Positions 1 through 64,000 of a stretch of 64,000 bases of DNA are shown in pieces. Source of the DNA: Silanimonas sp. (GTDB lineage: Bacteria; Pseudomonadota; Gammaproteobacteria; Xanthomonadales; Xanthomonadaceae); the NCBI RefSeq assembly GCF_027530345.1, contig NZ_JAPZQK010000006.1, positions 124,001-188,000 on the forward strand, read 5' to 3'. The translations under genes were made by a program, and so were the position numbers. Below the pieces are notes generated by a model. That model was not told where the DNA came from and did no database searches. It was given only the letters and a program-made list of their open reading frames with translations. Position 1 is the stretch's first letter. Each line of letters begins with the position of its first letter.

Positions 1-306
1 CGGTAAGCCGCCACCGGCTTCCACCGCGTCGACGAGCTTGTGCATTGTGTTCGCGCAGATCATCACCGCACTGGCACCCGCCGTCGCGAGGCCGCGCGCC
101 GCGTCGGCCATCAGCAGCGCGAGCTCGTCCCAGCGCCCCGCGTGCTGAAGCGCGCTGATGCGGGCGAAATCAAAGGAATGCAGGCGAAGCTCGGCAGCAT
201 GCGGCGCACCGCGCGCCTCGCGCACGCCCTCGTTGAGGGCGCGGTAGTAGTGGGCGGTGCTTTCCCAGCTGATGCCGCCGATGAGGCCGAGGACGCGATC
301 CGACAT
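1..306 (-). CDS. Aspartate/glutamate racemase family protein (partial, cut by window start)
   Basis: The ORF track misses this gene because the window edge removes its 3' end. Reading the minus strand from the ATG at 306 gives MSDRVLGLIGGISWESTAHY, then a stretch ending ASAVMICANTMHK. The LIGGISWEST start and the ICANTMHK motif, which carries the first catalytic cysteine, are characteristic of cofactor-independent aspartate/glutamate racemases (YgeA type). These proteins interconvert L- and D-amino acids through a two-cysteine mechanism. About 100 of the usual 230 or so residues are present, so the second cysteine lies outside the window. The gene is divergent from the ada-like gene, with about 50 bp between the start codons. 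The family is clear; the substrate is not determinable here. Confidence 0.85.
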   Translation of the reverse strand, partial: MSDRVLGLIGGISWESTAHYYRALNEGVREARGAPHAAELRLHSFDFARISALQHAGRWDELALLMADAARGLATAGASAVMICANTMHKLVDAVEAGGGLP

Positions 307-357
307 GGCGGCAAGAAGCGGAGTGCGGGCGCAGCCCGGGGCGGCCAGAATGCCGCC

Positions 358-1218
358 ATGCCCGACCGCTACGCCACCTTCCGTGACTGCGACGACGCCA
401 CGTTGATTGCGATGGCGCGCGCCATCGTCGCCCGCGCCGACGAGCCGTGGCCCTTGGCGGCGATGGCCGCCGAATTCGGCCTCTCGCCCTCGGCCTTCCA
501 GCGCCGCTTCACCGCGCTCGTCGGGCTGTCGCCCAAGGCCCTGCAGGACGCCGCGCGGCTCGGCCGCCTGAAGCAGGCGCTCAAGGCCGGCTCCACGGTC
601 ACCGACGCGATCCTCGAGGCCGGCTTCGGCTCGACCAGCCGGGTGTACGGCGAAGCGCCACGCGACCTCGGCATGACCCTCTCGGCCTACCGCGACGGTG
701 CCCCGGGCGAGACGATCCACTGGGCGGCGCGGCGCACGCGGCTCGGGTGGCTGGCGATGGCCGCCACCGCGCGCGGCGTGTGCTTCGCGCAGTTCGGCGA
801 TAGCGCCGATTCGCTCCGCACCGAACTCGGCCGCGAATTTCCGAAGGCCACGATCCTCGCCAGCGAAGCCCACGCGCCGCTCGATGCCTGGATCGACGCC
901 CTCGACGCCCACCTCTCGCGCTCGGCCCCCGCGCCCGACCTGCCGCTCGACCTCCGCGGCACCGCGTTCCAGATGCGGGTGTGGCGTTTCCTGCAAGGCA
1001 TCCCGCTCGGCGAAACGCGTTCGTATGCCGACGTCGCCGCCGGCATCGGCGCACCGAAGGCCACGCGCGCGGTGGGGACGGCCTGCGGCGCGAACCGGGT
1101 GGCCGTTCTGGTGCCCTGCCATCGCGTGCTTCGAGGCGACGGGGCGCTCGGCGGCTACCGCTGGGGGCTGGAGCGCAAGCGCGCGCTACTCAAGACAGAG
1201 GCGACGACGACCCAGTGA
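358..1218 (+). CDS. ada: Ada-like methylated-DNA-cysteine methyltransferase with AraC domain
   Basis: A 286-residue protein that combines an AraC-type helix-turn-helix (about residues 15-112) with an O6-alkylguanine-DNA alkyltransferase domain (about 120-280). The acceptor motif PCHRV is at 253-257, with Cys254 the predicted alkyl acceptor. Known Ada proteins repair O6-alkylguanine by suicidal alkyl transfer and activate the adaptive response. This one lacks the N-terminal zinc domain that accepts alkyl groups from phosphotriesters and switches Ada into an activator. It either relies on another sensing mode or is mainly a repair enzyme. The start chosen is the ATG at 358. The track ORF begins at 40 only because the frame stays open antisense to the racemase. 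Confidence 0.88.
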   Translation: MPDRYATFRDCDDATLIAMARAIVARADEPWPLAAMAAEFGLSPSAFQRRFTALVGLSPKALQDAARLGRLKQALKAGSTVTDAILEAGFGSTSRVYGEAPRDLGMTLSAYRDGAPGETIHWAARRTRLGWLAMAATARGVCFAQFGDSADSLRTELGREFPKATILASEAHAPLDAWIDALDAHLSRSAPAPDLPLDLRGTAFQMRVWRFLQGIPLGETRSYADVAAGIGAPKATRAVGTACGANRVAVLVPCHRVLRGDGALGGYRWGLERKRALLKTEATTTQ

Positions 1219-1232
1219 CGAGCCCCAAACGC

Positions 1233-1263
1233 TTGCCCCCCCCCCCACGGACTCGCCTAGGAT
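1233..1263 (+). promoter_or_regulatory. Candidate promoter with an 11-base C tract in its spacer
   Basis: A TTGCCC-like -35 (1233-1238) and a TAGGAT -10 (1258-1263) are separated by 19 bp, and a run of eleven C residues (1236-1246) fills the -35/-10 side of the spacer. The start codon of the secreted protein follows at 1317. In other bacteria, homopolymer tracts in promoter spacers change length by slippage and switch expression. Whether this one does is inference. Confidence 0.4.
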
Positions 1264-1316
1264 TGAATCGCGCCTTGCGGTGCACCCCCCAACTCAATGA
1301 CAGAGGACGTTCCCCC

Positions 1317-1850
1317 ATGTCCATGCTTGGACTCACGCTTGCGCTCGCGGTTGCTGCCGCGCCCGAAGCCGCAACTCCCGAGATGATTCCGCCGGCTGCT
1401 GCCCAGTGCGTTGGGCAAAGTGTGTTGATCGAATCCCGCCGATCGTTGCGTGGTGCAGAGGCCGCCCGCACGCACGAAGCGGTCGGACGTATCGTTCTCC
1501 AAACACCGGGGCTTTCAAACTCTAGTCGCACTTCGTTTCTTCGCCGATCGCCGGCAACGGTCGGCACGGCGTACGCTATTTCTCGTCGAACGATCTGCAT
1601 TGCGGCCGCTGAAGCGACAACGAAGGGTGTCGTCGATCCGCCTGATTTCCCGGACATTCCGCTCGACCGTTTCGCGTCACCCGGGGACACCTTTGTCTAC
1701 AGCACGTGCGACCCCATCAGCAGATACAAGGCGACGTACACGCTCCGCTATGTGAGCGACAAGGACGGTAACCCGGCCACGAAAGACCCGGGCTGGATCA
1801 TCGACAAGGAAGTGAAAGAGTTGCTTACCGCCGGTTGCCCCGTCGAGTAA
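1317..1850 (+). CDS. Hypothetical secreted protein
   Basis: A 177-residue protein of no family I recognise. It begins with a short hydrophobic signal-like stretch (MSMLGLTLALAVAAAPEA). The mature part has a few cysteines (in AAQCVG, RTICIA, STCDP and the near-terminal GCPVE), consistent with disulfides in the periplasm. The start at 1317 is supported by GAGGA a few bases upstream. The track ORF begins at 981 only because the frame stays open inside ada. Its base composition is noticeably less GC-rich than its neighbours, which suggests recent acquisition. A strong hairpin follows the stop codon, so the gene seems to be a monocistronic unit with its own promoter. Confidence 0.65.
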   Translation: MSMLGLTLALAVAAAPEAATPEMIPPAAAQCVGQSVLIESRRSLRGAEAARTHEAVGRIVLQTPGLSNSSRTSFLRRSPATVGTAYAISRRTICIAAAEATTKGVVDPPDFPDIPLDRFASPGDTFVYSTCDPISRYKATYTLRYVSDKDGNPATKDPGWIIDKEVKELLTAGCPVE

Positions 1851-1860
1851 CGAGCTTGGG

Positions 1861-1885
1861 GGAGGGGTCCGCAACGGCTCCCTCC
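1861..1885 (+). terminator. Hairpin terminator candidate after the secreted-protein gene
   Basis: GGAGGGGTCCG and CGGCTCCCTCC form an 11-bp stem with one mismatch and one G-T pair around a CAA loop, ten bases after the stop codon. No U-tract follows, so termination efficiency is uncertain. Confidence 0.45.
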
Positions 1886-2023
1886 TCGCTCCACCGGGAC
1901 TGCAGCCGCCGTACCGTCGCGCTGAACGCCGCATTCCGGCGCAGCTACGCGCCAGCTGCCCGGCGCGGAAGCCGGGGCACCTATACTTCACGCCCTGCAC
2001 TCCCGCCCGCCGCCTGAAGGCCC

Positions 2024-2949
<926 letters not shown>

Positions 2950-2953
<4 letters not shown>

Positions 2954-3738
2954 GCGCCGCCACCCCCAACCCCAACTGGACGGCGTTCCGCACCATCATC
3001 CGCCGCGAAGTCGCGCGCATCGTCCGCATCTGGGGCCAGACCCTGGTGCCGCCGGCGATCACGATGACGCTGTACTTCCTGATCTTCGGCAAGTTGATCG
3101 GCAGCAAGATCGGCGACATGGGCGGCTTCAGCTACATGGACTTCATCGTGCCGGGCCTGGTGATGATGTCGGTGATCCAGAACGCCTACGGCAACATCAG
3201 CTCCAGCTTCTTCGGCGCGAAGTTCGGCCGCCACATCGAGGAGCTGCTGGTGGCGCCGCTGCCGAACTGGGTGATCCTCGGCGGCTACGTCGGCGGCGCG
3301 GTGCTCCGCGGCTTCATGGTCGGCGCCATCGTGCTGGCCGTGGCGATGCTGTTCACCAAGGTGCGCGTGCACGATTGGGCGGTGACGGTGAGCACCGTCC
3401 TGCTCGGCGCGGTGATCTTCTCGCTCGCCGGCTTCGTCAACGCGGTGTACGCGAAGAAGTTCGACGACATCGCGATCATCCCCACCTTCATCCTGACGCC
3501 ACTCACCTACCTCGGCGGCGTGTTCTATTCGGTGAAGCTGCTGCCGGACTGGGCCGAAGCGGCCACGCACGCCAACCCGATCTTCTACATGGTCAATGCC
3601 TTCCGCTACGGCCTGCTCGGCACCGGCGCCACCGACGTGCCGCTGTGGAGCGCGTATGCCGTGATGCTGGGCGCCGTCATCGCACTGACCTGGCTCGGCC
3701 TGTGGCTGCTGCAGCGCGGCGTCGGCCTGCGCAGCTGA
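2950..3738 (+). CDS. yadH: ABC-2 type transporter permease, YadH type
   Basis: A 262-residue ABC-2 permease with six hydrophobic segments. The motifs around FIVPGLVMMSVIQNAYGN and RHIEELLVAPLPNW are the usual YadH/DrrB signatures. The start at 2950 overlaps the stop of yadG (ATGA). The long N-terminal extension in the ORF track is a frame-2 read-through of yadG and is not coding. Together with YadG it should form a homodimeric-permease exporter in the inner membrane. A GC-rich hairpin follows the stop codon. Confidence 0.93.
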
Positions 3739-3744
3739 GGAACC

Positions 3745-3763
3745 CCCGCCCGATTCGGGCGGG
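3745..3763 (+). terminator. Hairpin terminator candidate after yadH
   Basis: A perfect 8-bp inverted repeat, CCCGCCCG-ATT-CGGGCGGG, starts six bases after the yadH stop codon. There is no U-tract. A TATGCT element just after it (3767-3772) could be the -10 of the next operon. Confidence 0.5.
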
Positions 3764-3805
3764 CGCTATGCTCCACGCGACCAACTCGGGGCGCGGGAGT
3801 ACGTG

Positions 3806-4621
3806 ATGGACGACGCTGCCACGCTCGATATCCACCGGCGCCACCGCGTGCGGGTGGAGGGAACCGGCCCCACCCTGCTCTACGCGCACGGCTTCGGCTG
3901 CAGCCAAGCCATGTGGGACGCAATCCTGCCGGCGTTCGCCGGGAGCCATCGCCAAGTCGCGTTCGATTACGCCGGATCAGGCCGGTCCGATCGTGCCGCG
4001 TACGATCCGAAGCGCCACGCCTCGCTCGAAGGCTACGCCGACGACCTGCTCGCGATCGCGCGCAGCGTCGCGCCGCCCGAAGGCCTCACCCTCGTGGCCC
4101 ACTCGGTGAGCTGCAGCATCGGCATGCTCGCCGCCGCGCGCGAGCCCGCCCTCTTCCGCGACCTCGTTCTGCTCGGCCCGAACCCCTGCTTCATCGACCA
4201 TCCGCCCGACTACATCGGTGGCTTCCAGCGCGCCGACCTCGAAGGCCTGCTCACCCTGATGGACCAGAACTACCTGGGCTGGGCGCAGACGCTGGCCCCG
4301 GTGGTCGCCGGCGAAGGCGGCGGGGCCGAGGTGGCAGGGCGGCTTTCCGAAAGCTTCTGCTCGACCGACCCCGATGTGGCGCGCCAGTTCGCTGCGGCCA
4401 CCTTCTTCTCGGACAACCGCGCCGACGTCGAGCGCGTCCGCACGCCCGCGCTGCTGCTGCAGCACCGCCACGACGCGCTCGCACCTCTGGACGTCGGGCG
4501 CTGGCTGAAGGCGCGCCTCCCGCAGGCCACGCTGGAGGTGCTCGACGTCGCCGGCCATTGCGCCCACATGAGCCACCCGGCGCTGGTGGTCGACGCGCTG
4601 CGGAGGCGGCTTGCCCGCTGA
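3806..4621 (+). CDS. RsbQ-like alpha/beta hydrolase (ligand-sensor type)
   Basis: A 271-residue alpha/beta hydrolase that resembles Bacillus RsbQ along its whole length. It shares the landmarks LLGPNPCFIDHPPDYIGGF, FCSTDPDVARQFA and AGHCAHMSHP. The triad is Ser100 (AHSVS), Asp223 and His251. These are exactly four residues beyond RsbQ Ser96, Asp219 and His247. RsbQ is related to the plant receptors KAI2 and D14 and activates its partner RsbP through RsbP's PAS domain. Here the downstream partner has an RsbP-like PAS domain but a GGDEF output. ATG 3806 is chosen over GTG 3803 because the GGGAG upstream is better spaced. The natural ligand is unknown. Confidence 0.88.
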   Translation: MDDAATLDIHRRHRVRVEGTGPTLLYAHGFGCSQAMWDAILPAFAGSHRQVAFDYAGSGRSDRAAYDPKRHASLEGYADDLLAIARSVAPPEGLTLVAHSVSCSIGMLAAAREPALFRDLVLLGPNPCFIDHPPDYIGGFQRADLEGLLTLMDQNYLGWAQTLAPVVAGEGGGAEVAGRLSESFCSTDPDVARQFAAATFFSDNRADVERVRTPALLLQHRHDALAPLDVGRWLKARLPQATLEVLDVAGHCAHMSHPALVVDALRRRLAR

Positions 4622-4631
4622 GCGCTCATCG

Positions 4632-5606
4632 ATGGCCGAGCTGCTGCCGCGCCTGCCGGCGCTGGTGGTCGTCACCGATGCGAGCGGGAGCCTGCAGACG
4701 ATCACTGGCGACGTCGTCGAAGAGCTGGGCATCGAAGCCGGCGCCCTCGACTACATCGGCACGCTGTTCGGCCGCGCCTCGGCCATTTTTCTTGAGACCC
4801 ACCTCTGGCCGCTGCTGCGTCGCGATGGGCGTTTCGATGAATGCCACGTGCTGCTGCAGTCGCCGGGCGGCACCCCATGGCCCTGCCTCGTCAGCGCACG
4901 TCGCCTCGACGACGGCGCGCGGGTGCTCTGGCTGTTCTTCCCCGCGAGGGAGCGCGCGCGCTTCGAAGCCGAGCTGGTGGCCGCACGTCAGTCCGCGCAG
5001 GGTCTCGCGCGCGAGCTGGCCGAGGCCAATCGGCGCCTCGAGGCGCAGTCCGAAGCCATCCGCACGCGCAACGACGAGCTTGACCAGCTCGCCCGCACCG
5101 ACCCGCTCACGGGCCTCGGCAACCGGCGCGCGCTCGATGCCGCGTTCATGGCCAGGCCGGCCGCCCCGCAGGACGGCACGCCGTCAACCGACAGTGCGTT
5201 GCTCATGGTCGATGCCGACCACTTCAAGGCCATCAACGACCGCTGGGGCCATGACGTCGGCGACACCGTGCTGGTGGCCATGGCAGGCGTTCTCCGAACC
5301 TGCCTGCGGCGCAGCGACACCGTCGTGCGCCTTGGCGGCGAAGAGTTCGCGTTGTGGCTTCCCGACGCGAGCCCCGAGGCCGCCGCTCGCGTGGCGGAAA
5401 CCGTGCACGCCAAGATGGCGGCCATGCTGCTGCCGGATGCCACCCAGGCACTGACGGTGAGCATCGGCGCGGCGATGCTCGGCGGCCAACGCCATCGCAA
5501 CGACCTCGCCTTGCTGCTCAAGCGCGCCGACGAAGCGCTTTACCTCGCGAAGAGCGCCGGCCGGCACTGCACGCGCCGGGCGGACGCGCTGCCGCATGCC
5601 GACTGA
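4632..5606 (+). CDS. PAS-GGDEF diguanylate cyclase
   Basis: 324 residues. A PAS domain occupies about 1-105 and contains the FLETHLWPLL motif seen in PAS domains that partner RsbQ proteins. A predicted coiled coil follows (about 108-155), then a GGDEF domain (about 156-315). The active site is GGEEF at 235-239 and the inhibitory I-site RRSD is at 226-229, five residues upstream, so an active, feedback-inhibited c-di-GMP synthase is expected. The gene abuts the RsbQ-like gene. A TTG at 4611 with GGAGG upstream is an alternative start that overlaps the hydrolase. Activation of the cyclase by the hydrolase is inferred from the RsbQ/RsbP precedent. Confidence 0.9.
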   Translation: MAELLPRLPALVVVTDASGSLQTITGDVVEELGIEAGALDYIGTLFGRASAIFLETHLWPLLRRDGRFDECHVLLQSPGGTPWPCLVSARRLDDGARVLWLFFPARERARFEAELVAARQSAQGLARELAEANRRLEAQSEAIRTRNDELDQLARTDPLTGLGNRRALDAAFMARPAAPQDGTPSTDSALLMVDADHFKAINDRWGHDVGDTVLVAMAGVLRTCLRRSDTVVRLGGEEFALWLPDASPEAAARVAETVHAKMAAMLLPDATQALTVSIGAAMLGGQRHRNDLALLLKRADEALYLAKSAGRHCTRRADALPHAD

Positions 5607-5609
5607 CGA

Positions 5610-6803
5610 TCAGCCCTCGCGCCAGTCCTCGCCGGGCAGGATGCGCCGCAGGTAGGCGTCGAACATCGGCACGGTGAACGCGGTATCGCCGTGGTTCGGG
5701 CTCCACACCATGCCCTTGTCGATCAACTGCGCGCGGATCGGCCCCATCGCGGTGACCTTGCGACCGAGGGTGTCGGCGATGTCGCCGGAGCGGTGCGGGC
5801 CCGGCCCCAGCGCCGCCATCGCGCGCAGGTAGCGCTTCTCGGCCAACGTGAGGCGATCGAAGCGCACGCGGAAGAAGCTTTCGTCGAGGGCCGCCACCGC
5901 CTCGCGCGCGGCGCGTTCGACGTCGGCGACCGTGATCGGCGAGCCCTTCGCCACGTCCCAGGCATGTTTGCCCCACTCCTGCAGGAAGTAGGGGTAGCCC
6001 TCGGTGGCTTGGAGGATCGCCTCGGTGGCCGCGGGCTCGAAGCGCACGCCCAGCGCGGCCGCCGGCACCTCGATGGCATCGCGAGCGGCCGTGGCGTCGA
6101 GCGGCCCGATGAAGGGGAACGCGAACAGCCGCTCGGCATAGGACTTCGCGCGGCCCATCTGGCCGGGCAGCGACGGCAGGCCGGCGCCCACCAGCACCAC
6201 CGGCACCTGCTGCTGCGCGCAGCGATGCAGGGCCGTGACCAGCGAGGCCAGCTGCTCTTCCGGCACGTACTGCAGCTCGTCGACGAAAAGCACGAGGGCG
6301 GTGCCGTCGGCCTGCGCGGCACGGGCCGCGGCTTCCAGCAGGGCCAGCAGATCGCTCTCGAGGTCGCCGTTGTCGGCGAGGCCGGGCTCGGGATCGAGGT
6401 CGATGCCCACTTCGAGATCGGCGTACTTGAGCTTCAGCGATTTCGCGAACCCGGCCAGCGCGCGCAGGCCGCGGCTGGCGAGGTCCTTGGCCTTGTCGCG
6501 ACGCGACAGGCGCAGCAAGGCGAGGCGCAACTGCGGCGCCAGCATGGCCGGCAGCGAGCGGCCTTCCGGCGCTTCGATGCGGATGGTCTCCATGCCCGCG
6601 GCCTCGGCGTCCTGTCGCATGCGGTCGAGCAGCACGGTCTTGCCGACGCCGCGCAGGCCGACCAGCAGCACGCTCTTGGCCTGCCGGCCGGCACGGATGC
6701 GCGCGATGGCGATCCGCACCTGCTCGATCAGGGCGTCACGGCCGGCGAGCTCGGGCGGCGGCGCCCCGGCACCGGGGGCATAGGGGTTGGCGATGGGGTC
6801 CAT
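5610..6803 (-). CDS. AAA ATP-binding protein with C-terminal winged helix
   Basis: A 397-residue ATPase of the broad archaeal-type/STAND-like AAA class. It has a Walker A GLRGVGKT at 49-56, a Walker B LVLFVDEL near 170-177, a sensor-like VVLVGAGLPSLP, and a helical lid. The C-terminal 90 residues (LTLAEKRYLRAMAALGP onward) read as a winged-helix DNA-binding domain. Proteins of this form are widespread, and their roles are mostly undefined. The gene is convergent with the GGDEF gene, three bases separating the stop codons. It has its own AT-rich promoter region, so it is probably monocistronic. Confidence 0.8.
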   Translation of the reverse strand: MDPIANPYAPGAGAPPPELAGRDALIEQVRIAIARIRAGRQAKSVLLVGLRGVGKTVLLDRMRQDAEAAGMETIRIEAPEGRSLPAMLAPQLRLALLRLSRRDKAKDLASRGLRALAGFAKSLKLKYADLEVGIDLDPEPGLADNGDLESDLLALLEAAARAAQADGTALVLFVDELQYVPEEQLASLVTALHRCAQQQVPVVLVGAGLPSLPGQMGRAKSYAERLFAFPFIGPLDATAARDAIEVPAAALGVRFEPAATEAILQATEGYPYFLQEWGKHAWDVAKGSPITVADVERAAREAVAALDESFFRVRFDRLTLAEKRYLRAMAALGPGPHRSGDIADTLGRKVTAMGPIRAQLIDKGMVWSPNHGDTAFTVPMFDAYLRRILPGEDWREG

Positions 6804-6829
6804 GGCCGCAGCCTAGGCCGATCTTCGGA

Positions 6830-6858
6830 AAATTACAAAGAAAAGATAATCTTCCTAA
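6830..6858 (-). promoter_or_regulatory. Candidate promoter of the AAA ATPase gene with palindromic spacer
   Basis: On the minus strand TTAGGA (6853-6858) and TAATTT (6830-6835) are 17 bp apart, 27 bp before the ATG. The spacer contains the perfect palindrome AAGAT-T-ATCTT (6843-6853), a plausible operator. The AT-rich block stands out strongly from the surrounding sequence. Confidence 0.45.
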
Positions 6859-6963
6859 CTTCGACCAAGCCAGCGGCCGGGGTGGTCGGCGAGAACCGCC
6901 GCAGCGCCCGGAATGGCGGCGCAGCGAGCCCAGGTATCGACGCGGATGACGTGGTGATGCCGA

Positions 6964-7668
6964 TCAATGGCCCGCCCGGGCCGGAACGCGCGGGATGATC
7001 GTTCGCCGCCGGACGCCTCGGCCCAGCGCCGCGAAGGTCCGGGTGAGATGCCGCCGCGCGAAGACCTGCAGCAGTGCCAGCCCCCCGACGAAGCAGAACA
7101 CCATCGCCGCCAGGGCCACGCGGTCCTTGCGGTCACCCGCCTGTTCGCGGGTCTCGATCTGCGCCTTGAATTGGCTGCGTATCGCCTCCGCCGCCCCCGA
7201 AAGGCTCTCCACGAAACCACCACGGAGAGCCTCGTGGCGGCGACTCAGGAGGACAGCGCGCGGGCCGCCGCCGGGGAACGGCTGCAGGGCCGAGCGTTCG
7301 TAGGTGCGGAGCTGCTTCCAGGCATCGAGGGAGCGCTCCAGCGGCGAAAGGAGGGCAACGCCCGCGCCGGAGGCTTCCAGGGCATCGAACTGCGCCTCGA
7401 CGCGCCCCGTGGCCTCGTCGAGATCGGCCAGGTCGGCCTTGATGTCGTCGACCAGTCCGGGACCGAGGGCAGCACGGCTCACGGCATGCGAATGATCGAA
7501 AGCGAGGTCGCGCAAGGCATCGACGAACGCCTCCGAGAGTTCCTGTTGGCGGGCGAGCTCGCGTTCGCCCTCCGAACCCGCGCGATGGAGCAGCAAGGCG
7601 GCGATGGCCACGCCACAGAGCGTCACGACGATCGACAGGGAAACACGGCTGATGGTTGCGATCCGCAT
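6964..7668 (-). CDS. Two-TM membrane protein with four-helix-bundle sensor-like periplasmic domain
   Basis: A 234-residue protein with a first membrane helix at about 6-26 (ISRVSLSIVVTLCGVAIAALLL), a long periplasmic helical segment with a heptad-like pattern (about 30-190), and a second membrane helix near 200-215 (LAAMVFCFVGGLALLQVF). A short basic tail follows. The layout matches the sensory half of chemoreceptors or histidine kinases (4HB type), but no HAMP, kinase, GGDEF or MCP signalling region follows. It is either a stand-alone partner protein or a truncated receptor. The start at 7668 is set by a strong GAGGAGGG. The track's longer N-terminus is rejected. Confidence 0.6.
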   Translation of the reverse strand: MRIATISRVSLSIVVTLCGVAIAALLLHRAGSEGERELARQQELSEAFVDALRDLAFDHSHAVSRAALGPGLVDDIKADLADLDEATGRVEAQFDALEASGAGVALLSPLERSLDAWKQLRTYERSALQPFPGGGPRAVLLSRRHEALRGGFVESLSGAAEAIRSQFKAQIETREQAGDRKDRVALAAMVFCFVGGLALLQVFARRHLTRTFAALGRGVRRRTIIPRVPARAGH

Positions 7669-7814
7669 GGCACGCCCTCCTCGCTTTTTTGCCGGTTTAC
7701 GACCCCGATCAAGCCCATTCCGTCGACCACGTCGCGTCCGCGGCGAGGCATCGCGCCGCACAAGGTCACACGCGGTCAAGTGCGGTCGGGCGTCACACTC
7801 TGCCGCCCGCGGGC

Positions 7815-8636
7815 TCAGGCCTCGGGCAAGCGGAAAAACGCCCGTGCCGTCGCCGTGGTGCTGGCCGCCGTCACCGCCACGTCTTCGCCGCGGTCCTTCG
7901 CGAGCTCGTGGACGATGTGCGGCAGGAAGGCCGGCTCGTTGCGCCTGTCCTTCGGCGTGGGCTTCAACGTGCGCGGCAGCAGGTAGGGGCAGTCGGTCTC
8001 GACCATCAGGCGGTCGGCCGGGATGCGCTTCACCAGCTCGCGGAGGTGTTGGCCGCGGCGTTCGTCGCAGAGCCAGCCAGTGATGCCGATGTAGCAGCCG
8101 GCGTCCAGCGATTCCATCAGCGCACGCTCATCACCGGTGAAGCAGTGCACCACCGCCGGGCCGCAACGCGGCAGGAAGGGCTTGAGGATGGCGAGGAAAT
8201 CGTCGTGGGCGTCGCGCTGGTGCAGCAACAGCGGCTTGCCGCATTCGACGGCGAGCTCCAGCTGGCGTTCGAAGGCGCGCTGCTGGGCATGACGCGGGGC
8301 GAAATCGCGGAAGTAGTCGAGGCCGGTCTCGCCCACCGCCACCACTTCCGGGTGCGTGAGCAGTTCGCGCAGATCGGCGACGGCTTCATCCGTCACCTCG
8401 ATCGCGTGGTGCGGGTGCACGCCGGCGGTGGCGAACAGCCGGCCCGGGTGCGCGCGGGCGAGATCGAGTGCGTGGCGCGAGCCCTCGCGCGAGGCGCCGG
8501 TGACGACGAGCTGGTGGACGCTGGCCTCGGCCGCGCGTTCGAGCACGGCGTCGAAATCATGGCCGAAGCTCTCGTGCGTCAGGTTGGCGCCGATGTCGAC
8601 GAGCGGGTGCGGGAAGGTGGTGCGGTAGGGGTTCAT
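7815..8636 (-). CDS. tatD: TatD family deoxyribonuclease
   Basis: A 273-residue TIM-barrel metal hydrolase. Motifs in order are LVDIGANLTH, AGVHPHHA, VGETGLDYFR, LLLHQRDA, VVHCFTG and METDCPYLLP, which supply the metal ligands of TatD nucleases. TatD is a magnesium-dependent 3'-5' exonuclease linked to DNA repair. E. coli encodes several paralogues (TatD, YcfH, YjjV), and this one is closest in pattern to TatD itself. Its start overlaps the stop of the YhiN-like gene by ATGA, so both lie in one minus-strand operon with yaeQ. Confidence 0.9.
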   Translation of the reverse strand: MNPYRTTFPHPLVDIGANLTHESFGHDFDAVLERAAEASVHQLVVTGASREGSRHALDLARAHPGRLFATAGVHPHHAIEVTDEAVADLRELLTHPEVVAVGETGLDYFRDFAPRHAQQRAFERQLELAVECGKPLLLHQRDAHDDFLAILKPFLPRCGPAVVHCFTGDERALMESLDAGCYIGITGWLCDERRGQHLRELVKRIPADRLMVETDCPYLLPRTLKPTPKDRRNEPAFLPHIVHELAKDRGEDVAVTAASTTATARAFFRLPEA

Positions 8637-9835
8637 GCGTGTTGTCCGGCGGCATGGCCGGAAGCCGAGGCCCATTGGAAGTTGTAGCCACCGAGCCAGC
8701 CGGTGACGTCGAGCACTTCGCCGACGAAGTAAAGGCCCGGCACGCGACGGCTTTCCATCGTGCTGGACGAGACTTCCTTGGTGTCGACGCCGCCCAGCGT
8801 GACCTCGGCGGTGCGGTAGCCCTCGGTGCCGCTGCAGACCAGCGGGAAGCGGGCGAGCATCTCGGCGATGCGCTGCAGCGGCTTCGGGTCGAGCTGCTTC
8901 ATCGGTCGGCTCTCGAACACGGTCTCGCACAGGCGCTCGGCGAACCGCTTCGGCAGCAGCTCAGCGAGGACCGTGCGCAGCTGGGCGTCGGGCCGCGCGG
9001 CTCGCAGGGCCGTGAGGGTTTCGAGCGCGTCCTGCCCGGGCAGCAGGTCGAGTTCGAGCGCCTCGCCCGGCTGCCAGTAGTTGGAGATCTGCAGGATGGC
9101 CGGGCCGCTGATGCCGCGGTGCGTGACCAGCATCGCGTTGCTGAAACTCGTCTTGCCGGCCCGTGCGGTGACAGGCAAAGCGACACCGGCCAGCTCCGCC
9201 ATCTGTTCCGCCGGCTTGCCGCTCTGCGTAAGCGGCACGAGGCCGGCGCGGGTGGGCAGCAGCGCATGGCCGAACTGCTTCGCCAGCGCATAGCCGAAAC
9301 CGGTGGCGCCCATGCTCGGGATCGAAAGGCCGCCCGTGGCGACCACCAGCGATTCGGCCTCGACCACGCCCTGCGACGTGGTGATGCGGAAGCGCGGAGC
9401 GCTTTCGGCCGCGCCCTCCCGCGTCTCGACGGACTCCACCGCGCAGGACGTGCGCACATCGACGCCAGCGTCTTCGCACTCCTTCAGCAGCATCGCCACG
9501 ATCTGCTTGCTGCTGTCGTCGCAGAACAGTTGGCCGAGCTCCTTCTCGTGGTACGCGATGCCGTGGCGCTCGACCATCGCGATGAAGTGCGCCGGCGTGT
9601 AGCGGGCGAGTGCGGACTTGCAGAAGTGCGGGTTGGCCGAAAGGAAGTTCGCCGGCGTGGTGCCGGTGTTGGTGAAGTTGCAGCGCCCACCACCTGACAT
9701 CAGGATCTTCTTGCCGCAGCGGTTGGCATGCTCGATCACGCGCACGCGCCGGCCGCGACGACCGGCGGTGAAGGCCGTCATCAGCCCGGCCGCGCCGCCG
9801 CCAATCACGACGACGTCGACACGTTCAGCCCGCAC
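8633..9835 (-). CDS. yhiN: NAD(P)/FAD-dependent oxidoreductase, YhiN/HI0933 family
   Basis: 400 residues. The N-terminal Rossmann motif is VVVIGGGAAGLMTA, followed by the HI0933 hallmark CGKKILMSGGGRCNFTN and, near the C-terminus, GLYFVGEVLDVTGWLGGYNFQWA, which completes the FAD site. The length is normal for this flavoprotein family. The cellular substrate is unknown. The start overlaps the 3' end of yaeQ by 11 bp and the stop overlaps tatD, which indicates a three-gene transcript yaeQ - yhiN - tatD. Confidence 0.92.
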   Translation of the reverse strand: MRAERVDVVVIGGGAAGLMTAFTAGRRGRRVRVIEHANRCGKKILMSGGGRCNFTNTGTTPANFLSANPHFCKSALARYTPAHFIAMVERHGIAYHEKELGQLFCDDSSKQIVAMLLKECEDAGVDVRTSCAVESVETREGAAESAPRFRITTSQGVVEAESLVVATGGLSIPSMGATGFGYALAKQFGHALLPTRAGLVPLTQSGKPAEQMAELAGVALPVTARAGKTSFSNAMLVTHRGISGPAILQISNYWQPGEALELDLLPGQDALETLTALRAARPDAQLRTVLAELLPKRFAERLCETVFESRPMKQLDPKPLQRIAEMLARFPLVCSGTEGYRTAEVTLGGVDTKEVSSSTMESRRVPGLYFVGEVLDVTGWLGGYNFQWASASGHAAGQHA

Positions 9836-10370
9836 GCTGGTGCCACACGGGCGTGACGCTGACCGAGCCGCCCTCGCCCATCAGCTGCACTTCGCCGTCC
9901 TGCACGAGGCACTGCAGGTCCATGCCGCGGGCGAGCAGCGGCGCGAGCGCTTCGGCCGTGCCCGCCGGCAATTCGACGACGTCGAGGTTCGCGCAACGCG
10001 CCAAGCCGGCAGCGTTCTTCTCCCACCACAGGCCGAAGCCGCGGCCGCTGTAGCCGACCACCGTGACGCGACGCGAGCGCCCACAGGCGCGACGCACGTC
10101 GGCCTCCTCGGGCTGGCCGAGTTCGATCCAGTGCTCGATGTCGCCGGTGAGCGAGCGCAACCACACGTCGGGCTCGCCCTCGCTGCTGATGCCGCGGCCG
10201 AACTCCAGGCGCTCCTCGGCGAACAGGCCGAAAGCGAGCAGGCGCACCATCAGGCGCGCATCCGTCTCCGACGGGTGCTGCGCCAGGGTCAGCGTGTGCG
10301 TGGCGTAGTAGTGGCGATCGAGGTCGGAGACCTGCAGCGTCGCGCGGTGGACGGTGGCCTTGAGCGCCAT
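9825..10370 (-). CDS. yaeQ: YaeQ family protein
   Basis: 181 residues, the expected length for YaeQ. Landmarks are the start MALKATVHRATLQVSDLDRHYY, ARLMVRLLAFGLFA, and DIEHWIELGQPEE. YaeQ has a PD-(D/E)XK-like fold. It was first described as a suppressor of RfaH loss, and its enzymatic role is unproven. It appears to be the first gene of the minus-strand yaeQ-yhiN-tatD unit and overlaps the next gene by 11 bp. Confidence 0.92.
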   Translation of the reverse strand: MALKATVHRATLQVSDLDRHYYATHTLTLAQHPSETDARLMVRLLAFGLFAEERLEFGRGISSEGEPDVWLRSLTGDIEHWIELGQPEEADVRRACGRSRRVTVVGYSGRGFGLWWEKNAAGLARCANLDVVELPAGTAEALAPLLARGMDLQCLVQDGEVQLMGEGGSVSVTPVWHQRAG

Positions 10371-10425
10371 GGGAATTCCGGGGAAGAAGCGGCACGCATT
10401 GTAGGCGAGCCCGCCTGAAGCGCCC

Positions 10426-11283
10426 TCAGCACGGCTCGCAGATCGGGGCGAAGCGCCAGCACAGGGCGGTCGGCAGCGCCGCGCGCCACGCGGCTTCGTT
10501 GTGCCCCGCGTTCGGGTCTTCGAGGAAGTTCAGCCGCGTGGACGGCGATCGAACGCTGAAGGTTTCGAACATCGCCCGGGCTTGGGGCAGCATCGATTCG
10601 CTCTCCATGCCGCCGGCATACACGTAAACCCGCTGGCCGGACTTCAACGGCGTTGCTGCGGTCTCCTCGGCAATGGCCCGCGAGAACCAGTAGCTCGGCG
10701 AGAAGATGATCGCCCCGCCGAAGACATCAGGCCGCCGCAGCACCGCGGCATGCGCCATCAGCCCGCCCATCAAGCTGCCGACGATGGTGGTCGAGGCCGC
10801 CGCGGGGCGCGTGCGGTAGCGCGCGTCGATGGCGGGCTTCACCGCACCGACGAGATCGGCGAGGAAGGCCTCGCCACGGGCCGGCTTGAACTCCGGGTTC
10901 TCCCACACGCTGAGTTCATTCATCCGCGCCTCGCCACCGTGGTCGACGCCGACGGCGATCACCGCGAGGTCGTGCTTCACCAGAAGCTCGTCGAGCGCCT
11001 CGTCCGCACCCAATTCGCCGACATAACTGGTGGCAGCGTCGAAAACGTTCTGGCCATCCATGAAATAGACGACCGGATAGCGGCAGCCCTCGCAGTTCGT
11101 GTAACCGCGCGGCAGGTAGACGCGCAGCGTGCGCTCGACGCCGAGCGTGGGCAGCGCGACGGTGAAGGTCTCGAAGCGCGAGGGCGCGGCCACCGTGGAT
11201 TCGCGCACCGCCTCGGCGGGCGCCGCGGTCACGGCCCAAGGCGCGAACGCCAGAAGGGCGGACGCCAGCAGCGCGCGCTTCAC
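10426..11283 (-). CDS. Secreted alpha/beta hydrolase, esterase D/enterochelin esterase-like
   Basis: A 285-residue protein of the putative esterase family (Fes/IroE-like). A signal peptide (VKRALLASALLAFAPWAVTAAPA) is followed by RVYLPRGYTNCEGCRYPVVYFMDGQNVF, the nucleophile elbow VGSLMGG and a late histidine in NAGHNEAAW. This places it in the periplasm or outside the cell. The start is a GTG at 11283 with GGAGGCGGAG upstream, and it overlaps the TGA of the DUF3224 remnant, so the two were once translationally coupled. The track ORF that starts at 11478 joins it to that remnant and is not one protein. The substrate is unknown. Confidence 0.85.
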   Translation of the reverse strand: MKRALLASALLAFAPWAVTAAPAEAVRESTVAAPSRFETFTVALPTLGVERTLRVYLPRGYTNCEGCRYPVVYFMDGQNVFDAATSYVGELGADEALDELLVKHDLAVIAVGVDHGGEARMNELSVWENPEFKPARGEAFLADLVGAVKPAIDARYRTRPAAASTTIVGSLMGGLMAHAAVLRRPDVFGGAIIFSPSYWFSRAIAEETAATPLKSGQRVYVYAGGMESESMLPQARAMFETFSVRSPSTRLNFLEDPNAGHNEAAWRAALPTALCWRFAPICEPC

Positions 11284-11478
11284 TCCGCCTCCGGCAAGGT
11301 GTACTCGAAGCGGTAGAAGTGGTCGCCACCGGCGATGTCGGTGCCCATCCGCGCGTCCAGCATCCCGACCACGCGTTCGATGGCGACATGGCCGGCCGAG
11401 CTGCGGCGGAGCATCCGCATGCGCCAGCGTTTCGGGCGTCATCTGGACGTGGAAAGGGCCTTCGATGGTGTGGGTCAT
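11280..11478 (-). pseudogene. Decayed DUF3224 gene (frameshifted and internally deleted)
   Basis: The first 23 or so codons from the ATG at 11478 read MTHTIEGPFHVQMTPETLAHADA, a good DUF3224 N-terminus. The next frame then reads SSAGHVAIERVVGMLDAR and GGDHFYRFEYTLPEAE followed by a stop, the middle and C-terminus of the same family. Intact members are about 130-150 residues; only about 65 codons remain, split across two frames. The simplest reading is at least one frameshift plus internal deletions. The family function is unknown. Upstream it overlaps the fic stop codon (ATGA), and downstream its old TGA overlaps the esterase GTG. Confidence 0.7.
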
Positions 11479-12815
11479 GGGTGTCCCTGCTGCATGCGCG
11501 TTTCAAGATCTTCGGCAGGAAGATAGATCACGCGGCGCCCAGAACGGACGGCACGCAGCCAACCCTTATCGACAAGGTCAAGAAGATCGGCGCGCGCCGT
11601 AACGCCGCTGATGCGGTGCGACGTCGCGTGCGAATCATGGCTGTACTCCGCTTCCGGCCGCCTCAGCGCGTGATCGAGCAGCGCGAGCTGCCGATGGTTG
11701 AGGTCTCCGCGATCGGCAAGGCGTCGACGCAAGACGGCCTGCGCGCTTCCCTTGCGTTCGACATACGCGAAGAGTTCCGCCACCGCCTGATCCAGCACTT
11801 CCAGTTGCTGGATGAGGAAGTACGTAGCGTCCTGGTCGTCGCTTTCGACCTGCTGGTAGGCCAGCTCGTAGGGCCGGCGATTGCGGTACAGCAGGCGGGA
11901 AATGGAGAAGAACTCGGCGAGCCAGTAGCCGCGATGCAGCATCGACCAGTAGAACAACGCGCGCGCAGTCCGGCCGTTGCCATCGTAGAACGGATGGTCG
12001 TAGGCGAGTTGGAAGTGGAGAAGAATCGATCGGAGCACCGGATGCAGATACTGGCCATCTTCAATGTCGGGCGCGTTGGCGAAGGCGATGAGCGCCGCCA
12101 TCCGCTCCGGCAGCTGCTCGGCCGGCGGCGGCGTGTGGACGATGCGATTCACACGATGATCGACCACATCGACCCGAACGTCGCTAGGCTGCTGCAGTTT
12201 CCCAGCCTGCGAATCATCGTCCAGCGTGCCGTCGGTGAGGATGCGATGCAGCTCGAGAACCCCGTCCAGACTCAAGGGCTCGGGCGCCATTTCACGCAGA
12301 CGCTCCATGGCACGGAAATTGTTGAGGATCATCCGCTCATCGCGATTCAACGGTTCGCGACGCGAGCGCAGCATGTCCTTCGCCGCCTCGCGCGTGCTCA
12401 CGGCGCCCTCGAACAGGCTCGAATGGATGGCCTCCTCCATCAGCGAGCTGGCAAGGTACTGGTCGCGGGTGACCGGGCTCGCGGCGGCCTGCGGCAGCGT
12501 CTGAGGACCGGCGAGAAAGCGGTCCATCCGCGACACGCCGAGCTCCACCCGCGCGTGCCGAGTGTAGGTGAGCGTCCGGCCGTTGATGGCCCTCAGCCGC
12601 GGTACCTGCACAGCGGCGCTGGCACGCCGCCATTTCAGCGCGAACCACCACTCCTTGGAGGACAGCCCCGCCGGTGGGGTGCGGTGCCGCAGGGCCTCCC
12701 AGTGCAGGTAGGCCAAATCGTCGAGAGCCGCGGCGCGCTCGGCGACCGCGCGCACGCGCTCCGGCGGTAGTCGGAACAGATCGTCCAGCGTTGGGGTGGG
12801 GGGGAGCGGCTTCAT
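11475..12815 (-). CDS. Fic family protein (putative AMP transferase)
   Basis: 446 residues. The canonical Fic core HPFYDGNGRTAR is at 274-285, with the catalytic His and all phosphate-binding positions intact. The inhibitory motif (S/T)xxxE(G/N) appears as SSLFEG at 132-137, upstream of the core, as in auto-inhibited class II Fic proteins. A C-terminal winged-helix-like region (HRISGVTARADLLDLVDKGWL) probably binds DNA or protein. Fic enzymes add AMP or other nucleotide groups to target hydroxyls. Such large HTH-Fic proteins are common, often near mobile or defence genes, and their targets are rarely known. Confidence 0.9.
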   Translation of the reverse strand: MKPLPPTPTLDDLFRLPPERVRAVAERAAALDDLAYLHWEALRHRTPPAGLSSKEWWFALKWRRASAAVQVPRLRAINGRTLTYTRHARVELGVSRMDRFLAGPQTLPQAAASPVTRDQYLASSLMEEAIHSSLFEGAVSTREAAKDMLRSRREPLNRDERMILNNFRAMERLREMAPEPLSLDGVLELHRILTDGTLDDDSQAGKLQQPSDVRVDVVDHRVNRIVHTPPPAEQLPERMAALIAFANAPDIEDGQYLHPVLRSILLHFQLAYDHPFYDGNGRTARALFYWSMLHRGYWLAEFFSISRLLYRNRRPYELAYQQVESDDQDATYFLIQQLEVLDQAVAELFAYVERKGSAQAVLRRRLADRGDLNHRQLALLDHALRRPEAEYSHDSHATSHRISGVTARADLLDLVDKGWLRAVRSGRRVIYLPAEDLETRMQQGHP

Positions 12816-12823
12816 TTGAAGAC

Positions 12824-12851
12824 TTTTAAGTTTTAAGCGAACTTAATTCAA
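12824..12851 (-). promoter_or_regulatory. Candidate fic promoter with TTAAAA direct repeats
   Basis: Minus strand: TTGAAT (12846-12851), 16 bp, then TTAAAA (12824-12829), ending 8 bp before the ATG, so the mRNA would be almost leaderless. A second TTAAAA (12831-12836) lies inside the spacer, giving tandem CTTAAAA units that may be an operator. This is the most AT-rich stretch in the neighbourhood. Confidence 0.4.
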
Positions 12852-13015
12852 GTGAAGTGCCCTCGATGCGCTCCCTCGGCGGATCGAGGCTCCAGCCCAC
12901 CGGGAAAGGTTAAACCATTGATCCATATGATTTTTTCGTGCGGCGCCTTGGCGCCTCCGCCCGATGTCCTGCTACACACCCCTAAGGCGCGGACAGGGGT
13001 CATGGAGAAGAAAGC
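12852..13015. other. Non-coding interval between fic and the tRNA-like element
   Basis: No credible gene. It holds a GGCGCC-TT-GGCGCC palindrome (12942-12955) preceded on the plus strand by TTTTTT, so the U-run is on the wrong side for a terminator. It also holds a weak inverted repeat, ACCCCT...AGGGGT (12978-13000), which could form a hairpin 3' of the minus-strand tRNA-like transcript. Confidence 0.5.
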
Positions 13016-13101
13016 GCGGCGAGGGCGGGACTTGAACCCGCAGTCCTATGCGGCCATGTCGGCCGCCATCCCCTTTACCGTGGTGGGGCCCTACCCGCCG
13101 C
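13016..13101 (-). tRNA. tRNA-like element, non-canonical (possibly a tRNA remnant)
   Basis: The minus strand contains a perfect T-arm, GCGGG-TTCAAGT-CCCGC. Flanking it, GCGGCGGG and CTCGCCGC pair as an 8-bp acceptor-like stem with one G-T, and there is a D-loop-like GGTAAA between CCCC and GGGG. The middle arm is a strong hairpin, GCGGCC-GACAT-GGCCGC, not a normal 7-base anticodon loop with U33, and no CCA is encoded. I cannot assign an amino acid. It ends ten bases from the stop codon of the restriction-modification gene. It could be a degenerate tRNA, an att-site remnant, or a tRNA-like RNA. Confidence 0.45.
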
Positions 13102-13111
13102 GCAGCGCACG

Positions 13112-15946
13112 CTACGCCCGCGCATCACGCCTCGCAAGGACCTTGCGCGACGACCGCGCCTTCTTCGTATTCGTCACCGGCAGCAGCGAGGTCAGGGCCT
13201 CGTAGCGCTCGAACAGAAAGGCGATGCGCTCGGCGTCGCTGCCGAGCTTCGGCGCCTTGCGGCCGGCGGCCTTCTCCGCAGCGACATAGGCGGCATCCAC
13301 GGCTCTGTCGAGCTGTTGGTGCGCCTTCACCAGCGCGGGCGGCATGGTCAGCGGGTCGTACAGATCGGCCAGCGTGCTGCCGGGGAAGGCGGCACGCGCG
13401 TCGATCATGTCCTGTGCGGCGGCTTCAATGGCAGTGCGTGCTTTGTCGTCCAGCGGCTCGGGCCAGGGGAAGTTGTTGTAGACGATGCCGGCGGAGTAGC
13501 GGTAATCGCTCTTGATGCGACCACATGTCGTTCGAATCCACGCCATATGCATTCGCGATGAAATGACTCCGAAGAAGCAGAGATCATCGGACGACACGAT
13601 GAGGTTGGCATCGCCCGAAAGATCGTTTGGCGACATGAAACCTGAAGGCATGTAGTCACGGTTCTCGGAGAAATGGCGCGGCAGCAACAAGTACGAAGTC
13701 TTGGGAAGATTTTCGACATGAAACCGGGTGGGCGTCGGGGCGAGAGCTAGAGAACTCTGGCCCGCCTTTGCCTCTCGACCACTTTTCGCATCAATCTCAC
13801 CCAAACGATAACGACGGACTTTTTCAACAAGAGCGAGCACGGCAGGCATCGCCCGAATCGCAGACGGTTCTGCATCAGCAAGCCAAACGCAGTAACGCTC
13901 GATCCCGTTCAAGAACTCTGTTGCGCCGAACCAGCGCTTGATGAATCGAGCGGCATTGGGTTCAGCCTGCAAGAGTAAATCCCGCTCTTCTGGCGTCAAC
14001 AAGTAGTAGCCGCCATCGATCGGCTTATTGCCAATCCCGATTTCCGGCACATCACAGAGCGGCTTGCTCCGATTCAGAAGCAGCACATCGTGCGCATCCA
14101 CCAGATAGGGGTTGATGTTGCCTGCCGCAACTTCCTGCGGCTCGCCGCCCACCGTCTCGTAGTCAAACAGCCGCCTCGGGCTCGGCGGCGTACGGCTCAT
14201 GCCGACGATGATGCAATGCACAGCTGCCACGCCCTTTGCTTCGCTGTTCCAACGAAAGGTCCGATGCGCGAAGGCGATGCGCCAGCCGCGCGCCAGCAAC
14301 TCGCCCCACAGAATGCCCACCTGCTCGCCCTGGCAGATCGAGTTGGTGGATACGAAGGCGATGCCGATGCCCGTGCCTTCCGCGTAAGCCGTTGCCTTCA
14401 GATGCCAAGCGCAGACGAAATCAAGAACGCCAGCACCTTTCAGCTTGCCGGCCACGGCCAGCAGATCGGTGCGCTGCCCTTCCGTCATCAGCTTCGAGCC
14501 GATGAACGGCGGATTCCCGAGGATGTAGCTCAGCTTCTCCTTCGGAATCACGCTTGCCCAATCAATGCGCAATGCATTTTCGTGCACGATGGTCGGGCTC
14601 TTGGTCAACGGCAGGCGCGCGAAGTACTCGCCGAAGCGTTCGGCCACCTGCAGGTTCATCTGGTGGTCCATCAGCCATAGGGCCACCTGTGCGATCTGCG
14701 CCGGGAACTCCTCGATCTCGATGCCGTAGAACTGGTCCACGTCCACCAGCACGTGGTCGCCCACGCGGGTGAACACGCTGCCCTGCTTCGCGTACAGGCG
14801 GTTCAGCACCTCCAACTCGATCAGCCGAAGCTCGCGGTAGGCGATGACAAGAAAGTTGCCGCAGCCGCACGCCGGGTCGAGAAAGCGCAGCGTGCCCAAG
14901 CGCGCATGGAACTCGCGCAGCTTGGCTTCGTGGCTGCCAATCTTCTCCAGCTCTGCCTTCAAGCCATCGAGGAACAGCGGCCCGATGAGCTTCAGGATGT
15001 TCTTCTCGCTGGTGTAATGCGCGCCGAGGTTCCGGCGCGCCTTCGCATCCATCACGCTCTGGAACATCGAGCCAAAGATGGCCGGGCTGATGCGGCTCCA
15101 GTCCAGCGCCGCCGCGTCCAGCAGCTGCTGGCGCATGGTGGCGTTGAAGTTGGCGAAGGGCAGCGGCTCTTCGAACAGCTTGCCGTTGACGTAGGGGAAC
15201 TCCGCCAGCTGAGCATCGAGCGTGCTCTGGCGTTTGGTGGCCGGCGTGTTCAGCGTCTGGAAGAGCTGGGCCAGCCAAAGGCCGAGGTCGGCACCGTCCA
15301 CGCCGGTGCGCTGCGCCACCAACTCGGTGAAGGCATGGCGCGGGAAGATGCCGGTGTCGTCGGCGAACAGACAGAACAGCAGGCGCACCAGCATCACTTC
15401 CAGCGCGTGGCCTTCGTAGCCAGCGGCCTTCAGCGCGTCGTGCAGCCGGCCCATACGCTCGGCGGCCTGCACGTTGACGGGGTCTTCGTCCTTGTACGTG
15501 CGCGCCTGATAGCCCGCCATGAAGCCGAAGCGCTTCACCTGCTTGTGCAGGTCGCGCAGCGCGAACTCCACCGGCGACTCGCCGGTTTCGAGGTCGTAGA
15601 GCCGGAAGCGCGCGAAGTCCGAGACCAACAGGTACTTCGGCAGCTCGGCATCGCTCAGGCCGGCGAAGTAGTCGCGGGCCTGAGCGTGGGCTCGATCGAG
15701 GTCCTTGCCGCGGGATTTGTGCTCGACCAGCAGCACGCCCTTCCAGAGCAAGTCGATGAAGCCGTCCTTACCGTCGAGCTTCTTCACCTTTTTCTCGAAG
15801 GTGCCGACGCGACGGCGCGGCACCCCGAACACCTCGAAGAAGCCATCCCAGAAGGACTTGGCCTCGGCGTCCTCGCTGGCTTCATCCGCCCATTCGCGAC
15901 TGAACTTCAGCGCGCGGTCCTTGATCTCGTTCCAGCTCAGTGGCAT
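13112..15946 (-). CDS. MmeI-like (type IIL/IIG) fused restriction-modification enzyme
   Basis: 944 residues. The N-terminal PD-(D/E)XK nuclease is visible as D65-x9-E75-H-K77 (IDLLWKGVLLVEHKS). A helical spacer leads to a gamma-class adenine methyltransferase with motif I FLDPACGCGNF (355-365) and motif IV NPPF (478-481). A target-recognition domain follows (about 600-850), then a helical C-terminus. In MmeI relatives one polypeptide both methylates one strand of its site and cuts at a distance, with no separate methylase. The C-terminal recognition part, about 13540-14110, is clearly less GC-rich than the rest, which suggests TRD exchange. It has no S or R partner gene. Role: anti-phage defence. 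Confidence 0.88.
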   Translation of the reverse strand: MPLSWNEIKDRALKFSREWADEASEDAEAKSFWDGFFEVFGVPRRRVGTFEKKVKKLDGKDGFIDLLWKGVLLVEHKSRGKDLDRAHAQARDYFAGLSDAELPKYLLVSDFARFRLYDLETGESPVEFALRDLHKQVKRFGFMAGYQARTYKDEDPVNVQAAERMGRLHDALKAAGYEGHALEVMLVRLLFCLFADDTGIFPRHAFTELVAQRTGVDGADLGLWLAQLFQTLNTPATKRQSTLDAQLAEFPYVNGKLFEEPLPFANFNATMRQQLLDAAALDWSRISPAIFGSMFQSVMDAKARRNLGAHYTSEKNILKLIGPLFLDGLKAELEKIGSHEAKLREFHARLGTLRFLDPACGCGNFLVIAYRELRLIELEVLNRLYAKQGSVFTRVGDHVLVDVDQFYGIEIEEFPAQIAQVALWLMDHQMNLQVAERFGEYFARLPLTKSPTIVHENALRIDWASVIPKEKLSYILGNPPFIGSKLMTEGQRTDLLAVAGKLKGAGVLDFVCAWHLKATAYAEGTGIGIAFVSTNSICQGEQVGILWGELLARGWRIAFAHRTFRWNSEAKGVAAVHCIIVGMSRTPPSPRRLFDYETVGGEPQEVAAGNINPYLVDAHDVLLLNRSKPLCDVPEIGIGNKPIDGGYYLLTPEERDLLLQAEPNAARFIKRWFGATEFLNGIERYCVWLADAEPSAIRAMPAVLALVEKVRRYRLGEIDAKSGREAKAGQSSLALAPTPTRFHVENLPKTSYLLLPRHFSENRDYMPSGFMSPNDLSGDANLIVSSDDLCFFGVISSRMHMAWIRTTCGRIKSDYRYSAGIVYNNFPWPEPLDDKARTAIEAAAQDMIDARAAFPGSTLADLYDPLTMPPALVKAHQQLDRAVDAAYVAAEKAAGRKAPKLGSDAERIAFLFERYEALTSLLPVTNTKKARSSRKVLARRDARA

Positions 15947-15958
15947 CCGGCCTCTCCC

Positions 15959-16453
15959 TCAGTTGCAGCGGATGGTGCCAGCGTCCTGCGCCGGGCGTTG
16001 GCCCCGCGCGGCCTGCACACGAAGCACCTCACCGCCCACGGAACGCTTCAGCCAACCCGCCGCTTGGCCGCAGATGGGTCCGGCCGCTTGGGCCGCAGTC
16101 AGGCCCTGCAGCTCCACCATCACTACCGGCCCGCCGGCGGCGTCACTCACGCCTTTCACACGCACTGCCGCGAGTCGCTGCTCGAAGGTGAGTTGCTGGC
16201 GTTCGGCAGTCTCACGAGCCATAGCGTCGCCCGCTGCTTGGATTTGTGCCTGCATCTGGCGGGTCGCCTCACGGAGATCCCGTTCCGCCAGCTTGGCGTG
16301 CACGGCGTATTCGTAGAACGGGTAGATGGCCAGCATGACGAGCCCGGCACCAAGGCCGACCCAAAGCCGGCTCCAGGCGCCTCGGTCGGTGTCGTCACTG
16401 GCTTGGCGGCGGCGAGCCCCGAACTCCCCGGCTTCGTTTCCCCACGTCGTCAT
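15959..16453 (-). CDS. Hypothetical single-pass membrane protein upstream of the R-M gene
   Basis: 164 residues, not recognised. One membrane helix near 29-50 (LWVGLGAGLVMLAIYPFYEYAV) is followed by a charged, probably coiled-coil segment rich in Ala, Gln and Arg, and by a small C-terminal part with two cysteines (PICGQAAG and the final RCN). It lies on the same strand, 12 bp before the MmeI-like gene, so they may be cotranscribed. The start at 16453 (MTTWGNE) is preferred because GGAG lies upstream. A longer start at 16486 is possible. Confidence 0.5.
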   Translation of the reverse strand: MTTWGNEAGEFGARRRQASDDTDRGAWSRLWVGLGAGLVMLAIYPFYEYAVHAKLAERDLREATRQMQAQIQAAGDAMARETAERQQLTFEQRLAAVRVKGVSDAAGGPVVMVELQGLTAAQAAGPICGQAAGWLKRSVGGEVLRVQAARGQRPAQDAGTIRCN

Positions 16454-16544
16454 GACATCGCGCTCCGTATCCCTTCGAGGTGCCATTGGGGCCCAGCCGC
16501 AACACCCCGGTCAACCATCCCGCCCCCGCCGCGTTATCCGACCC

Positions 16545-17696
16545 ATGCGCCCGCTCCTCGCCTTCCTCGCCCCCCTGCTGCTGGCCCTGCCCACCGCGGC
16601 ACGGTCGCCGGCGAAAACCGATTTCTCGGCCATCGATGCCCGCATGCAATCCCTGGTGGCGCGCTACCGGCTCGATGGCGCCTCGCTGTGGGTCTCGCAC
16701 AATGGCCAGCCGGTGTTGATCCGCTACTACGGCGGCTACTCGGAGGCGACGCGCATCCCCATCGCCTCGGCCAGCAAGTGGGTGTCGGCCCTGGTGCTCG
16801 CGCGATTGGTCGAACGCGGCACCCTGCGCTGGGATTCAACCGTCGGGGAATGGTGGCCCACGGCCCCCGCCGACAAGCGCGCCATCACCTTGGCGCAGCT
16901 GTTCTCGCACACCAGCGGCTTGCCCGGCGACGAGTCCGGCTGCATCGCGAATGCGCTGACGACGCTGCAGGCTTGCGCGGGACAGATCCTCGCCGGGCCG
17001 ATGATCGCCGCGCCGGGCAGCACCTTTGCCTACGGCGGCCTCTCGATGCAGGTGGCCGGCGCGATGGCCGAACGCGCGACCGGGCTGGGCTGGGACACGC
17101 TCTTCGCCCGCGAGCTCACCACCCCACTGGCGCTGACGGCCACGGAGTTCGGCTTGAACAGCAGCGCCCCCGGGATCGTCACCCTGCCGAACCCGCGCAT
17201 TGCCGGCGGCGTGCGCAGCACGCTCTCGGACTACCGGAAGCTGATGGCGATGTGGCAGGCCGACGGCATCATCCGCGAAGGGCCGAACGCCGGGCAGCGC
17301 TACCTCGCCGTGTCCACGATCCGCGCCATGCAGCGCGACCACGCCGCCGGAACGGCGAAGGTGGACGTGCCCAATGTGCCGCAATCCATCGGCAACTGGG
17401 GCTACGGCTTCGGCTATTGGCTCCTGCCCACCACCCGCGCAGGCGCGCCGGTGGTGGAGTCCAGCCCCGGGGCCTTCGGCTTCCAGGGCTGGGTGGACGG
17501 CGCCGCGGGCATCGCCGGCGTGTTCATGGTGCAGGACACGAACGCGCGGATGGCGCCGGAAGCCGCGGCCGTGCAAGCGGATCTGGCCCGCCTGCTCGAT
17601 CCGCCGCGCTTCACGCAGTCGGCGGGCGCGGCCATGAACCCGCCGCCACCCCCGCGTCAGGCCGTGCGCGGACGCCCGCTGAGCCAGGCGAAGTAG
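16545..17696 (+). CDS. Serine hydrolase, beta-lactamase/class C PBP family
   Basis: 383 residues with a signal peptide (MRPLLAFLAPLLLALPTAAR). The catalytic SxxK is SASK in IPIASASKWVSALVL, followed by LFSHTSGLPGDES. The usual YxN motif appears as YGG (TFAYGGLSMQVAG), so the second motif is altered. This argues for an esterase or peptidase-like function over true beta-lactamase activity. It is predicted periplasmic. The start at 16545 avoids the open upstream frame in the track. Its last 40 bp overlap the convergent RND pump gene. Confidence 0.82.
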   Translation: MRPLLAFLAPLLLALPTAARSPAKTDFSAIDARMQSLVARYRLDGASLWVSHNGQPVLIRYYGGYSEATRIPIASASKWVSALVLARLVERGTLRWDSTVGEWWPTAPADKRAITLAQLFSHTSGLPGDESGCIANALTTLQACAGQILAGPMIAAPGSTFAYGGLSMQVAGAMAERATGLGWDTLFARELTTPLALTATEFGLNSSAPGIVTLPNPRIAGGVRSTLSDYRKLMAMWQADGIIREGPNAGQRYLAVSTIRAMQRDHAAGTAKVDVPNVPQSIGNWGYGFGYWLLPTTRAGAPVVESSPGAFGFQGWVDGAAGIAGVFMVQDTNARMAPEAAAVQADLARLLDPPRFTQSAGAAMNPPPPPRQAVRGRPLSQAK

Positions 17697-20600
17697 AGCA
17701 GCGGGATCACCACCAGCGTCAGCAGGGTGGAGACGGCGATACCGAAGATCAGGCTGATGGCGAGGCCGTTGAAGATCGGATCGTCGAGGATGAACAGCGC
17801 ACCGAGCATCGCCGCCAGCGCGGTGAGCCCGATCGGCTGGGCGCGCACGGCGCAGGCTTCGACCACGGCGTCGGCGAGCGCGCGGCCGTTCGCGATCTCG
17901 TGGTTGATGAAGTCCACCAGCAGGATCGAGTTGCGAACAATGATCCCGGCCAGCGCGATCATGCCGATCATGCTGGTGGCGGTGAACTGCGCGCCGAGCA
18001 GCGCATGCCCGGGCATCACGCCGATCACCGTCAGCGGGATCGGCGCCATGATCACCAGCGGCACGACATAGCTGCGGAACTGCGCGACGATCAGCAGGTA
18101 GATCAGCACGAGGCCGGCGGCATAGGCGAGGCCCATGTCGCGGAAGGTCTGCCAGGTCACCTGCCACTCGCCGTCCCACTTGATGGTGAAGGCCAGCGGG
18201 TCGTCCGGCGCGGTGAAGAAGCGCTGCGCCACCGGCACGCCGACGTCGAGCGAGTCGACGCGCCCCACCAGCGAGAACATGCCGTACAGCGGCGAATCGA
18301 CATCACCCGCCTCGTCGGCCATCACGTAGGCCACCGGCAGAAGATCCTTCTGCATCAGCATCGGCTCCCACGGCTCGCGACGGACCTCGACGAGTTCGAC
18401 CAGCGGGATCATCCGGCCGTCTTGGGCGCGCACCTTCAGCGCCAGCAGCTCTTCGATGCGGGCCTGGTCGCCGGCCGGCAGGCGCAGGCGCACCGGGATG
18501 GCGTGCTTGGCTACGCCGTCGCGCAGGTAGGTGGCGTCCACGCCACCCACGGCGAGCGCGAGCGTCTGCGCGATGGCCTGCTGGCTCACGCCGAGGCGCG
18601 CCGCGCGCACGCGGTCGATCACGACCGTCTCGCGCGAGGCTTTCGCTTCCAGCGTGGTGTCGATGTCGACGAGGCCGTCGGTCTCACGCGCCAGGCCTTC
18701 GAGGCCTTCGACGATGCGACGCACCGTGGCGGCATCCGGGCCATAGACCTCGGCGACCAGCGGCGCCAGCACCGGCGGGCCGGGCGGCACTTCGACCACC
18801 TTGAGCGCGGCGCCGTAACGCGCCGCGATCGCCTGCAGCGCCGGCCGCCACGCGCGGGCGAGATCATGGCTCTGGTCGTCGCGGTCGTGCTTGTCGACGA
18901 GGTTCACCTGCAGGTCGCCGAGCGCGGCGCCTTCGCGCAGGTAGTACTGGCGCACGAGCCCGTTGAAATTCACCGGCGCCGAGGTGCCGGCGTAGCCCTG
19001 CACGTCGAGCACTTCGGGGCGCTCGCGGAGTTCAGCGGCCAGCTCCAACAGCAGCGCGTTGGTGCGCTCCAGCGGCGTGCCTTCCGGCAGGTCGACGACG
19101 ATCTGCAGCTCCGACTTGTTGTCGAAGGGCAGCATCTTCAGCACGACCAGCTGCACCGCGACGAGGCCGACCGACAACGCCACCGCCGCACCGATGCCGG
19201 CGAAGAGCTTGAAGCGTCGCGACCCGCCCTTGCCCGGGTCGAGGAAGGGGCGCATCAGGCGATCGAACACCCCGTGCAGGCGCGCCGCGAGGCCACCGTG
19301 ACCGTGGCCACCCGCCTCGCCGAGGCGCGCGTAATGGCGCGAGAGCAGCTTCACCGCGAGCCAAGGCGTGACCGTGAGGGCGATCAGCAGCGAAAGCAGC
19401 ATGCCCACCGACGCGTTGATCGGGATGGGCCGCATGTACGGGCCCATCAAGCCGGTGACGAAGGCCATCGGCAGCAGCGCGGCGATGACCGTGAAGGTCG
19501 CCAGGATGGTCGGGCCACCGATCTCGTCCACCGCCGCCGGCAGCGCCTCGCGCAGCGACTTGCCGCCGAGCGTCATGTGGCGGTGGATGTTCTCGACCAC
19601 GACGATCGCGTCATCCACCAGGATGCCAATGGAGAAGATCAGCGCGAACAGCGACACGCGGTTGATGGTGAAGCCCATCGCCCAACTGGCGAACAGGGTG
19701 ACGGCCAGCGTCAGGATCACCGCCGCGCCGACCACCAGCGCCTCGCGCCAGCCCAGCGCGACCAGCACCAGCAGCACCACGGCCATGGTCGCGAAGACCA
19801 GCTTCTTGATCAGCGTGATGGCCTTTTCGTTGGCGGTGAAGCCGTAGTCGCGCGTCACCGTGGCCTGCACACCATCGGGGATCAGCGCGCCCTCGAGGGC
19901 AACGAGGCGCTCGCGGATCGCAGCGGTGATGTCGGCGGCATTGGCCCCCGGCTTCTTGGCGATGGCCAGCGTGACCGCTGGCGCCCATTCGAGCGGCGCG
20001 GCCTCACCGGACGGCGCGCCCGCACCGGCCGCATGCCACACGTAGGCGGTAGGCCGGTCGGCGGACTCGCGGATGGTGGCGATGTCGGCGAGACGGAGCG
20101 GCTGGCCCTCACGAAGGCCGAGCACCAGATCGGCCACGCCATTCGCATCGGCGAGGAAGGTGCCCACCGTTACCGGCACCTGCGTGCCGCCGGCGTCGAC
20201 GCGCTCGCCGGCCTGCAGCACCACGTTGGCCGCGGCCAGCGCCTGCTGCAGCTCGCCCACGGTCATGCCGTGGGCGGCGAGTCGCGTGGCGTCGAGTTCG
20301 ACGACCACCGCGCGCTCCGGCGCGCCGATGGTGGTGATGTCACGCGTACCGGGCACGCGCTTGAGTTCGGTTTCCAGCGCGCGTGCGACGGCGCCGAGCT
20401 CGGTCGCGCCGCGCTGCGGGTCGTCCGTCCACAGGGTGACGCCCATCACCGGCACGTCGTCGATGCCCATCGGGCGCACCAGCGGCGGGCCCACGCCCAG
20501 CCCCGGCGGCACGAAGTCGGCGTTGGCGAACACCTGGTTGTAGAGGCGGACGAGGGCGTCCTTGCGCGGGATGCCCACGTCGAACTCGACGGTGACCACG

Positions 20601-20890
20601 GCCATGCCGGGACGGCTCATCGCATAGACGTGCTTGACGCCTTCGACTTCCGAGAGTTTCTGCTGCAGCGGCACGCTGACGAGCGATTCGACATCGTGCG
20701 CCGACGAGCCCGCGAAGGGCACGAACACGTTCGCCATCGTCACGTCGATCTGCGGCTCTTCCTCGCGCGGCGTGATCATCACCGCGACGAGGCCGAGCAA
20801 CAGGGCCGCCAGCGCCAGCACCGGCGTCAGCGGATTGGTCTGGAAGGCCCGCGCTAGGCGGCCGGATACGCCAAGTCGAGGCTCACTCAT
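17657..20890 (-). CDS. RND efflux pump inner-membrane subunit in the sqr operon
   Basis: 1077 residues, the full AcrB-class length. An N-terminal membrane helix is followed by two large periplasmic domains and twelve membrane helices. The proton-relay Asp pair is present in SIGILVDDAIVVVENIHRH. The sequence begins GRLARAFQTNPLTPVLALAALLLG, typical of HAE1/NolG-like pumps and not of AcrB proper. It overlaps the adaptor gene by 8 bp and is the last gene of the sqr - DUF2892 - adaptor - pump operon. That placement suggests export of a sulfur-related or stress-generated compound. The substrate cannot be read from sequence. Confidence 0.92.
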   Translation of the reverse strand: MSEPRLGVSGRLARAFQTNPLTPVLALAALLLGLVAVMITPREEEPQIDVTMANVFVPFAGSSAHDVESLVSVPLQQKLSEVEGVKHVYAMSRPGMAVVTVEFDVGIPRKDALVRLYNQVFANADFVPPGLGVGPPLVRPMGIDDVPVMGVTLWTDDPQRGATELGAVARALETELKRVPGTRDITTIGAPERAVVVELDATRLAAHGMTVGELQQALAAANVVLQAGERVDAGGTQVPVTVGTFLADANGVADLVLGLREGQPLRLADIATIRESADRPTAYVWHAAGAGAPSGEAAPLEWAPAVTLAIAKKPGANAADITAAIRERLVALEGALIPDGVQATVTRDYGFTANEKAITLIKKLVFATMAVVLLVLVALGWREALVVGAAVILTLAVTLFASWAMGFTINRVSLFALIFSIGILVDDAIVVVENIHRHMTLGGKSLREALPAAVDEIGGPTILATFTVIAALLPMAFVTGLMGPYMRPIPINASVGMLLSLLIALTVTPWLAVKLLSRHYARLGEAGGHGHGGLAARLHGVFDRLMRPFLDPGKGGSRRFKLFAGIGAAVALSVGLVAVQLVVLKMLPFDNKSELQIVVDLPEGTPLERTNALLLELAAELRERPEVLDVQGYAGTSAPVNFNGLVRQYYLREGAALGDLQVNLVDKHDRDDQSHDLARAWRPALQAIAARYGAALKVVEVPPGPPVLAPLVAEVYGPDAATVRRIVEGLEGLARETDGLVDIDTTLEAKASRETVVIDRVRAARLGVSQQAIAQTLALAVGGVDATYLRDGVAKHAIPVRLRLPAGDQARIEELLALKVRAQDGRMIPLVELVEVRREPWEPMLMQKDLLPVAYVMADEAGDVDSPLYGMFSLVGRVDSLDVGVPVAQRFFTAPDDPLAFTIKWDGEWQVTWQTFRDMGLAYAAGLVLIYLLIVAQFRSYVVPLVIMAPIPLTVIGVMPGHALLGAQFTATSMIGMIALAGIIVRNSILLVDFINHEIANGRALADAVVEACAVRAQPIGLTALAAMLGALFILDDPIFNGLAISLIFGIAVSTLLTLVVIPLLYFAWLSGRPRTA

Positions 20891-21956
20891 CGGCGGCCTC
20901 CCGCGCGGCGCGCTGGGCCACGAGCGCCGCGACCGGATCGAGCGCGACGGCCTCGCCCGTCGCCAGGCCAGCGATCACTTCCACGCGATCGCCGAACACC
21001 TCGCCCACGCGGATCTGGCGCAGGCCGACGCGGCCTTCGGGCGACACCACGTACACGGCGGCGATCTCGCTGCGGCGAACGAGGGCGGTGGCGGGGATCA
21101 GCAGGCGCTCGGCCTCGCCCAGCTTGAAGCGCACCTTGGCGGTGTTGCCGGGCTGCAGACCGGTTTCCATTTCCGGCAGTTCGACGCGAACGGTGAAGGT
21201 GTGGGTCTGCGGGTTCGCGGCCGGGAACACGATGACCTCGCGGGCTAGGACGTCGCGGCCGTCGGCCAAGCGGATCGTGGCGGCCTTGTGTTCACGGATG
21301 GCGGCGATGTCGGCCTGCGGCACCTGCACTTCCACGCGCAGCTGGCCCAGCGAGAGGCCCGACACCAGCGGCTGGCCGGGCGCGACGGTCTCGCCGATTT
21401 CGACATGGCGCTGCGTGACGAGCCCCGAGTACGGCGCGCGCACCACGGTGTAATCGACCTGCTCGCCCGCCTGCTTCACGCCGGCCTCGGCGGCGGCGAG
21501 GGCGGCACGCGCGGCATCGCGTCGTGCCGTGGCCTGGTCGAGCTGCGAGCGCGCCACCAGCTGGCGCCCGGCCAGGTCGGCGATGCGGCGCTGGTCGGCT
21601 TCCGCTTCCGCGGCCTGCGCACGCGCCGCACGCAGGGCGGCCTCCGCCTGCGCGCGACCGCTGCGCTGCTCGACATCGGTGAATCGCACGACGACATCGC
21701 CGGCCTTCACCACGTCGTTCACATCGAAGGGCAGTTCGACCACCCGGCCGGCCGTCTGCGCCGCCAACGTCGCCTGATGCACCGCCTGCACCACGCCGTC
21801 CCAGCTGCGCTCGCGCGCGGCGCTCGCCGGTGCAACGGCGAAGGTTTGCAGGCCGGGATCCGTCGACGTGGGGGCCGCGTCCTCGCTGCCCGAACAGGCG
21901 GAAAGCGCGAGAGCAGCAACGAGGGCGGCGGCGAGGGGCAGGCGGCGGAGGGCCAT
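20883..21956 (-). CDS. RND adaptor (membrane fusion lipoprotein)
   Basis: 357 residues. A lipobox (LALSAC, Cys21) indicates lipid anchoring in the inner membrane. The barrel-sandwich (lipoyl-like) halves are AQTAGRVVELPFDVNDVVKAGD and YTVVRAPYSGLVTQRHVEIGE, separated by a helical hairpin (about 85-150). The beta-barrel and membrane-proximal domains follow. It links the RND subunit to an outer-membrane channel, which is not encoded nearby. GAAGGA before the ATG at 21956 supports the start. The track's extended version reaches into the DUF2892 gene out of frame. Confidence 0.92.
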   Translation of the reverse strand: MALRRLPLAAALVAALALSACSGSEDAAPTSTDPGLQTFAVAPASAARERSWDGVVQAVHQATLAAQTAGRVVELPFDVNDVVKAGDVVVRFTDVEQRSGRAQAEAALRAARAQAAEAEADQRRIADLAGRQLVARSQLDQATARRDAARAALAAAEAGVKQAGEQVDYTVVRAPYSGLVTQRHVEIGETVAPGQPLVSGLSLGQLRVEVQVPQADIAAIREHKAATIRLADGRDVLAREVIVFPAANPQTHTFTVRVELPEMETGLQPGNTAKVRFKLGEAERLLIPATALVRRSEIAAVYVVSPEGRVGLRQIRVGEVFGDRVEVIAGLATGEAVALDPVAALVAQRAAREAADE

Positions 21957-21967
21957 GGGGGAATCCT

Positions 21968-22171
21968 TCAGCGGAACGCGCAGCCGGACGACAGGCCCAG
22001 CTTCTTGAAAATGATGGCGGCCGGGCAGAAGCCGGTAAAGGCCGACTGCAGCAGATTGAGGCCGATGAACGCCGTGAAGAGGACGAACCACGGCGAGACG
22101 AAGTGGGTCAGGGCGATGGAAAGAAGGGTCATGACGCCGGCAAAAGCGAAAACGGCACGGTCGAGGTTCAT
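21968..22171 (-). CDS. DUF2892 (YgaP membrane domain) protein
   Basis: 67 residues. Two hydrophobic helices match the DUF2892 layout, with the characteristic GFCPAAIIFKKLGL after the second helix. In YgaP this domain is fused to a rhodanese and sits in the membrane, and stand-alone copies occur in bigR/sqr operons. It lies 57 bp after sqr and 11 bp before the adaptor gene. A role in moving thiocyanate- or persulfide-type sulfur across or at the membrane has been proposed for the family and is unproven. Confidence 0.85.
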   Translation of the reverse strand: MNLDRAVFAFAGVMTLLSIALTHFVSPWFVLFTAFIGLNLLQSAFTGFCPAAIIFKKLGLSSGCAFR

Positions 22172-22228
22172 GGCGGGACTCCGGGGAAAGAAAGGGCGGA
22201 ACGGAAAGCGCGAGGCGCGGGTCGATCC

Positions 22229-23497
22229 TTACTTCAGGCGCTCGATGCCCAGCGCCTTCAGGATGTACTTCTCGTAGATCGGCTCGGTGTTGCCGGATTT
22301 CATCTTGGCGAGGAAGTACTTCTCGAACGCCACCTTCGCCACATGCACCCACTTGCCGACCTTTGCCCACGTCACGTTGCGGGGCGGGATCTGCGGGATG
22401 GCGACGAAGGCGGCACCCGTGTCGCCCATGTCGGCGAGGCAGATGGCGTTCCACGTCGGCACCTCGTCCGGCTCACGCCCGGCGAGCACCGCGGCGAGGT
22501 TGTGCGCGATCGCGGTCACCATGGATTCGATCATGAAGCCGGTCTTGGGCGCGCCGGTCGGCACCGTCGTGACCTCGACCGGCGGGATCGCCACGCAGAC
22601 GCCCGCCGACCAGACGTTCGGGAAGGCCGGGTGGCGTTGGTGCTGGTCGATCAGCACGAAGCCGCGGGGATTGACCAGCCCTTCGACGCCGCGAACGGCA
22701 TCCACGCCGGTGAAGGGCGGCATGATCATGGCGAAGCGATGGGCGACGGCGTGCTCCTTCACCACGTTGCCACGCTCGTCGAACTCGGTGGCGCTCACCG
22801 TGTCCGCGGTGACGCCGGTGATCTTCGCGTTGGCGATCCACTTGATGTGGCGCTGACGGAGCTCGCTCTCGAGCAGGCCCTTGCTGTCGCCCACGCCGCC
22901 GAGCCCCATGTGGCCGATGTAGGGCTCGGGCGTGATGTAGGTCATGGGCACGCGGTCGCGCAGCTTGCGCTTGCGCAGGTCGGCATCGAGGATCATCGCG
23001 AACTCGTAGGCCGGGCCAAAGCAACTGACGCCCGGCGCTGCACCGATGACGATCGGGCCGGGGTTCTTGAGGAAATCCTCGTAGGCGGCCCATGCGGTGG
23101 CCGCATGCTCGGTGGTGCAGATCGAATGGCTGTGCGCATCCGGACCGAGCCCCGGAACTTCGTCGAAGGCGAGGCGCGGCCCCGTGCAGATCACGAGATG
23201 GTCGTACGCCAGTTCGCGACCGTCCTTCAGAACGAGACGATTGCGGACAGGATCGACGCGCTGCGCCCCAGCACCGTCGAAACCGATCTGCTTCTTGGCG
23301 AGGTGCCCCGCGACGTCGATCTGGATGTCGGCGGCCTTGCGCCAACCCACGGCAACCCAAGGATTAGAGGGCGTGAAGCTGAACTTCCCGCCTTCGCCAA
23401 CGACGGTCACCTCATGCTCGCGCCCAACGGCGGCTCGGATTTCATAGGCGGCGCTCATGCCGCCAAGACCTGCACCGAGAACGACGATCTTTGCCAT
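22229..23497 (-). CDS. sqr: Sulfide:quinone oxidoreductase
   Basis: A 422-residue flavoprotein. The FAD Rossmann motif is VVLGAGLGGMSAAYE. The three redox cysteines are visible: Cys127 (SHSICTTEH), Cys159 (GVSCFGPAYEF) and Cys353 (WNAICLADMGD), with spacing close to Cys128/160/356 of the Acidithiobacillus enzyme. SQR oxidises sulfide to sulfane sulfur at the inner membrane and passes electrons to quinone. The start at 23497 (MAKIVV) is taken because the FAD motif follows at once. The gene is first in its operon and divergent from the BigR-type repressor, with an operator-like palindrome in the promoter. Confidence 0.95.
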   Translation of the reverse strand: MAKIVVLGAGLGGMSAAYEIRAAVGREHEVTVVGEGGKFSFTPSNPWVAVGWRKAADIQIDVAGHLAKKQIGFDGAGAQRVDPVRNRLVLKDGRELAYDHLVICTGPRLAFDEVPGLGPDAHSHSICTTEHAATAWAAYEDFLKNPGPIVIGAAPGVSCFGPAYEFAMILDADLRKRKLRDRVPMTYITPEPYIGHMGLGGVGDSKGLLESELRQRHIKWIANAKITGVTADTVSATEFDERGNVVKEHAVAHRFAMIMPPFTGVDAVRGVEGLVNPRGFVLIDQHQRHPAFPNVWSAGVCVAIPPVEVTTVPTGAPKTGFMIESMVTAIAHNLAAVLAGREPDEVPTWNAICLADMGDTGAAFVAIPQIPPRNVTWAKVGKWVHVAKVAFEKYFLAKMKSGNTEPIYEKYILKALGIERLK

Positions 23498-23528
23498 GGC
23501 GCGCCCCGCATTGGTTTGGTTGTTTTCT

Positions 23529-23556
23529 AATTTAGCACGCGCTAAAGTTAAGTCAA
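23529..23556 (-). promoter_or_regulatory. sqr promoter with embedded BigR/SqrR-type operator
   Basis: Minus strand: TTGACT (23551-23556), a 16-bp spacer, TAAATT (23529-23534). The inverted repeat TTTAGC-ACGC-GCTAAA (23531-23546) covers most of the spacer and the -10, so a bound repressor would block polymerase directly. The core TTAGCA-N4-CTAA recurs upstream of tauE. Assignment to the adjacent repressor is inference. Confidence 0.65.
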
Positions 23557-23679
23557 GCAACGCCCGATCGACGGTCGGCCGGGCGTCGCGTCATCCCCGT
23601 CGGAGGCCCCATGTCCCGCCCGAACGAACGTCGAAGCGCCGGCGGAAGCGGGCTCTGCCGCTTGGCGGGGCCGTCGACC

Positions 23680-23685
23680 TACAAT
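23680..23685 (+). promoter_or_regulatory. Candidate -10 element of the bigR-type gene
   Basis: TACAAT lies nine bases before the ATG at 23695. If used, transcription would start at or next to the start codon, giving a nearly leaderless mRNA. No clear -35 is visible. Confidence 0.35.
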
Positions 23686-23694
23686 GACGCGCCT

Positions 23695-24108
23695 ATGCCC
23701 AAGACCACGAACCGCCTCCCGCCGATGGCCGCCGCCATGGCCGCGCAGGCCGAAGCCGCCGCAGAACTCCTCAAGACGCTGGGCAACCCGCAGCGGCTCC
23801 GCATCCTCTGCCTGCTGGTGGAGGGCGAGCATTCGGTCGGTGAGATCAACGCCCACGTGCCGTTGTCGCAGTCGGCGCTGTCGCAGCACCTTGCTGTCCT
23901 GCGGGAACAGGGCCTCGTCGAAACACGGCGCGAAGCGCAGACGATTTTCTACGCCCTCGTCGACGGCCCCGCCCGCGCGATGCTCGGAACGTTGCACGAT
24001 CTCTATTGCCCTACGCCGGAGAGCGCTGCGCCGAAGTCCCGCCAAAGCGCGAAGTCGGCACCACGGCCTACGGCAGCGAAGACAGCCTCGCGTCGGAATG
24101 CCTCGTGA
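23695..24108 (+). CDS. bigR: ArsR-family persulfide-sensing repressor, BigR/SqrR type
   Basis: 137 residues from MPKTT. A winged helix (about 20-100) contains LKTLGNPQRLRILCLLVEGE and the recognition helix SQSALSQHLAVLREQGLV. Two cysteines, Cys39 and Cys105 (LHDLYCPT), are 66 residues apart. This is exactly the spacing of the sensor pair in BigR (42/108) and SqrR (41/107), which form a disulfide or tetrasulfide with reactive sulfur and release DNA. The gene is divergent from sqr. The start at 23695 is preferred over 23611, because the extra 28 residues do not look like protein. A basic C-terminal tail is unusual. Confidence 0.9.
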   Translation: MPKTTNRLPPMAAAMAAQAEAAAELLKTLGNPQRLRILCLLVEGEHSVGEINAHVPLSQSALSQHLAVLREQGLVETRREAQTIFYALVDGPARAMLGTLHDLYCPTPESAAPKSRQSAKSAPRPTAAKTASRRNAS

Positions 24109-24341
24109 TGGACAGCCTCAAGTTTCGCAGCCTGTTCGCCGTGCTCATGGCCCTGCTGATGGCCTTCCTGATGAGCGCGGTGCTCACTGCGGTGAACACT
24201 GGCGTCGGCGCCGGCTTCGTCGGCCGCTGGCTGCACGCCTTCATCGTCGCCTGGCCGATCGCCATCGTCGCGGCATTTTTCTGCGCGCCCATCGCGCGGC
24301 GCTGGACGATGCAACTGCTCGGAATGGGGGGGCCGCGCTAG
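24108..24341 (+). CDS. DUF2798 family small membrane protein
   Basis: 77 residues with two membrane helices (LFAVLMALLMAFLMSAVLTAV and FIVAWPIAIVAAFFCAPIA). NTGVGAGFVGRWLHAFIVAWPIA matches the DUF2798 pattern. The ATG overlaps the bigR stop (TGATG), so it is translationally coupled to the repressor. The function is unknown. The ATG at 24108 is chosen because the GTG at 24105 and earlier starts overlap bigR further. It is convergent with the peroxiredoxin gene, 25 bp apart. Confidence 0.8.
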   Translation: MDSLKFRSLFAVLMALLMAFLMSAVLTAVNTGVGAGFVGRWLHAFIVAWPIAIVAAFFCAPIARRWTMQLLGMGGPR

Positions 24342-24366
24342 GCGGACCCCACTCTTGCTGAAGTCT

Positions 24367-25095
24367 TCAGGACGCCTTCTTCATCGAGAAGTACCAGTCG
24401 GTCGTCTCGAGCCCTTCGCCGAGTCGGGCCTCGAGGTCCGCGACTGTCTTCGGTGCGCCAACCAGCACCTTGTCACCCGGCTGCCAGCCTTCCGGCGTCG
24501 CCACGCCCTGCGAAAGGCTGGTCTGCAGGCCACGAACGAGGCGGAGGATCTCGGCGACGCTGCGGCCGTTCGTCATCGGGTAATAGACCATCGCGCGCAG
24601 GATGCCGTTCGGATCGATGATGAAAGTAGCGCGCACCGCCGCCGTATCCGATGCGCCCGGGTGGATCATCCCGTAGGCGCGGGCGACGTTCATCGACAGG
24701 TCCTCGATGATCGGGAAGGGAATCTCGACGCCGAACTTCTCCTTGATGTTCTGCACCCAGGCAAGGTGGGAGTAGATCGAGTCGATCGACAGGCCCAGCA
24801 GTTCGCAGTTGATCGCCGCGAAGTCGGCGGACGCCTTGGCGAAGGCGGTGAACTCCGTCGTGCAGACCGGCGTGAAGTCGGCGGGATGCGAGAACAGAAC
24901 CAGCCACTTGCCGCGGTAGTCATCGAGCGAACGCGGGCCGAAGGTGGTCTGGGCTTGGAAAGCCGGCGCGCGCTCGTTGATGCGCGGGAGGCCGTAAGCC
25001 ATCGGCTCGGCGGCGGAAGACGGGGCCGAGGGCGTGGACGCGGCGGGCGCGGCCTTCGGAGCGACGGGAAGGACGTTGGATTCAGAGCAGCTCAT
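24367..25095 (-). CDS. 1-Cys (Prx6-type) peroxiredoxin
   Basis: 242 residues. The peroxidatic Cys78 is in SHPADFTPVCTTEF, followed by LGLSIDSIYSHLAWVQNI and the Prx6-type C-terminal dimer region (LQTSLSQGVATPEGWQPGD). An N-terminal Ala/Pro-rich extension of about 30 residues precedes the domain, and the conventional start could be nearer MAYGLPRIN. Such enzymes reduce peroxides and can also act on persulfides. The gene lies 40 bp after the persulfide dioxygenase-like gene and is probably cotranscribed with it, which suggests a joint role against reactive sulfur and oxygen. Confidence 0.9.
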   Translation of the reverse strand: MSCSESNVLPVAPKAAPAASTPSAPSSAAEPMAYGLPRINERAPAFQAQTTFGPRSLDDYRGKWLVLFSHPADFTPVCTTEFTAFAKASADFAAINCELLGLSIDSIYSHLAWVQNIKEKFGVEIPFPIIEDLSMNVARAYGMIHPGASDTAAVRATFIIDPNGILRAMVYYPMTNGRSVAEILRLVRGLQTSLSQGVATPEGWQPGDKVLVGAPKTVADLEARLGEGLETTDWYFSMKKAS

Positions 25096-25135
25096 GGCGG
25101 ATCTCCTGGGGGCCGCGCGTGGCGCGGCGAAAGGG

Positions 25136-26032
25136 TCAGAGTGAGTCGAGGGGAACCTTGAGGTAGCGGACGCCGTTGCTCTCGGGTTCCGGAAGAGCGC
25201 CGGCTTTCATGTTCACCTGCAGGGAAGGAACGATCAGGGTCGGCATGCCGAGGGTGGCGTCGCGGGCGGTGCGCAGCCGCACGTAGTCGTCCTCGGCGAT
25301 GCCGTCGCGCACGTGGATGTTCGAGGCTCGCTGCTCGGCGACCGTGGTTTCCCAGCGGATCTCGCGGCCGCCCGGGCCGTAGTCGTGACACATGAACAGG
25401 CGCGTCTCAGGCGGCAGCGACAGCACGCTGCGCATCGACCGATAAAGCGTGCGCGCATCGCCACCGGGAAAGTCCGCGCGGGCGGAACCGCCATCCGGCA
25501 TGAACAGCGTGTCGCCGACAAAGGCGGCGTCACCGATCAGGTGGGTCATGCAGGCCGGGGTATGGCCGGGCGTGTGCAGCGCGAGGGCCTGCAGCGCACC
25601 AATGGTGTAGCGCTCGCCGTCCTGAAAGAGGTGGTCGAACTGGCTGCCGTCGCGGCGGAACGCCGGGCCTTCATTGAAGATGCGGCCGAAGGTGTCCTGC
25701 ACCACGTCGATGCGTTGCCCGATGGCAATGCGGCCGCCGAGCTCACGCTTGAGCCACGGCGCAGCCGACAGGTGGTCGGCGTGCACATGGGTCTCGATCA
25801 GCCACTCGACTCGCAGGCCCTCGGCCCGCACCACGTCGGCGATGGCCTGGGCCGATCGATGGCTCGTGCGGCCGGAGGCGTAGTCGAGGTCCAGCACCGG
25901 GTCGACGATGGCGCAGGCCGGGCCGTCCGGCTCGCGGACCAGGTAACTCACCGTGTGGGTCGCGGGATCGAAGAAGGCCGTGACGCGCGGGGTGGGGCCG
26001 CCAGGGCCTTCGAGGGGGTCATTGGCGCTCAT
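25136..26032 (-). CDS. MBL-fold persulfide dioxygenase-like protein (ETHE1/Blh family)
   Basis: 298 residues. The metal motif IETHVHADHLSAAPWLKRELGG is characteristic of persulfide dioxygenases and their Blh relatives, with further ligands in HTPGHTPACMTH and GDTLFM. These iron enzymes oxidise glutathione persulfide to sulfite and are partners of SQR. Unlike Xylella Blh, no fused rhodanese or DUF442 domain is present, and rhodaneses are encoded separately. The ATG at 26032 has AAGGA upstream; an in-frame ATG at 26056 is the alternative. The gene is divergent from the OxyR-like gene. Confidence 0.9.
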   Translation of the reverse strand: MSANDPLEGPGGPTPRVTAFFDPATHTVSYLVREPDGPACAIVDPVLDLDYASGRTSHRSAQAIADVVRAEGLRVEWLIETHVHADHLSAAPWLKRELGGRIAIGQRIDVVQDTFGRIFNEGPAFRRDGSQFDHLFQDGERYTIGALQALALHTPGHTPACMTHLIGDAAFVGDTLFMPDGGSARADFPGGDARTLYRSMRSVLSLPPETRLFMCHDYGPGGREIRWETTVAEQRASNIHVRDGIAEDDYVRLRTARDATLGMPTLIVPSLQVNMKAGALPEPESNGVRYLKVPLDSL

Positions 26033-26132
26033 CGCGATGTCCTTGTTCGTCGTCATGGGAGGCACTCTAGGTCGCTTATTTGATTGATAGAAATGAATAG
26101 TTTTGATCGCTGTGTATGGTAACGTCGAACAC

Positions 26133-27113
26133 ATGGACAACCCACCCAGCCTTCGGCAACTCGAATACCTCGTCGCCCTCGACGCCCATGGCCATTTCGC
26201 GGAGGCCGCGCGTGCCTGCGGCGTCGGGACGCCGGCCTTCAGCAGCGGCCTCGCGGAGTTGGAAGAGCGCCTCGGCGTTCGCGTCGCCGAGCGCGACCGC
26301 CGCCACGTCACCATGACACCGATCGGGCGGCGGCTCGCAGCACAAGCCCAGCGCGTGCTCACGGAAGCCACGGCTTTTGTCGCGCTGGCCCGGCAGGACT
26401 CGCGGCCGATGGCGGGCGCGTGGCGGCTCGGCAGCATCCCGACCATCGCCCCCTTCCTGATGCCGAAGCTGCTGCCGGCGATGCGCGAACGGTTTCCCGA
26501 GCTCGACCTCCGGCTCTCGGAAGACAAGACGCCGGAGCTTCTCGTGCAGCTGGAGATAGGCCACCTCGACCTGCTGCTGATCGCCTTCCCCTACGAGGTG
26601 CCGGGCTGCGACACCGACCGGCTGTTCCATGACAGCTACCGGTTCGCCTGCAGCCCGCGGTGCGCGCTGGCGAAGTCAGCGCGGATCGGCCCGAAGGACA
26701 TCGCCTCGCAGCCCCTGATGCTGCTGGAGGCGTCGAACTGCCTGCACCACCATGCCCTGCCCGTCCTCGAAACGGCCGCGGCGGCGCCGCAGACCACCTT
26801 CGCCGGGACCAGCCTGCAAACCCTGGCGGCGATGGTGGCCGTGGACATGGGCAGCACCCTGCTGCCGACGCTCGCCATCGAGGGCGGCCTGTTGCAGAGC
26901 GCCGACGTGGTCACGCGTCCGCTCGACTATGAGGGGGGGCGCCGGACCTTGGGCCTGTGCTGGCGGCGCGGCCATGCGCGCGCCGCGGAGTTCCGCGAGT
27001 TCGGTGCCGCCATCCGTGCGTGGGCGTCGGCCGCCCGGATCGGCGAGCCCCTCGCGCTCCCGGCAGCCCGCGCGGCGAAACGCGCGGGTGTGCGCGCATC
27101 GAAGCGCGACTGA
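26133..27113 (+). CDS. oxyR: LysR-family OxyR-like regulator lacking the second redox cysteine
   Basis: 326 residues. An N-terminal LysR winged helix (about 6-65: LRQLEYLVALDAHGHFAEAARACG) is followed by a substrate-binding domain. PLMLLEASNCLHHHAL aligns with the E. coli OxyR segment that carries Cys199, here Cys203. Position +9, Cys208 in E. coli, is Leu212, so no intramolecular disulfide between the classic pair can form. GTSLQTLAAMVAVDMGSTLLPTLA confirms OxyR affinity. It is divergent from the dioxygenase-peroxiredoxin pair and upstream of tauE, so it may sense sulfane sulfur or peroxide by one-cysteine chemistry. Confidence 0.85.
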   Translation: MDNPPSLRQLEYLVALDAHGHFAEAARACGVGTPAFSSGLAELEERLGVRVAERDRRHVTMTPIGRRLAAQAQRVLTEATAFVALARQDSRPMAGAWRLGSIPTIAPFLMPKLLPAMRERFPELDLRLSEDKTPELLVQLEIGHLDLLLIAFPYEVPGCDTDRLFHDSYRFACSPRCALAKSARIGPKDIASQPLMLLEASNCLHHHALPVLETAAAAPQTTFAGTSLQTLAAMVAVDMGSTLLPTLAIEGGLLQSADVVTRPLDYEGGRRTLGLCWRRGHARAAEFREFGAAIRAWASAARIGEPLALPAARAAKRAGVRASKRD

Positions 27114-27149
27114 CCGGGACGTCGGACGGCGATGGCGTGGCGGTTTGTG

Positions 27150-27167
27150 CATTAGCAACTACTAATG
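27150..27167 (+). promoter_or_regulatory. Operator-like palindrome upstream of tauE
   Basis: CATTAG-CAACTA-CTAATG, 50 bp before the tauE start, shares TTAGCA-N4-CTAA with the palindrome in the sqr promoter. TATATT just downstream (27169-27174) could be the -10. Proposed as a second site for the BigR-type repressor. Confidence 0.55.
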
Positions 27168-27216
27168 TATATTCCGCGCATGTCCATGCCCTCCGCCATC
27201 GACTGAGGTCGCCCCG

Positions 27217-27987
27217 GTGATCTGGCTCGCACTGCTCGGCGCGATGATCGTGGGCCTGTCCTTGGGGCTGCTCGGCTCCGGCGGCTCTATCCTCACTGTG
27301 CCGCTCCTGGTCTACCTGGTGGGCCAGCCGGAGAAAGTCGCCATCGCGGGCTCACTGGCGGTCGTTGGCGGCATCGCGCTCGCCGGCGCCATTCCCTCGG
27401 CGCTGCGCGGCGGCGTCGAGTGGCGAAGCGTCGGCTGGTTCGGCGTCCCCGGCATGCTGGGCACGGTGCTCGGCGCCCACCTTTCGCGATGGATTCCCGG
27501 TGACGTTCAGTTGCTGCTGTTCGCGGCCGTGATGCTGGTCGCGGCCTGGCGCATGGCCCGAGCCGCACCGGCGTCGACCGCAACGGGGACGCCGAGATCA
27601 CGGACGTGGATCGTCATCGACGGCCTTGGCGTTGGCCTGCTTACCGGCCTCGTCGGCGTCGGCGGTGGATTCATGATCGTCCCAGCCCTCGTCCTACTGG
27701 GCGGCCTGCCGATGCAACGGGCCATCGCCACCAGCCTGTGGATCATCGCGCTGAACGCGTTCAGCGGCTTCGCCAAGCACCTGTTCGTTCTCGATGCCGC
27801 GGGCTTGGCCCTCGACTGGACACTGCTCGCGCTGTTCACTGCCGTAGGCGCGATGGGCAGCCTCGTCGGCCAGAAACTCGCATCACGTTTGCCACAAGCG
27901 CTGTTGCGTCGTGGCTTCGCCGCCCTGCTGGTGGTGATGGGCCTCTACATCGTCGGGCGGGAACTGCCCACCTTGCTTGCTTCCTGA
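27217..27987 (+). CDS. TauE/SafE family sulfite/anion exporter
   Basis: 256 residues with about eight membrane helices in two repeats. Each repeat has the family glycine motif (LLGSGGSILTVPLL and GLVGVGGGFMIVPALV). TauE/SafE proteins export sulfite or sulfoacetate. In bigR operons they remove sulfite made by persulfide dioxygenase. The start is GTG with GAGG upstream. The gene is followed 40 bp later by a rhodanese on the same strand. Confidence 0.9.
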   Translation: MIWLALLGAMIVGLSLGLLGSGGSILTVPLLVYLVGQPEKVAIAGSLAVVGGIALAGAIPSALRGGVEWRSVGWFGVPGMLGTVLGAHLSRWIPGDVQLLLFAAVMLVAAWRMARAAPASTATGTPRSRTWIVIDGLGVGLLTGLVGVGGGFMIVPALVLLGGLPMQRAIATSLWIIALNAFSGFAKHLFVLDAAGLALDWTLLALFTAVGAMGSLVGQKLASRLPQALLRRGFAALLVVMGLYIVGRELPTLLAS

Positions 27988-28027
27988 CCTCGCCGCGAGA
28001 GCGGCGTCCCTTGCCGAGGAGAATCCG

Positions 28028-28411
28028 ATGAAAACCGTGCAGGACCTGGTGGCCAACGCGAAAGCCCGCATCCGGGAAATCGACCATGCGGAACTCGAAA
28101 CGCTGCTTGCCCAGGGCGCGCCAATCATCGACGTGCGCGAGCCCGGCGAGTTCGCCGAAGGGCGCATCCCCGGCGCGGTGAACATTCCGCGCGGCGTTCT
28201 GGAATTCGAAGTCGACGGTCATCCGGCGGTGAATTGCATCAAGGACCCGGCGTTGTCGCATCGCGAGACACCCGTGATCCTGAGCTGCCGAAGCGGCGCA
28301 CGGAGTGCCTTGGCGGCCGCTGCATTGAAGGACTTGGGCTTCGCCGAACCCGTCTCACTCGCCGGCGGGTTCATGGGCTGGACCAACAGCGGCAAACCCG
28401 TGGAGCGCTGA
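28028..28411 (+). CDS. Rhodanese-like sulfurtransferase
   Basis: 127 residues, a single rhodanese domain. IIDVREPGEFAEGRIPGAVNIPRG is the first landmark, and the active loop is CRSGARS, which supplies the persulfidated cysteine. Such proteins move sulfane sulfur between thiols, thiosulfate and cyanide. It follows tauE by 40 bp with a strong GAGGAGA ribosome site. The ATG at 28028 is chosen on that basis. It is predicted cytoplasmic, since there is no signal peptide. Confidence 0.92.
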   Translation: MKTVQDLVANAKARIREIDHAELETLLAQGAPIIDVREPGEFAEGRIPGAVNIPRGVLEFEVDGHPAVNCIKDPALSHRETPVILSCRSGARSALAAAALKDLGFAEPVSLAGGFMGWTNSGKPVER

Positions 28412-28460
28412 TCGCGAAGTAACTTCCGCTGTGCTCCGAACCGGAAGGCCCTTGGCGAAT

Positions 28461-28480
28461 GGCGCATCGCTGGATGCGCC
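28461..28480. terminator. Bidirectional hairpin between rhodanese and methyltransferase genes
   Basis: GGCGCATC-GCTG-GATGCGCC is a perfect 8-bp stem that abuts the stop codon of the minus-strand methyltransferase and lies 50 bp beyond the plus-strand rhodanese. Its placement between convergent genes suggests it stops both transcripts, although no U-tract is evident. Confidence 0.5.
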
Positions 28481-29242
28481 TCAGGGACCATCATCGATCT
28501 TGCGGGCGATGTAGAAACCGTAACTCACGAAGCGTCGGAAGCGCTCGTAAAGATCAATCTCCAGCACCTCGGCCGCAACGACGGCCTTGGCGGCCTCGCT
28601 CGATCCGTGACGTTCCAGGAACGCCGGGAAGCGTCGCTGCATGGGGCGATAGTAGGCATCGATCCAGCAATGCTCAGGCAGGACGAAGTACCCAACCGGC
28701 TCATAGCCGGCACGTTCGAGCACGTCCATCTTGGACGAAGCGGTCGCGACTTCAGCGTATTGGGCGCGCCAGTGCTCCTCCAGCTCGACAGGCCGGCGAG
28801 CCGTCAACCACGTGAGTTCTGAGACAGCCAGCAGACCGCCTGGTTTGAGGAAACGTCGCCACTGCCGCACGCCGTTGGCGAAACCGATGTTGTAGATGGC
28901 CCCTTCCGACCACATCACGTCGAGGCTTCCATCCTCGAACGGCAGGCTATCCATCGAAGCACTCATGGTGGTGATGCGATCCGACAGTCCAGCCCGCTCG
29001 GCGCGCGATCTCAGCGCACCAAGGAACTCGGGCAGGGTGTCCACAGCAACGATCTGAGACCGAAGATCTTGCGCGAGGACCATCGTCGAAGCACCGGTAC
29101 CGCAGCCGATGTCTGCGACCTTCAGCTGGCTCGATGGCGACAACCCCGCCAACGCGATGGCCTTGCGCGTTTGCGCGGCATCACCGGGGCCTTGACGGTC
29201 GGCCCCAACATGAAGGTCGATCAGCAGATTCAATTCATCCAT
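28481..29242 (-). CDS. Class I SAM-dependent methyltransferase
   Basis: 253 residues. The SAM-binding motif I is VADIGCGTGASTMVLAQ, the acidic residue after strand 2 is in IVAVDTLPEFL, and motif IV is DVMWSEGAIYNIGF. The C-terminal part is helical. The substrate is not evident. UbiE-like small-molecule methylation is likely, and thiol methylation for sulfide handling is only a guess from context. The ATG at 29242 has GAAGGA eight bases upstream. The longer ORF in the track extends without ribosome-site support. Confidence 0.82.
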   Translation of the reverse strand: MDELNLLIDLHVGADRQGPGDAAQTRKAIALAGLSPSSQLKVADIGCGTGASTMVLAQDLRSQIVAVDTLPEFLGALRSRAERAGLSDRITTMSASMDSLPFEDGSLDVMWSEGAIYNIGFANGVRQWRRFLKPGGLLAVSELTWLTARRPVELEEHWRAQYAEVATASSKMDVLERAGYEPVGYFVLPEHCWIDAYYRPMQRRFPAFLERHGSSEAAKAVVAAEVLEIDLYERFRRFVSYGFYIARKIDDGP

Positions 29243-29387
29243 GGGGTCATCCTTCCCGTTGGCAGAGTCGGTTGTTCGGGGCTGGCAGATTTCCATAGGA
29301 CGCTCACACGGCACTTCACACCGGGGCGCGGCCCGTCTGACGGCGGCAACCGGTCGACCGTCTGAACGAACCCGAGCTGACGCCTCT

Positions 29388-31046
29388 TCACTCCGACCTT
29401 GCCAGCGGCCAACGCTCTCGCCGCCAGCCCGACGGCAAGGCTTCTGGCGCATGCGTGACGACGAGGCAACAGCGCGCTTCGAGCCACGACTGGAGGATCG
29501 GCAGAAGGTTCGCCATTACCGCCGCATCGAGGCCGCGGAAGGGTTCATCGAGGATCACCAGATCGGGATCGCGCAGCAGGAGCGCGGCCAACTGAAGGCG
29601 TCGCGCCTGCCCCCCGGACACGCGTGACCCTCGTGGACCCAGGCGGTAATCGAGGCCGTCGCCCGTGCGATCGAACACCGAGTCGAGCGCGACAGCCTCA
29701 AGGACCCGGTGCAGCGCTGCATCCCCGACATCGCCGAGTCCCAGGCTCAGGAACTGCCGCACTGTCAGGTCGAGCAAGTGGTCGTCTTGGCCCAGGTAGG
29801 CCATACGCGCATAACGTTGGGCATCGGACAAGTTGAGCCAGTCCACGCCATCGAGGCCGACGCAGCCTCCCAGTGGCGGAAGCTCGCCAGCGAGCGTGGC
29901 GAGAAGACTGCTCTTGCCGCCGCCGCTCGGGCCGTGGAGGACCCGAGGGACGCCGGGCGACAGGGTGGCGAACCATGCGGGCGCCTCCTCGGGCTGATGC
30001 CGGGCACGCAGGCCATCGATGACCAGAACCCTCCGCCTCGCCGAGGTCAGCGGCATGCCGGGACGGTTCGTCTCGACGACAGTCTCGATGCCAGATTCAA
30101 GCGCCATGACCCGTCGTGCCGATGCCTCCGCCTCGCCCACCCGCCACCACGCACCGGGGACGCCCGCGAAAGCCTCACCGAGACCGAGCGTCATCAAGGC
30201 GACCAGCGCCAGCGAAGCGGCGTCGAGCTTTCCCCAACCGATCGCCACCACGGCCACCAGCCACAGGCCCACCAGCGCCTGGACACCGTGCTCGGCGAGC
30301 AACGCCCACTGTTCCTGGCGCCGCTCACGACGCAGGACGTCGAGCGCCAGGGCGTCCAGTCGCTCCCGCCCATGATCCGCTTTGCGGTAGGCGAGACGCT
30401 CGGCGAGTCCGTTGAAGTGATCGTGATGGGCGACTCGGAGGGCCGCGCGCGAGGCCACCAGCTCGATACCGCGGCGGCGGCCCCTCGCGGCGAACGCGAA
30501 CGCCACGAAGCCGATGGCCGTCCCGCCGATGCACAGGCCCGCGGCCATGGCGGGTGAGCCCCAGTGCGCCATGGCCACCACCGCGGCGAGCAGCGTGAGC
30601 GCCGCGGCGAGCAAAGGGCCCACCACGCGCAAGGGAACGCCATCCAGCGTGTCGATGTCGCGCATCAGCCGGGTGACGAGGTCCGCATGGCGCTCCGCGC
30701 CGAGCGCCGCCGCCCAGCGCAGCGCGGGCGTCGCCGCGACCGTGGTGAAGAGGCGGACGCGGAGATCGGCGAGCAGATGAAGCACCGCCGAATGGCCGAT
30801 GACGCGCTCGGCGTAGCGCGTGATCGGCTTCACGAGGGCCAGCCCGCGGATCGCGGTGGACGGAGTGAAGATGTTGAGCCCGACCAGCAGACCCAAGCCG
30901 GCAAGCGCACTCGCCGCGATGAACCAGCCCGACAACGCGAGCAATGCCGCGCCGGCGATCCAGGTGAGGGCGAGGAATCCCCAAGCCATGCCCCACCGGC
31001 CGAGGCCGGACCGGTACAGGCGCCAGAGGTAACGCCGTGGCGTCAT
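29388..31046 (-). CDS. cydC: Heterodimeric thiol exporter subunit CydC
   Basis: 552 residues. Six-helix ABC exporter membrane region (about 15-310), then a nucleotide-binding domain with Walker A GPSGGGKSS, signature RVSGGQARR and Walker B LVILDEPF. CydDC exports cysteine and glutathione to the periplasm and is needed to assemble cytochrome bd. The start at 31046 overlaps the cydD stop by ATGA. It is the last gene of the minus-strand cydABDC operon. The 14 extra N-terminal residues in the track are rejected. Confidence 0.93.
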   Translation of the reverse strand: MTPRRYLWRLYRSGLGRWGMAWGFLALTWIAGAALLALSGWFIAASALAGLGLLVGLNIFTPSTAIRGLALVKPITRYAERVIGHSAVLHLLADLRVRLFTTVAATPALRWAAALGAERHADLVTRLMRDIDTLDGVPLRVVGPLLAAALTLLAAVVAMAHWGSPAMAAGLCIGGTAIGFVAFAFAARGRRRGIELVASRAALRVAHHDHFNGLAERLAYRKADHGRERLDALALDVLRRERRQEQWALLAEHGVQALVGLWLVAVVAIGWGKLDAASLALVALMTLGLGEAFAGVPGAWWRVGEAEASARRVMALESGIETVVETNRPGMPLTSARRRVLVIDGLRARHQPEEAPAWFATLSPGVPRVLHGPSGGGKSSLLATLAGELPPLGGCVGLDGVDWLNLSDAQRYARMAYLGQDDHLLDLTVRQFLSLGLGDVGDAALHRVLEAVALDSVFDRTGDGLDYRLGPRGSRVSGGQARRLQLAALLLRDPDLVILDEPFRGLDAAVMANLLPILQSWLEARCCLVVTHAPEALPSGWRRERWPLARSE

Positions 31047-32743
31047 GGCGAATACGAAGGATCGGTGAGCGCGATGATCCGGTCGCACCGGGCCAACACG
31101 ACTGGATCGTGGCTGGCAATCAGCACGGACGCGCGGGCAGAGCGCGCCAGCGGGAACAGCTGGTCGAGGAGGCGGTCCCGCGTCACGTCGTCCAGCGCCG
31201 CCGTGGGTTCATCGAGCAGCCAAAGCGGTGCCCCGGAGAGGAGGGCGCGGGCGAGGCCGATGCGCTGCGCTTGCCCGCCCGAAACGCCCGTCCCCTGCTC
31301 GCCGATCCGCGTGTCCAGACCCTTCGGCAGGGTCCCGGAGTCGGCACCAAGGCCCACCGCCTCGAGGGCGGCAGACAACACGGCATCATCGACCGCGCCC
31401 TCGCAGGCGAGTTGGAGATTGGCGCGCACGTCCCCGTGGAAGAGGTGGACGCGCTGGGGCACCCACGCCCATCGACCGCTGCGCACGACGCGGCCGGCGT
31501 CAGGGGAAAGGAAGCCCGCGGCCAAGGCCATCACCGTCGACTTGCCACTGCCACTCGACCCAGCCAGCCCCACGATCTCCCCGCGGCGAAGGCGAAGACC
31601 AAGACCCGCCAGGACGGGACGACGCCCCGCGCCATAGGCGTGATGGACGGTCTCGAAGACGAGGCAGGCCTCGTCCGCGTCCGTCGAGCCGCATGGGGAA
31701 GCCTTTGCGGGCGGCGCGTTTCCTGCATCAAGGCTGGCCAGCGACGCAGCAGCGGCCAAAGCGGAGCTGCGCTCGTGGTAGGCCTGCGCGAGTTGCCGCA
31801 GCGGCAGGAACCCCTCAGGCGCCAGCAGCAACACGAAGAAACCCGTCCAGGCGTCCATGCTCGCGGCGGGGCCGAAGGCGACCAGACCCAGCAGGGCGAA
31901 GCCGACGTAGAGCGCGACGAGACCAATCGCGAGGGCGCTGAACAGCTCCAGCGTGGCCGATGAAAGGAAGGCGACACGCAGCACCCGCATCACGAGGTTG
32001 CGATGGGCATGTGCCGCATCCGCCACTGCCGCCGTGGACTCACGGAGGGCGCCCATACGGCGCAACCACGGGAGCGTCTCCAAGCGCTGCAGGAGTTCCG
32101 CGCCCAGCGCTGCCTCGCGCGCTTGCTGGGTTTCCTGCACCGATTGCGTGCCCAGACCGATGAGCACCATGAAGAGGGGAACGAGAGGGATGGCGACAAG
32201 CAGCAACAGGCCGGCGATCCAGTCGAGGGACACGACGATCGCGACCACGGCCAACGGAACGATGCGGGCCCATTCCCGCGACGGCAGGTAGCGGGCGAAG
32301 TAGCCGTGCAGCGCATCGACCTGATCCAGGTGGCGCTGTGCCCACCACGCCGTCGAGCCGACGGTCGCCAGTGCGGCCGGGCCTCGTTGCGTGGCATCGG
32401 CCACCAGTCGCGATCGGAGTGCGTGGCGCACCGCTGCGGACAGTGCCTGGCCGGCGTGGTCCCTCGCGAGCCCCCCCAGGAACCGCAGCACCACGCCCGC
32501 GACAAGCCCGGACCAGATCAGGGCGGCCGGTGCTTCCGCTGAAGGCGCCAAGGCCGCCACGAGCACACCCGCGAGGCTGCCGTAGAGCAGCAACGCGCCG
32601 ATCAATGCGACCAAGGCGCCAGCACGTGCGAGCCACAGCCAGCGGCGATGCTCGCGCGCGAGCGCCTCGAGCCAGCGGGCTTCGATCGCCGCGCGGGATG
32701 CTCCCGCGAGTGTCTCGACGGCGGACTCAGTGGTAGCCGACAC
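31043..32743 (-). CDS. cydD: Heterodimeric thiol exporter subunit CydD
   Basis: 566 residues. ABC exporter half with six membrane helices, Walker A GSSGSGKST, signature GVSGGQAQRIGLARALL and Walker B LWLLDEPTAALD. Partner of CydC. Its first 17 bp overlap the end of cydB, so the four cyd genes form a tightly coupled unit. The thiol export function has an evident link with the neighbouring sulfur genes, although CydDC is a standard bd-oxidase companion and needs no such explanation. Confidence 0.94.
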   Translation of the reverse strand: MSATTESAVETLAGASRAAIEARWLEALAREHRRWLWLARAGALVALIGALLLYGSLAGVLVAALAPSAEAPAALIWSGLVAGVVLRFLGGLARDHAGQALSAAVRHALRSRLVADATQRGPAALATVGSTAWWAQRHLDQVDALHGYFARYLPSREWARIVPLAVVAIVVSLDWIAGLLLLVAIPLVPLFMVLIGLGTQSVQETQQAREAALGAELLQRLETLPWLRRMGALRESTAAVADAAHAHRNLVMRVLRVAFLSSATLELFSALAIGLVALYVGFALLGLVAFGPAASMDAWTGFFVLLLAPEGFLPLRQLAQAYHERSSALAAAASLASLDAGNAPPAKASPCGSTDADEACLVFETVHHAYGAGRRPVLAGLGLRLRRGEIVGLAGSSGSGKSTVMALAAGFLSPDAGRVVRSGRWAWVPQRVHLFHGDVRANLQLACEGAVDDAVLSAALEAVGLGADSGTLPKGLDTRIGEQGTGVSGGQAQRIGLARALLSGAPLWLLDEPTAALDDVTRDRLLDQLFPLARSARASVLIASHDPVVLARCDRIIALTDPSYSP

Positions 32744-33725
32744 CCATCTTCACCTTGCCGCGGAACACGTAGTAGGTCCACGCCGTGTACATGAGCACAA
32801 ACGGGATCACAAACAGTACGCCGACGAGCAGGAACAGCTGGCTCTCCGGCGCGGAGGCCGCGTCATGGAAGGTGTGATCCGGCGGCACGACATAGGGCCA
32901 CTTGCTGAAGAGCAGGCCGCCGTAGAACAGGCCGAACAGCGCGATCGTGCCAATGAAGGGCAGCGCGTCACGCCCGCGGGCCAGCGCACGCCACACCAGC
33001 GCGGCAACCGCCACCGTCGCGGCAGGCAGCACCCACAGCCAGGACAGGTTGCCGAACCAGCGGTCATGCACGTAGGCATCCATCTGCGGCGTCCACACGC
33101 TCACGACCACGAAGAAGCCCATGACCACGGCCAAAAGACGGACCGACCAACGGCGCATCCGCTGCTGCAGTTCGCCTTCGGTCTTGAGCACCAGCCACGT
33201 GGCGCCGAGCAACGCATAGCCCGCGACGAGGCCAAGGCCAGTCATCACCGTGAACGGCGTCAGCCAATCGAAGGCGCCGCCGACGTAGCGCATGTTCTCG
33301 GTCTCGAAGCCCTGGATATAAGACCCGACCACGGCCCCTTGCGCGAAGGTCGCCACGAGCGAGCCGCCGGTGAAGGCGAGGTTCCACATTGGTTTTCCCT
33401 TCGCCGAGGCCTTGAAGCGGAACTCGAAGGCGACGCCGCGGAAGATCAGGCCGGCCAACAGCAGGAACACGCCAATGTAGAGCGCCGGCAGGAACACCGC
33501 GTAGACCAGCGGGAAGGCCGCGAGCAGGCCAGCGCCGCCCAGGATCAGCCAGGTCTCGTTTCCGTCCCAGACCGGCGCGACGGAATTCATCATCACGTCG
33601 CGTTCCTCTTCGCTGGCGGCGAACGGGAAGAGCATGCCGACGCCGAGGTCGAAACCATCGGCGAGCACGTACATCAGCAGGCCGAAACCGATGATGGCCA
33701 CCCAGAGATAAGTGAAGTCGAACAT
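32727..33725 (-). CDS. cydB: Cytochrome bd-type ubiquinol oxidase subunit II
   Basis: 332 residues with eight or nine membrane helices. Family landmarks are VLADGFDLGVGMLFPF, VWDGNETWLILGGAGLLAAFP and RGVAFEFRFK. CydB pairs with CydA in the inner membrane and makes an electrogenic quinol oxidase without proton pumping. It lies 18 bp after cydA and overlaps cydD. Its length is shorter than E. coli CydB (379), as in CioB-type subunits. Confidence 0.95.
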   Translation of the reverse strand: MFDFTYLWVAIIGFGLLMYVLADGFDLGVGMLFPFAASEEERDVMMNSVAPVWDGNETWLILGGAGLLAAFPLVYAVFLPALYIGVFLLLAGLIFRGVAFEFRFKASAKGKPMWNLAFTGGSLVATFAQGAVVGSYIQGFETENMRYVGGAFDWLTPFTVMTGLGLVAGYALLGATWLVLKTEGELQQRMRRWSVRLLAVVMGFFVVVSVWTPQMDAYVHDRWFGNLSWLWVLPAATVAVAALVWRALARGRDALPFIGTIALFGLFYGGLLFSKWPYVVPPDHTFHDAASAPESQLFLLVGVLFVIPFVLMYTAWTYYVFRGKVKMGVGYH

Positions 33726-33743
33726 GGCAGGCGCTCCGGGCGA

Positions 33744-35156
33744 TCAGTTCTGGAAGAAGGACGGCGTGGAGGACGGCGTCTCATCGATCTCGACCGCAGA
33801 GAGCGGCCGCTTTGGCCGCCCATGGTCGTCGCTGTGGGCCGGTAGCTCGGTGATGCCGTGCTGGACGACCTTTCGGAGATAGTGCAACCCCGCGGTGAAG
33901 ACCACCGCGTATACCGCGATGTAGCCGACCATCGTGAACAGCACCATCCAACCTTGAAGGCTCGGCGTCACTGCCTCGCTGGCGGTCATCACGCCGTAGA
34001 TCAGGTAGGGCTGACGGCCGATCTCGGTCACGAACCATCCGGCGAGCACGGCGATGAAGGGCGCCGGAATCATCCAGGTGAGCACGCGCAGGAAGCGCGG
34101 CGACGAGCGCAGCGAGCCGCGCCACACGTGCCACGCGCCCCAGAGGCCGACGAGGATCATCAGCATCCCGATGCCGACCATGATGCGGAAACTCCAGAAC
34201 ACGATCGCCACCGGCGGCCGCTCTTCGGGCGCGAAATCCTTGAGTCCCTGCACGACGCCATCGGGGTCATGCTTGAGGATGACGCTCGCGAGCTTCGGAA
34301 TGCCGACCTCGAGGTGGTTTTCCTCGGCCTGCTGGTCGGGCAAAGCGAACAGCAGCAGCGGCACCTGCCCGCCAGTCTCCCAATGGCCCTCCATCGCCGC
34401 GACCTTGGCCGGCTGGTGCTCCAGCGTGTTCAGGCCATGCAGGTCGCCGACGAACATCTGCAGCGGCGCGATGACGGCCAACAACACGAGGGTCATCTTC
34501 AACGCGCGCTCGGCTGATTCCACTGCATGGCCACGCAGCAGGTAAAGCGCGGAGACACCGGCCACGACGAAGCCGCCGGTCAGGAAGGACGCCAGCGCCA
34601 TATGCGCGAAACGGTATGGGAAGGACGGGTTGAAGATCGCCTCTGCCCAGCTCGTCACATGGATCATGCCTTCGCGGAGCTCGAAGCCGGTCGGCGTCTG
34701 CATCCAGGAATTGGCCGACAGGATCCAGAAGGAAGAAATGAACGTGCCGATCGCCACCATGTAGGCGGACAGCAGGTGCAAGCCCTTCGGCACCTTGCCC
34801 CGGCCGAACAGCAGCACACCGAGGAACGCGGCCTCGAGGAAGAAGGCCGTCACCACCTCGTAGGCGAGGATCGGCCCGAGGAAGTTGGAAGACACGTAGG
34901 CGAAGTTGCTCCAGTTGGTACCGAACTGGAAGGCCATCACCAGGCCCGAGACCACGCCCATGCCGAACACCACGGCGAATATCTTCGTCCAGAACGCGGC
35001 CAGCTTTTCCCAATGAGGGCTGCCGGTTTTCAGCGAGATCGTCTCCAGCACCGCGATGTAGCTCGCGAGGCCGATCGTGAAGACCGGGAAGATCGCGTGG
35101 AAGGAGACGACGAAGGCGAACTGCAGCCTGGAAAGGAAGACCGGATCGAGATCCAT
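33744..35156 (-). CDS. cydA: Cytochrome bd-type ubiquinol oxidase subunit I, short Q-loop (CioA-like)
   Basis: 470 residues from MDLDPVF. Haem ligands are visible: the early His in VVSFHAIFP, the His in YRFAHMALA and the Met in FWSFRIMVG. GDLHGLNTLEHQPAKVAAMEGHWE and TEIGRQPY mark the quinol side. The short loop after it places the protein in the CioA/CydA-S group, often called cyanide-insensitive. Bd oxidases are known to stay active in sulfide that blocks haem-copper oxidases, which fits the adjacent sulfide island. The extra 37 N-terminal residues in the track lack support. Confidence 0.95.
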   Translation of the reverse strand: MDLDPVFLSRLQFAFVVSFHAIFPVFTIGLASYIAVLETISLKTGSPHWEKLAAFWTKIFAVVFGMGVVSGLVMAFQFGTNWSNFAYVSSNFLGPILAYEVVTAFFLEAAFLGVLLFGRGKVPKGLHLLSAYMVAIGTFISSFWILSANSWMQTPTGFELREGMIHVTSWAEAIFNPSFPYRFAHMALASFLTGGFVVAGVSALYLLRGHAVESAERALKMTLVLLAVIAPLQMFVGDLHGLNTLEHQPAKVAAMEGHWETGGQVPLLLFALPDQQAEENHLEVGIPKLASVILKHDPDGVVQGLKDFAPEERPPVAIVFWSFRIMVGIGMLMILVGLWGAWHVWRGSLRSSPRFLRVLTWMIPAPFIAVLAGWFVTEIGRQPYLIYGVMTASEAVTPSLQGWMVLFTMVGYIAVYAVVFTAGLHYLRKVVQHGITELPAHSDDHGRPKRPLSAVEIDETPSSTPSFFQN

Positions 35157-35311
35157 GGTGCTGGCCTGCTGGGGGGCCGGCGGGCGCCGGCCGGGGTTGG
35201 ACGGAATCGGAAGCGGCGAGGGCACCTTAAGGGAGACGCGCACCGGACTGAACCGGGGTGCGTCCAAGAGTCGCAGGGCCTTCGCTGCTCCGACGAACGA
35301 CTTTATATCGG

Positions 35312-35325
35312 AATATGCTTATATT
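35312..35325 (+). promoter_or_regulatory. Inverted repeat/AT block between cydA and the rhodanese operon
   Basis: AATAT-GCTT-ATATT is a perfect inverted repeat inside an AT-rich island. TATATT (35320-35325) could be the -10 of the rhodanese operon, whose ATG follows at 35361 with AGAGG upstream. The 204-bp divergent region otherwise shows no gene. Two TTATAT copies (35303 and 35319) are 16 bp apart. Confidence 0.4.
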
Positions 35326-35360
35326 AGGATTGACTGAACTCAAAAGAGAAGAGGTGTTCG

Positions 35361-35732
35361 ATGCTCGCCATGCTTCGCAGTCTGTTGGCAGGTCCTTCCG
35401 CCTCGGCATCGGTCGATGAAGCCTTGGCCATGATGGCGTCGGGTGCGATCCTTGTGGATGTGCGCGAGTCCTCCGAGTGGCGGGCCGGGCACGCACTAGG
35501 CGCCGTGCACGTCCCACTGGGGGACCTCCAGGGCCAAGGGCTTCGTACCCTCGAGTCGAAAGGCGTGAAGGCGGGCACGGGTGACATCGTCCTGCTCATC
35601 TGCCACAGCGGCATGCGCAGCGGCCTCGCCTGCCAGACGCTGGCTGGCGACGCCCCCTTCAAGGCCATCAATGTGAAGGGCGGAATGATCGCCTGGCAGC
35701 GCGCCGGCCTGCCGATGGCAGGTGCACGATGA
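35361..35732 (+). CDS. Rhodanese-like sulfurtransferase
   Basis: 123 residues, one rhodanese domain with ILVDVRESSEWRAGHALGAVHVP and the active loop CHSGMRS. It starts an operon divergent from cydABDC, and its stop overlaps the cytochrome gene (ATGA). The hydrophobic N-terminus is too weak for a convincing signal peptide, so it is probably cytoplasmic. With the 28028 rhodanese it makes two separate sulfurtransferases in the region. Confidence 0.9.
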   Translation: MLAMLRSLLAGPSASASVDEALAMMASGAILVDVRESSEWRAGHALGAVHVPLGDLQGQGLRTLESKGVKAGTGDIVLLICHSGMRSGLACQTLAGDAPFKAINVKGGMIAWQRAGLPMAGAR

Positions 35733-36697
35733 GCGCCGTGATCCTTCGGGCCAGCGTCGTCGTGGCTCTGGCCTTATCCGCCGGGCTTTCCGCCGCACAA
35801 GCCTCTGCGAATGCATCAGAGCAACCGGCGGATGCACGAGCCTTAGAAGCCGCGAAGGCGTTCTCCTCGGAACTGCGCGCTACCTTGGGCGCCGCCATGG
35901 CCCATGGTGGGCCCGCCGCCGGTGTCCGGGTCTGCCACGACGAAGCGCCCCGCATCGCTGACCGGATCTCCGCCGAGCACGGCGTCCGCCTTGGCCGCGT
36001 GGGGGTTCGCTCGCGACAACCCGCCAACCGACTCGAGGGTTGGCAGAAAACGCTCCTCGCCGCGTGGCAGGCCTCGCCACCGGCGGGCACACCGGCGAAC
36101 TGGGCCCCCGTTAAGTCGATGGAGGCGCCCGGCGGAACGCTGCGATGGGCGAAAGCCATTGAGACCGAAGCGGTCTGCGTGGTTTGCCATGGCCCCTCGG
36201 TCGAGCCCGGCTTGGCCGACACCATCCGCCGGCTCTACCCCGATGATCCCGCCGTTGGCTTCGAGCCCGGCAGTTTGCGCGGACTGGTGTGGGTGGAAGT
36301 GGCGTCGGCGAATATCGCCGAACCGACCAGCGCCGATGCGCGCCAGACGATCCGCATGAACCCTGCGCAAGCCGCGGCGCTGCGTCGACAGATGCGAGCC
36401 CACCTGGAGCGGATCGAAGCAACGCTGCTGGCACTGGGCCACGGCGACAACGCGACAGCAGGGACGCTCCTCGCAGAAGGCGGGGTCGGAGGTCGGCATG
36501 GGGGAAGCGACGATTTTCGATCCGCATTGCCAGACGGCTGGCCGCGCTTCGCGCGACCGATGCACGTCGCGATGGGCCAAGCCTCCGAGGCCGCCGCCGC
36601 GGAGGACCTTCCCCGCACGCTGCGCCATCTGGGCGAGGCCGTCGGCCAGTGCAATGCCTGCCATGCGACCTACCGCGTCGATGCCAGGGAGCCCTGA
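35729..36697 (+). CDS. Periplasmic di-haem protein: DUF3365 (Tll0287-like) domain plus cytochrome c'-like domain
   Basis: 322 residues. A signal peptide (about 1-24) leads into a DUF3365-type sensor domain with CHDEAPRIADRIS and RWAKAIETEAVCVVCHGPS, which contains a CxxCH haem site. After a charged linker, a C-terminal helical part ends with QCNACHATYRVD, the typical haem motif of cytochrome c'. So one secreted polypeptide probably carries two c-type haems, one in a small-ligand-sensing fold. Its position between a rhodanese and a Crp/Fnr gene suggests sensing or binding of sulfide, NO or another haem ligand. This is inference. Confidence 0.75.
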   Translation: MSAVILRASVVVALALSAGLSAAQASANASEQPADARALEAAKAFSSELRATLGAAMAHGGPAAGVRVCHDEAPRIADRISAEHGVRLGRVGVRSRQPANRLEGWQKTLLAAWQASPPAGTPANWAPVKSMEAPGGTLRWAKAIETEAVCVVCHGPSVEPGLADTIRRLYPDDPAVGFEPGSLRGLVWVEVASANIAEPTSADARQTIRMNPAQAAALRRQMRAHLERIEATLLALGHGDNATAGTLLAEGGVGGRHGGSDDFRSALPDGWPRFARPMHVAMGQASEAAAAEDLPRTLRHLGEAVGQCNACHATYRVDAREP

Positions 36698-36700
36698 TCC

Positions 36701-37453
36701 GTGATTCTCCCGTCCTCACCGGCTTTCGCCCTGCTCGCAAGGTTGGGCGTGTTGCCAACGCTGGGAGAGCGCCCTCCGACGCGAGGTGCGCATGTCCGGC
36801 GCCTGCATGTCGTCGGCCACCCGGACCTGGCCATCGAGCACCTCTCGTTGCCAGGCCGTGCCGTGCTCTTCGAGGCTGGAGAACCCTTCCAAACGCTCCA
36901 CATCGTGCTTCATGGCGCCCTCAAGACCGTGGCCCATGAAGGGACCGACACCGAACGCATCACGTCGTTCGTGCGTCGAGGCGAGGTCATCGGCTTCGAA
37001 CAGATGGCGGATGGCGGACACGCCGCGGAAGCGGTCACGCTCGAACCTTCCGTGGTCCTGGCCGTACCCGTGGCGGGCCTCGAAGCGCTGTCCATGGACG
37101 ACCCGACACTGTTGCGTCTGTGGTGGCGCACTTGTGCCGAACCGATGGAGCGGCACGCCGCCCAACTCATCCTGCTCGCGCGGCGCCTGGTCCATGAACG
37201 CCTCGAGCGCTTCCTCTGGTCATTGGCCCCTGCATCGACCGTGATGGCCGAAGGCGCACCCCGCCTCCATCTCGCCATGGGCCGTGGAGAAATCGCCAGC
37301 TACCTCGGTATGACGAACGAAAGCGTCAGCCGGGCCTTCGCGAAGCTTGTCGAGGAAGGACGGATCCGCGTACGTGGCCGGCATATCGACCTGCTTTCCG
37401 GCCCCAACGCGCCGTCGCGGCTTGCCGCAGGCCTCGCTGTTCGGCGAGCCTGA
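36701..37453 (+). CDS. Crp/Fnr family transcriptional regulator
   Basis: 250 residues. A cyclic-nucleotide-binding-type beta-roll (about 45-150) is followed by a long dimer helix and a winged helix (RGEIASYLGMTNESVSRAFAKLVEEGRIRV). NESVSR resembles the FNR recognition helix, so FNR-like DNA targets are likely. The N-terminal cysteine set needed for an iron-sulfur cluster is absent, so it is not a classical oxygen sensor. The start is GTG, three bases after the cytochrome gene. It is probably the regulator of this operon and perhaps of cydABDC. Confidence 0.88.
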   Translation: MILPSSPAFALLARLGVLPTLGERPPTRGAHVRRLHVVGHPDLAIEHLSLPGRAVLFEAGEPFQTLHIVLHGALKTVAHEGTDTERITSFVRRGEVIGFEQMADGGHAAEAVTLEPSVVLAVPVAGLEALSMDDPTLLRLWWRTCAEPMERHAAQLILLARRLVHERLERFLWSLAPASTVMAEGAPRLHLAMGRGEIASYLGMTNESVSRAFAKLVEEGRIRVRGRHIDLLSGPNAPSRLAAGLAVRRA

Positions 37454-37480
37454 CGCCGATCCCGTCTCGAGGACACGCCG

Positions 37481-38173
37481 ATGCCTTGGCCACACCTCCT
37501 CCGTCAGAAGCGACTTGGTTATGCCGGGATGCTCGCCTTCGGGCTCGTACTCGTCGGCTTCGGGCTGCAACCCCTAATCCGCGACGTCTTGATCGAAGCC
37601 CACGGGGTGCAGACGGTGGCCACCGTGGTCGATGCCGGCTCCGTGCCGTCGTCCGGAGGAAGCCGCGTCGGGTTCATCCGCTACGAATTCAAGGACGCGG
37701 ACGGGGCGCCCCACGCCGGCCAAAGCAGCGGCTATTCGGGCACGGTCGGTGAGTCCGTCCTGGTCGAGTACGCGCCGTCCTTCCCCTTCGTCCATCGTCT
37801 GGTCGGCGAAGACCGCCGGCTCGCAAAGGGATGGCACTGGGGCATGGCCGGATTCGGACTTCTGCTTCTGATGGCCGGCACACACAGCCTGATCGTGCTT
37901 CGTCGCACATGGGGGCTCGTGCAACGCCTGCGGCGTGCGTCGCCGCGACTCACCGGGCGTGTCATCCGCCGATCGCACGACGGCCGGACCCTCGACTACG
38001 AATACGCGGCCAGCGGCCGCACGCGACGGCGCCGCACCTTGCCGATGCCGATGTCGGCTTGGCAGGGCGTGTCGCCCGGCGACGACATCGCCCTCCTCGC
38101 CACGGATGCAGAGGCGAACGAGGTGTTGACGGTCGTCGAAAGGGACCACTTCGCGGCGTCACCGCCTCGCTGA
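37481..38173 (+). CDS. DUF3592 domain membrane protein
   Basis: 230 residues. Membrane helices at about 13-33 and 125-142 flank a beta-rich segment that contains VVDAGSVPSSGGSRVGFIRYEF, DUF3592-like, with a second soluble domain (RRTLPMPMSAWQGVSPGDDIALLATD). The function is unknown. It may belong to the end of the rhodanese-cytochrome-Crp transcript (27 bp gap), and it is followed by a strong hairpin. Confidence 0.72.
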   Translation: MPWPHLLRQKRLGYAGMLAFGLVLVGFGLQPLIRDVLIEAHGVQTVATVVDAGSVPSSGGSRVGFIRYEFKDADGAPHAGQSSGYSGTVGESVLVEYAPSFPFVHRLVGEDRRLAKGWHWGMAGFGLLLLMAGTHSLIVLRRTWGLVQRLRRASPRLTGRVIRRSHDGRTLDYEYAASGRTRRRRTLPMPMSAWQGVSPGDDIALLATDAEANEVLTVVERDHFAASPPR

Positions 38174-38175
38174 GG

Positions 38176-38196
38176 CCTGCGACACATCGTCGCAGG
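38176..38196 (+). terminator. Hairpin terminator candidate after the DUF3592 gene
   Basis: CCTGCGAC-ACATC-GTCGCAGG is a perfect 8-bp stem three bases after the stop codon, and probably ends the transcript before the copper-receptor gene. No U-tract. Confidence 0.5.
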
Positions 38197-38276
38197 GCGG
38201 GACGGAATTGATCGCACTCAAAGCGCGGAAAAGCGCCAAAGGAGACCCTGCGCGCCTCGTTTCCTTGGACCTTGCC

Positions 38277-40529
38277 ATGCGCTCTCGTCGCTCCCTGCTC
38301 GCGCTCGCCATCGTTTCCGGTCTTCCCGGCTTCGTGACGGCCGCTCCCTCGCCGGACGCCGTCACCCTCGATCGCGTCGAAGTGCACGGCGACCACCTGC
38401 GGCCGCTGCCCACCGCGGAGGAAGCCGACACCACGGACCGTCGCGCGCATCACGGTGCCGACGTGGCGGCCCTGCTCTCCCGCGTCCCCGGCGTCGCGTT
38501 GCAGGGCGCCGGTGGTGCATCCAGCTTGCCGGTGCTGCGCGGATTCGCCGACGACCGCGTGCGCATCGCGGTCGACGGCATGGATCTGCTGGCCAGCTGC
38601 CCGAACCACATGAACCCGCCCATGTCCTACCTCGCGCCGTCGCAAGTGCGGAAGGCCGCCGTATTCGCCGGTCTCGCTCCCGTGAGCCTCGGCGGCGACA
38701 GCCTCGGCGGCGCCATCACCATCGACGCGACGCCGCTGCACTTCAACGAAGCGGCCAAGGACTGGACGGCCGGCGGTCAGCTCGGCGGCTACGCCCGGGA
38801 ACAAGGAGACGCTCGCGGCATCGATCTTGCGCTACACGCTGGCGACGCCAACACCAGCCTCGCCGTGATCGCCAACCATGCACAGGCGGACAACTACCGT
38901 GCGGCCGAGCCCTTCAAGACGATCGCGAGCACCGGACGGGAAGGTCGTGTGCTGCCGCTGGATGAAGTGGGGTCGAGCGCCTACGAGACGCGCAATCAGC
39001 AACTCACCGTCGCGCAACGTTTCGAGGAGCAGCAGGTCGACGTGACGATCTCGCGCCAGGACATGCCCTTCCAAGGCTTTCCGAACCAGCGCATGGACCT
39101 CACCGAGAACCAAGCCGACCGCGTCAACGCGCACTGGAACGGCAAGCTGGGCGGCGTCGCGGTTGATGCACGCATCTGGCACGAACAGGTTGACCATGCG
39201 ATGGACTTCGGTCCGGACAAGCGCTTCTGGTACGGCATGGCGTCGAACGTGCCGGGGGCCATGACGGAAGGTCGCCCCTGCGCGCCGATCTCGCCGACCT
39301 GCGCAGCCGGCATGCCGATGCTTTCGGCCAGCCGGACCAACGGCGCGAGCCTCCGCGTTGACCACACGAGCGCCGAGGGCGACGCGCTGCGCGCCGGTGT
39401 CGATCTACTCGCCTATCGGCTTCAAGAGGACTGGCCTGCTTCGGGTGCGGCCATGTGGCCAGGCACCTTCGTCAACATCAACGACGGCCAGCGCGATCGC
39501 GCCGGCGCCTTCGTCGAATGGGAATCGTCGCCGGGCGAAGGCTGGACGCGCCTCGTCGGCCTGCGTGTTGATCGCGTGGTCAGCGATGCCGGCCCGGTGC
39601 GCGGCTACGACATCGATCCAGCGCCGCCGGGCTCGTACATGATGACCGCCGCAGACGCCGCGGCCTTCAACGCGCGCCAGCGTCGGCAGTCCGACCTGCA
39701 CTGGGGCTTCGCCGCGATGCTTCGTCGCAGCTTCGACGCAGGATTCAGCGCCGAAGTCGGCGTGGTGCGCCGCGTGCGCTCGCCGAACCTGCACGAGCGC
39801 TACGCGTGGTCCACGTGGTCGATGGCTGCACTCATGAACAACACGGTCGGCGACGGCAACGGCTACGTCGGCGACGTCGGCCTGAAGCCCGAGACCGCGC
39901 ACACGCTCTCCGCCACTCTCGATTGGCAAGACAAGGAGAATGGCCACTCGGCCCGGCTCTCGCCCTATGTCACGTGGGTGGACGACTACATCGACGCCGT
40001 GCGCCTCACCAACAACGCGACCGGCTTCAACGTGCTGCGTTACTCCAACCAGTCGGCGCGCCTGCACGGCATCGACGCCAGCGCGACCTGGACGCTGGCC
40101 GACGGCACGGCAGGCCACTGGGCACTGGAAGGCAGTGCCAGCGTCACGCGCGGCCGCAATCGCCAGACCGGCGGCGGCCTCTACAACGTGATGCCGCCGC
40201 AGGGGCGGCTCGGCCTTGTCCACCATCGCGGCCCGTGGAAAGCGCGCGTTGATTGGGAAGGGGTACGCCGCAAGGCGTCGGGCTCTGCCGCGCGCAACGA
40301 GATCCGCACCGCCGGCTACGGCCTGCTCGCGGCCTCGCTGGCTTGGACCTCGGACGACCTGCGCGTCGACGTCGGCGTGGACAACCTGCTCGATCGGTTC
40401 TACCAGCATCCGCTGGGTGGGGCCTACGTGGGCCAGGGCGCGACGATGATGCTGGCAGGCGTGCCGGCGGGCATCGCCGTGCCGGGACCGGGACGCTCAT
40501 GGCGCGCGGGGTTCCGTTGGTCGTTCTGA
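38277..40529 (+). CDS. TonB-dependent copper receptor, OprC/NosA family
   Basis: 750 residues. A signal peptide (MRSRRSLLALAIVSGLPGFVTAA) is followed by a plug domain and a 22-strand barrel that ends in Phe (FRWSF). The plug carries CPNHMNPPMSY at 108-118, the Cys-Met-His-Met signature that binds copper in OprC/NosA receptors. These import copper across the outer membrane at TonB's expense. The track's TTG start at 38208 is rejected because the signal peptide begins at 38277. A copper role would fit supply of copper enzymes; none is encoded nearby. Confidence 0.9.
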   Translation: MRSRRSLLALAIVSGLPGFVTAAPSPDAVTLDRVEVHGDHLRPLPTAEEADTTDRRAHHGADVAALLSRVPGVALQGAGGASSLPVLRGFADDRVRIAVDGMDLLASCPNHMNPPMSYLAPSQVRKAAVFAGLAPVSLGGDSLGGAITIDATPLHFNEAAKDWTAGGQLGGYAREQGDARGIDLALHAGDANTSLAVIANHAQADNYRAAEPFKTIASTGREGRVLPLDEVGSSAYETRNQQLTVAQRFEEQQVDVTISRQDMPFQGFPNQRMDLTENQADRVNAHWNGKLGGVAVDARIWHEQVDHAMDFGPDKRFWYGMASNVPGAMTEGRPCAPISPTCAAGMPMLSASRTNGASLRVDHTSAEGDALRAGVDLLAYRLQEDWPASGAAMWPGTFVNINDGQRDRAGAFVEWESSPGEGWTRLVGLRVDRVVSDAGPVRGYDIDPAPPGSYMMTAADAAAFNARQRRQSDLHWGFAAMLRRSFDAGFSAEVGVVRRVRSPNLHERYAWSTWSMAALMNNTVGDGNGYVGDVGLKPETAHTLSATLDWQDKENGHSARLSPYVTWVDDYIDAVRLTNNATGFNVLRYSNQSARLHGIDASATWTLADGTAGHWALEGSASVTRGRNRQTGGGLYNVMPPQGRLGLVHHRGPWKARVDWEGVRRKASGSAARNEIRTAGYGLLAASLAWTSDDLRVDVGVDNLLDRFYQHPLGGAYVGQGATMMLAGVPAGIAVPGPGRSWRAGFRWSF

Positions 40530-40538
40530 GCCGCGTGG

Positions 40539-41231
40539 TCAGCCCGCACCGGTACCGAGCCACGGCGCCAGCCGCTCGGTATCGAGGTGCCCGGTCTTGA
40601 CGTACAGCGTGGTGCCTTCGCGGCTGAACGGCGTGTGCCGCGAACCGTGCGGGCTGCGCAGCCAGGTGCCCGCCGGGTAGCGGCCGTGCTCGTCCTCGAA
40701 CACGCCGCGCAGGACGAGGATCTCCTCGCCACCCCAGTGCGTGTGCGGCTTGAACACCGTGCCCGGCGCCCAATCCACGAGCGCCGTGTGCTCGGTGCCG
40801 TGCGAATGCAGGGGCATCACGCTCAGGCCCTCGACCAGACCCGGCCGCCACGCCTCCCGCGAGGCATCGATGCGAACGGTCTCGCGGTCGTCCGCCGCGA
40901 ACTGCCGCAGCTTCACGAACAGCGTGCAGCCGTCCGCGCTTCGCGGCGCGTGGCGGAAGCCTTCCGGGTTGCGCAGGTAGCTACCCGCCGGGTGGTCGCC
41001 GGTGTCATCGCTGAAGACGCCCTCGAGCACGAAGATCTCCTCGCCCGCCGGATGGCCATGCTCGGCGAAGGTCGACCCCGGCGCGTAGCGCACGAGGCTG
41101 GTCGCACGCGCGGCTTCGTCGCCGATGCGATCGAGCATCCGCCGCGTGACGCCGGGGCTCGGCGACGGCTGCCACGCGGCCTCGTCGGGAGGCAGCACCA
41201 CGCGCTGGTCGAAATCGGCATTCAGGCGCAT
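40539..41231 (-). CDS. Double-cupin protein, ChrR-type cupin domains
   Basis: 230 residues in two similar halves. The first has YAPGSTFAEHGHPAGEEIFVLEGVF and the second WAPGTVFKPHTHWGGEEILVLRGVF. Each has the cupin HxH...E metal set and a following PAGSYLRNP/PAGTWLRSP strand. ChrR cupin domains bind zinc and serve as anti-sigma C-terminal sensors, but the anti-sigma N-terminal domain is missing here and no ECF sigma gene is adjacent. The role is unknown. It lies between two TonB receptor genes on the opposite strand. Confidence 0.82.
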   Translation of the reverse strand: MRLNADFDQRVVLPPDEAAWQPSPSPGVTRRMLDRIGDEAARATSLVRYAPGSTFAEHGHPAGEEIFVLEGVFSDDTGDHPAGSYLRNPEGFRHAPRSADGCTLFVKLRQFAADDRETVRIDASREAWRPGLVEGLSVMPLHSHGTEHTALVDWAPGTVFKPHTHWGGEEILVLRGVFEDEHGRYPAGTWLRSPHGSRHTPFSREGTTLYVKTGHLDTERLAPWLGTGAG

Positions 41232-41330
41232 GGCGGCCCCGTCACGAAAAAGGATGGGGGCATCGTAGGCCCCGTTTCGCCACGCGTGCACCCGGGGTCG
41301 TCCACACTTCAACACCTCAGCCCCCCTTCG

Positions 41331-43400
41331 ATGTCCGACGTGCCACGCTCGATGCCCCTTTGGCTGGCGATGTTGCCGGCGCTCGCCACCCCTGCAGCCG
41401 CGTCCGCCGCACCGAACCCGGAGTCCGGAGTGGCGCTGTCGCGCCTCGACGCAGTGCAGGTCACCACGCGCCGCCCCGAGGACGGCCGTGCGCGCGCCGA
41501 AGCAGTCGCGCGTCTCGACGCCGCCGCGCTCGAGCGCCTCGCGCCCACGCATGCGAACGAAGCCCTCGCACGCATCCCCGGGGCCTGGGCCAGCCGCGGC
41601 AGCGGGCAGGAGCAGTTGCTCGCCCTTCGCTCGCCGGTGCTCACCGGCCCGGGCGCCTGCGGCGCCTTCCTCGTGCTCGATGACGGCGTACCGATCCGCC
41701 CCGCGGGTTTCTGCAACGTCAACCAGCTCTCGGAATTGAACCTCGCGCAGGCCGCGAGCGTGGAGGTGCTTCGCGGCCCCGGAAGCGCGGTGCACGGCAG
41801 CAACGCGCTGCACGGCGTGGTGGCGGTGCGGCCGCGCCTTCCCGGTGAAGGCGGTGGCGCGCGCGTCGAGTTCGGCAGCGACAACTATCGCCGTGCGCTG
41901 CTCTCGCTCGATGGCGGTGATCGTTTACGCCTCGACGCCAACCTCGTCGACGCTGGCAGCTTCCGCGCCGACGAAGGCTACCGCCAGCAGCAGGCCAACC
42001 TGCAGTGGCAACCGGCGTCGGACGGCGACACCCGGCTGGCGTTCGCCGCACATCGGCTGCGCCAGGAAACGGCGGGCTTCGCCTTCGGTGAGGGCGCGTG
42101 GCGCGATGCGCGCCGCTTCGGCAATGCCAATCCCGAGGCGTTCCGCGAGGCCGACAGCGCGCGCCTCGTGCTGCACCACGTGCGCGCGGCCGGCGACGGC
42201 GAGTGGCTGCTGCGGCCTTACGCGCGCGATGAGTCGCAACGCTTTCTGCAGCATTTCAACCTCGGCCAACCGCTCGAGGAGAACGGCAGCCGCAGCCTCG
42301 GCGTGCAGACCATGTGGTCCAACGAATCGCTGCGGGTGGGCCTCGATGTCGAAGGCGTCGAAGGCGAGCTGCGGCAGACGCAGGCCCGCGCCCTGACCAC
42401 CGGCACGCCGGCGCAGAACGCCCAGCGCCCCGCCGGCACGCATTACGACTACGCGATCGACGCCCGGCAGGTCGCGTTTTTCGGTGAGAAGCAATGGCGA
42501 TTCGACCGCGACGCGATCACCGTCGGAGCGCGCCTCGAGAACCTCCGCTACCGCCACGACAACCGCGCCGCCAACGGCAACCTCCGCGACGACGGCACGC
42601 CCTGCGGCTTCGGCGGCTGCTTGTACCTGCGCCCGGCCGATCGCCGCGATGCCTTCACCGCGCGCAGCGCGCAGCTCGGCTGGATGCGAAGCCTCGACGG
42701 CGGCTGGTCGGTGGGCGCCCGTGCGGCGCGCGCCTTCCGCTTCCCGCAAGCCACCGAGCTGTACCGGCTGCAGCGCGGCCAGTCCGTCGAGGGCATCGGC
42801 GTGGAAACCGCCGACAGCCTCGAAAGCGTGCTGCGCTTCAACGGCCCCACGCTGCGCGCCGAGGCCGTGGCCTACGCCATGCGCAAGCGCGACGTGCTGC
42901 TGCGCGACGCGGCCGGACTGAGCGTGCCAGGCGCGGCCACCCGGCATCGCGGCGTCGAACTAGCGGGAACATGGATGCCGGACGACGCGACATGGCTCGA
43001 AGGCCAGCTCGCGTGGAGCGACCAGCGCTATGCCTTCGACCGCCTGCTGCCCGGCGGCGAGACGATCCGCCGCGGCGCGCGCATCGACACCGCGCCGGAA
43101 TGGCTGGGCGGCCTTCGCGTGGGGCGGCGCTTCGGCACGCGCTTCGAGGCGGAGCTTGAAGGCGTGTGGCAGGGCGCCTATGCCATCGATGCGGCGAACA
43201 CCCGCCGCTACGGCGGCCACGTGCTGTGGCATGCGCGGCTCGGCGCGGGGCTCAACGACGACTGGCGCGCGACCTTTCGAGTGATGAACCTCGCCGATCG
43301 CCGCTACGCCGAGCGCGTGGACTTCGCCTTCGGCGAGGAGCGCAGTTTCCCCGGCGCGGGGCGCAGCGTGTTCGTGGGTCTGGAGCGGCGTTTCGAGTAG
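41331..43400 (+). CDS. TonB-dependent receptor
   Basis: 689 residues with a signal peptide (MSDVPRSMPLWLAMLPALATPAAASAA). The plug includes the TonB-box-like DAVQVTT and GPGSAVHGSNALHGVVAV. The barrel ends in ERRFE, so the usual terminal Phe is followed by Glu, a minor oddity. It has no copper motif, and the substrate (siderophore, vitamin B12 or other) is not identifiable. The start is ATG 41331, with MPLWLAML seven codons later as the alternative. The very long track extension is antisense to the cupin gene. Confidence 0.88.
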   Translation: MSDVPRSMPLWLAMLPALATPAAASAAPNPESGVALSRLDAVQVTTRRPEDGRARAEAVARLDAAALERLAPTHANEALARIPGAWASRGSGQEQLLALRSPVLTGPGACGAFLVLDDGVPIRPAGFCNVNQLSELNLAQAASVEVLRGPGSAVHGSNALHGVVAVRPRLPGEGGGARVEFGSDNYRRALLSLDGGDRLRLDANLVDAGSFRADEGYRQQQANLQWQPASDGDTRLAFAAHRLRQETAGFAFGEGAWRDARRFGNANPEAFREADSARLVLHHVRAAGDGEWLLRPYARDESQRFLQHFNLGQPLEENGSRSLGVQTMWSNESLRVGLDVEGVEGELRQTQARALTTGTPAQNAQRPAGTHYDYAIDARQVAFFGEKQWRFDRDAITVGARLENLRYRHDNRAANGNLRDDGTPCGFGGCLYLRPADRRDAFTARSAQLGWMRSLDGGWSVGARAARAFRFPQATELYRLQRGQSVEGIGVETADSLESVLRFNGPTLRAEAVAYAMRKRDVLLRDAAGLSVPGAATRHRGVELAGTWMPDDATWLEGQLAWSDQRYAFDRLLPGGETIRRGARIDTAPEWLGGLRVGRRFGTRFEAELEGVWQGAYAIDAANTRRYGGHVLWHARLGAGLNDDWRATFRVMNLADRRYAERVDFAFGEERSFPGAGRSVFVGLERRFE

Positions 43401-43406
43401 CGCGCC

Positions 43407-43910
43407 TCAGCGCACGTCGAAACTCCGCACGCCGGCACTCTCGCCGTCGACGCTGACTTCGACCTCGTAGCGGCCCGGTGCCCAGCCGCCTTCGGGCTGG
43501 CGGGTGAAGGTGTGCACGGCGGGGCCGCTGGCGGTGATCGCGCGCTCGTCGGCATCGATCTCGGCACCGCTGGCGTCGCGCCAGGCGATGGCGAGCATCG
43601 CCGCTTCACTTTCGCCGACGGTGACGAGGCTGGCGTGCACGGCATCGCCGGGGCGAACGCGTTCCGCTACGGCGGCGACGCGGCCATCCGCATCGAGCAC
43701 CACGCCCACCTCCAGCGCCACGGCTTCGAGGCTGCCCTGCGGCAGTTGAACGATCGGCTCGGCACCCGCGCCGCCCGCATCGGCGGCAGTCGACGGCGCT
43801 TCGGCGCCTGCGGCCGGCGCCGCGGGTTCACCACCGCAGCCGGCGAGCAGCAGGACCAGAGCGAATGCGATCGGGCGATTCACGAGCGGACGAACGCGGC
43901 GACGGGGCAT
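43407..43910 (-). CDS. Putative lipoprotein of unknown function
   Basis: 167 residues. A basic start and lipobox (FALVLLLAGCGG) predict a lipoprotein, followed by an Ala/Pro/Glu-rich linker. A compact beta-rich domain follows (LEVGVVLDADGRVAAVAERV ... GRYEVEVSVDGESAGVRSFDVR) that resembles small immunoglobulin-like ligand or adhesion domains. No family is recognised with confidence. It is convergent with the TonB receptor, six bases apart, and is the downstream neighbour of queF on the same strand. Confidence 0.65.
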   Translation of the reverse strand: MPRRRVRPLVNRPIAFALVLLLAGCGGEPAAPAAGAEAPSTAADAGGAGAEPIVQLPQGSLEAVALEVGVVLDADGRVAAVAERVRPGDAVHASLVTVGESEAAMLAIAWRDASGAEIDADERAITASGPAVHTFTRQPEGGWAPGRYEVEVSVDGESAGVRSFDVR

Positions 43911-43934
43911 GGCGAGGCTCGGCGGGGGGAGCGG

Positions 43935-44765
43935 CTACTGCCGCGACAGGCGCAGATTGTCCGGCATCGCGGCGCCCGGCAAGGCCCGGAACGGGTTGAT
44001 GTCCAGCCCGCCGCGACGGGTGAATCGCGCATACACCGAGAGCTTCACCGGGGCGCAGCGCGCGCGCAGGTCGAGAAAGATGCGCTCGACGCAGGCTTCG
44101 TGGAAATCGCTGTGGGTGCGGAAGCTGACGAGGTAGCGCAGCAAGGCGGCGCGATCGATGCGCGGGCCGGTGTAGGCGATCTGCAGGCTGGCCCAGTCGG
44201 GCTGGCCGGTGACCGGGCAGTTCGAACGGAACAGGTGCGAGACGAGGGTCTCCTCCACCGTTTCCTGGGCGTCGGACTTCAGCAGCTCGGGCGCGGGCGG
44301 GCCGTAGTGCTCGATGGTGATGGCGACGCCGTCGATCAGCTCACCGGGCAGCACGCTGACCGGGAAGGCCTGCGGCGAGGTCGGCGCGATCAGGCTCACC
44401 GACACGGGCGCGCCAGCGGCGGCGGAGAGGTCGGAGATCAGCGTCGCGCGCAGGGCGTCGGCGTTGGCCAGCCGCTCCTGCGCGAAGGAGTTCAGGTACA
44501 GCTTGAAACTCTTGGATTCGACGAGGTTCGGCGAGGTCGCAGGCACGCGGAACTCGGCCAGCGCCACCTGCGGCTTGCCGCGCAGGTCGAGCCACGAGAG
44601 TTCATACGCGTTCCAGAGGTCGACGCCGACGAAGGGCAGCGCCTCGTCGAGACCCAGCTTCGAGCGGGCCTCCGTGCGCGGGATCGGGAACAGCAGGCCG
44701 GCGTCATAGGACGACGGAAAGGCGACGCTCTGGCCGAGCGTCGAGGTTTCGGGGGTGTTGGTCAT
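43935..44765 (-). CDS. queF: NADPH-dependent 7-cyano-7-deazaguanine reductase, long form
   Basis: 276 residues, the long two-domain (YqcD-type) QueF. Landmarks are LWNAYELSWLDLRGKPQVA, the QueF motif ESKSFKLYLNSF and the nucleophilic Cys in SNCPVTGQPDWAS with the late FHEACVE glutamate. It reduces preQ0 to preQ1 in queuosine synthesis. The start at 44765 (MTNTPETS) is preferred to 44795. It has no other queuosine gene nearby. Confidence 0.95.
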   Translation of the reverse strand: MTNTPETSTLGQSVAFPSSYDAGLLFPIPRTEARSKLGLDEALPFVGVDLWNAYELSWLDLRGKPQVALAEFRVPATSPNLVESKSFKLYLNSFAQERLANADALRATLISDLSAAAGAPVSVSLIAPTSPQAFPVSVLPGELIDGVAITIEHYGPPAPELLKSDAQETVEETLVSHLFRSNCPVTGQPDWASLQIAYTGPRIDRAALLRYLVSFRTHSDFHEACVERIFLDLRARCAPVKLSVYARFTRRGGLDINPFRALPGAAMPDNLRLSRQ

Positions 44766-44828
44766 CGCGGCGGAGGATAGCGCCTGCGAGGGCAAGAACC
44801 GCTGAATCCCCGGCCGCGATGCGGGGCC

Positions 44829-46196
44829 TCAGCGGCCCGCGCGGGGCGCGGGCGAAACCAGCAGCACGAAGGCCACAAGGCTCGCCACCACCAGCCACAG
44901 CAGGTAGCGGAAATCGGCAGCGGTCGCGAGCGGCACCAGGGGCGCGACCATGGCCAGCCCCGAGGCCGACAGCGCTGCGGCGGCCGTGCGACGCCGCCAT
45001 GCGGCGGCAGCGAGCACGCCAGCTGCGAGCAGCAGGTAGAGCCAGCCCATGAAAAACGGCCCATCCACCCATCGGTGCCACGTGGCGACCAGCACCTCGC
45101 GCAGACGCGAGGGCGCCATCGTGAGCGGTGGGTTGTCCTTGAACGGCACGAGGTCGGGCATCAGCACCTGCGTGTCGGCGAGTTCGGCGTTGCGGAGGCC
45201 GAACAGGTAGCCCGACAGCCGCAGCCGATGCCGCGCCCAGGCCTGCGGTTCGCGCAGCGGCAGCATGAGCCAGGCCTCGCGCAGGGTGGCGAGGTCCTCG
45301 GCGCGCAGCACGATTTCGTAGCTGAAATGGATGGTGCCGGTGGTGAAGCTCGGCACGTTCACGGCCGGATCGAATTCGCGCGCGAGATCGTCGACCGTCG
45401 CGCCCGGCTTCAGGAAGGCCGCGGGGATGGCCATGCGCCCGGTCTCGATCGAGACGGCAGCGAGATCCCACAGCGCCATGACCGGCCACACGGTGACGTG
45501 CTTCACGGCCCCCAACCGGTCGGGCACGGCGGCGAGTCCGAGGAGCAGGGGCAGGCTGAGCGCGGCGGCCGCGATGCGCCAACGCGCAGCGCGTGGGGTT
45601 GCCCCGGCTTCGGAGGCCGGCCCCACCGGCACGCGGGCGATGCGCCAGGCCAACCACGCCCACAGCGGCAGCACGCCGGTGATCGCGTTGAAGCGGAAGG
45701 CCGTGGCCAACGCCAGCATCAGCAGCGCCAGCCCGCGCCATCGCCACGCCGGCTCGGCCTGCTCGCGAAGCAGCGCGCCGACGGCCCACAACAGCGCGCC
45801 GACCATCCACAGGTCCTTCCAGACCTGCGGCTGCAGCGCGACGAACGCCGGCCACAGGCCGATGCCGAGCAGCACGGCGACCCGCCACGGCGTGCGCAGC
45901 GGCAGCGCGGTGGCGACGAAGGCCAGCCCACTCCAGACGAGGAGCAGCTGCAGAGCGAAGAAGCCTTCGGGATCCGGCAACAGCGCGCGACTGGCCTGCC
46001 ACAGCCGCACCATCACCGCGGGGTGCGTGGAATCGAGCTGGCCCGTGCGCGCCATCCACCACTGGTGGGCGGTGTCGAAGGTGAACCAGCCGGGGGCGAA
46101 CAGCGTGAACAGTGCGGCCGCCGCCAGCAGCGCAACGCCCCACGGCAGCCATGCCGCAGCGCGCGCCGAACGGGCCGCGCGGGCCTCCGGGCTCAC
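44829..46196 (-). CDS. Polytopic membrane protein, GT-C-like
   Basis: 455 residues with about ten membrane helices. GWFTFDTAHQWWMARTGQLDSTHP near residue 35 has the acidic-plus-HP pattern of the first periplasmic loop of GT-C glycosyltransferases, so lipid-linked sugar transfer is possible. A long soluble insertion lies near the middle to C-terminal half. No definite family. The GTG start at 46196 overlaps the zapE stop (GTGA), so it is translationally coupled to zapE, though functional linkage is doubtful. Confidence 0.6.
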   Translation of the reverse strand: MSPEARAARSARAAAWLPWGVALLAAAALFTLFAPGWFTFDTAHQWWMARTGQLDSTHPAVMVRLWQASRALLPDPEGFFALQLLLVWSGLAFVATALPLRTPWRVAVLLGIGLWPAFVALQPQVWKDLWMVGALLWAVGALLREQAEPAWRWRGLALLMLALATAFRFNAITGVLPLWAWLAWRIARVPVGPASEAGATPRAARWRIAAAALSLPLLLGLAAVPDRLGAVKHVTVWPVMALWDLAAVSIETGRMAIPAAFLKPGATVDDLAREFDPAVNVPSFTTGTIHFSYEIVLRAEDLATLREAWLMLPLREPQAWARHRLRLSGYLFGLRNAELADTQVLMPDLVPFKDNPPLTMAPSRLREVLVATWHRWVDGPFFMGWLYLLLAAGVLAAAAWRRRTAAAALSASGLAMVAPLVPLATAADFRYLLWLVVASLVAFVLLVSPAPRAGR

Positions 46197-47284
46197 GGCC
46201 GATGCGCCCGGGCGAGGTACTCCTCGCTGCGCATTTCCACCAGCCGCGAGATCGTGCGTTCGAACTCGACGCGCAGCTTGAAGCCCTTGTACAAGCCCTG
46301 CGGCTGCGCGGCCGCGGTGGCGACGAGGTTGACGTTGCGGTCGTAGAGCTCGTCGACGAGGTGGATGAAGCGTCGCGGCGCGTCGGTGCTCTCGTCGCTG
46401 AAGGTCGGCACGCCGCTGAGCAGCAGGGTGTGGTGCTCGCTCGCGATCTCGATGTAGTCCGCCGCGGAGCGCGGGCCCTCGCACAGGGCTTCGAAATCGA
46501 ACCAGGCCACGCCTTCGCCGAGCGCCTTCGCGGGGATGTCGCGGCCGTTCACCGACAGCGGGCAGGTCTGGCACACGCCGATGCCATTGAGCACGCGGAA
46601 GTGCTCCGCGAGCTGCGCCTCGCCCGCCGCGTCGATGGGCACATGCCAGGTGTCGGCATGGGTGAGCTGGCGCAGGCGGAAGTCCGTCTCGCTGCCGAGC
46701 TTGTGCACCACGCAGTCCTTCTCGAGCAGGGCGATCGCCGGCAGGAAGCGCGCGCGCTGCAGGCCGTTGGCGTACAGGCCCGGCGGCGCGATGTTCGACG
46801 TCGTCACGAGGGTGACGCCGCGGTCGAATAGCTGCTCCAGCAATCGCGAGAGGATCATCGCGTCGGCGATGTCGTTGACGAAGAACTCGTCGAGCACCAG
46901 CAGCGGCGACATCGCGGCGTACTGCGCGGCCACGACGCTCAGCGTGTCGGCGGTGTCGTGCAGCGCCTTCATGCGCGCGTGCACGTCCTGCATGAAGCGG
47001 TGGTAGTGCAGGCGCTGCGGCTTCAGCTCGGCGCAGGCGTCGAGCAGCAAGTCGCAGAGCAGGGTCTTGCCGCGGCCCACGCCGCCCCACAGGTACAGGC
47101 CGCGCACGCCGGCGTGGCCGGCGAGCCGGAATCCCAGCTTCTTCAGGAAGCCCGCACGCTGGCGGTCGAGCAGTTCGACGGCGACGCGATCGAGTTCGAC
47201 CAGCGCGGCGAGCTGGCCGGCGTCCTGCGTCCAGCGGCCTTCGGCCACGCCGTCCAGATAGCGCTTCGAAGGCCGGCTCGGCAT
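46193..47284 (-). CDS. zapE: Cell division ATPase ZapE (AFG1-like)
   Basis: 363 residues. Walker A is LWGGVGRGKTLLCDLLLD, followed by RLHYHRFMQDVHARM, Walker B SPLLVLDEFFVNDIADAMIL and sensor TLVTTSNIAPPGLYANGLQRARFLPAI. All are diagnostic of the AFG1/ZapE family, and the length is normal. ZapE associates with the Z-ring under stress or low oxygen in E. coli. The start is at 47284, seven bases before the preceding hydrolase gene's stop. The longer ORF in the track is rejected. Confidence 0.94.
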   Translation of the reverse strand: MPSRPSKRYLDGVAEGRWTQDAGQLAALVELDRVAVELLDRQRAGFLKKLGFRLAGHAGVRGLYLWGGVGRGKTLLCDLLLDACAELKPQRLHYHRFMQDVHARMKALHDTADTLSVVAAQYAAMSPLLVLDEFFVNDIADAMILSRLLEQLFDRGVTLVTTSNIAPPGLYANGLQRARFLPAIALLEKDCVVHKLGSETDFRLRQLTHADTWHVPIDAAGEAQLAEHFRVLNGIGVCQTCPLSVNGRDIPAKALGEGVAWFDFEALCEGPRSAADYIEIASEHHTLLLSGVPTFSDESTDAPRRFIHLVDELYDRNVNLVATAAAQPQGLYKGFKLRVEFERTISRLVEMRSEEYLARAHRP

Positions 47285-47291
47285 CGCGGGA

Positions 47292-47966
47292 TCAGGCCTG
47301 GTGCTGCAGCGGCGGCAGGTTCTTGCGCACGCCGTTGCGGATCGCTCCACGCAGGTCGACGAGGCGGGCGTGGAAGAAGTGCCCGGCTTCGGCCATGCGC
47401 ACCAGGGTCGGCGGGTTCTCGGCGGCAGCGGCCCAGTCGAACACCTTCTGCGGATCCACCACGTCGTCCTGCTCGCCCTGCACCACCAGCCACGGGCAGG
47501 TCGGCGGCGGCACGCCGGTGAAATCGCGGAAACCCACCGGCGGCGCGATGCACACCATCTGCTGGACGTGGAGCTGGCGCGCGGCACGCAGGGCCACCCA
47601 ACTGCCGAAGGAGAAGCCGGCCAGCCACAGCGCGTCGTTCGGACGCTGCGCCTGCAGCCACTGGGCGACGGCGAGGAAGTCGAGCGTTTCGCCGCGGCCC
47701 TGGTCGTACACGCCTTCGGAATGGCCCACGCCGCGGAAATTGAAGCGCACCGAGGCGATGCCCGATTCGGCCAGCGCACGCGCGATCGTCGTCACGACCT
47801 TGTTGTTCATCGTGCCGCCGTCGGGCGGATGCGGATGGCCGATCACCGCCACGCCGCGGCGCATGTCCTCGGGCTTCGGCAACTCGACGGCGGCTTCGAT
47901 CACGCCAGCCGGGCCCGCGAGGCTCAGCGGGCCGGAAACCGTCGGGAAGGTGGGCGCAGTGCTCAT
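47292..47966 (-). CDS. Alpha/beta hydrolase, COG2945-type
   Basis: 224 residues. Opens with an acyl-hydrolase style N-terminus, then VIGHPHPPDGGTMNNKVV, the nucleophile elbow GFSFGSW, an acid in QGEQDDVVDP and a late His in AGHFFH. These match the small COG2945 hydrolases common beside housekeeping genes. The substrate is unknown. It precedes zapE by seven bases on the same strand. Confidence 0.87.
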   Translation of the reverse strand: MSTAPTFPTVSGPLSLAGPAGVIEAAVELPKPEDMRRGVAVIGHPHPPDGGTMNNKVVTTIARALAESGIASVRFNFRGVGHSEGVYDQGRGETLDFLAVAQWLQAQRPNDALWLAGFSFGSWVALRAARQLHVQQMVCIAPPVGFRDFTGVPPPTCPWLVVQGEQDDVVDPQKVFDWAAAAENPPTLVRMAEAGHFFHARLVDLRGAIRNGVRKNLPPLQHQA

Positions 47967-47993
47967 GCGTGATGGAGTCTAGCCGTGCCGACT

Positions 47994-49748
47994 TCAGCGC
48001 GCGGGAGCGGCGTCGAAGCCGAGCAGCAGCGGGTCGTGGTCGGAGCTGCGCCATGGGCCGGCCTCGCGACCCAGCGCGCCGTCGTAGGCGAAGCCGATCG
48101 ACTCGTCGCTGTTCACCGGCCACTTCGCCGCGCCGCGCAGCATCGCCGCCATCGACGGGCTCATCATGGCGTGGTCGAGGCGCCCGGCCTGGCCGTCGAA
48201 GACGAAGCTGTGCGGGGTGTGGCCGTCCTCGGTGGCCATCGGTGCATCGACCCAACCGCGCTCGCGGAGCACGCGGATCGGGTCTTCCATCGCGTAGGCG
48301 TTGTAGTCGCCGATCGCCACGACGCGGTCGCTGCCGCTGCCGGTCGGGTCGGTCGCCAGCCACGCGTGCATGGCTTCCGCGCTTTCCACGCGCTTGGCGT
48401 TGTAGCAGCCCTGGCCGTCGTCCTGGTCGCGGTCCGCACCCTGCGCGTCCTCGCAACCGCCCTTGCTCTTGAAGTGCACGCTGGCGACGGTGAACACCGG
48501 GCTGTCACCCACGCGGAAGCTCTGCGCCAGCACCGGGCGGCTGCCGTACTCGAAGGGGCCCTCGGTGGCCAACGCCGGGGCGCCCACGGCCTCGGCGCGA
48601 TCGGCGCGATACAGGATGCCGACGGTGATCTGGTCCGTGCCGGGCCGGCCTTCGCTGGCCACCGGCGTCCAGCGCGCGCCGGGCTGCGCCGCGTTCAGCG
48701 CGTCGGCCAGTTCCTGCACCGCCGATTCCGGGCCGAAGCCGTCGTTCTCCAACTCCTGCGCGGCGATGATCGCCGGGTCCAGCGCGGTGATCACGGTGAC
48801 GTGCTTCGCCATCTGGCGCGCGTAGCCGTCGTAGTCCTTGGCGCCGCGCTCGGTCGGGAAGCCCCCGCCCTGGCCGTCGCCGTTGAAGAGGTTCAGCAGG
48901 TTCATGCCGACGATGCGAATCGCGCCCTCGACGACCGGGGTGCCCGGTCGCGGCGCCTGACGCACTTCACCGACCACCGCATCGGCCTGCAGGCGGTAAG
49001 CGCCCCAGCGCTGGTCGAGCACGCCCTGCACGCCGACGAGCGTACTGCCGGCACGCAGCGGCTCGTCGGCCGACAGCGGCGCCGACAGCCAGGCGATGGA
49101 ACCGGGGTTCTCGGCAGTGCGGGCGTCGTCGAGCACCAGCAGGCGGCGGCGGTTGTCGGCGCGCTGTGCGATGGCGGCCTCGCCGGGCGCGGCGATCTCG
49201 GTCGGCGTGTAGAGCCGGCCGTCGAAAGCGAGGTCGACTTCGCCGAAGCGCAGCAGGGCGTCGTTGCCGGTGACCGTGAGCGGGGCCTCGATGCGCAGGC
49301 GCATGCCTTCGAAGGCCTCCCAATCGGCGGGCGGCGCCGCGAGCACCACCGGCTCGGGCAGCGCGGCGGTGCCACGGACGTCGATGCGCGCATCGGCCAG
49401 CGTGGTCAGCGTCGCGCCGTCGCCGGATTCCGCGACAAGCCCTTCGGCGACGACGTGCTGGCCCACGTCGAGCGCCGGCTGGCCGTCTGCCGGCATCACG
49501 AACAGGCCTTCGGCGGTCGCCGCGTCGGCATCGGCCTGCACGCTCTGCACGAACGCGCCATCGGCCATCAGCAGGGTGACGACGCCTTCGATGCGGGCGC
49601 GCTGGCCTTCGAAGGCGCTGCGCTCGCCACTCCCCTGCACGGCGGCGATGCCGTCCGCGGCGACGGCGGCCGTTTGATCACCGCAGCCGGCGGCAAGGAG
49701 GGCAAGGCCGAGGGCAAAGGCGAGCGGGGCGGGACGGAAACGCGTCAT
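47994..49748 (-). CDS. ExeM/NucH-type secreted endonuclease
   Basis: 584 residues from MTRFRPAP. A lipobox-like signal (LALLAAGCGD) leads into an OB-fold-like region (about 45-260), followed by an endonuclease/exonuclease/phosphatase domain. The domain includes RIVGMNLLNLFN, IIAAQELENDGFG, the metal cluster VAIGDYNAYAMEDPI and the final SSDHDPLLLGFD. ExeM/NucH enzymes degrade extracellular DNA. The usual C-terminal sorting signal is absent. GGAG six bases before the ATG supports the start. If lipidated it would be surface- or membrane-attached. Confidence 0.88.
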   Translation of the reverse strand: MTRFRPAPLAFALGLALLAAGCGDQTAAVAADGIAAVQGSGERSAFEGQRARIEGVVTLLMADGAFVQSVQADADAATAEGLFVMPADGQPALDVGQHVVAEGLVAESGDGATLTTLADARIDVRGTAALPEPVVLAAPPADWEAFEGMRLRIEAPLTVTGNDALLRFGEVDLAFDGRLYTPTEIAAPGEAAIAQRADNRRRLLVLDDARTAENPGSIAWLSAPLSADEPLRAGSTLVGVQGVLDQRWGAYRLQADAVVGEVRQAPRPGTPVVEGAIRIVGMNLLNLFNGDGQGGGFPTERGAKDYDGYARQMAKHVTVITALDPAIIAAQELENDGFGPESAVQELADALNAAQPGARWTPVASEGRPGTDQITVGILYRADRAEAVGAPALATEGPFEYGSRPVLAQSFRVGDSPVFTVASVHFKSKGGCEDAQGADRDQDDGQGCYNAKRVESAEAMHAWLATDPTGSGSDRVVAIGDYNAYAMEDPIRVLRERGWVDAPMATEDGHTPHSFVFDGQAGRLDHAMMSPSMAAMLRGAAKWPVNSDESIGFAYDGALGREAGPWRSSDHDPLLLGFDAAPAR

Positions 49749-49812
49749 CGGAACTCCAGAGACAGCGACGCCGCCCGAAGGCGGCGTCGGAAACACACGG
49801 GATGGCGCGAGC

Positions 49813-50331
49813 TTACTGGTACTTGTTGATCATGTAGTCGACCGACGCGGCCATCTGCTCGTCGGTGAGGCGGGCGTTGCCGCCGCGGGCCGGCATGATG
49901 CCCGCCGCGCCCTGGAAGCCTTCAATCGCGTGCTTGAGCAGCGTGTCGCGGCCCTGGGCGATGCGCGGCGCCCACGCCGCAGCGGTCGGGGCCGGGGCAC
50001 CGCCAGCGCCGTTGGCGTGGCAGGCCGAGCAGAGGTTCTGATAGATCACCGCGCCATCCAGCGTGCCGCCGTAGGGTGCGCCGCCCGCGGCCGCGGCCTC
50101 GGCGGCGGCCTTCGCGGCGGCAGCGGCAGCAGCGGCACCGGTTTCGCCGGCATACACTCCGCCCAGAGGCTGGATGCGCTCGATCGTGCGGGCTTCGGCG
50201 ATCGGGTTGGGTTCGTGGGCCTTGCGACCGTTGAGGTAGAGGCCGATCAGGATCAGCACGACCATGATGCCGAACAGCACCGCGATGACCTGCGAGAAGT
50301 GCTTCAGGAAGACGAGATCGTGATTGCGCAC
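49813..50331 (-). CDS. Membrane-anchored cytochrome c5
   Basis: 172 residues. An N-terminal membrane helix (about 13-33: SQVIAVLFGIMVVLILIGLYL) is followed by an extended, Ala-rich linker (about 60-85) and a class I cytochrome domain with CSACH and the Met-side GIMPARGGNARLTDEQM. It is an electron carrier held at the periplasmic face of the inner membrane. The start is GTG at 50331. The longer track ORF reads through GC-rich intergenic DNA. Confidence 0.9.
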   Translation of the reverse strand: MRNHDLVFLKHFSQVIAVLFGIMVVLILIGLYLNGRKAHEPNPIAEARTIERIQPLGGVYAGETGAAAAAAAAKAAAEAAAAGGAPYGGTLDGAVIYQNLCSACHANGAGGAPAPTAAAWAPRIAQGRDTLLKHAIEGFQGAAGIMPARGGNARLTDEQMAASVDYMINKYQ

Positions 50332-50423
50332 GGGGATACCTGGTTGGGCTGGGCCGCCGAAAGGACGACGAAGTATATCGGCCCCTTGCGCCGGCGCGAA
50401 GCGCCGCGGCGTGGGGTGGCGGC

Positions 50424-51938
50424 GTGACGTCGCGCGCGGACGGCCCGGTGCCCTGGGCGGCCGCGCTGCTCCTGCTCGCCTATGCACCCGCCTGGATGCT
50501 TCTGGAGACGCTCTCGACGCCGCTGGCCTTCTGGCCGGTGGCCCTGCGCTTCCTGCTGCTGTGGTTCCTGCCGTTGCGCTACTGGCCGGCCCTGATGGCG
50601 GTGGATGCCGCCGGGGGGGTGCTGGCCCGGCATTTCCTGGGGGATGGTCCGTTGTTCGCCCTGGAGGCCTGGCTGCTGGCGCTGGCCCCGGTGCTCGTCT
50701 ACGCCGCGATGATCCGCGCGCTGCGGGGCCCCGGCGAACCCGCCGCCCCGGACACGCCAGGCGGGATGGCACGGTTGCTGGCCGCTTGTGCCCTCTGCAC
50801 CTTCGGCGTCGCGCCCTTGCTGGCCCTGCAGGGTGGCGGCTTCGACGCCCTGCTCGCCTTCGGGTTCGGCGACCTCTTCGGCCTGCTGGTCGTGGTGCCG
50901 GCCGCGCTGACCTTGCGGGCCGACCCGACCGGCCTCTGGCGCTCGCGGCGGTGGGGCTTCGAGGGTGCCCTGGCCTTCGCGGTGACGCTGGGCGTGATGA
51001 GCCTGGCCCGGCAGAAGCCCGCGCTCGACGAGCACCTGCTGCTGATCGTGTTCCTGCCGGCCGTGGTCCTGGCGTTCCGGCACGGCTGGCGCGGTGCGGC
51101 CTGGTCGCTGGCCGGGCTCGGTGGCTTGCTGGCCCTGGGCTTCAGCGATCGGCCGGATCCGATGCGCCTGCAGGTCATGACGGCGGTGATCGGGGGCGCC
51201 GCGCTGCTGCTGGGCGCCGCGGCCACGCAGCTGCGCGAGCAGCGCGAGACGGTGGAAGCCCAGCATGCGGCGCTGCGGCTCGCCCTGCTGGAGCAGCGTG
51301 AACTCGCCGGGCGGATCGTAGCGCTCGAGGACGACGGCCAACGCCACGTCGCCGAATCGCTGCACCAGCAAGTGGCGCCGCCCCTGCAGGAGCTCCGGAC
51401 CCTGCTGGCGATGGCCTGGCGCGGCAGCGGCGACGAGCGCGACGCGCGCATGCTGGAATCGCTGCGCGGCCACACCTGGCAGGTGCAGGACGGCCTCGAA
51501 CGAGCCCTGCGCCGGCTCCAGCCGCCCTCGCTGGCCCGCGGTGACCTCCATGCCCTCCTGGCCCACGGGCCGCTGTGGGAATGGGCGCAGGAACAGGGCG
51601 CCGCCTGGTCGGTGCAGCTCGACGGGCCGGTGCAACGCCTGCCCGAACGCTGGAAAGGCGTCGCCTACCGGATCGCGCAGGCCGGCCTGGAGCACGGCTT
51701 GGCCCACGGGGCGCGGCAATGCCGGATCCACCTCGTGGCCACCGCCAACGCCGGCAGCCTCGACATCGACCTCCAGCTCGATCTCGACCACCCGCCGGGC
51801 GCATCGGCGCAGGGCCTCGGCATCGAAGCCATCCGCGACCGCACGCTGGCCGCCGGAGGCCGCTACCGGGCCGAACCGCGGCCCGAAGGCAGCCGGCACC
51901 GCGTGCACCTCGTCGATATCGCCATCGCGCCGGCCTGA
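50424..51938 (+). CDS. MASE1-type membrane sensor with degenerate NarL-like kinase core
   Basis: 504 residues. A MASE1-like region of about eight membrane helices (1-270) is followed by a HisKA_3-like helix (EDDGQRHVAESLHQQVAPPL), whose His314 aligns with the phospho-acceptor. The ATPase part is poor: the N-box Asn is replaced (YRIAQAGLEHGLAHGA), although a G-box remnant remains (AQGLGIEAIRDRTLAAGG). No response regulator is adjacent; a TetR gene follows. It may have lost kinase activity and act through protein contacts, or use a distant partner. Confidence 0.7.
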   Translation: MTSRADGPVPWAAALLLLAYAPAWMLLETLSTPLAFWPVALRFLLLWFLPLRYWPALMAVDAAGGVLARHFLGDGPLFALEAWLLALAPVLVYAAMIRALRGPGEPAAPDTPGGMARLLAACALCTFGVAPLLALQGGGFDALLAFGFGDLFGLLVVVPAALTLRADPTGLWRSRRWGFEGALAFAVTLGVMSLARQKPALDEHLLLIVFLPAVVLAFRHGWRGAAWSLAGLGGLLALGFSDRPDPMRLQVMTAVIGGAALLLGAAATQLREQRETVEAQHAALRLALLEQRELAGRIVALEDDGQRHVAESLHQQVAPPLQELRTLLAMAWRGSGDERDARMLESLRGHTWQVQDGLERALRRLQPPSLARGDLHALLAHGPLWEWAQEQGAAWSVQLDGPVQRLPERWKGVAYRIAQAGLEHGLAHGARQCRIHLVATANAGSLDIDLQLDLDHPPGASAQGLGIEAIRDRTLAAGGRYRAEPRPEGSRHRVHLVDIAIAPA

Positions 51939-52011
51939 GCCGGGGGCGCCGGCGTTGCGAATCCGTCGCAACAGCGTTCCATAGCCGGAACAGCGTCTGG
52001 ACTTATTTCTG

Positions 52012-52027
52012 TACAAAACGTCCTGTA
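52012..52027 (+). promoter_or_regulatory. TetR-type operator candidate
   Basis: TACA-AA-ACGT-CC-TGTA is a two-fold symmetric 16-bp element ending 13 bp before the tetR start codon. A TetR repressor bound here would autoregulate the tetR - pump operon. The flanking AT-rich sequence (TTATTTCTG upstream, AAAGTT downstream) is the only such block nearby. Confidence 0.6.
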
Positions 52028-52040
52028 AAGTTGCGCCCCT

Positions 52041-52640
52041 ATGACTCGCCCGCCCAAAGCCCGCCAGAAAGTGCTCGACGCCGCCCGCCGGATCGTCGAA
52101 ACCCGCGGCGCCGGCCACCTCACCTTCGAAACGCTGGCCGAAGAGTCCGGCGTGACCCGCGGCGGCATCACCTACCACTTCCGGACCAAGGAAGACCTGC
52201 TCAAGGCCCTGATCGAAGCCGACATCGCCGACTGGAACGCGGCCTCCGAGCAGCTGGGCGGCGACGCCGGCATGCCTTGCCCGAAGGCCTGCCGGATGAT
52301 CGGCCACGTGCGGTCCTCGCTGGCCGACGACGACGACGCCCACAAGCGCTTCGTCACCGGAATGATCAGCGCCGCAATGGTCGACCCGCAGCTGCTCGAC
52401 CCCGTCCGCACCCACCTCGCCGAGGAATTCGCCGATTGGCGCTGGGACGACGCCGACCTCGAGCGCTACCTGCTGCTGCTCGCCGCTGACGGCCTGTTCT
52501 GGAACCAGCTGTTCAACGTCAGCCCGCTACCGCCGGCCGCGCGCCCCCGGCTCGCCGCCCTGATCGAAGCCAAGGTGCGCGCCTTCGCCGCCGACGCCCC
52601 GCCCCCACCCGAATCCCCGAATTCCTCTTCCGGAACCTGA
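52041..52640 (+). CDS. TetR family repressor of the downstream RND pump
   Basis: 199 residues. An N-terminal HTH (about 8-55) with LTFETLAEESGVTRGGITYHFRTKEDLLKALIE matches TetR proteins, including the YHF recognition helix. The C-terminal ligand domain belongs to the TetR_C group with a WNQLFNVSPLPP stretch. It lies directly before the adaptor gene (3 bp), the usual place for a pump repressor. The ligand is unknown. An operator-like palindrome lies in its own leader. Confidence 0.92.
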   Translation: MTRPPKARQKVLDAARRIVETRGAGHLTFETLAEESGVTRGGITYHFRTKEDLLKALIEADIADWNAASEQLGGDAGMPCPKACRMIGHVRSSLADDDDAHKRFVTGMISAAMVDPQLLDPVRTHLAEEFADWRWDDADLERYLLLLAADGLFWNQLFNVSPLPPAARPRLAALIEAKVRAFAADAPPPPESPNSSSGT

Positions 52641-52643
52641 ACC

Positions 52644-53927
52644 ATGGCCCCGACACCCCACGCCGGCTTCGCCCCCCGTCCCGCCCTCGCGGCACGCCTC
52701 GCCCTCGCGAGCGCCCTGGCCCTCGCCCTCGCCGCCTGCGGCGGCGGCGGCGGTGGCATGCAGATGCCACCCACCGAAGTGAACGTCGCGCCCGTGGTGG
52801 CGAAGTCGGTCGCGCAGTGGGATGAGTTCACCGGCCGCATCGAAGCCATCGAAAGCGCCGAAATCCGCCCGCGCGTCGGCGGCACCGTCGTCGGCGTGCA
52901 CTTCGACGAGGGTGGCCTCGTGGCGAAGGGCGACCTGTTGTTCACCATCGACGACCGCGAGTACCGCGCCGCCGTCGCCAGCGCCCGCGCCGACGTGGCC
53001 CGCGCCGAAGCACGTCGCGCCCTCGCTGCGACCGAACTGAAGCGCAGCGAGACGCTCATCGCCGCCAAGGCCGTGAGCGCCGGCGAGCTCGAAAGCCGCC
53101 AGAACGAAGCGAAGCAGGCCGACGCCGACCTGCTCGCCGCACAGGCCCGTCTCGAGACCGCCGAGTTGAACCTGTCGTTCACCCGCGTCACCGCGCCGAT
53201 CGCCGGCCGCGTCGGCGTGGCGCGGATGCGCACCGGCAACCTCGTGGCGCCGGGCGAGCCCGTGCTCACCACGGTGGTGTCGCTCGACCCGGTGTACGTG
53301 AGCTTCCAGGGCGACGAGCGTGCCTACCTGCGCTACCAGGAGATGGCGCGCGACGGCAGCCGTCCGAGCTCGCGCAACGCCGCCAACCCGGTGCGCGTCG
53401 GCCTCGCCAACGAGCAGGGCTTCCCGCACACCGGCCGCATGGTCTTCGTCGACAACGTCGTCGATCCGGCCACCGGCACCATCTTCGCCCGCGCCGAACT
53501 GCCGAACCCGGACGGCGTGTTCACCCCCGGCCTGTTCGCGCGCGTGCAGCTGCTCGGCTCTGGCCAGCGCGATGCGCTGCTGGTGCACCCGCAGGCCGTG
53601 CTCACCGACCAGGACCGCCGCTACGTCTACGTGGCGGACATGGTGACCCTGCCGCCCGAGATGGGCGGCACCGGCGAGCCGCACCTCGGCGCCGTGCGCA
53701 AGGACGTCGAGCTGGGCCCGACGATCGACGGCCTCGTGGTCGTCGAGAAGGGCCTCGACGCCGACGACAAGGTGGTGGTGAACGGCATGCGCAAGATCTT
53801 CTACCCGGGCGCCGCGATCGCACCGGTGGAAGTGCCGATGGACGCGCCGAACACCGTGGTCGCCGCGCCGGGCCCGGCCGATGCCGCCGGTGGCGCGACC
53901 ACCGCCGACGACACGGCCGAGGGCTGA
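52644..53927 (+). CDS. RND adaptor lipoprotein, MexE/AcrA type
   Basis: 427 residues. Lipobox LALAACGG (Cys32), then the barrel-sandwich halves (IESAEIRPRVGGTVVGVHFDEGGLVAKGD and RVTAPIAGRVGVARMRTGNLVAPGE) around an alpha-hairpin. The beta-barrel and membrane-proximal domains follow. A Gly/Met-rich spacer after the lipid Cys (GGGGGGMQMPP) is unusual. The stop is three bases before the RND pump gene. It connects the pump to the outer-membrane channel. Confidence 0.94.
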   Translation: MAPTPHAGFAPRPALAARLALASALALALAACGGGGGGMQMPPTEVNVAPVVAKSVAQWDEFTGRIEAIESAEIRPRVGGTVVGVHFDEGGLVAKGDLLFTIDDREYRAAVASARADVARAEARRALAATELKRSETLIAAKAVSAGELESRQNEAKQADADLLAAQARLETAELNLSFTRVTAPIAGRVGVARMRTGNLVAPGEPVLTTVVSLDPVYVSFQGDERAYLRYQEMARDGSRPSSRNAANPVRVGLANEQGFPHTGRMVFVDNVVDPATGTIFARAELPNPDGVFTPGLFARVQLLGSGQRDALLVHPQAVLTDQDRRYVYVADMVTLPPEMGGTGEPHLGAVRKDVELGPTIDGLVVVEKGLDADDKVVVNGMRKIFYPGAAIAPVEVPMDAPNTVVAAPGPADAAGGATTADDTAEG

Positions 53928-53930
53928 GCC

Positions 53931-56900
53931 ATGGCCTCCGGACACACCGATCTTTCACGCGTCTTCGTCGACCGCCCGATCCTCGCGGCGGTCCTCTCGA
54001 TCGTCGTCTTCGTCGCCGGCCTGATCGCCATCCCCAACCTGCCGATCACCGAGTACCCGGAAGTCGCGCCGCCGACCATCCAGGTCACCGCGATCTACCC
54101 GGGCGCCAACCCGAAGACGATCGCCGATACGGTCGCTGCGCCGTTGGAGGAAACGATCAACGGCGTCGAGAACATGATCTACATGAAGTCGGCGGCGTCC
54201 TCGGACGGCACCCTCGTCCTGTCGATCACCTTCGGCCTCGGCACCGACGTCGACCTCGCCGCCGTGCAGGTGCAGAACCGCGTGGCGCAGGCCCTGCCGC
54301 GCCTGCCCGATTCGGTGCGCGCGCTCGGCGTCACCACCGCCAAGGTGTCGCCGAACATCACGATGGTCGTGCACCTGACCTCGCCTGACGGCCGCTACGA
54401 CGGCCTGTACCTGTCGAACTTCGCCAACCTCAACGTCAAGGACGAGCTCGCCCGCTTGTCCGGCGTCGGCAACGCGCAGGCCTTCGGCGCCGGCGTCTAC
54501 GCGATGCGCGTGTGGATCGACCCCGACCAGGCGGCCGCCCGCGGGCTGACGGCGCTCGACATCGTCGGCGCGATCCGCGAACAGAACGTTCAGGTCTCGG
54601 CCGGCGCCATCGGCGCTTCGCCGCAGCCCACCGGCGCCTCGGTGCAGCTGCTGGTGAACGCCCGCGGCCGCCTGGAGACGCCCGAGGAGTTCGGCGCCAT
54701 CGTGCTGAAGACCGGCGCCGGCGGCGCCGTGACGCGCCTGCGTGACGTCGCCCGCGTCGAACTCGGCTCGAACACCTATGCGCTCAACAGCTACCTCAAC
54801 AACGAGGAAGCCGCAGCCATCGTGATCTTCGAGGCGCCGGGCGCGAACTCCATCGCGCTCTCCGACGCCGTGCGCGCACGGATGGCTGAACTGAAGAAGG
54901 ACTTCCCGGAAGGCGTCGACTACGCGATCGCCTACGACCCGACCGTATTCGTGCGGGCCTCGGTCGACTCGGTGGTGAGCACCCTGCTCGAGGCGGTGCT
55001 GCTCGTCGTCCTCGTCGTGGTGGTGTTCCTGCAGACCTGGCGCGCCTCGATCATCCCCCTGCTGGCCGTGCCGGTCTCGATCGTCGGCACCTTCGCGGTG
55101 CTGCTCCTGCTCGGCTATTCCATCAACGTGCTGACCCTGTTCGGCCTGGTGCTGGCCATCGGCATCGTCGTCGACGACGCCATCGTCGTGGTGGAGAACG
55201 TCGAGCGCCACATCGAGGACGGACTCACCCCGCTCGATGCGGCGCACAAAGCGATGAGCGAAGTCTCCGGGCCCATCGTCGCGATCTCGCTGGTGCTGGC
55301 GGCGGTGTTCGTGCCGATCGCCTTCATCGACGGCGTGACCGGCCAGTTCTACCGCCAGTTCGCGGTGACCATCGCCGCCTCGGTGCTGATCTCGGCCTTC
55401 AACTCGCTCACCCTCAGCCCGGCGCTGGCCGCGGTGCTGCTGAAGCCGCACGGCGCGCCGAAGGACGCTCTCGCACGCGGCATCGACCGCGTGGCGGGAC
55501 GCTTCTTCGGCTGGTTCAACGCCCGCTTCAAGCGCAGCTCGGACCGCTACGCCGGCCGCATCGGCGGCACCATCCGCCGCTCGACGCGCCTGCTGGTGCT
55601 GTACGCGGGCCTGGTCGGCGTGACCGTGCTCGGGTTCACGCAGATCCCGGGGGGCTTCATCCCGACGCAGGACAAGCAGTACCTGTTCGCCGGCGTGCAG
55701 CTGCCGGAAGGCGCCACGCTCGAACGCACCGAAGCGGCGATGAAGCGCATGGGCGACATCGCCTTGGCCACGCCGGGCGTGAAGGACGTCGTGCAGTTCC
55801 CCGGCCTCAACGCCATCCACTTCGTCAGCACCCCGAACGTCGGCGTGATGTTCATCGGCCTCGATCCGCCGGACGACCTGCCCAAGCCGGCTGCTGCGAT
55901 CGCCGGCGAGCTGACGGGCAAGTTCGGCGCCATCCAGGACGGCATGGCCTTCGCCTTCATGCCGCCGCCGGTGAACGGCTACGGCAACGCCGCCGGCGTC
56001 GAAGCCTATGTGCAGGACCGCCAGCGCGTCGGCTACGGCGAACTCAACGCCGCGACGCAGGCCCTGACCGGCACGATCAGCCAGCAGCCCGGCTTCGGAC
56101 CCGGCTCCTCGTTCTCGTCCTTCCAGGCCAACGTGCCGCAGCTTGATGCCGTGGTCGACCGCGACAAGGTCAAGGAATCCGGCCTCGCCCTGACCGACGT
56201 CTACGACTCGCTGCAGGTCTACCTCGGCAGCGCCTACGTCAACGACTTCAACCTGTTCGGCCGCACCTACTCGGTGTACGCGCAGGCGGATGCGCCGTTC
56301 CGCGACGAGGTCGGCGATGTCGCCCGCCTGCAGGTGCGCAACGCGCAGGGCGAGATGGTTCCGCTCGGCAGCGTGGTCGAACTGGTGCCGAGCTTCGGCC
56401 CCGATCCGGTGGTGCGCTACAACGGCTATCCCGCGGCGGACGTCAGTGCCAGCCCCTTCGATCCCGCCTCGGTGAGCAGCACGGACGCCGTCCGCATCGC
56501 CCGCGATACCGCCGGGCAGGTGCTGCCGCGCGGCATGGCGCTGGAGTTCACCGGCCTCACCTACCAGCAGGTGAACCAGGGCATCGCCCAGTTCCTCGTG
56601 TTCCCGCTCTGCGTGCTGCTGGTGTACCTCGTGCTGGCGGCGCTTTACGAGAGCTGGTCGCTGCCGCTGGCGGTGATCCTGATCGTGCCGCTCTGCCTGC
56701 TTTCGGCGCTGGCCGGCATCTGGGTGCTGAACCAGATCAACGGCCTGTGGTTCGTGGCGCAGATCGTGACGGGAGCGATCAACCCGATGACGGCGGCACC
56801 GCCGACCATCATCGACATGAATGTGTTCACCCAGATCGGCCTCGTGGTGCTGATGGGCCTGGCCTGCAAGAACGCCATCCTGATCGTGGAGTTCGCGCGG

Positions 56901-57203
56901 GAGCTCGAACAGCAAGGCCGTGGCATCGTCGAAGCCGCCGTCGAGGCCTGCCGCCTGCGCTTGCGCCCGATCCTGATGACCAGCTTCGCCTTCATCGCCG
57001 GCGTGCTGCCGCTGGTGTTCGCGGGCGGTGCCGGCGCCGAGGTGCGCCACGTGATGGGCGTGACCGTGTTCTTCGGCATGCTCGGCGTGACCTTCTTCGG
57101 CCTGTTCTTCACCCCGGTGTTCTACGTGGTGATCCGCCGCATGGTGGAGAACCGCAAGGCGCGTCGCGCCGTCGCACAGCTCGAGGAGTCCTCCCATGCC
57201 TAA
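53931..57203 (+). CDS. RND efflux pump inner-membrane subunit, MexF/AcrB class
   Basis: 1090 residues of full HAE-1 length. The proton-relay region is LAIGIVVDDAIVVVENVERH. PNITMVVHLTSPDGRYDGLYLSNFAN and the late IGLVVLMGLACKNAILIVEFARE are characteristic of MexF-like pumps. Such pumps expel antibiotics, biocides and solvents. The start MASGHTDLSRVFVDRPILAAV fits. It overlaps the outer-membrane factor gene by 8 bp, so the tetR-adaptor-pump-channel order is a complete tripartite system. Confidence 0.95.
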   Translation: MASGHTDLSRVFVDRPILAAVLSIVVFVAGLIAIPNLPITEYPEVAPPTIQVTAIYPGANPKTIADTVAAPLEETINGVENMIYMKSAASSDGTLVLSITFGLGTDVDLAAVQVQNRVAQALPRLPDSVRALGVTTAKVSPNITMVVHLTSPDGRYDGLYLSNFANLNVKDELARLSGVGNAQAFGAGVYAMRVWIDPDQAAARGLTALDIVGAIREQNVQVSAGAIGASPQPTGASVQLLVNARGRLETPEEFGAIVLKTGAGGAVTRLRDVARVELGSNTYALNSYLNNEEAAAIVIFEAPGANSIALSDAVRARMAELKKDFPEGVDYAIAYDPTVFVRASVDSVVSTLLEAVLLVVLVVVVFLQTWRASIIPLLAVPVSIVGTFAVLLLLGYSINVLTLFGLVLAIGIVVDDAIVVVENVERHIEDGLTPLDAAHKAMSEVSGPIVAISLVLAAVFVPIAFIDGVTGQFYRQFAVTIAASVLISAFNSLTLSPALAAVLLKPHGAPKDALARGIDRVAGRFFGWFNARFKRSSDRYAGRIGGTIRRSTRLLVLYAGLVGVTVLGFTQIPGGFIPTQDKQYLFAGVQLPEGATLERTEAAMKRMGDIALATPGVKDVVQFPGLNAIHFVSTPNVGVMFIGLDPPDDLPKPAAAIAGELTGKFGAIQDGMAFAFMPPPVNGYGNAAGVEAYVQDRQRVGYGELNAATQALTGTISQQPGFGPGSSFSSFQANVPQLDAVVDRDKVKESGLALTDVYDSLQVYLGSAYVNDFNLFGRTYSVYAQADAPFRDEVGDVARLQVRNAQGEMVPLGSVVELVPSFGPDPVVRYNGYPAADVSASPFDPASVSSTDAVRIARDTAGQVLPRGMALEFTGLTYQQVNQGIAQFLVFPLCVLLVYLVLAALYESWSLPLAVILIVPLCLLSALAGIWVLNQINGLWFVAQIVTGAINPMTAAPPTIIDMNVFTQIGLVVLMGLACKNAILIVEFARELEQQGRGIVEAAVEACRLRLRPILMTSFAFIAGVLPLVFAGGAGAEVRHVMGVTVFFGMLGVTFFGLFFTPVFYVVIRRMVENRKARRAVAQLEESSHA

Positions 57204-58659
57204 GTTGCACGCACGAGGCCTCGCGCTGGCCGTCACCGTCGCCCTGCTCGCCGGCTGCACCGTCGGCCCGCCGCACACGCGGCCGGATGTCAGCCTGCCG
57301 AACGAGTTCGACCAGGCCAGCAGCGAACAGACCGCCGCCGCTCCCGGCACCGCGGTGTGGCAGGCCTTCGACGATCCCGCCTTGGCGCGGCTGATCGAAC
57401 GCACGCTGGTCGCGAACACCACGATCGCGCAGGCCGAGGCGCGTCTGGCCGAAACCCGCGCGCTCTCCGGGCTCACGCGCTATTCGCTGTTCCCGACCGT
57501 CACCGCCGCCACCGACGCCGGTCGCAGCCGCGCCAGCAACCAGGACCCCTTCGTGCCGCCCGGCCTCGGCACGATCGAGACCTACCGCGCGGGTTTTGAT
57601 GCCACGTGGGAGCTCGACCTGTTCGGCAGCCTGCGCAACCGCAGCCGCGCGATCCACACGCGCACCGCCGCAAACGCGGCCGAGCTGCGCAGCGTGCGCA
57701 TCAGCATGGTGGCCGAGACGGCGCAGACCTACTTCGCCCTGCGCGGCGCGCAGCGTCGCCTCGCCCTCGCGAAGGAGAACCTCGCGGCGGCCGACGAGGT
57801 GCTCGGCGTGATCGAGCTGCTGTACGACAACGGCCGGCAGAACGGCGTCGATTTCGCCCGCGCCCGGGCGCAGCGCAGCAGCCTCGCGGCCAACCTGCCG
57901 CAGCGCGAAGCCGAATTGGTGGCACAGGAGCAGCGCCTCGCCGTGCTCACCGCCCAGCCGGTGGCGGCCCTGCGCGAGCAGGTGGGTGAAGCCAGCACCT
58001 TCCCCGAACTGCCAACCCTCGTCACCGCCGGCACGCCGGAGGCCTGGCTGCAGCGTCGTCCCGACATCATCGCCGCCGAACGCCGCCTCGCCGCGGCGCG
58101 CAACGACGTGGGCGAGGAAATCGCACAGTACTTCCCGAAGCTGTTCCTCGACGGTGCGTTCGGTTGGACCGGCCAGGTCGCCAATGTGCTCGGGGACTCC
58201 GGCGCGCAGCGCTGGCAGTGGGGGCCGAGCCTGACGTGGCGTTTCCTCGATTTCGGTCGCGTGCGCCAGAACGTCAAGGCCGCAGAAGCGCGCGCCGACG
58301 GCAGCGTGGCGGCCTACCGCGAGACGGTGCTTCGCGCGCTGGAGGAAACCGAGAACGCGCTCGCCGGCTACCGCGCCAGCAACCGCGCGGCGATCGAACT
58401 GGGCAACGCCGCGGAGGCCGCCAGTGAAGCTTCGCGACTGTCGCGCCTGCGCTTCGAGGCCGGTGCCGACGACGCGCTCACCCTGCTGCAGACCGAGCAG
58501 ACCCGCATCGACCTCGAGGACGCCTCAGTGCAGGCGCAGACGTCCCGCACCACGGCACTCGCCGCGCTGTACAAGGCCGTGGCGGGGGATTTTGCCGAGG
58601 CCTCCGCCGACGTCGGCGCGACGACGTCGGCGGCTCAGGAAAACGCGCCGTCCACGTAG
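57196..58659 (+). CDS. Outer-membrane efflux lipoprotein, NodT/OprN type
   Basis: 487 residues. Lipobox LLAGCTVGPPHTRPDV (Cys21) at the N-terminus is followed by two OEP repeats. EAWLQRRPDIIAAERRLAAARNDVGEEIAQYFPKL is the signature of the NodT family, and a second repeat includes FRLDFGRVRQNVK-like sequence. It forms the TolC-like channel for the adjacent RND pump. The 3' end overlaps the convergent ychJ gene by 25 bp. Confidence 0.94.
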   Translation: MPKLHARGLALAVTVALLAGCTVGPPHTRPDVSLPNEFDQASSEQTAAAPGTAVWQAFDDPALARLIERTLVANTTIAQAEARLAETRALSGLTRYSLFPTVTAATDAGRSRASNQDPFVPPGLGTIETYRAGFDATWELDLFGSLRNRSRAIHTRTAANAAELRSVRISMVAETAQTYFALRGAQRRLALAKENLAAADEVLGVIELLYDNGRQNGVDFARARAQRSSLAANLPQREAELVAQEQRLAVLTAQPVAALREQVGEASTFPELPTLVTAGTPEAWLQRRPDIIAAERRLAAARNDVGEEIAQYFPKLFLDGAFGWTGQVANVLGDSGAQRWQWGPSLTWRFLDFGRVRQNVKAAEARADGSVAAYRETVLRALEETENALAGYRASNRAAIELGNAAEAASEASRLSRLRFEAGADDALTLLQTEQTRIDLEDASVQAQTSRTTALAALYKAVAGDFAEASADVGATTSAAQENAPST

Positions 58660-59006
58660 AACCAGCACCCGTCCTCACGCACGAAGCGGCTGGTTTCGTG
58701 CAGGCGCACGGCGGGCTGTCCGCCCACCTTGAAGCGGGCGACGAACTCGACGACGGCGGTGTCGCCGTCCTCGACCGCGCGCTTCACCTCGAGGCCCAGC
58801 CAGCGCGTGGCGGGATCGGGGGCGAGCGAGGCCGCGTCGGGGCGCGTGTCCGCATGCCAGGTGGCGAGCAGGTAGGCGACATCCCCACGCACGTAGGCGC
58901 TGTAGCGCGAGCGCATCAGCGCTTCGGCCGTGGGTGCCGGTGCGTCGGCGTGCCAGCGCCCGCAGCAGTCGGTGGCGACCCGGCCGCTGCCGCAGGCGCA
59001 GCTCAC
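58635..59006 (-). CDS. ychJ: YchJ family (UPF0225) SEC-C domain protein
   Basis: 123 residues. An N-terminal SEC-C zinc motif ([18 protein letters not shown]) precedes the NTF2-like YchJ domain ([25 protein letters not shown] ... [17 protein letters not shown]). It is a compact zinc protein of uncertain role. The start is a GTG at 59006 that overlaps the stop of the DUF4010 gene (GTGA). Confidence 0.9.
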
Positions 59007-60244
59007 AGCCCGGCCGGCAGCAGCACGGTGGCGAGGGCCGCGGCGACCCAGGCGGCCAGCAGGCCCGCGCTGACGCGCAGGCCGTAGGCCGCGCCGCCCG
59101 ACACCCAAGCGACGGCGCCGCGGGCGATCACACTGGCGGCGAGCACCGCGAGGATCGCGTGGCGGGCGGTCTCGACCCCCATCAGGCCCTGGCCCACCAT
59201 CTGGCCGATCGAGGCGACGGCCGCGTGCACTTCGGCGATCGCGGCGAGAAAGGCCGTGGCCAGCGCACCCGCCTCGCCGAAGACCTGGCGCAGCAACGCC
59301 GAAACAACCAGCACGCCCGCCATGAACCCTGCGAAGTAGAGCGCGTGCGTGAAGCGGAACATCCGCGACTCCTGCGTGGGCGCCGGCTCGTCGCCGGAGC
59401 CGCCACGCAGGCCCAAGGCGCCGCCGATGGCGAGGACGAGTCCGAAACCCAGCAGCGTCGGCATCACCGCCTTGAGCAGCGTGGCCGACACCGTGGCCAG
59501 CACCGGGAACATCAGCAGCAGCGAGGCCAGCGCCGCGAACATGGCCGCACCCACGCTCGGGCGCAGCAGGCCCGGCGTCACGCGCACGCGCTGGCCGAAA
59601 CCAGCGATCGCCGCCGTCGAGGACACGAAGCCTGCAAAGAAGCCCGCGATGGCGAGGCCACGGCCGCTGCCGACGACACGCAGGGCGACGTGGCCGAGGG
59701 CGCTGACGGCCATCACCAGAACGACGAGGCGCCACAGCTTCTGCGGGTTCAGCGCACCGCCGGGGCCGATCGATTCGTCCGGCAGGAGCGGCAAGACCAG
59801 CAGCGCTGCGGCCAGCAGCAGCAGGCCGTCGCGCACTTCCCGCTCGCTGATCAGGTCGCGCCCGAGGCGATGCAGGCGCTCCCGCGCTTGCAGCAGCAGG
59901 GCGACGAGGACGGCCAGCGAGGACGCCAGCCCCGGCGACTGCTGGGCGAGGGCGCCCAGGAGAACGGTCGTCAGCAAGGCCACTTCGCCGGTCTGGCCGG
60001 GATCGGAGGCATCGGTGAGGCGATAGCTGCCGTAGGCCAACAGGCCGATGGCACCGAGCACGACGAGGAACACCGGCAAGCCGAGGGTCCAGGCCACGGC
60101 GCCGGCAAGCGCCGCGATGGTGTGGGTGCGCATGCCCGCCGGGGTGTGGCCGCCATGGTCGCGCTGGCGCTCGCGCACCACGCCGATCAACAGGCCGAGG
60201 CCGAGGGCGCTGAGGTAGCCGGCGTAGGTCGGATCGAGTGTCAT
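59003..60244 (-). CDS. MgtC/SapB-DUF4010 family membrane protein
   Basis: 413 residues. The N-terminal part ([41 protein letters not shown]) has the MgtC/SapB pattern, and the longer C-terminal region is DUF4010, with about twelve membrane helices overall. The function of this combined family is unknown; MgtC itself is a virulence and magnesium-stress factor. The start at 60244 begins [15 protein letters not shown]. It is divergent from fbp and followed by ychJ with overlap. Confidence 0.88.
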
Positions 60245-60303
60245 GCCGCGATGATGGCACCGCCAGAGTCGGGGTGGTCGGTCGGTCCCCTCGGAGGGGT
60301 CGG

Positions 60304-60309
60304 TAGAAT
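60304..60309 (+). promoter_or_regulatory. Candidate -10 element of fbp
   Basis: TAGAAT, 28 bp before the fbp ATG, follows a CCCCT-CGG-AGGGG hairpin (60287-60299) in the divergent interval. No convincing -35 is visible. Confidence 0.35.
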
Positions 60310-60337
60310 GCGCGCTTCCCGCCCTGGAGCCGTCGCG

Positions 60338-61342
60338 ATGTCGAGCCGCACCCCCCTCACCCGCTTCCTGATCGAGGCCGAACGCGCCGGGCAGATCAAC
60401 CCGGAGCTGCGCCTGCTCATCGAAGTGGTGTCGCGCGCCTGCAAGTCGATCAGCTACGCCATCAGCAAGGGCGCGCTCGGCGGCGTGCTGGGCGATGCCG
60501 GCACCGGCAACGTGCAGGGCGAAGCGCAGAAGAAGCTCGACGTGCTCAGCAACGAGATCCTGCTCGAGGCGAACGCCTGGGGCGGCCATCTCGCCGGCAT
60601 CGCCTCGGAGGAGATGGACGACCCGCACCCGATCCCGGACGCCTACCCGAAGGGCAACTTCCTGCTGCTGTTCGATCCGCTCGACGGCAGCTCGAACATC
60701 GACGTGAACGTGAGCGTGGGCACCATCTTCTCCGTGCTGCGCTGCCCGGACGGCATCACCGAACCGCAGACCGAGCACTTCCTGCAGCCGGGCACCGAGC
60801 AGGTGTGCGCGGGCTACACGGTGTACGGCCCCTGCACCGTGCTGGTGCTGACCGTCGGCCACGGCACGCACGCTTTCACGCTGGATCGCGAGACCGGCAG
60901 CTTCATCCTCACCCAGCGCGACATCCGCATCCCGGCCGACACGCAGGAGTACGCGATCAACGCCAGCAATGCGCGCCATTGGGACGCGCCGGTGAAGCGG
61001 TACGTGGATGATCTTCTCGCAGGAAAAACCGGCCCGCGCGGCAAGGACTTCAACACGCGCTGGGTGGCCTCGATGGTGGCCGACGTGCACCGCATCATGA
61101 CCCGCGGCGGCACCTTCATGTACCCCGTGGACGCGAAGTGCCGCGACAAGGGCGGGCGCCTGCGCCTGATGTACGAAGCGAACCCCATGGCCTTCCTCGT
61201 CGAGCAGGCCGGCGGCGCGGCCACCACCGGCACGCAGCGCATGCTCGAAGTGACGCCGACGGGCCTGCACCAGCGCGTGCCGGTGATCCTCGGCTCGAAG
61301 AACGAAGTGGCGGAATACGAGCGCTACGTGCGCGAGGGCTGA
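60338..61342 (+). CDS. fbp: Class I fructose-1,6-bisphosphatase
   Basis: 334 residues, normal length. The metal site [23 protein letters not shown] and the acidic IASEEMDD upstream are the FBPase I signature. The substrate-side region [17 protein letters not shown] is also present. It catalyses the committed step of gluconeogenesis (fructose-1,6-bisphosphate to fructose-6-phosphate). The ATG at 60338 has GGAG eight bases upstream. The track's long N-terminal extension runs through the divergent DUF4010 gene and is rejected. Confidence 0.96.
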
Positions 61343-61345
61343 GCG

Positions 61346-62056
61346 ATGGAGAGCGCACACCCCGACTTCATCGAGGTCTACGAGGGCCTGATCGACCCGG
61401 CCTGGTGCGCGGCGCTCTGCCGTCGCTTCGACGCGGCCAACCACGTCGACGGCCGCGTGGGCGGCGGCGTCTTCCCGGACATGAAGAAGAGCCGCGATCT
61501 CGAGATCACCGGCCGCGCCGATTGGAACGACGTGAGCGCGACGCTGATGGGCGCGGTGCTGAAAGCGCTGATGGCGTACCTGCGCACCTACCCGCACACG
61601 ATCGTCGCGCCGCTGATGCTCGAGCACCGGCCCGCCGATGGCGGCCCGGCGCGCCGGCTGGGTGCCGAGGATCTCGCCGCCATGGACGACAACAGCCTGC
61701 TCGGCCTGGTGCAGCAGCTGTTGCGCCCGGGCAGCATCAACCTGCAGCGCTACACCGCCGGCGAGGGCGGTTACCCCTACTGGCACTGCGAGCTCTACCC
61801 GCGCGACGCGAACGCCGAGACGCTGCACCGCACCCTGCTGTGGACCATCTACCTCAACGATGCGTTCGACGAGGGCGAGACGGAGTTCCTGTACCAGCGC
61901 CGCAAGGTGGTGCCGAAGACCGGCAGCGTGCTGATCGCACCGACCGCGTTCACGCACACGCACCGCGGCAACCGCCCGGTGGGCGGCGACAAGTACATCG
62001 CCACGAGCTGGATCCTGTTCAATCGCGCGGAAGCCATCTTCGGCCGCGCGGGATGA
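61346..62056 (+). CDS. 2OG-Fe(II) oxygenase superfamily protein
   Basis: 236 residues. The double-stranded beta-helix core carries YPYWHCELYP, with a His-x-Glu in place of the common HxD, and a distal His in FTHTHRGNRPVGG followed by the 2OG-binding Arg. YLNDAFDEGETEFLY is typical of prolyl-4-hydroxylase-like members. The substrate is unknown. It lies three bases after fbp and overlaps the EamA gene, so it is probably in one transcript with fbp. Confidence 0.83.
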   Translation: MESAHPDFIEVYEGLIDPAWCAALCRRFDAANHVDGRVGGGVFPDMKKSRDLEITGRADWNDVSATLMGAVLKALMAYLRTYPHTIVAPLMLEHRPADGGPARRLGAEDLAAMDDNSLLGLVQQLLRPGSINLQRYTAGEGGYPYWHCELYPRDANAETLHRTLLWTIYLNDAFDEGETEFLYQRRKVVPKTGSVLIAPTAFTHTHRGNRPVGGDKYIATSWILFNRAEAIFGRAG

Positions 62057-62967
62057 TGCCGCGCACGGCGCTGGCCGCGACGACGGCGCTGGCGCTGCTG
62101 GCTTTCGCGGCGAACTCGCTGCTGTGCCGGTTCGCGCTGGCCGAGGGCGGCACCGATGCGGCGAGCTTCACCGCGATCCGCCTCGGCGCAGGCGCGATGG
62201 TCCTGGCCGGCCTGATGGCCGTGCGGCAGCAACGTCACGAGGCGTCAGGCCGTGAGGCCAGCACTGCAGGACGCGGCGGCTGGCGCAGCGCGTTCGCGCT
62301 GTTCGCCTACGCGGCGGGCTTCTCGCTGGCCTATGTCGATGTCGGCGCGGCCACCGGCGCGCTGCTGCTCTTCGGCGCCGTGCAGGCCACGATGCTCCTC
62401 ATCGGACTTTGGCAGGGCGAGCGACTGGCGTCCGCGCAATGGGCCGGCTTCGCCGTGGCCGCGCTCGGCCTCGTCGCGTTGCTGCTGCCGGGCGCCGCCG
62501 CGCCGCCGCTCGGCGCCGCGCTGTGGATGATCGCGGCGGGCGTGGCCTGGGGCCTGTATTCGCTGTGGGGCCGCGGCAGCACCGATCCGGTGGCCGACAC
62601 CGCCCGCAACTTCGTCCGCAGCCTGCCCTTCGCGCTGGCGCTCCTCCTGCTGCATCTCGACGGCCTCGCCGTGGACACGCGCGGCCTCGTGGGTGCCGTA
62701 GCCTCCGGCGCGCTCGCCTCGGGCCTCGGCTACGTGCTGTGGTATCGCGTGCTGCCGCAGCTCGGCGCGCTGCGTGCCGCCAGCCTCCAGCTGGCGGTGC
62801 CGCCGCTCGCGGCCCTCGCCGGCGTGCTGCTGCTCGGCGAATCGCTCGACGCGACGCGACTGGTTGCCGGCGCCGCGATCCTCGCCGGCATCGCCGTCGT
62901 GTTGCACGGCCGTCGCGCGGCGACGCATCCTCAGGCGCCAACCGCCACCTCCGGGCCCCGACCATGA
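62053..62967 (+). CDS. EamA family (DMT superfamily) transporter
   Basis: 304 residues with about ten membrane helices in two EamA repeats. FAANSLLCRFALAEGGTDAASFTAIRLGAGA opens the first repeat, and SGLGYVLWYRVLPQLGALRAASLQLAVPPLAALAGVLLLGE closes the second. Drug/metabolite exporters of this type often excrete amino acids or polyamines. The start overlaps the oxygenase stop (ATGATG). Confidence 0.9.
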   Translation: MMPRTALAATTALALLAFAANSLLCRFALAEGGTDAASFTAIRLGAGAMVLAGLMAVRQQRHEASGREASTAGRGGWRSAFALFAYAAGFSLAYVDVGAATGALLLFGAVQATMLLIGLWQGERLASAQWAGFAVAALGLVALLLPGAAAPPLGAALWMIAAGVAWGLYSLWGRGSTDPVADTARNFVRSLPFALALLLLHLDGLAVDTRGLVGAVASGALASGLGYVLWYRVLPQLGALRAASLQLAVPPLAALAGVLLLGESLDATRLVAGAAILAGIAVVLHGRRAATHPQAPTATSGPRP

Positions 62968-63185
62968 TCCTGCTGCGCTTGATCGCCATCCTCCTCGTCA
63001 TCGCCGGCGGCCTCGCGCTCGCATTTGGCAGCTTCAGCTACACGCAGGAAAAGACGGCACTCAAGGCCGGCCCGCTGGAACTGAAGGTGCAGGACAAGGA
63101 AACCGTCACCATTCCGCCCTGGGCCGGCGGCGGCGCCATCGCCCTCGGCGTGGTGCTGCTGCTCGTCGGCGGCCGCAAGCGCTGA
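62964..63185 (+). CDS. Small two-helix membrane protein of unknown function
   Basis: 73 residues: a membrane helix (ILLRLIAILLVIAGGLALAFGSF), a short polar loop (YTQEKTALKAGPLELKVQDKETVTIPP) and a second helix (GGGAIALGVVLLLVGG). No family is assigned. The ATG overlaps the EamA stop codon (ATGA), so it is translationally coupled. It is too small and generic for functional inference. Confidence 0.7.
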   Translation: MILLRLIAILLVIAGGLALAFGSFSYTQEKTALKAGPLELKVQDKETVTIPPWAGGGAIALGVVLLLVGGRKR

Positions 63186-63200
63186 GGCCGGAGCACCGCG

Positions 63201-63458
63201 ATGAGCGACACCGACCTGCCCCCGCTGCCCGACACGCCGACCGGCTTGTACCGCCACTACAAGGGTGGCGAGTACGAGGTGGTGGGCTGCGTGCGCCATA
63301 GCGAAACGCTCGAACCCCTCGTGCTGTATCGCGCGCTCTACGGCCAGCACGGGCTCTGGGTGCGCCCGCACGCGATGTTCTTCAGCCCGGTGATCGTGCA
63401 CGGGCACGCGCAGCCGCGCTTCGCCTTCGTTTCGCCGGACCTGCCGCCGGAGCACTGA
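63201..63458 (+). CDS. DUF1653 domain protein
   Basis: 85 residues. GLYRHYKGGEYEVVGCVRHSETLEPLVLYRALYG is the DUF1653 core, with LWVRPHAMFF near the C-terminus. It is a small cytoplasmic protein of unknown function, common in proteobacteria. It lies 15 bp after the small membrane protein gene and is probably the last gene of that transcript. Confidence 0.9.
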   Translation: MSDTDLPPLPDTPTGLYRHYKGGEYEVVGCVRHSETLEPLVLYRALYGQHGLWVRPHAMFFSPVIVHGHAQPRFAFVSPDLPPEH

Positions 63459-63508
63459 GCGCGTCGAGCGGAACACATCGACGGATCACACACGACGGGG
63501 AGCGGGGA

Positions 63509-64000
63509 ATGGCGACGAAAGCGTGGCTCGCGGCACTGGTTCACGGCGGTTTGTGGCTCGGCGCACTGGCCGCGGCGGATGCCCGCGCCGCACCGGTCTT
63601 CGTCGAGGCACCGTGCGACATCCCGATCGTCAACGACGCGGTGCGCGAACGACTGCGCTGCGGAACCGTGAGCGTGCCCCGCGACGTCGCGCGCCCCGAC
63701 GACGGCACCTTCGAGCTCGCGGTCGTGGTGAAGCGCAGCGCAGCGCCCACGCCAGGGGCCACGCCGATCCTGTTCCTGCACGGCGGCCCCGGCTGCCAGC
63801 AGGTGCCCTACATGGGCCTGGGCGCGACGGACTTCACGCCGGGCCACGACGTCATCGCCTTCGATATGCGCGGTGGCGGCCGAACCGGGCCGGCGCTGTG
63901 CAGCGGCATGGCCGCCGCGCTGTTCGAATCCTTCCGCATCGCCCTGCGCGGCGATGATCCGATGCCCGCGCGGAATGCCGCGCTCGACGCGTGCATGGGC
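63509..64000 (+). CDS. Secreted alpha/beta hydrolase, S33/TAP-like (partial, cut by window end)
   Basis: At least 164 residues are present and the frame is open at the window edge. A signal peptide (MATKAWLAALVHGGLWLGALAAADARA) is followed by CGTVSVPRDVARPDDGTFELAVVV, FLHGGPGCQQVPY (oxyanion hole) and VIAFDMRGGGRTGPALC, the standard start of tricorn/TAP-like or prolyl-aminopeptidase family hydrolases. The catalytic serine lies beyond the window. The track does not list this frame because it has no stop. The start at 63509 follows GGGGAGCGGGG. Confidence 0.82.
   Translation, partial: MATKAWLAALVHGGLWLGALAAADARAAPVFVEAPCDIPIVNDAVRERLRCGTVSVPRDVARPDDGTFELAVVVKRSAAPTPGATPILFLHGGPGCQQVPYMGLGATDFTPGHDVIAFDMRGGGRTGPALCSGMAAALFESFRIALRGDDPMPARNAALDACMG

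Follow-up and report, generated by a model that had tools for sequence, protein, structure and literature searches.

Within the window, the whole stretch of 64,000 nucleotides from Silanimonas sp. that was analysed, a gene resembling rsbQ lies next to a gene for a PAS-GGDEF protein, and the question is whether the two are mere neighbors or parts of one sensing system. We consider it very probable that they form an RsbQ-RsbP-PAS two-gene sensing module with diguanylate cyclase output. This interpretation as a two-gene module, first proposed from the letters of the DNA, was supported by co-occurrence, adjacency, conserved pairing, and the PAS residues that have been kept. The features concerned are listed in table 1.

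Table 1. Predicted features of the hydrolase-cyclase locus and its flanks (window positions)
Feature	Position	Strand	Basis or remark
ABC-2 type transporter pair (ATPase, permease)	2024-3738		directly upstream of rsbQ
rsbQ homologue, alpha/beta hydrolase, 271 aa	3806..4621	+	phmmer to RsbQ 1wom; Pfam Abhydrolase_1
PAS-coil-GGDEF protein	4611..5606	+	ORF; AlphaFold model mean pLDDT 91.8
RsbP-class N-terminal PAS, residues ~15-111	4653..4943	+	family HMM; residue match to 2011 class
Continuous signalling helix, model residues 112-161	4944..5093	+	AlphaFold; linker multiples of 7
GGDEF diguanylate cyclase domain, GGEEF + product-inhibition site RRSD	5091..5567	+	Pfam PF00990
AAA ATPase, AAA_16/STAND-like	5610-6803	-	convergent with cyclase gene

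Modules of this kind have been described before. Nadezhdin, Brody and Price (PLoS One 2011; PMC3183031) described 45 cases in which RsbQ and an RsbP-PAS protein are encoded side by side. The output domain of these pairs is a PPM phosphatase, a histidine kinase, or a diguanylate cyclase, and the authors proposed that one input can reach different outputs by way of the RsbQ-PAS module. Their cyclase-type module (e.g., Psychromonas ingrahamii A1SVT3) has in common with the window pair the gene order, the RsbQ homologue, the N-terminal RsbP-class PAS, the coiled coil, the GGDEF output, and the proposed mechanism; the window pair differs in species, in Ala at the equivalents of C10 and Q53, and in its linker of 49 residues, but not in kind. 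A new type of wiring was thus ruled out by that paper. The sequence-only reading had offered the transfer of RsbQ/PAS to a cyclase as an inference of its own, and because this was already published in 2011 (PMC3183031), the novelty of the locus is well below its estimate. What goes beyond the earlier work is extended evidence, namely a wider survey of the pairing, a heptad-quantised linker, and signs that the module moves in one piece. In the literature searched, RsbQ was named along with both GGDEF and hydrolase only in that paper and in another on the activation of RsbU/RsbP; neither an experiment on a cyclase-type RsbQ-PAS module nor a ligand for any RsbQ was found.

The hydrolase frame begins with ATG, about 6 nt after a GGGAG. 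In a phmmer search against the PDB, its top match was RsbQ (1wom, E=4.5e-78) and its second the bacterial homologue 3qvm (1.1e-71); after the bacterial matches came D14 (1e-45) and then KAI2 (~1e-39). The label RsbQ is therefore correct, because RsbQ ranks above D14 and KAI2. The closest named record is 97% identical in the hydrolase. Of the earlier description as an RsbQ/KAI2-like hydrolase, the first part stood, while the second applies at the superfamily level only: the plant D14 and KAI2 proteins belong to the same branch of the hydrolase superfamily and have the triad in common with the window hydrolase, but their similarity to it is weaker than that of RsbQ, and their partners are F-box/SMXL proteins, whereas the partner in the window is a PAS domain. 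The triad itself (S100, D223, and H251) is in frame with that of RsbQ, as had been claimed, and across 82 homologues S and D were invariant and H was present in 81.

Whether the hydrolase acts as an enzyme or as a receptor is a sub-question within the best explanation. It is possible, though we say so tentatively, that it works as a genuine enzyme, supplying the PAS pocket with a product that it makes or delivers, and that the PAS is the sensor (Model 1, PMC3183031). As another possibility, somewhat doubtful but not remote, it may be a D14/KAI2-like receptor (Model 2), so that occupancy by the signal molecule, and not a product, would switch c-di-GMP synthesis. The near invariance of the triad in the 82 homologues favors the enzyme, but D14 and KAI2, which follow directly on the bacterial proteins among the solved relatives, are receptors that keep the triad as well, and so its conservation cannot decide between the two. 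Likewise, the triad is required in B. subtilis, which again suits an enzyme, but no ligand was found with RsbP-PAS (PMC3183031). If the receptor reading is true, the long search for the RsbQ ligand could use the window pair as a ready-made reporter. An RsbQ/PAS-GGDEF pair has an easily measured nucleotide as its output, so candidate ligands could be assayed directly on it, and the same assay could decide between the two published models.

The partner gene starts at TTG 4611 (331 aa) or at ATG 4632 (324 aa). The TTG lies about 4 nt after a GGAGG, and its frame overlaps the rsbQ stop; depending on the start, the two plus-strand genes overlap or nearly touch. No PAS was called in a Pfam scan of this protein, although Pfam PAS models match most members of its PAS family, and the family HMM matches it with E=4e-48 (the window sequence being one of the six seeds). 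By sequence, no solved relative of RsbP-PAS was found beyond a weak match to FixL. The AlphaFold model (mean pLDDT 91.8) shows a PAS-like order of strands and helices at the N-terminus, a 50-residue helix, and then the cyclase.

The residues of this PAS were compared with those of RsbP (TTG-start numbering throughout). The RsbP-style motif FLETHLWPLL that had been noticed is present at residues 60-69, and the F-alpha segment reads IFLETHLWP. RsbP L48, F55, Y59, P62, E72, and P86 correspond at a constant offset to F53, F60, H64, P67, E77, and P91. Among 31 DGC-type partners, F60 and E77 were invariant, position 64 was H or Y in 30, and the L48 equivalent, which is L or F in the family, was F in 8, as in the window. 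L48, F55, Y59, and E72 are essential in B. subtilis and P86 is important (PMC3183031), so the window PAS retains the positions essential in RsbP. Its two clearest departures from the class are the Ala residues at the C10 and Q53 equivalents, and alanine at these positions had modest effects only in B. subtilis (PMC3183031). The PAS ends in LWLFFPARERARFE without a DIT motif, and the class likewise lacks DIT. By its most N-terminal place and its class residues, the domain belongs to the RsbP-like class. Two further weak candidates, G247 and G277 (E ~1e-17, without RsbQ), were rejected for lack of the F-alpha pattern IF..TH.WP; they look like general PAS domains of outgroup type. Compared with B. 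subtilis RsbQ/RsbP, then, the window has an RsbQ orthologue and conserved key residues of RsbP-PAS, but RsbP ends in a PPM phosphatase, whereas the window output is GGDEF.

Conserved pairing across genomes was the survey that the sequence-only reading had named, and the pairing was borne out. In 61 related genomes, 7 carried the hydrolase, the identical 7 carried the PAS, and the genes were adjacent in all of them; by counting, with kinship ignored, such coincidence has a chance of 1 in C(61,7), or ~2e-9. In a wider species collection, 78 of 80 rsbQ loci had an RsbP-PAS neighbor, and the remaining two were truncated where a contig ended; 51 partners were GGDEF proteins and 27 were other RsbP-PAS proteins. 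Ten non-GGDEF partners (nine from the 80-locus set plus L015) were scanned, and eight were histidine kinases; the remaining ones carry the label "kinase" in our tree from length and likeness only. The other two scanned, L018:4839-5621 and L050:4858-6000, are RsbP-PAS proteins in which nothing but more PAS domains precedes the stop; their output domain is missing, split, or disrupted by a sequencing error. Gene order was reversed at L037 and G396. No natural RsbQ-PAS fusion was seen, and a stop separated the genes at the intact adjacent loci inspected. The distances of RsbQ and PAS were correlated (r=0.76; 0 of 2000 permutations as high), partly due to shared descent. In a tree built from the hydrolase and the PAS together, at least three label changes on well-supported branches are needed to account for the cyclase type, which would be in keeping with the exchange of output domains. 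The module is sparse, since only 4 genomes in an even sample of 370 from the class had the hydrolase.

The module also seems to be mobile. Silanimonas lenta (L064), Caldimonas manganoxidans (L057), and Tepidimonas fonticaldi (L058), which belong to different families, share 98-99% DNA identity, limited to the module with a few hundred flanking bases (L064:3903-6489), while L016, a close relative of the window, has a different module lineage with 69% DNA identity to L064. A transposase-like ORF, assigned by reading, lies just upstream of the S. lenta module (L064:2786-3793). Thus, recent transfer of the module as one unit between families appears to have taken place in hot-spring bacteria; assembly contamination is a less likely source of the sharing.

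These distributions bear on the view that the adjacent genes work apart, the hydrolase being metabolic and the cyclase sensing its own cue through its PAS. Orphan relatives of RsbQ do exist, such as the more distant L098 (44% identity), which has no PAS neighbor. But the perfect co-occurrence and adjacency in 7 of the 61 relatives, the 78 of 80 loci, the contact residues retained in the window PAS, and the apparent transfer as a unit make this view very unlikely.

Signalling between the PAS and the cyclase was considered from the linker, taken as the distance between the conserved Arg that follows the PAS and the Asp at the start of the GGDEF domain. In the window it runs from R115 to D164, 49 residues or seven heptads; it lies in the helix of the predicted structure and would thereby exceed the 21 residues that the class has as a minimum for its helical coiled-coil linker. 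All 46 single-PAS members had linkers of 28, 42, 49, or 56 residues, that is, whole heptads; these include re-fetched copies, and after removal of near-copies the rule held in 17 of 17. With only four length classes, the independent length events number about four or five. Such lengths are what a coiled coil transmitting rotation or register would be expected to require, and the conserved heptad phase, with heptads not mentioned in PMC3183031, offers checkable support for coiled-coil signalling.

At the C-terminus, Pfam matched GGDEF (PF00990, 139 bits) where RsbP-type proteins have a PPM phosphatase, which is absent; the replacement of the PP2C phosphatase that had been read from the sequence was thereby confirmed. 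GGEEF occupies residues 242-246 and the I-site RRSD residues 233-236, five residues ahead (TTG numbering), and the domain has the residues predicted for an active diguanylate cyclase. The first four matches of a structure search included PAS-GGDEF-EAL and LOV-coil-GGDEF proteins. PAS/LOV- and phytochrome-activated cyclases (8c05, 5llw) have the same N-terminal sensor, coiled coil, and GGDEF, but they sense light through their own chromophore, whereas the input of the window protein would be a separate hydrolase. That a degenerate GGDEF merely binds c-di-GMP or GTP as the output is scarcely credible: no sequence support for it was found in the window protein, and GGEEF, D203, and the I-site are intact and conserved. 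Chance or mistaken ORFs were ruled out by E-values and conservation, the similarity being far beyond chance.

For the sensing module, the following mechanism is proposed. The hydrolase, with its intact Ser-His-Asp site, would accept a small molecule and touch the F-alpha region of the PAS in a dimeric partner. Direct RsbQ-PAS contact has been shown in B. subtilis (PMC3183031), and by analogy we infer the contact in the window pair. It would set the state of the PAS dimer, and a continuous coiled coil in heptad phase may carry this state to the two GGDEF domains, whose c-di-GMP synthesis would change as a result. Product bound at the RRSD I-site would limit this synthesis as well. Like the contact, the activity of the window protein as a cyclase, the direction of the control, and the ligand are presumed. 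Here, as in the literature, a small molecule is presumed to be bound or hydrolysed and thereby to control c-di-GMP. At 53 GGDEF matches, the c-di-GMP repertoire of the source genome is large for a genome of 3.4 Mb, and with about 50 such matches the effect of the module on total c-di-GMP may be small.

A promoter scan at the module found nothing. L017 has DNA similar to the ABC-2 transporter region of the window upstream of its module. Between the permease gene (ending at 3738) and rsbQ, a strong GC hairpin without a T tract was observed at 3745-3763 (z = -2.8 for the RNA fold of 3735-3806), and it may end the transporter transcript.
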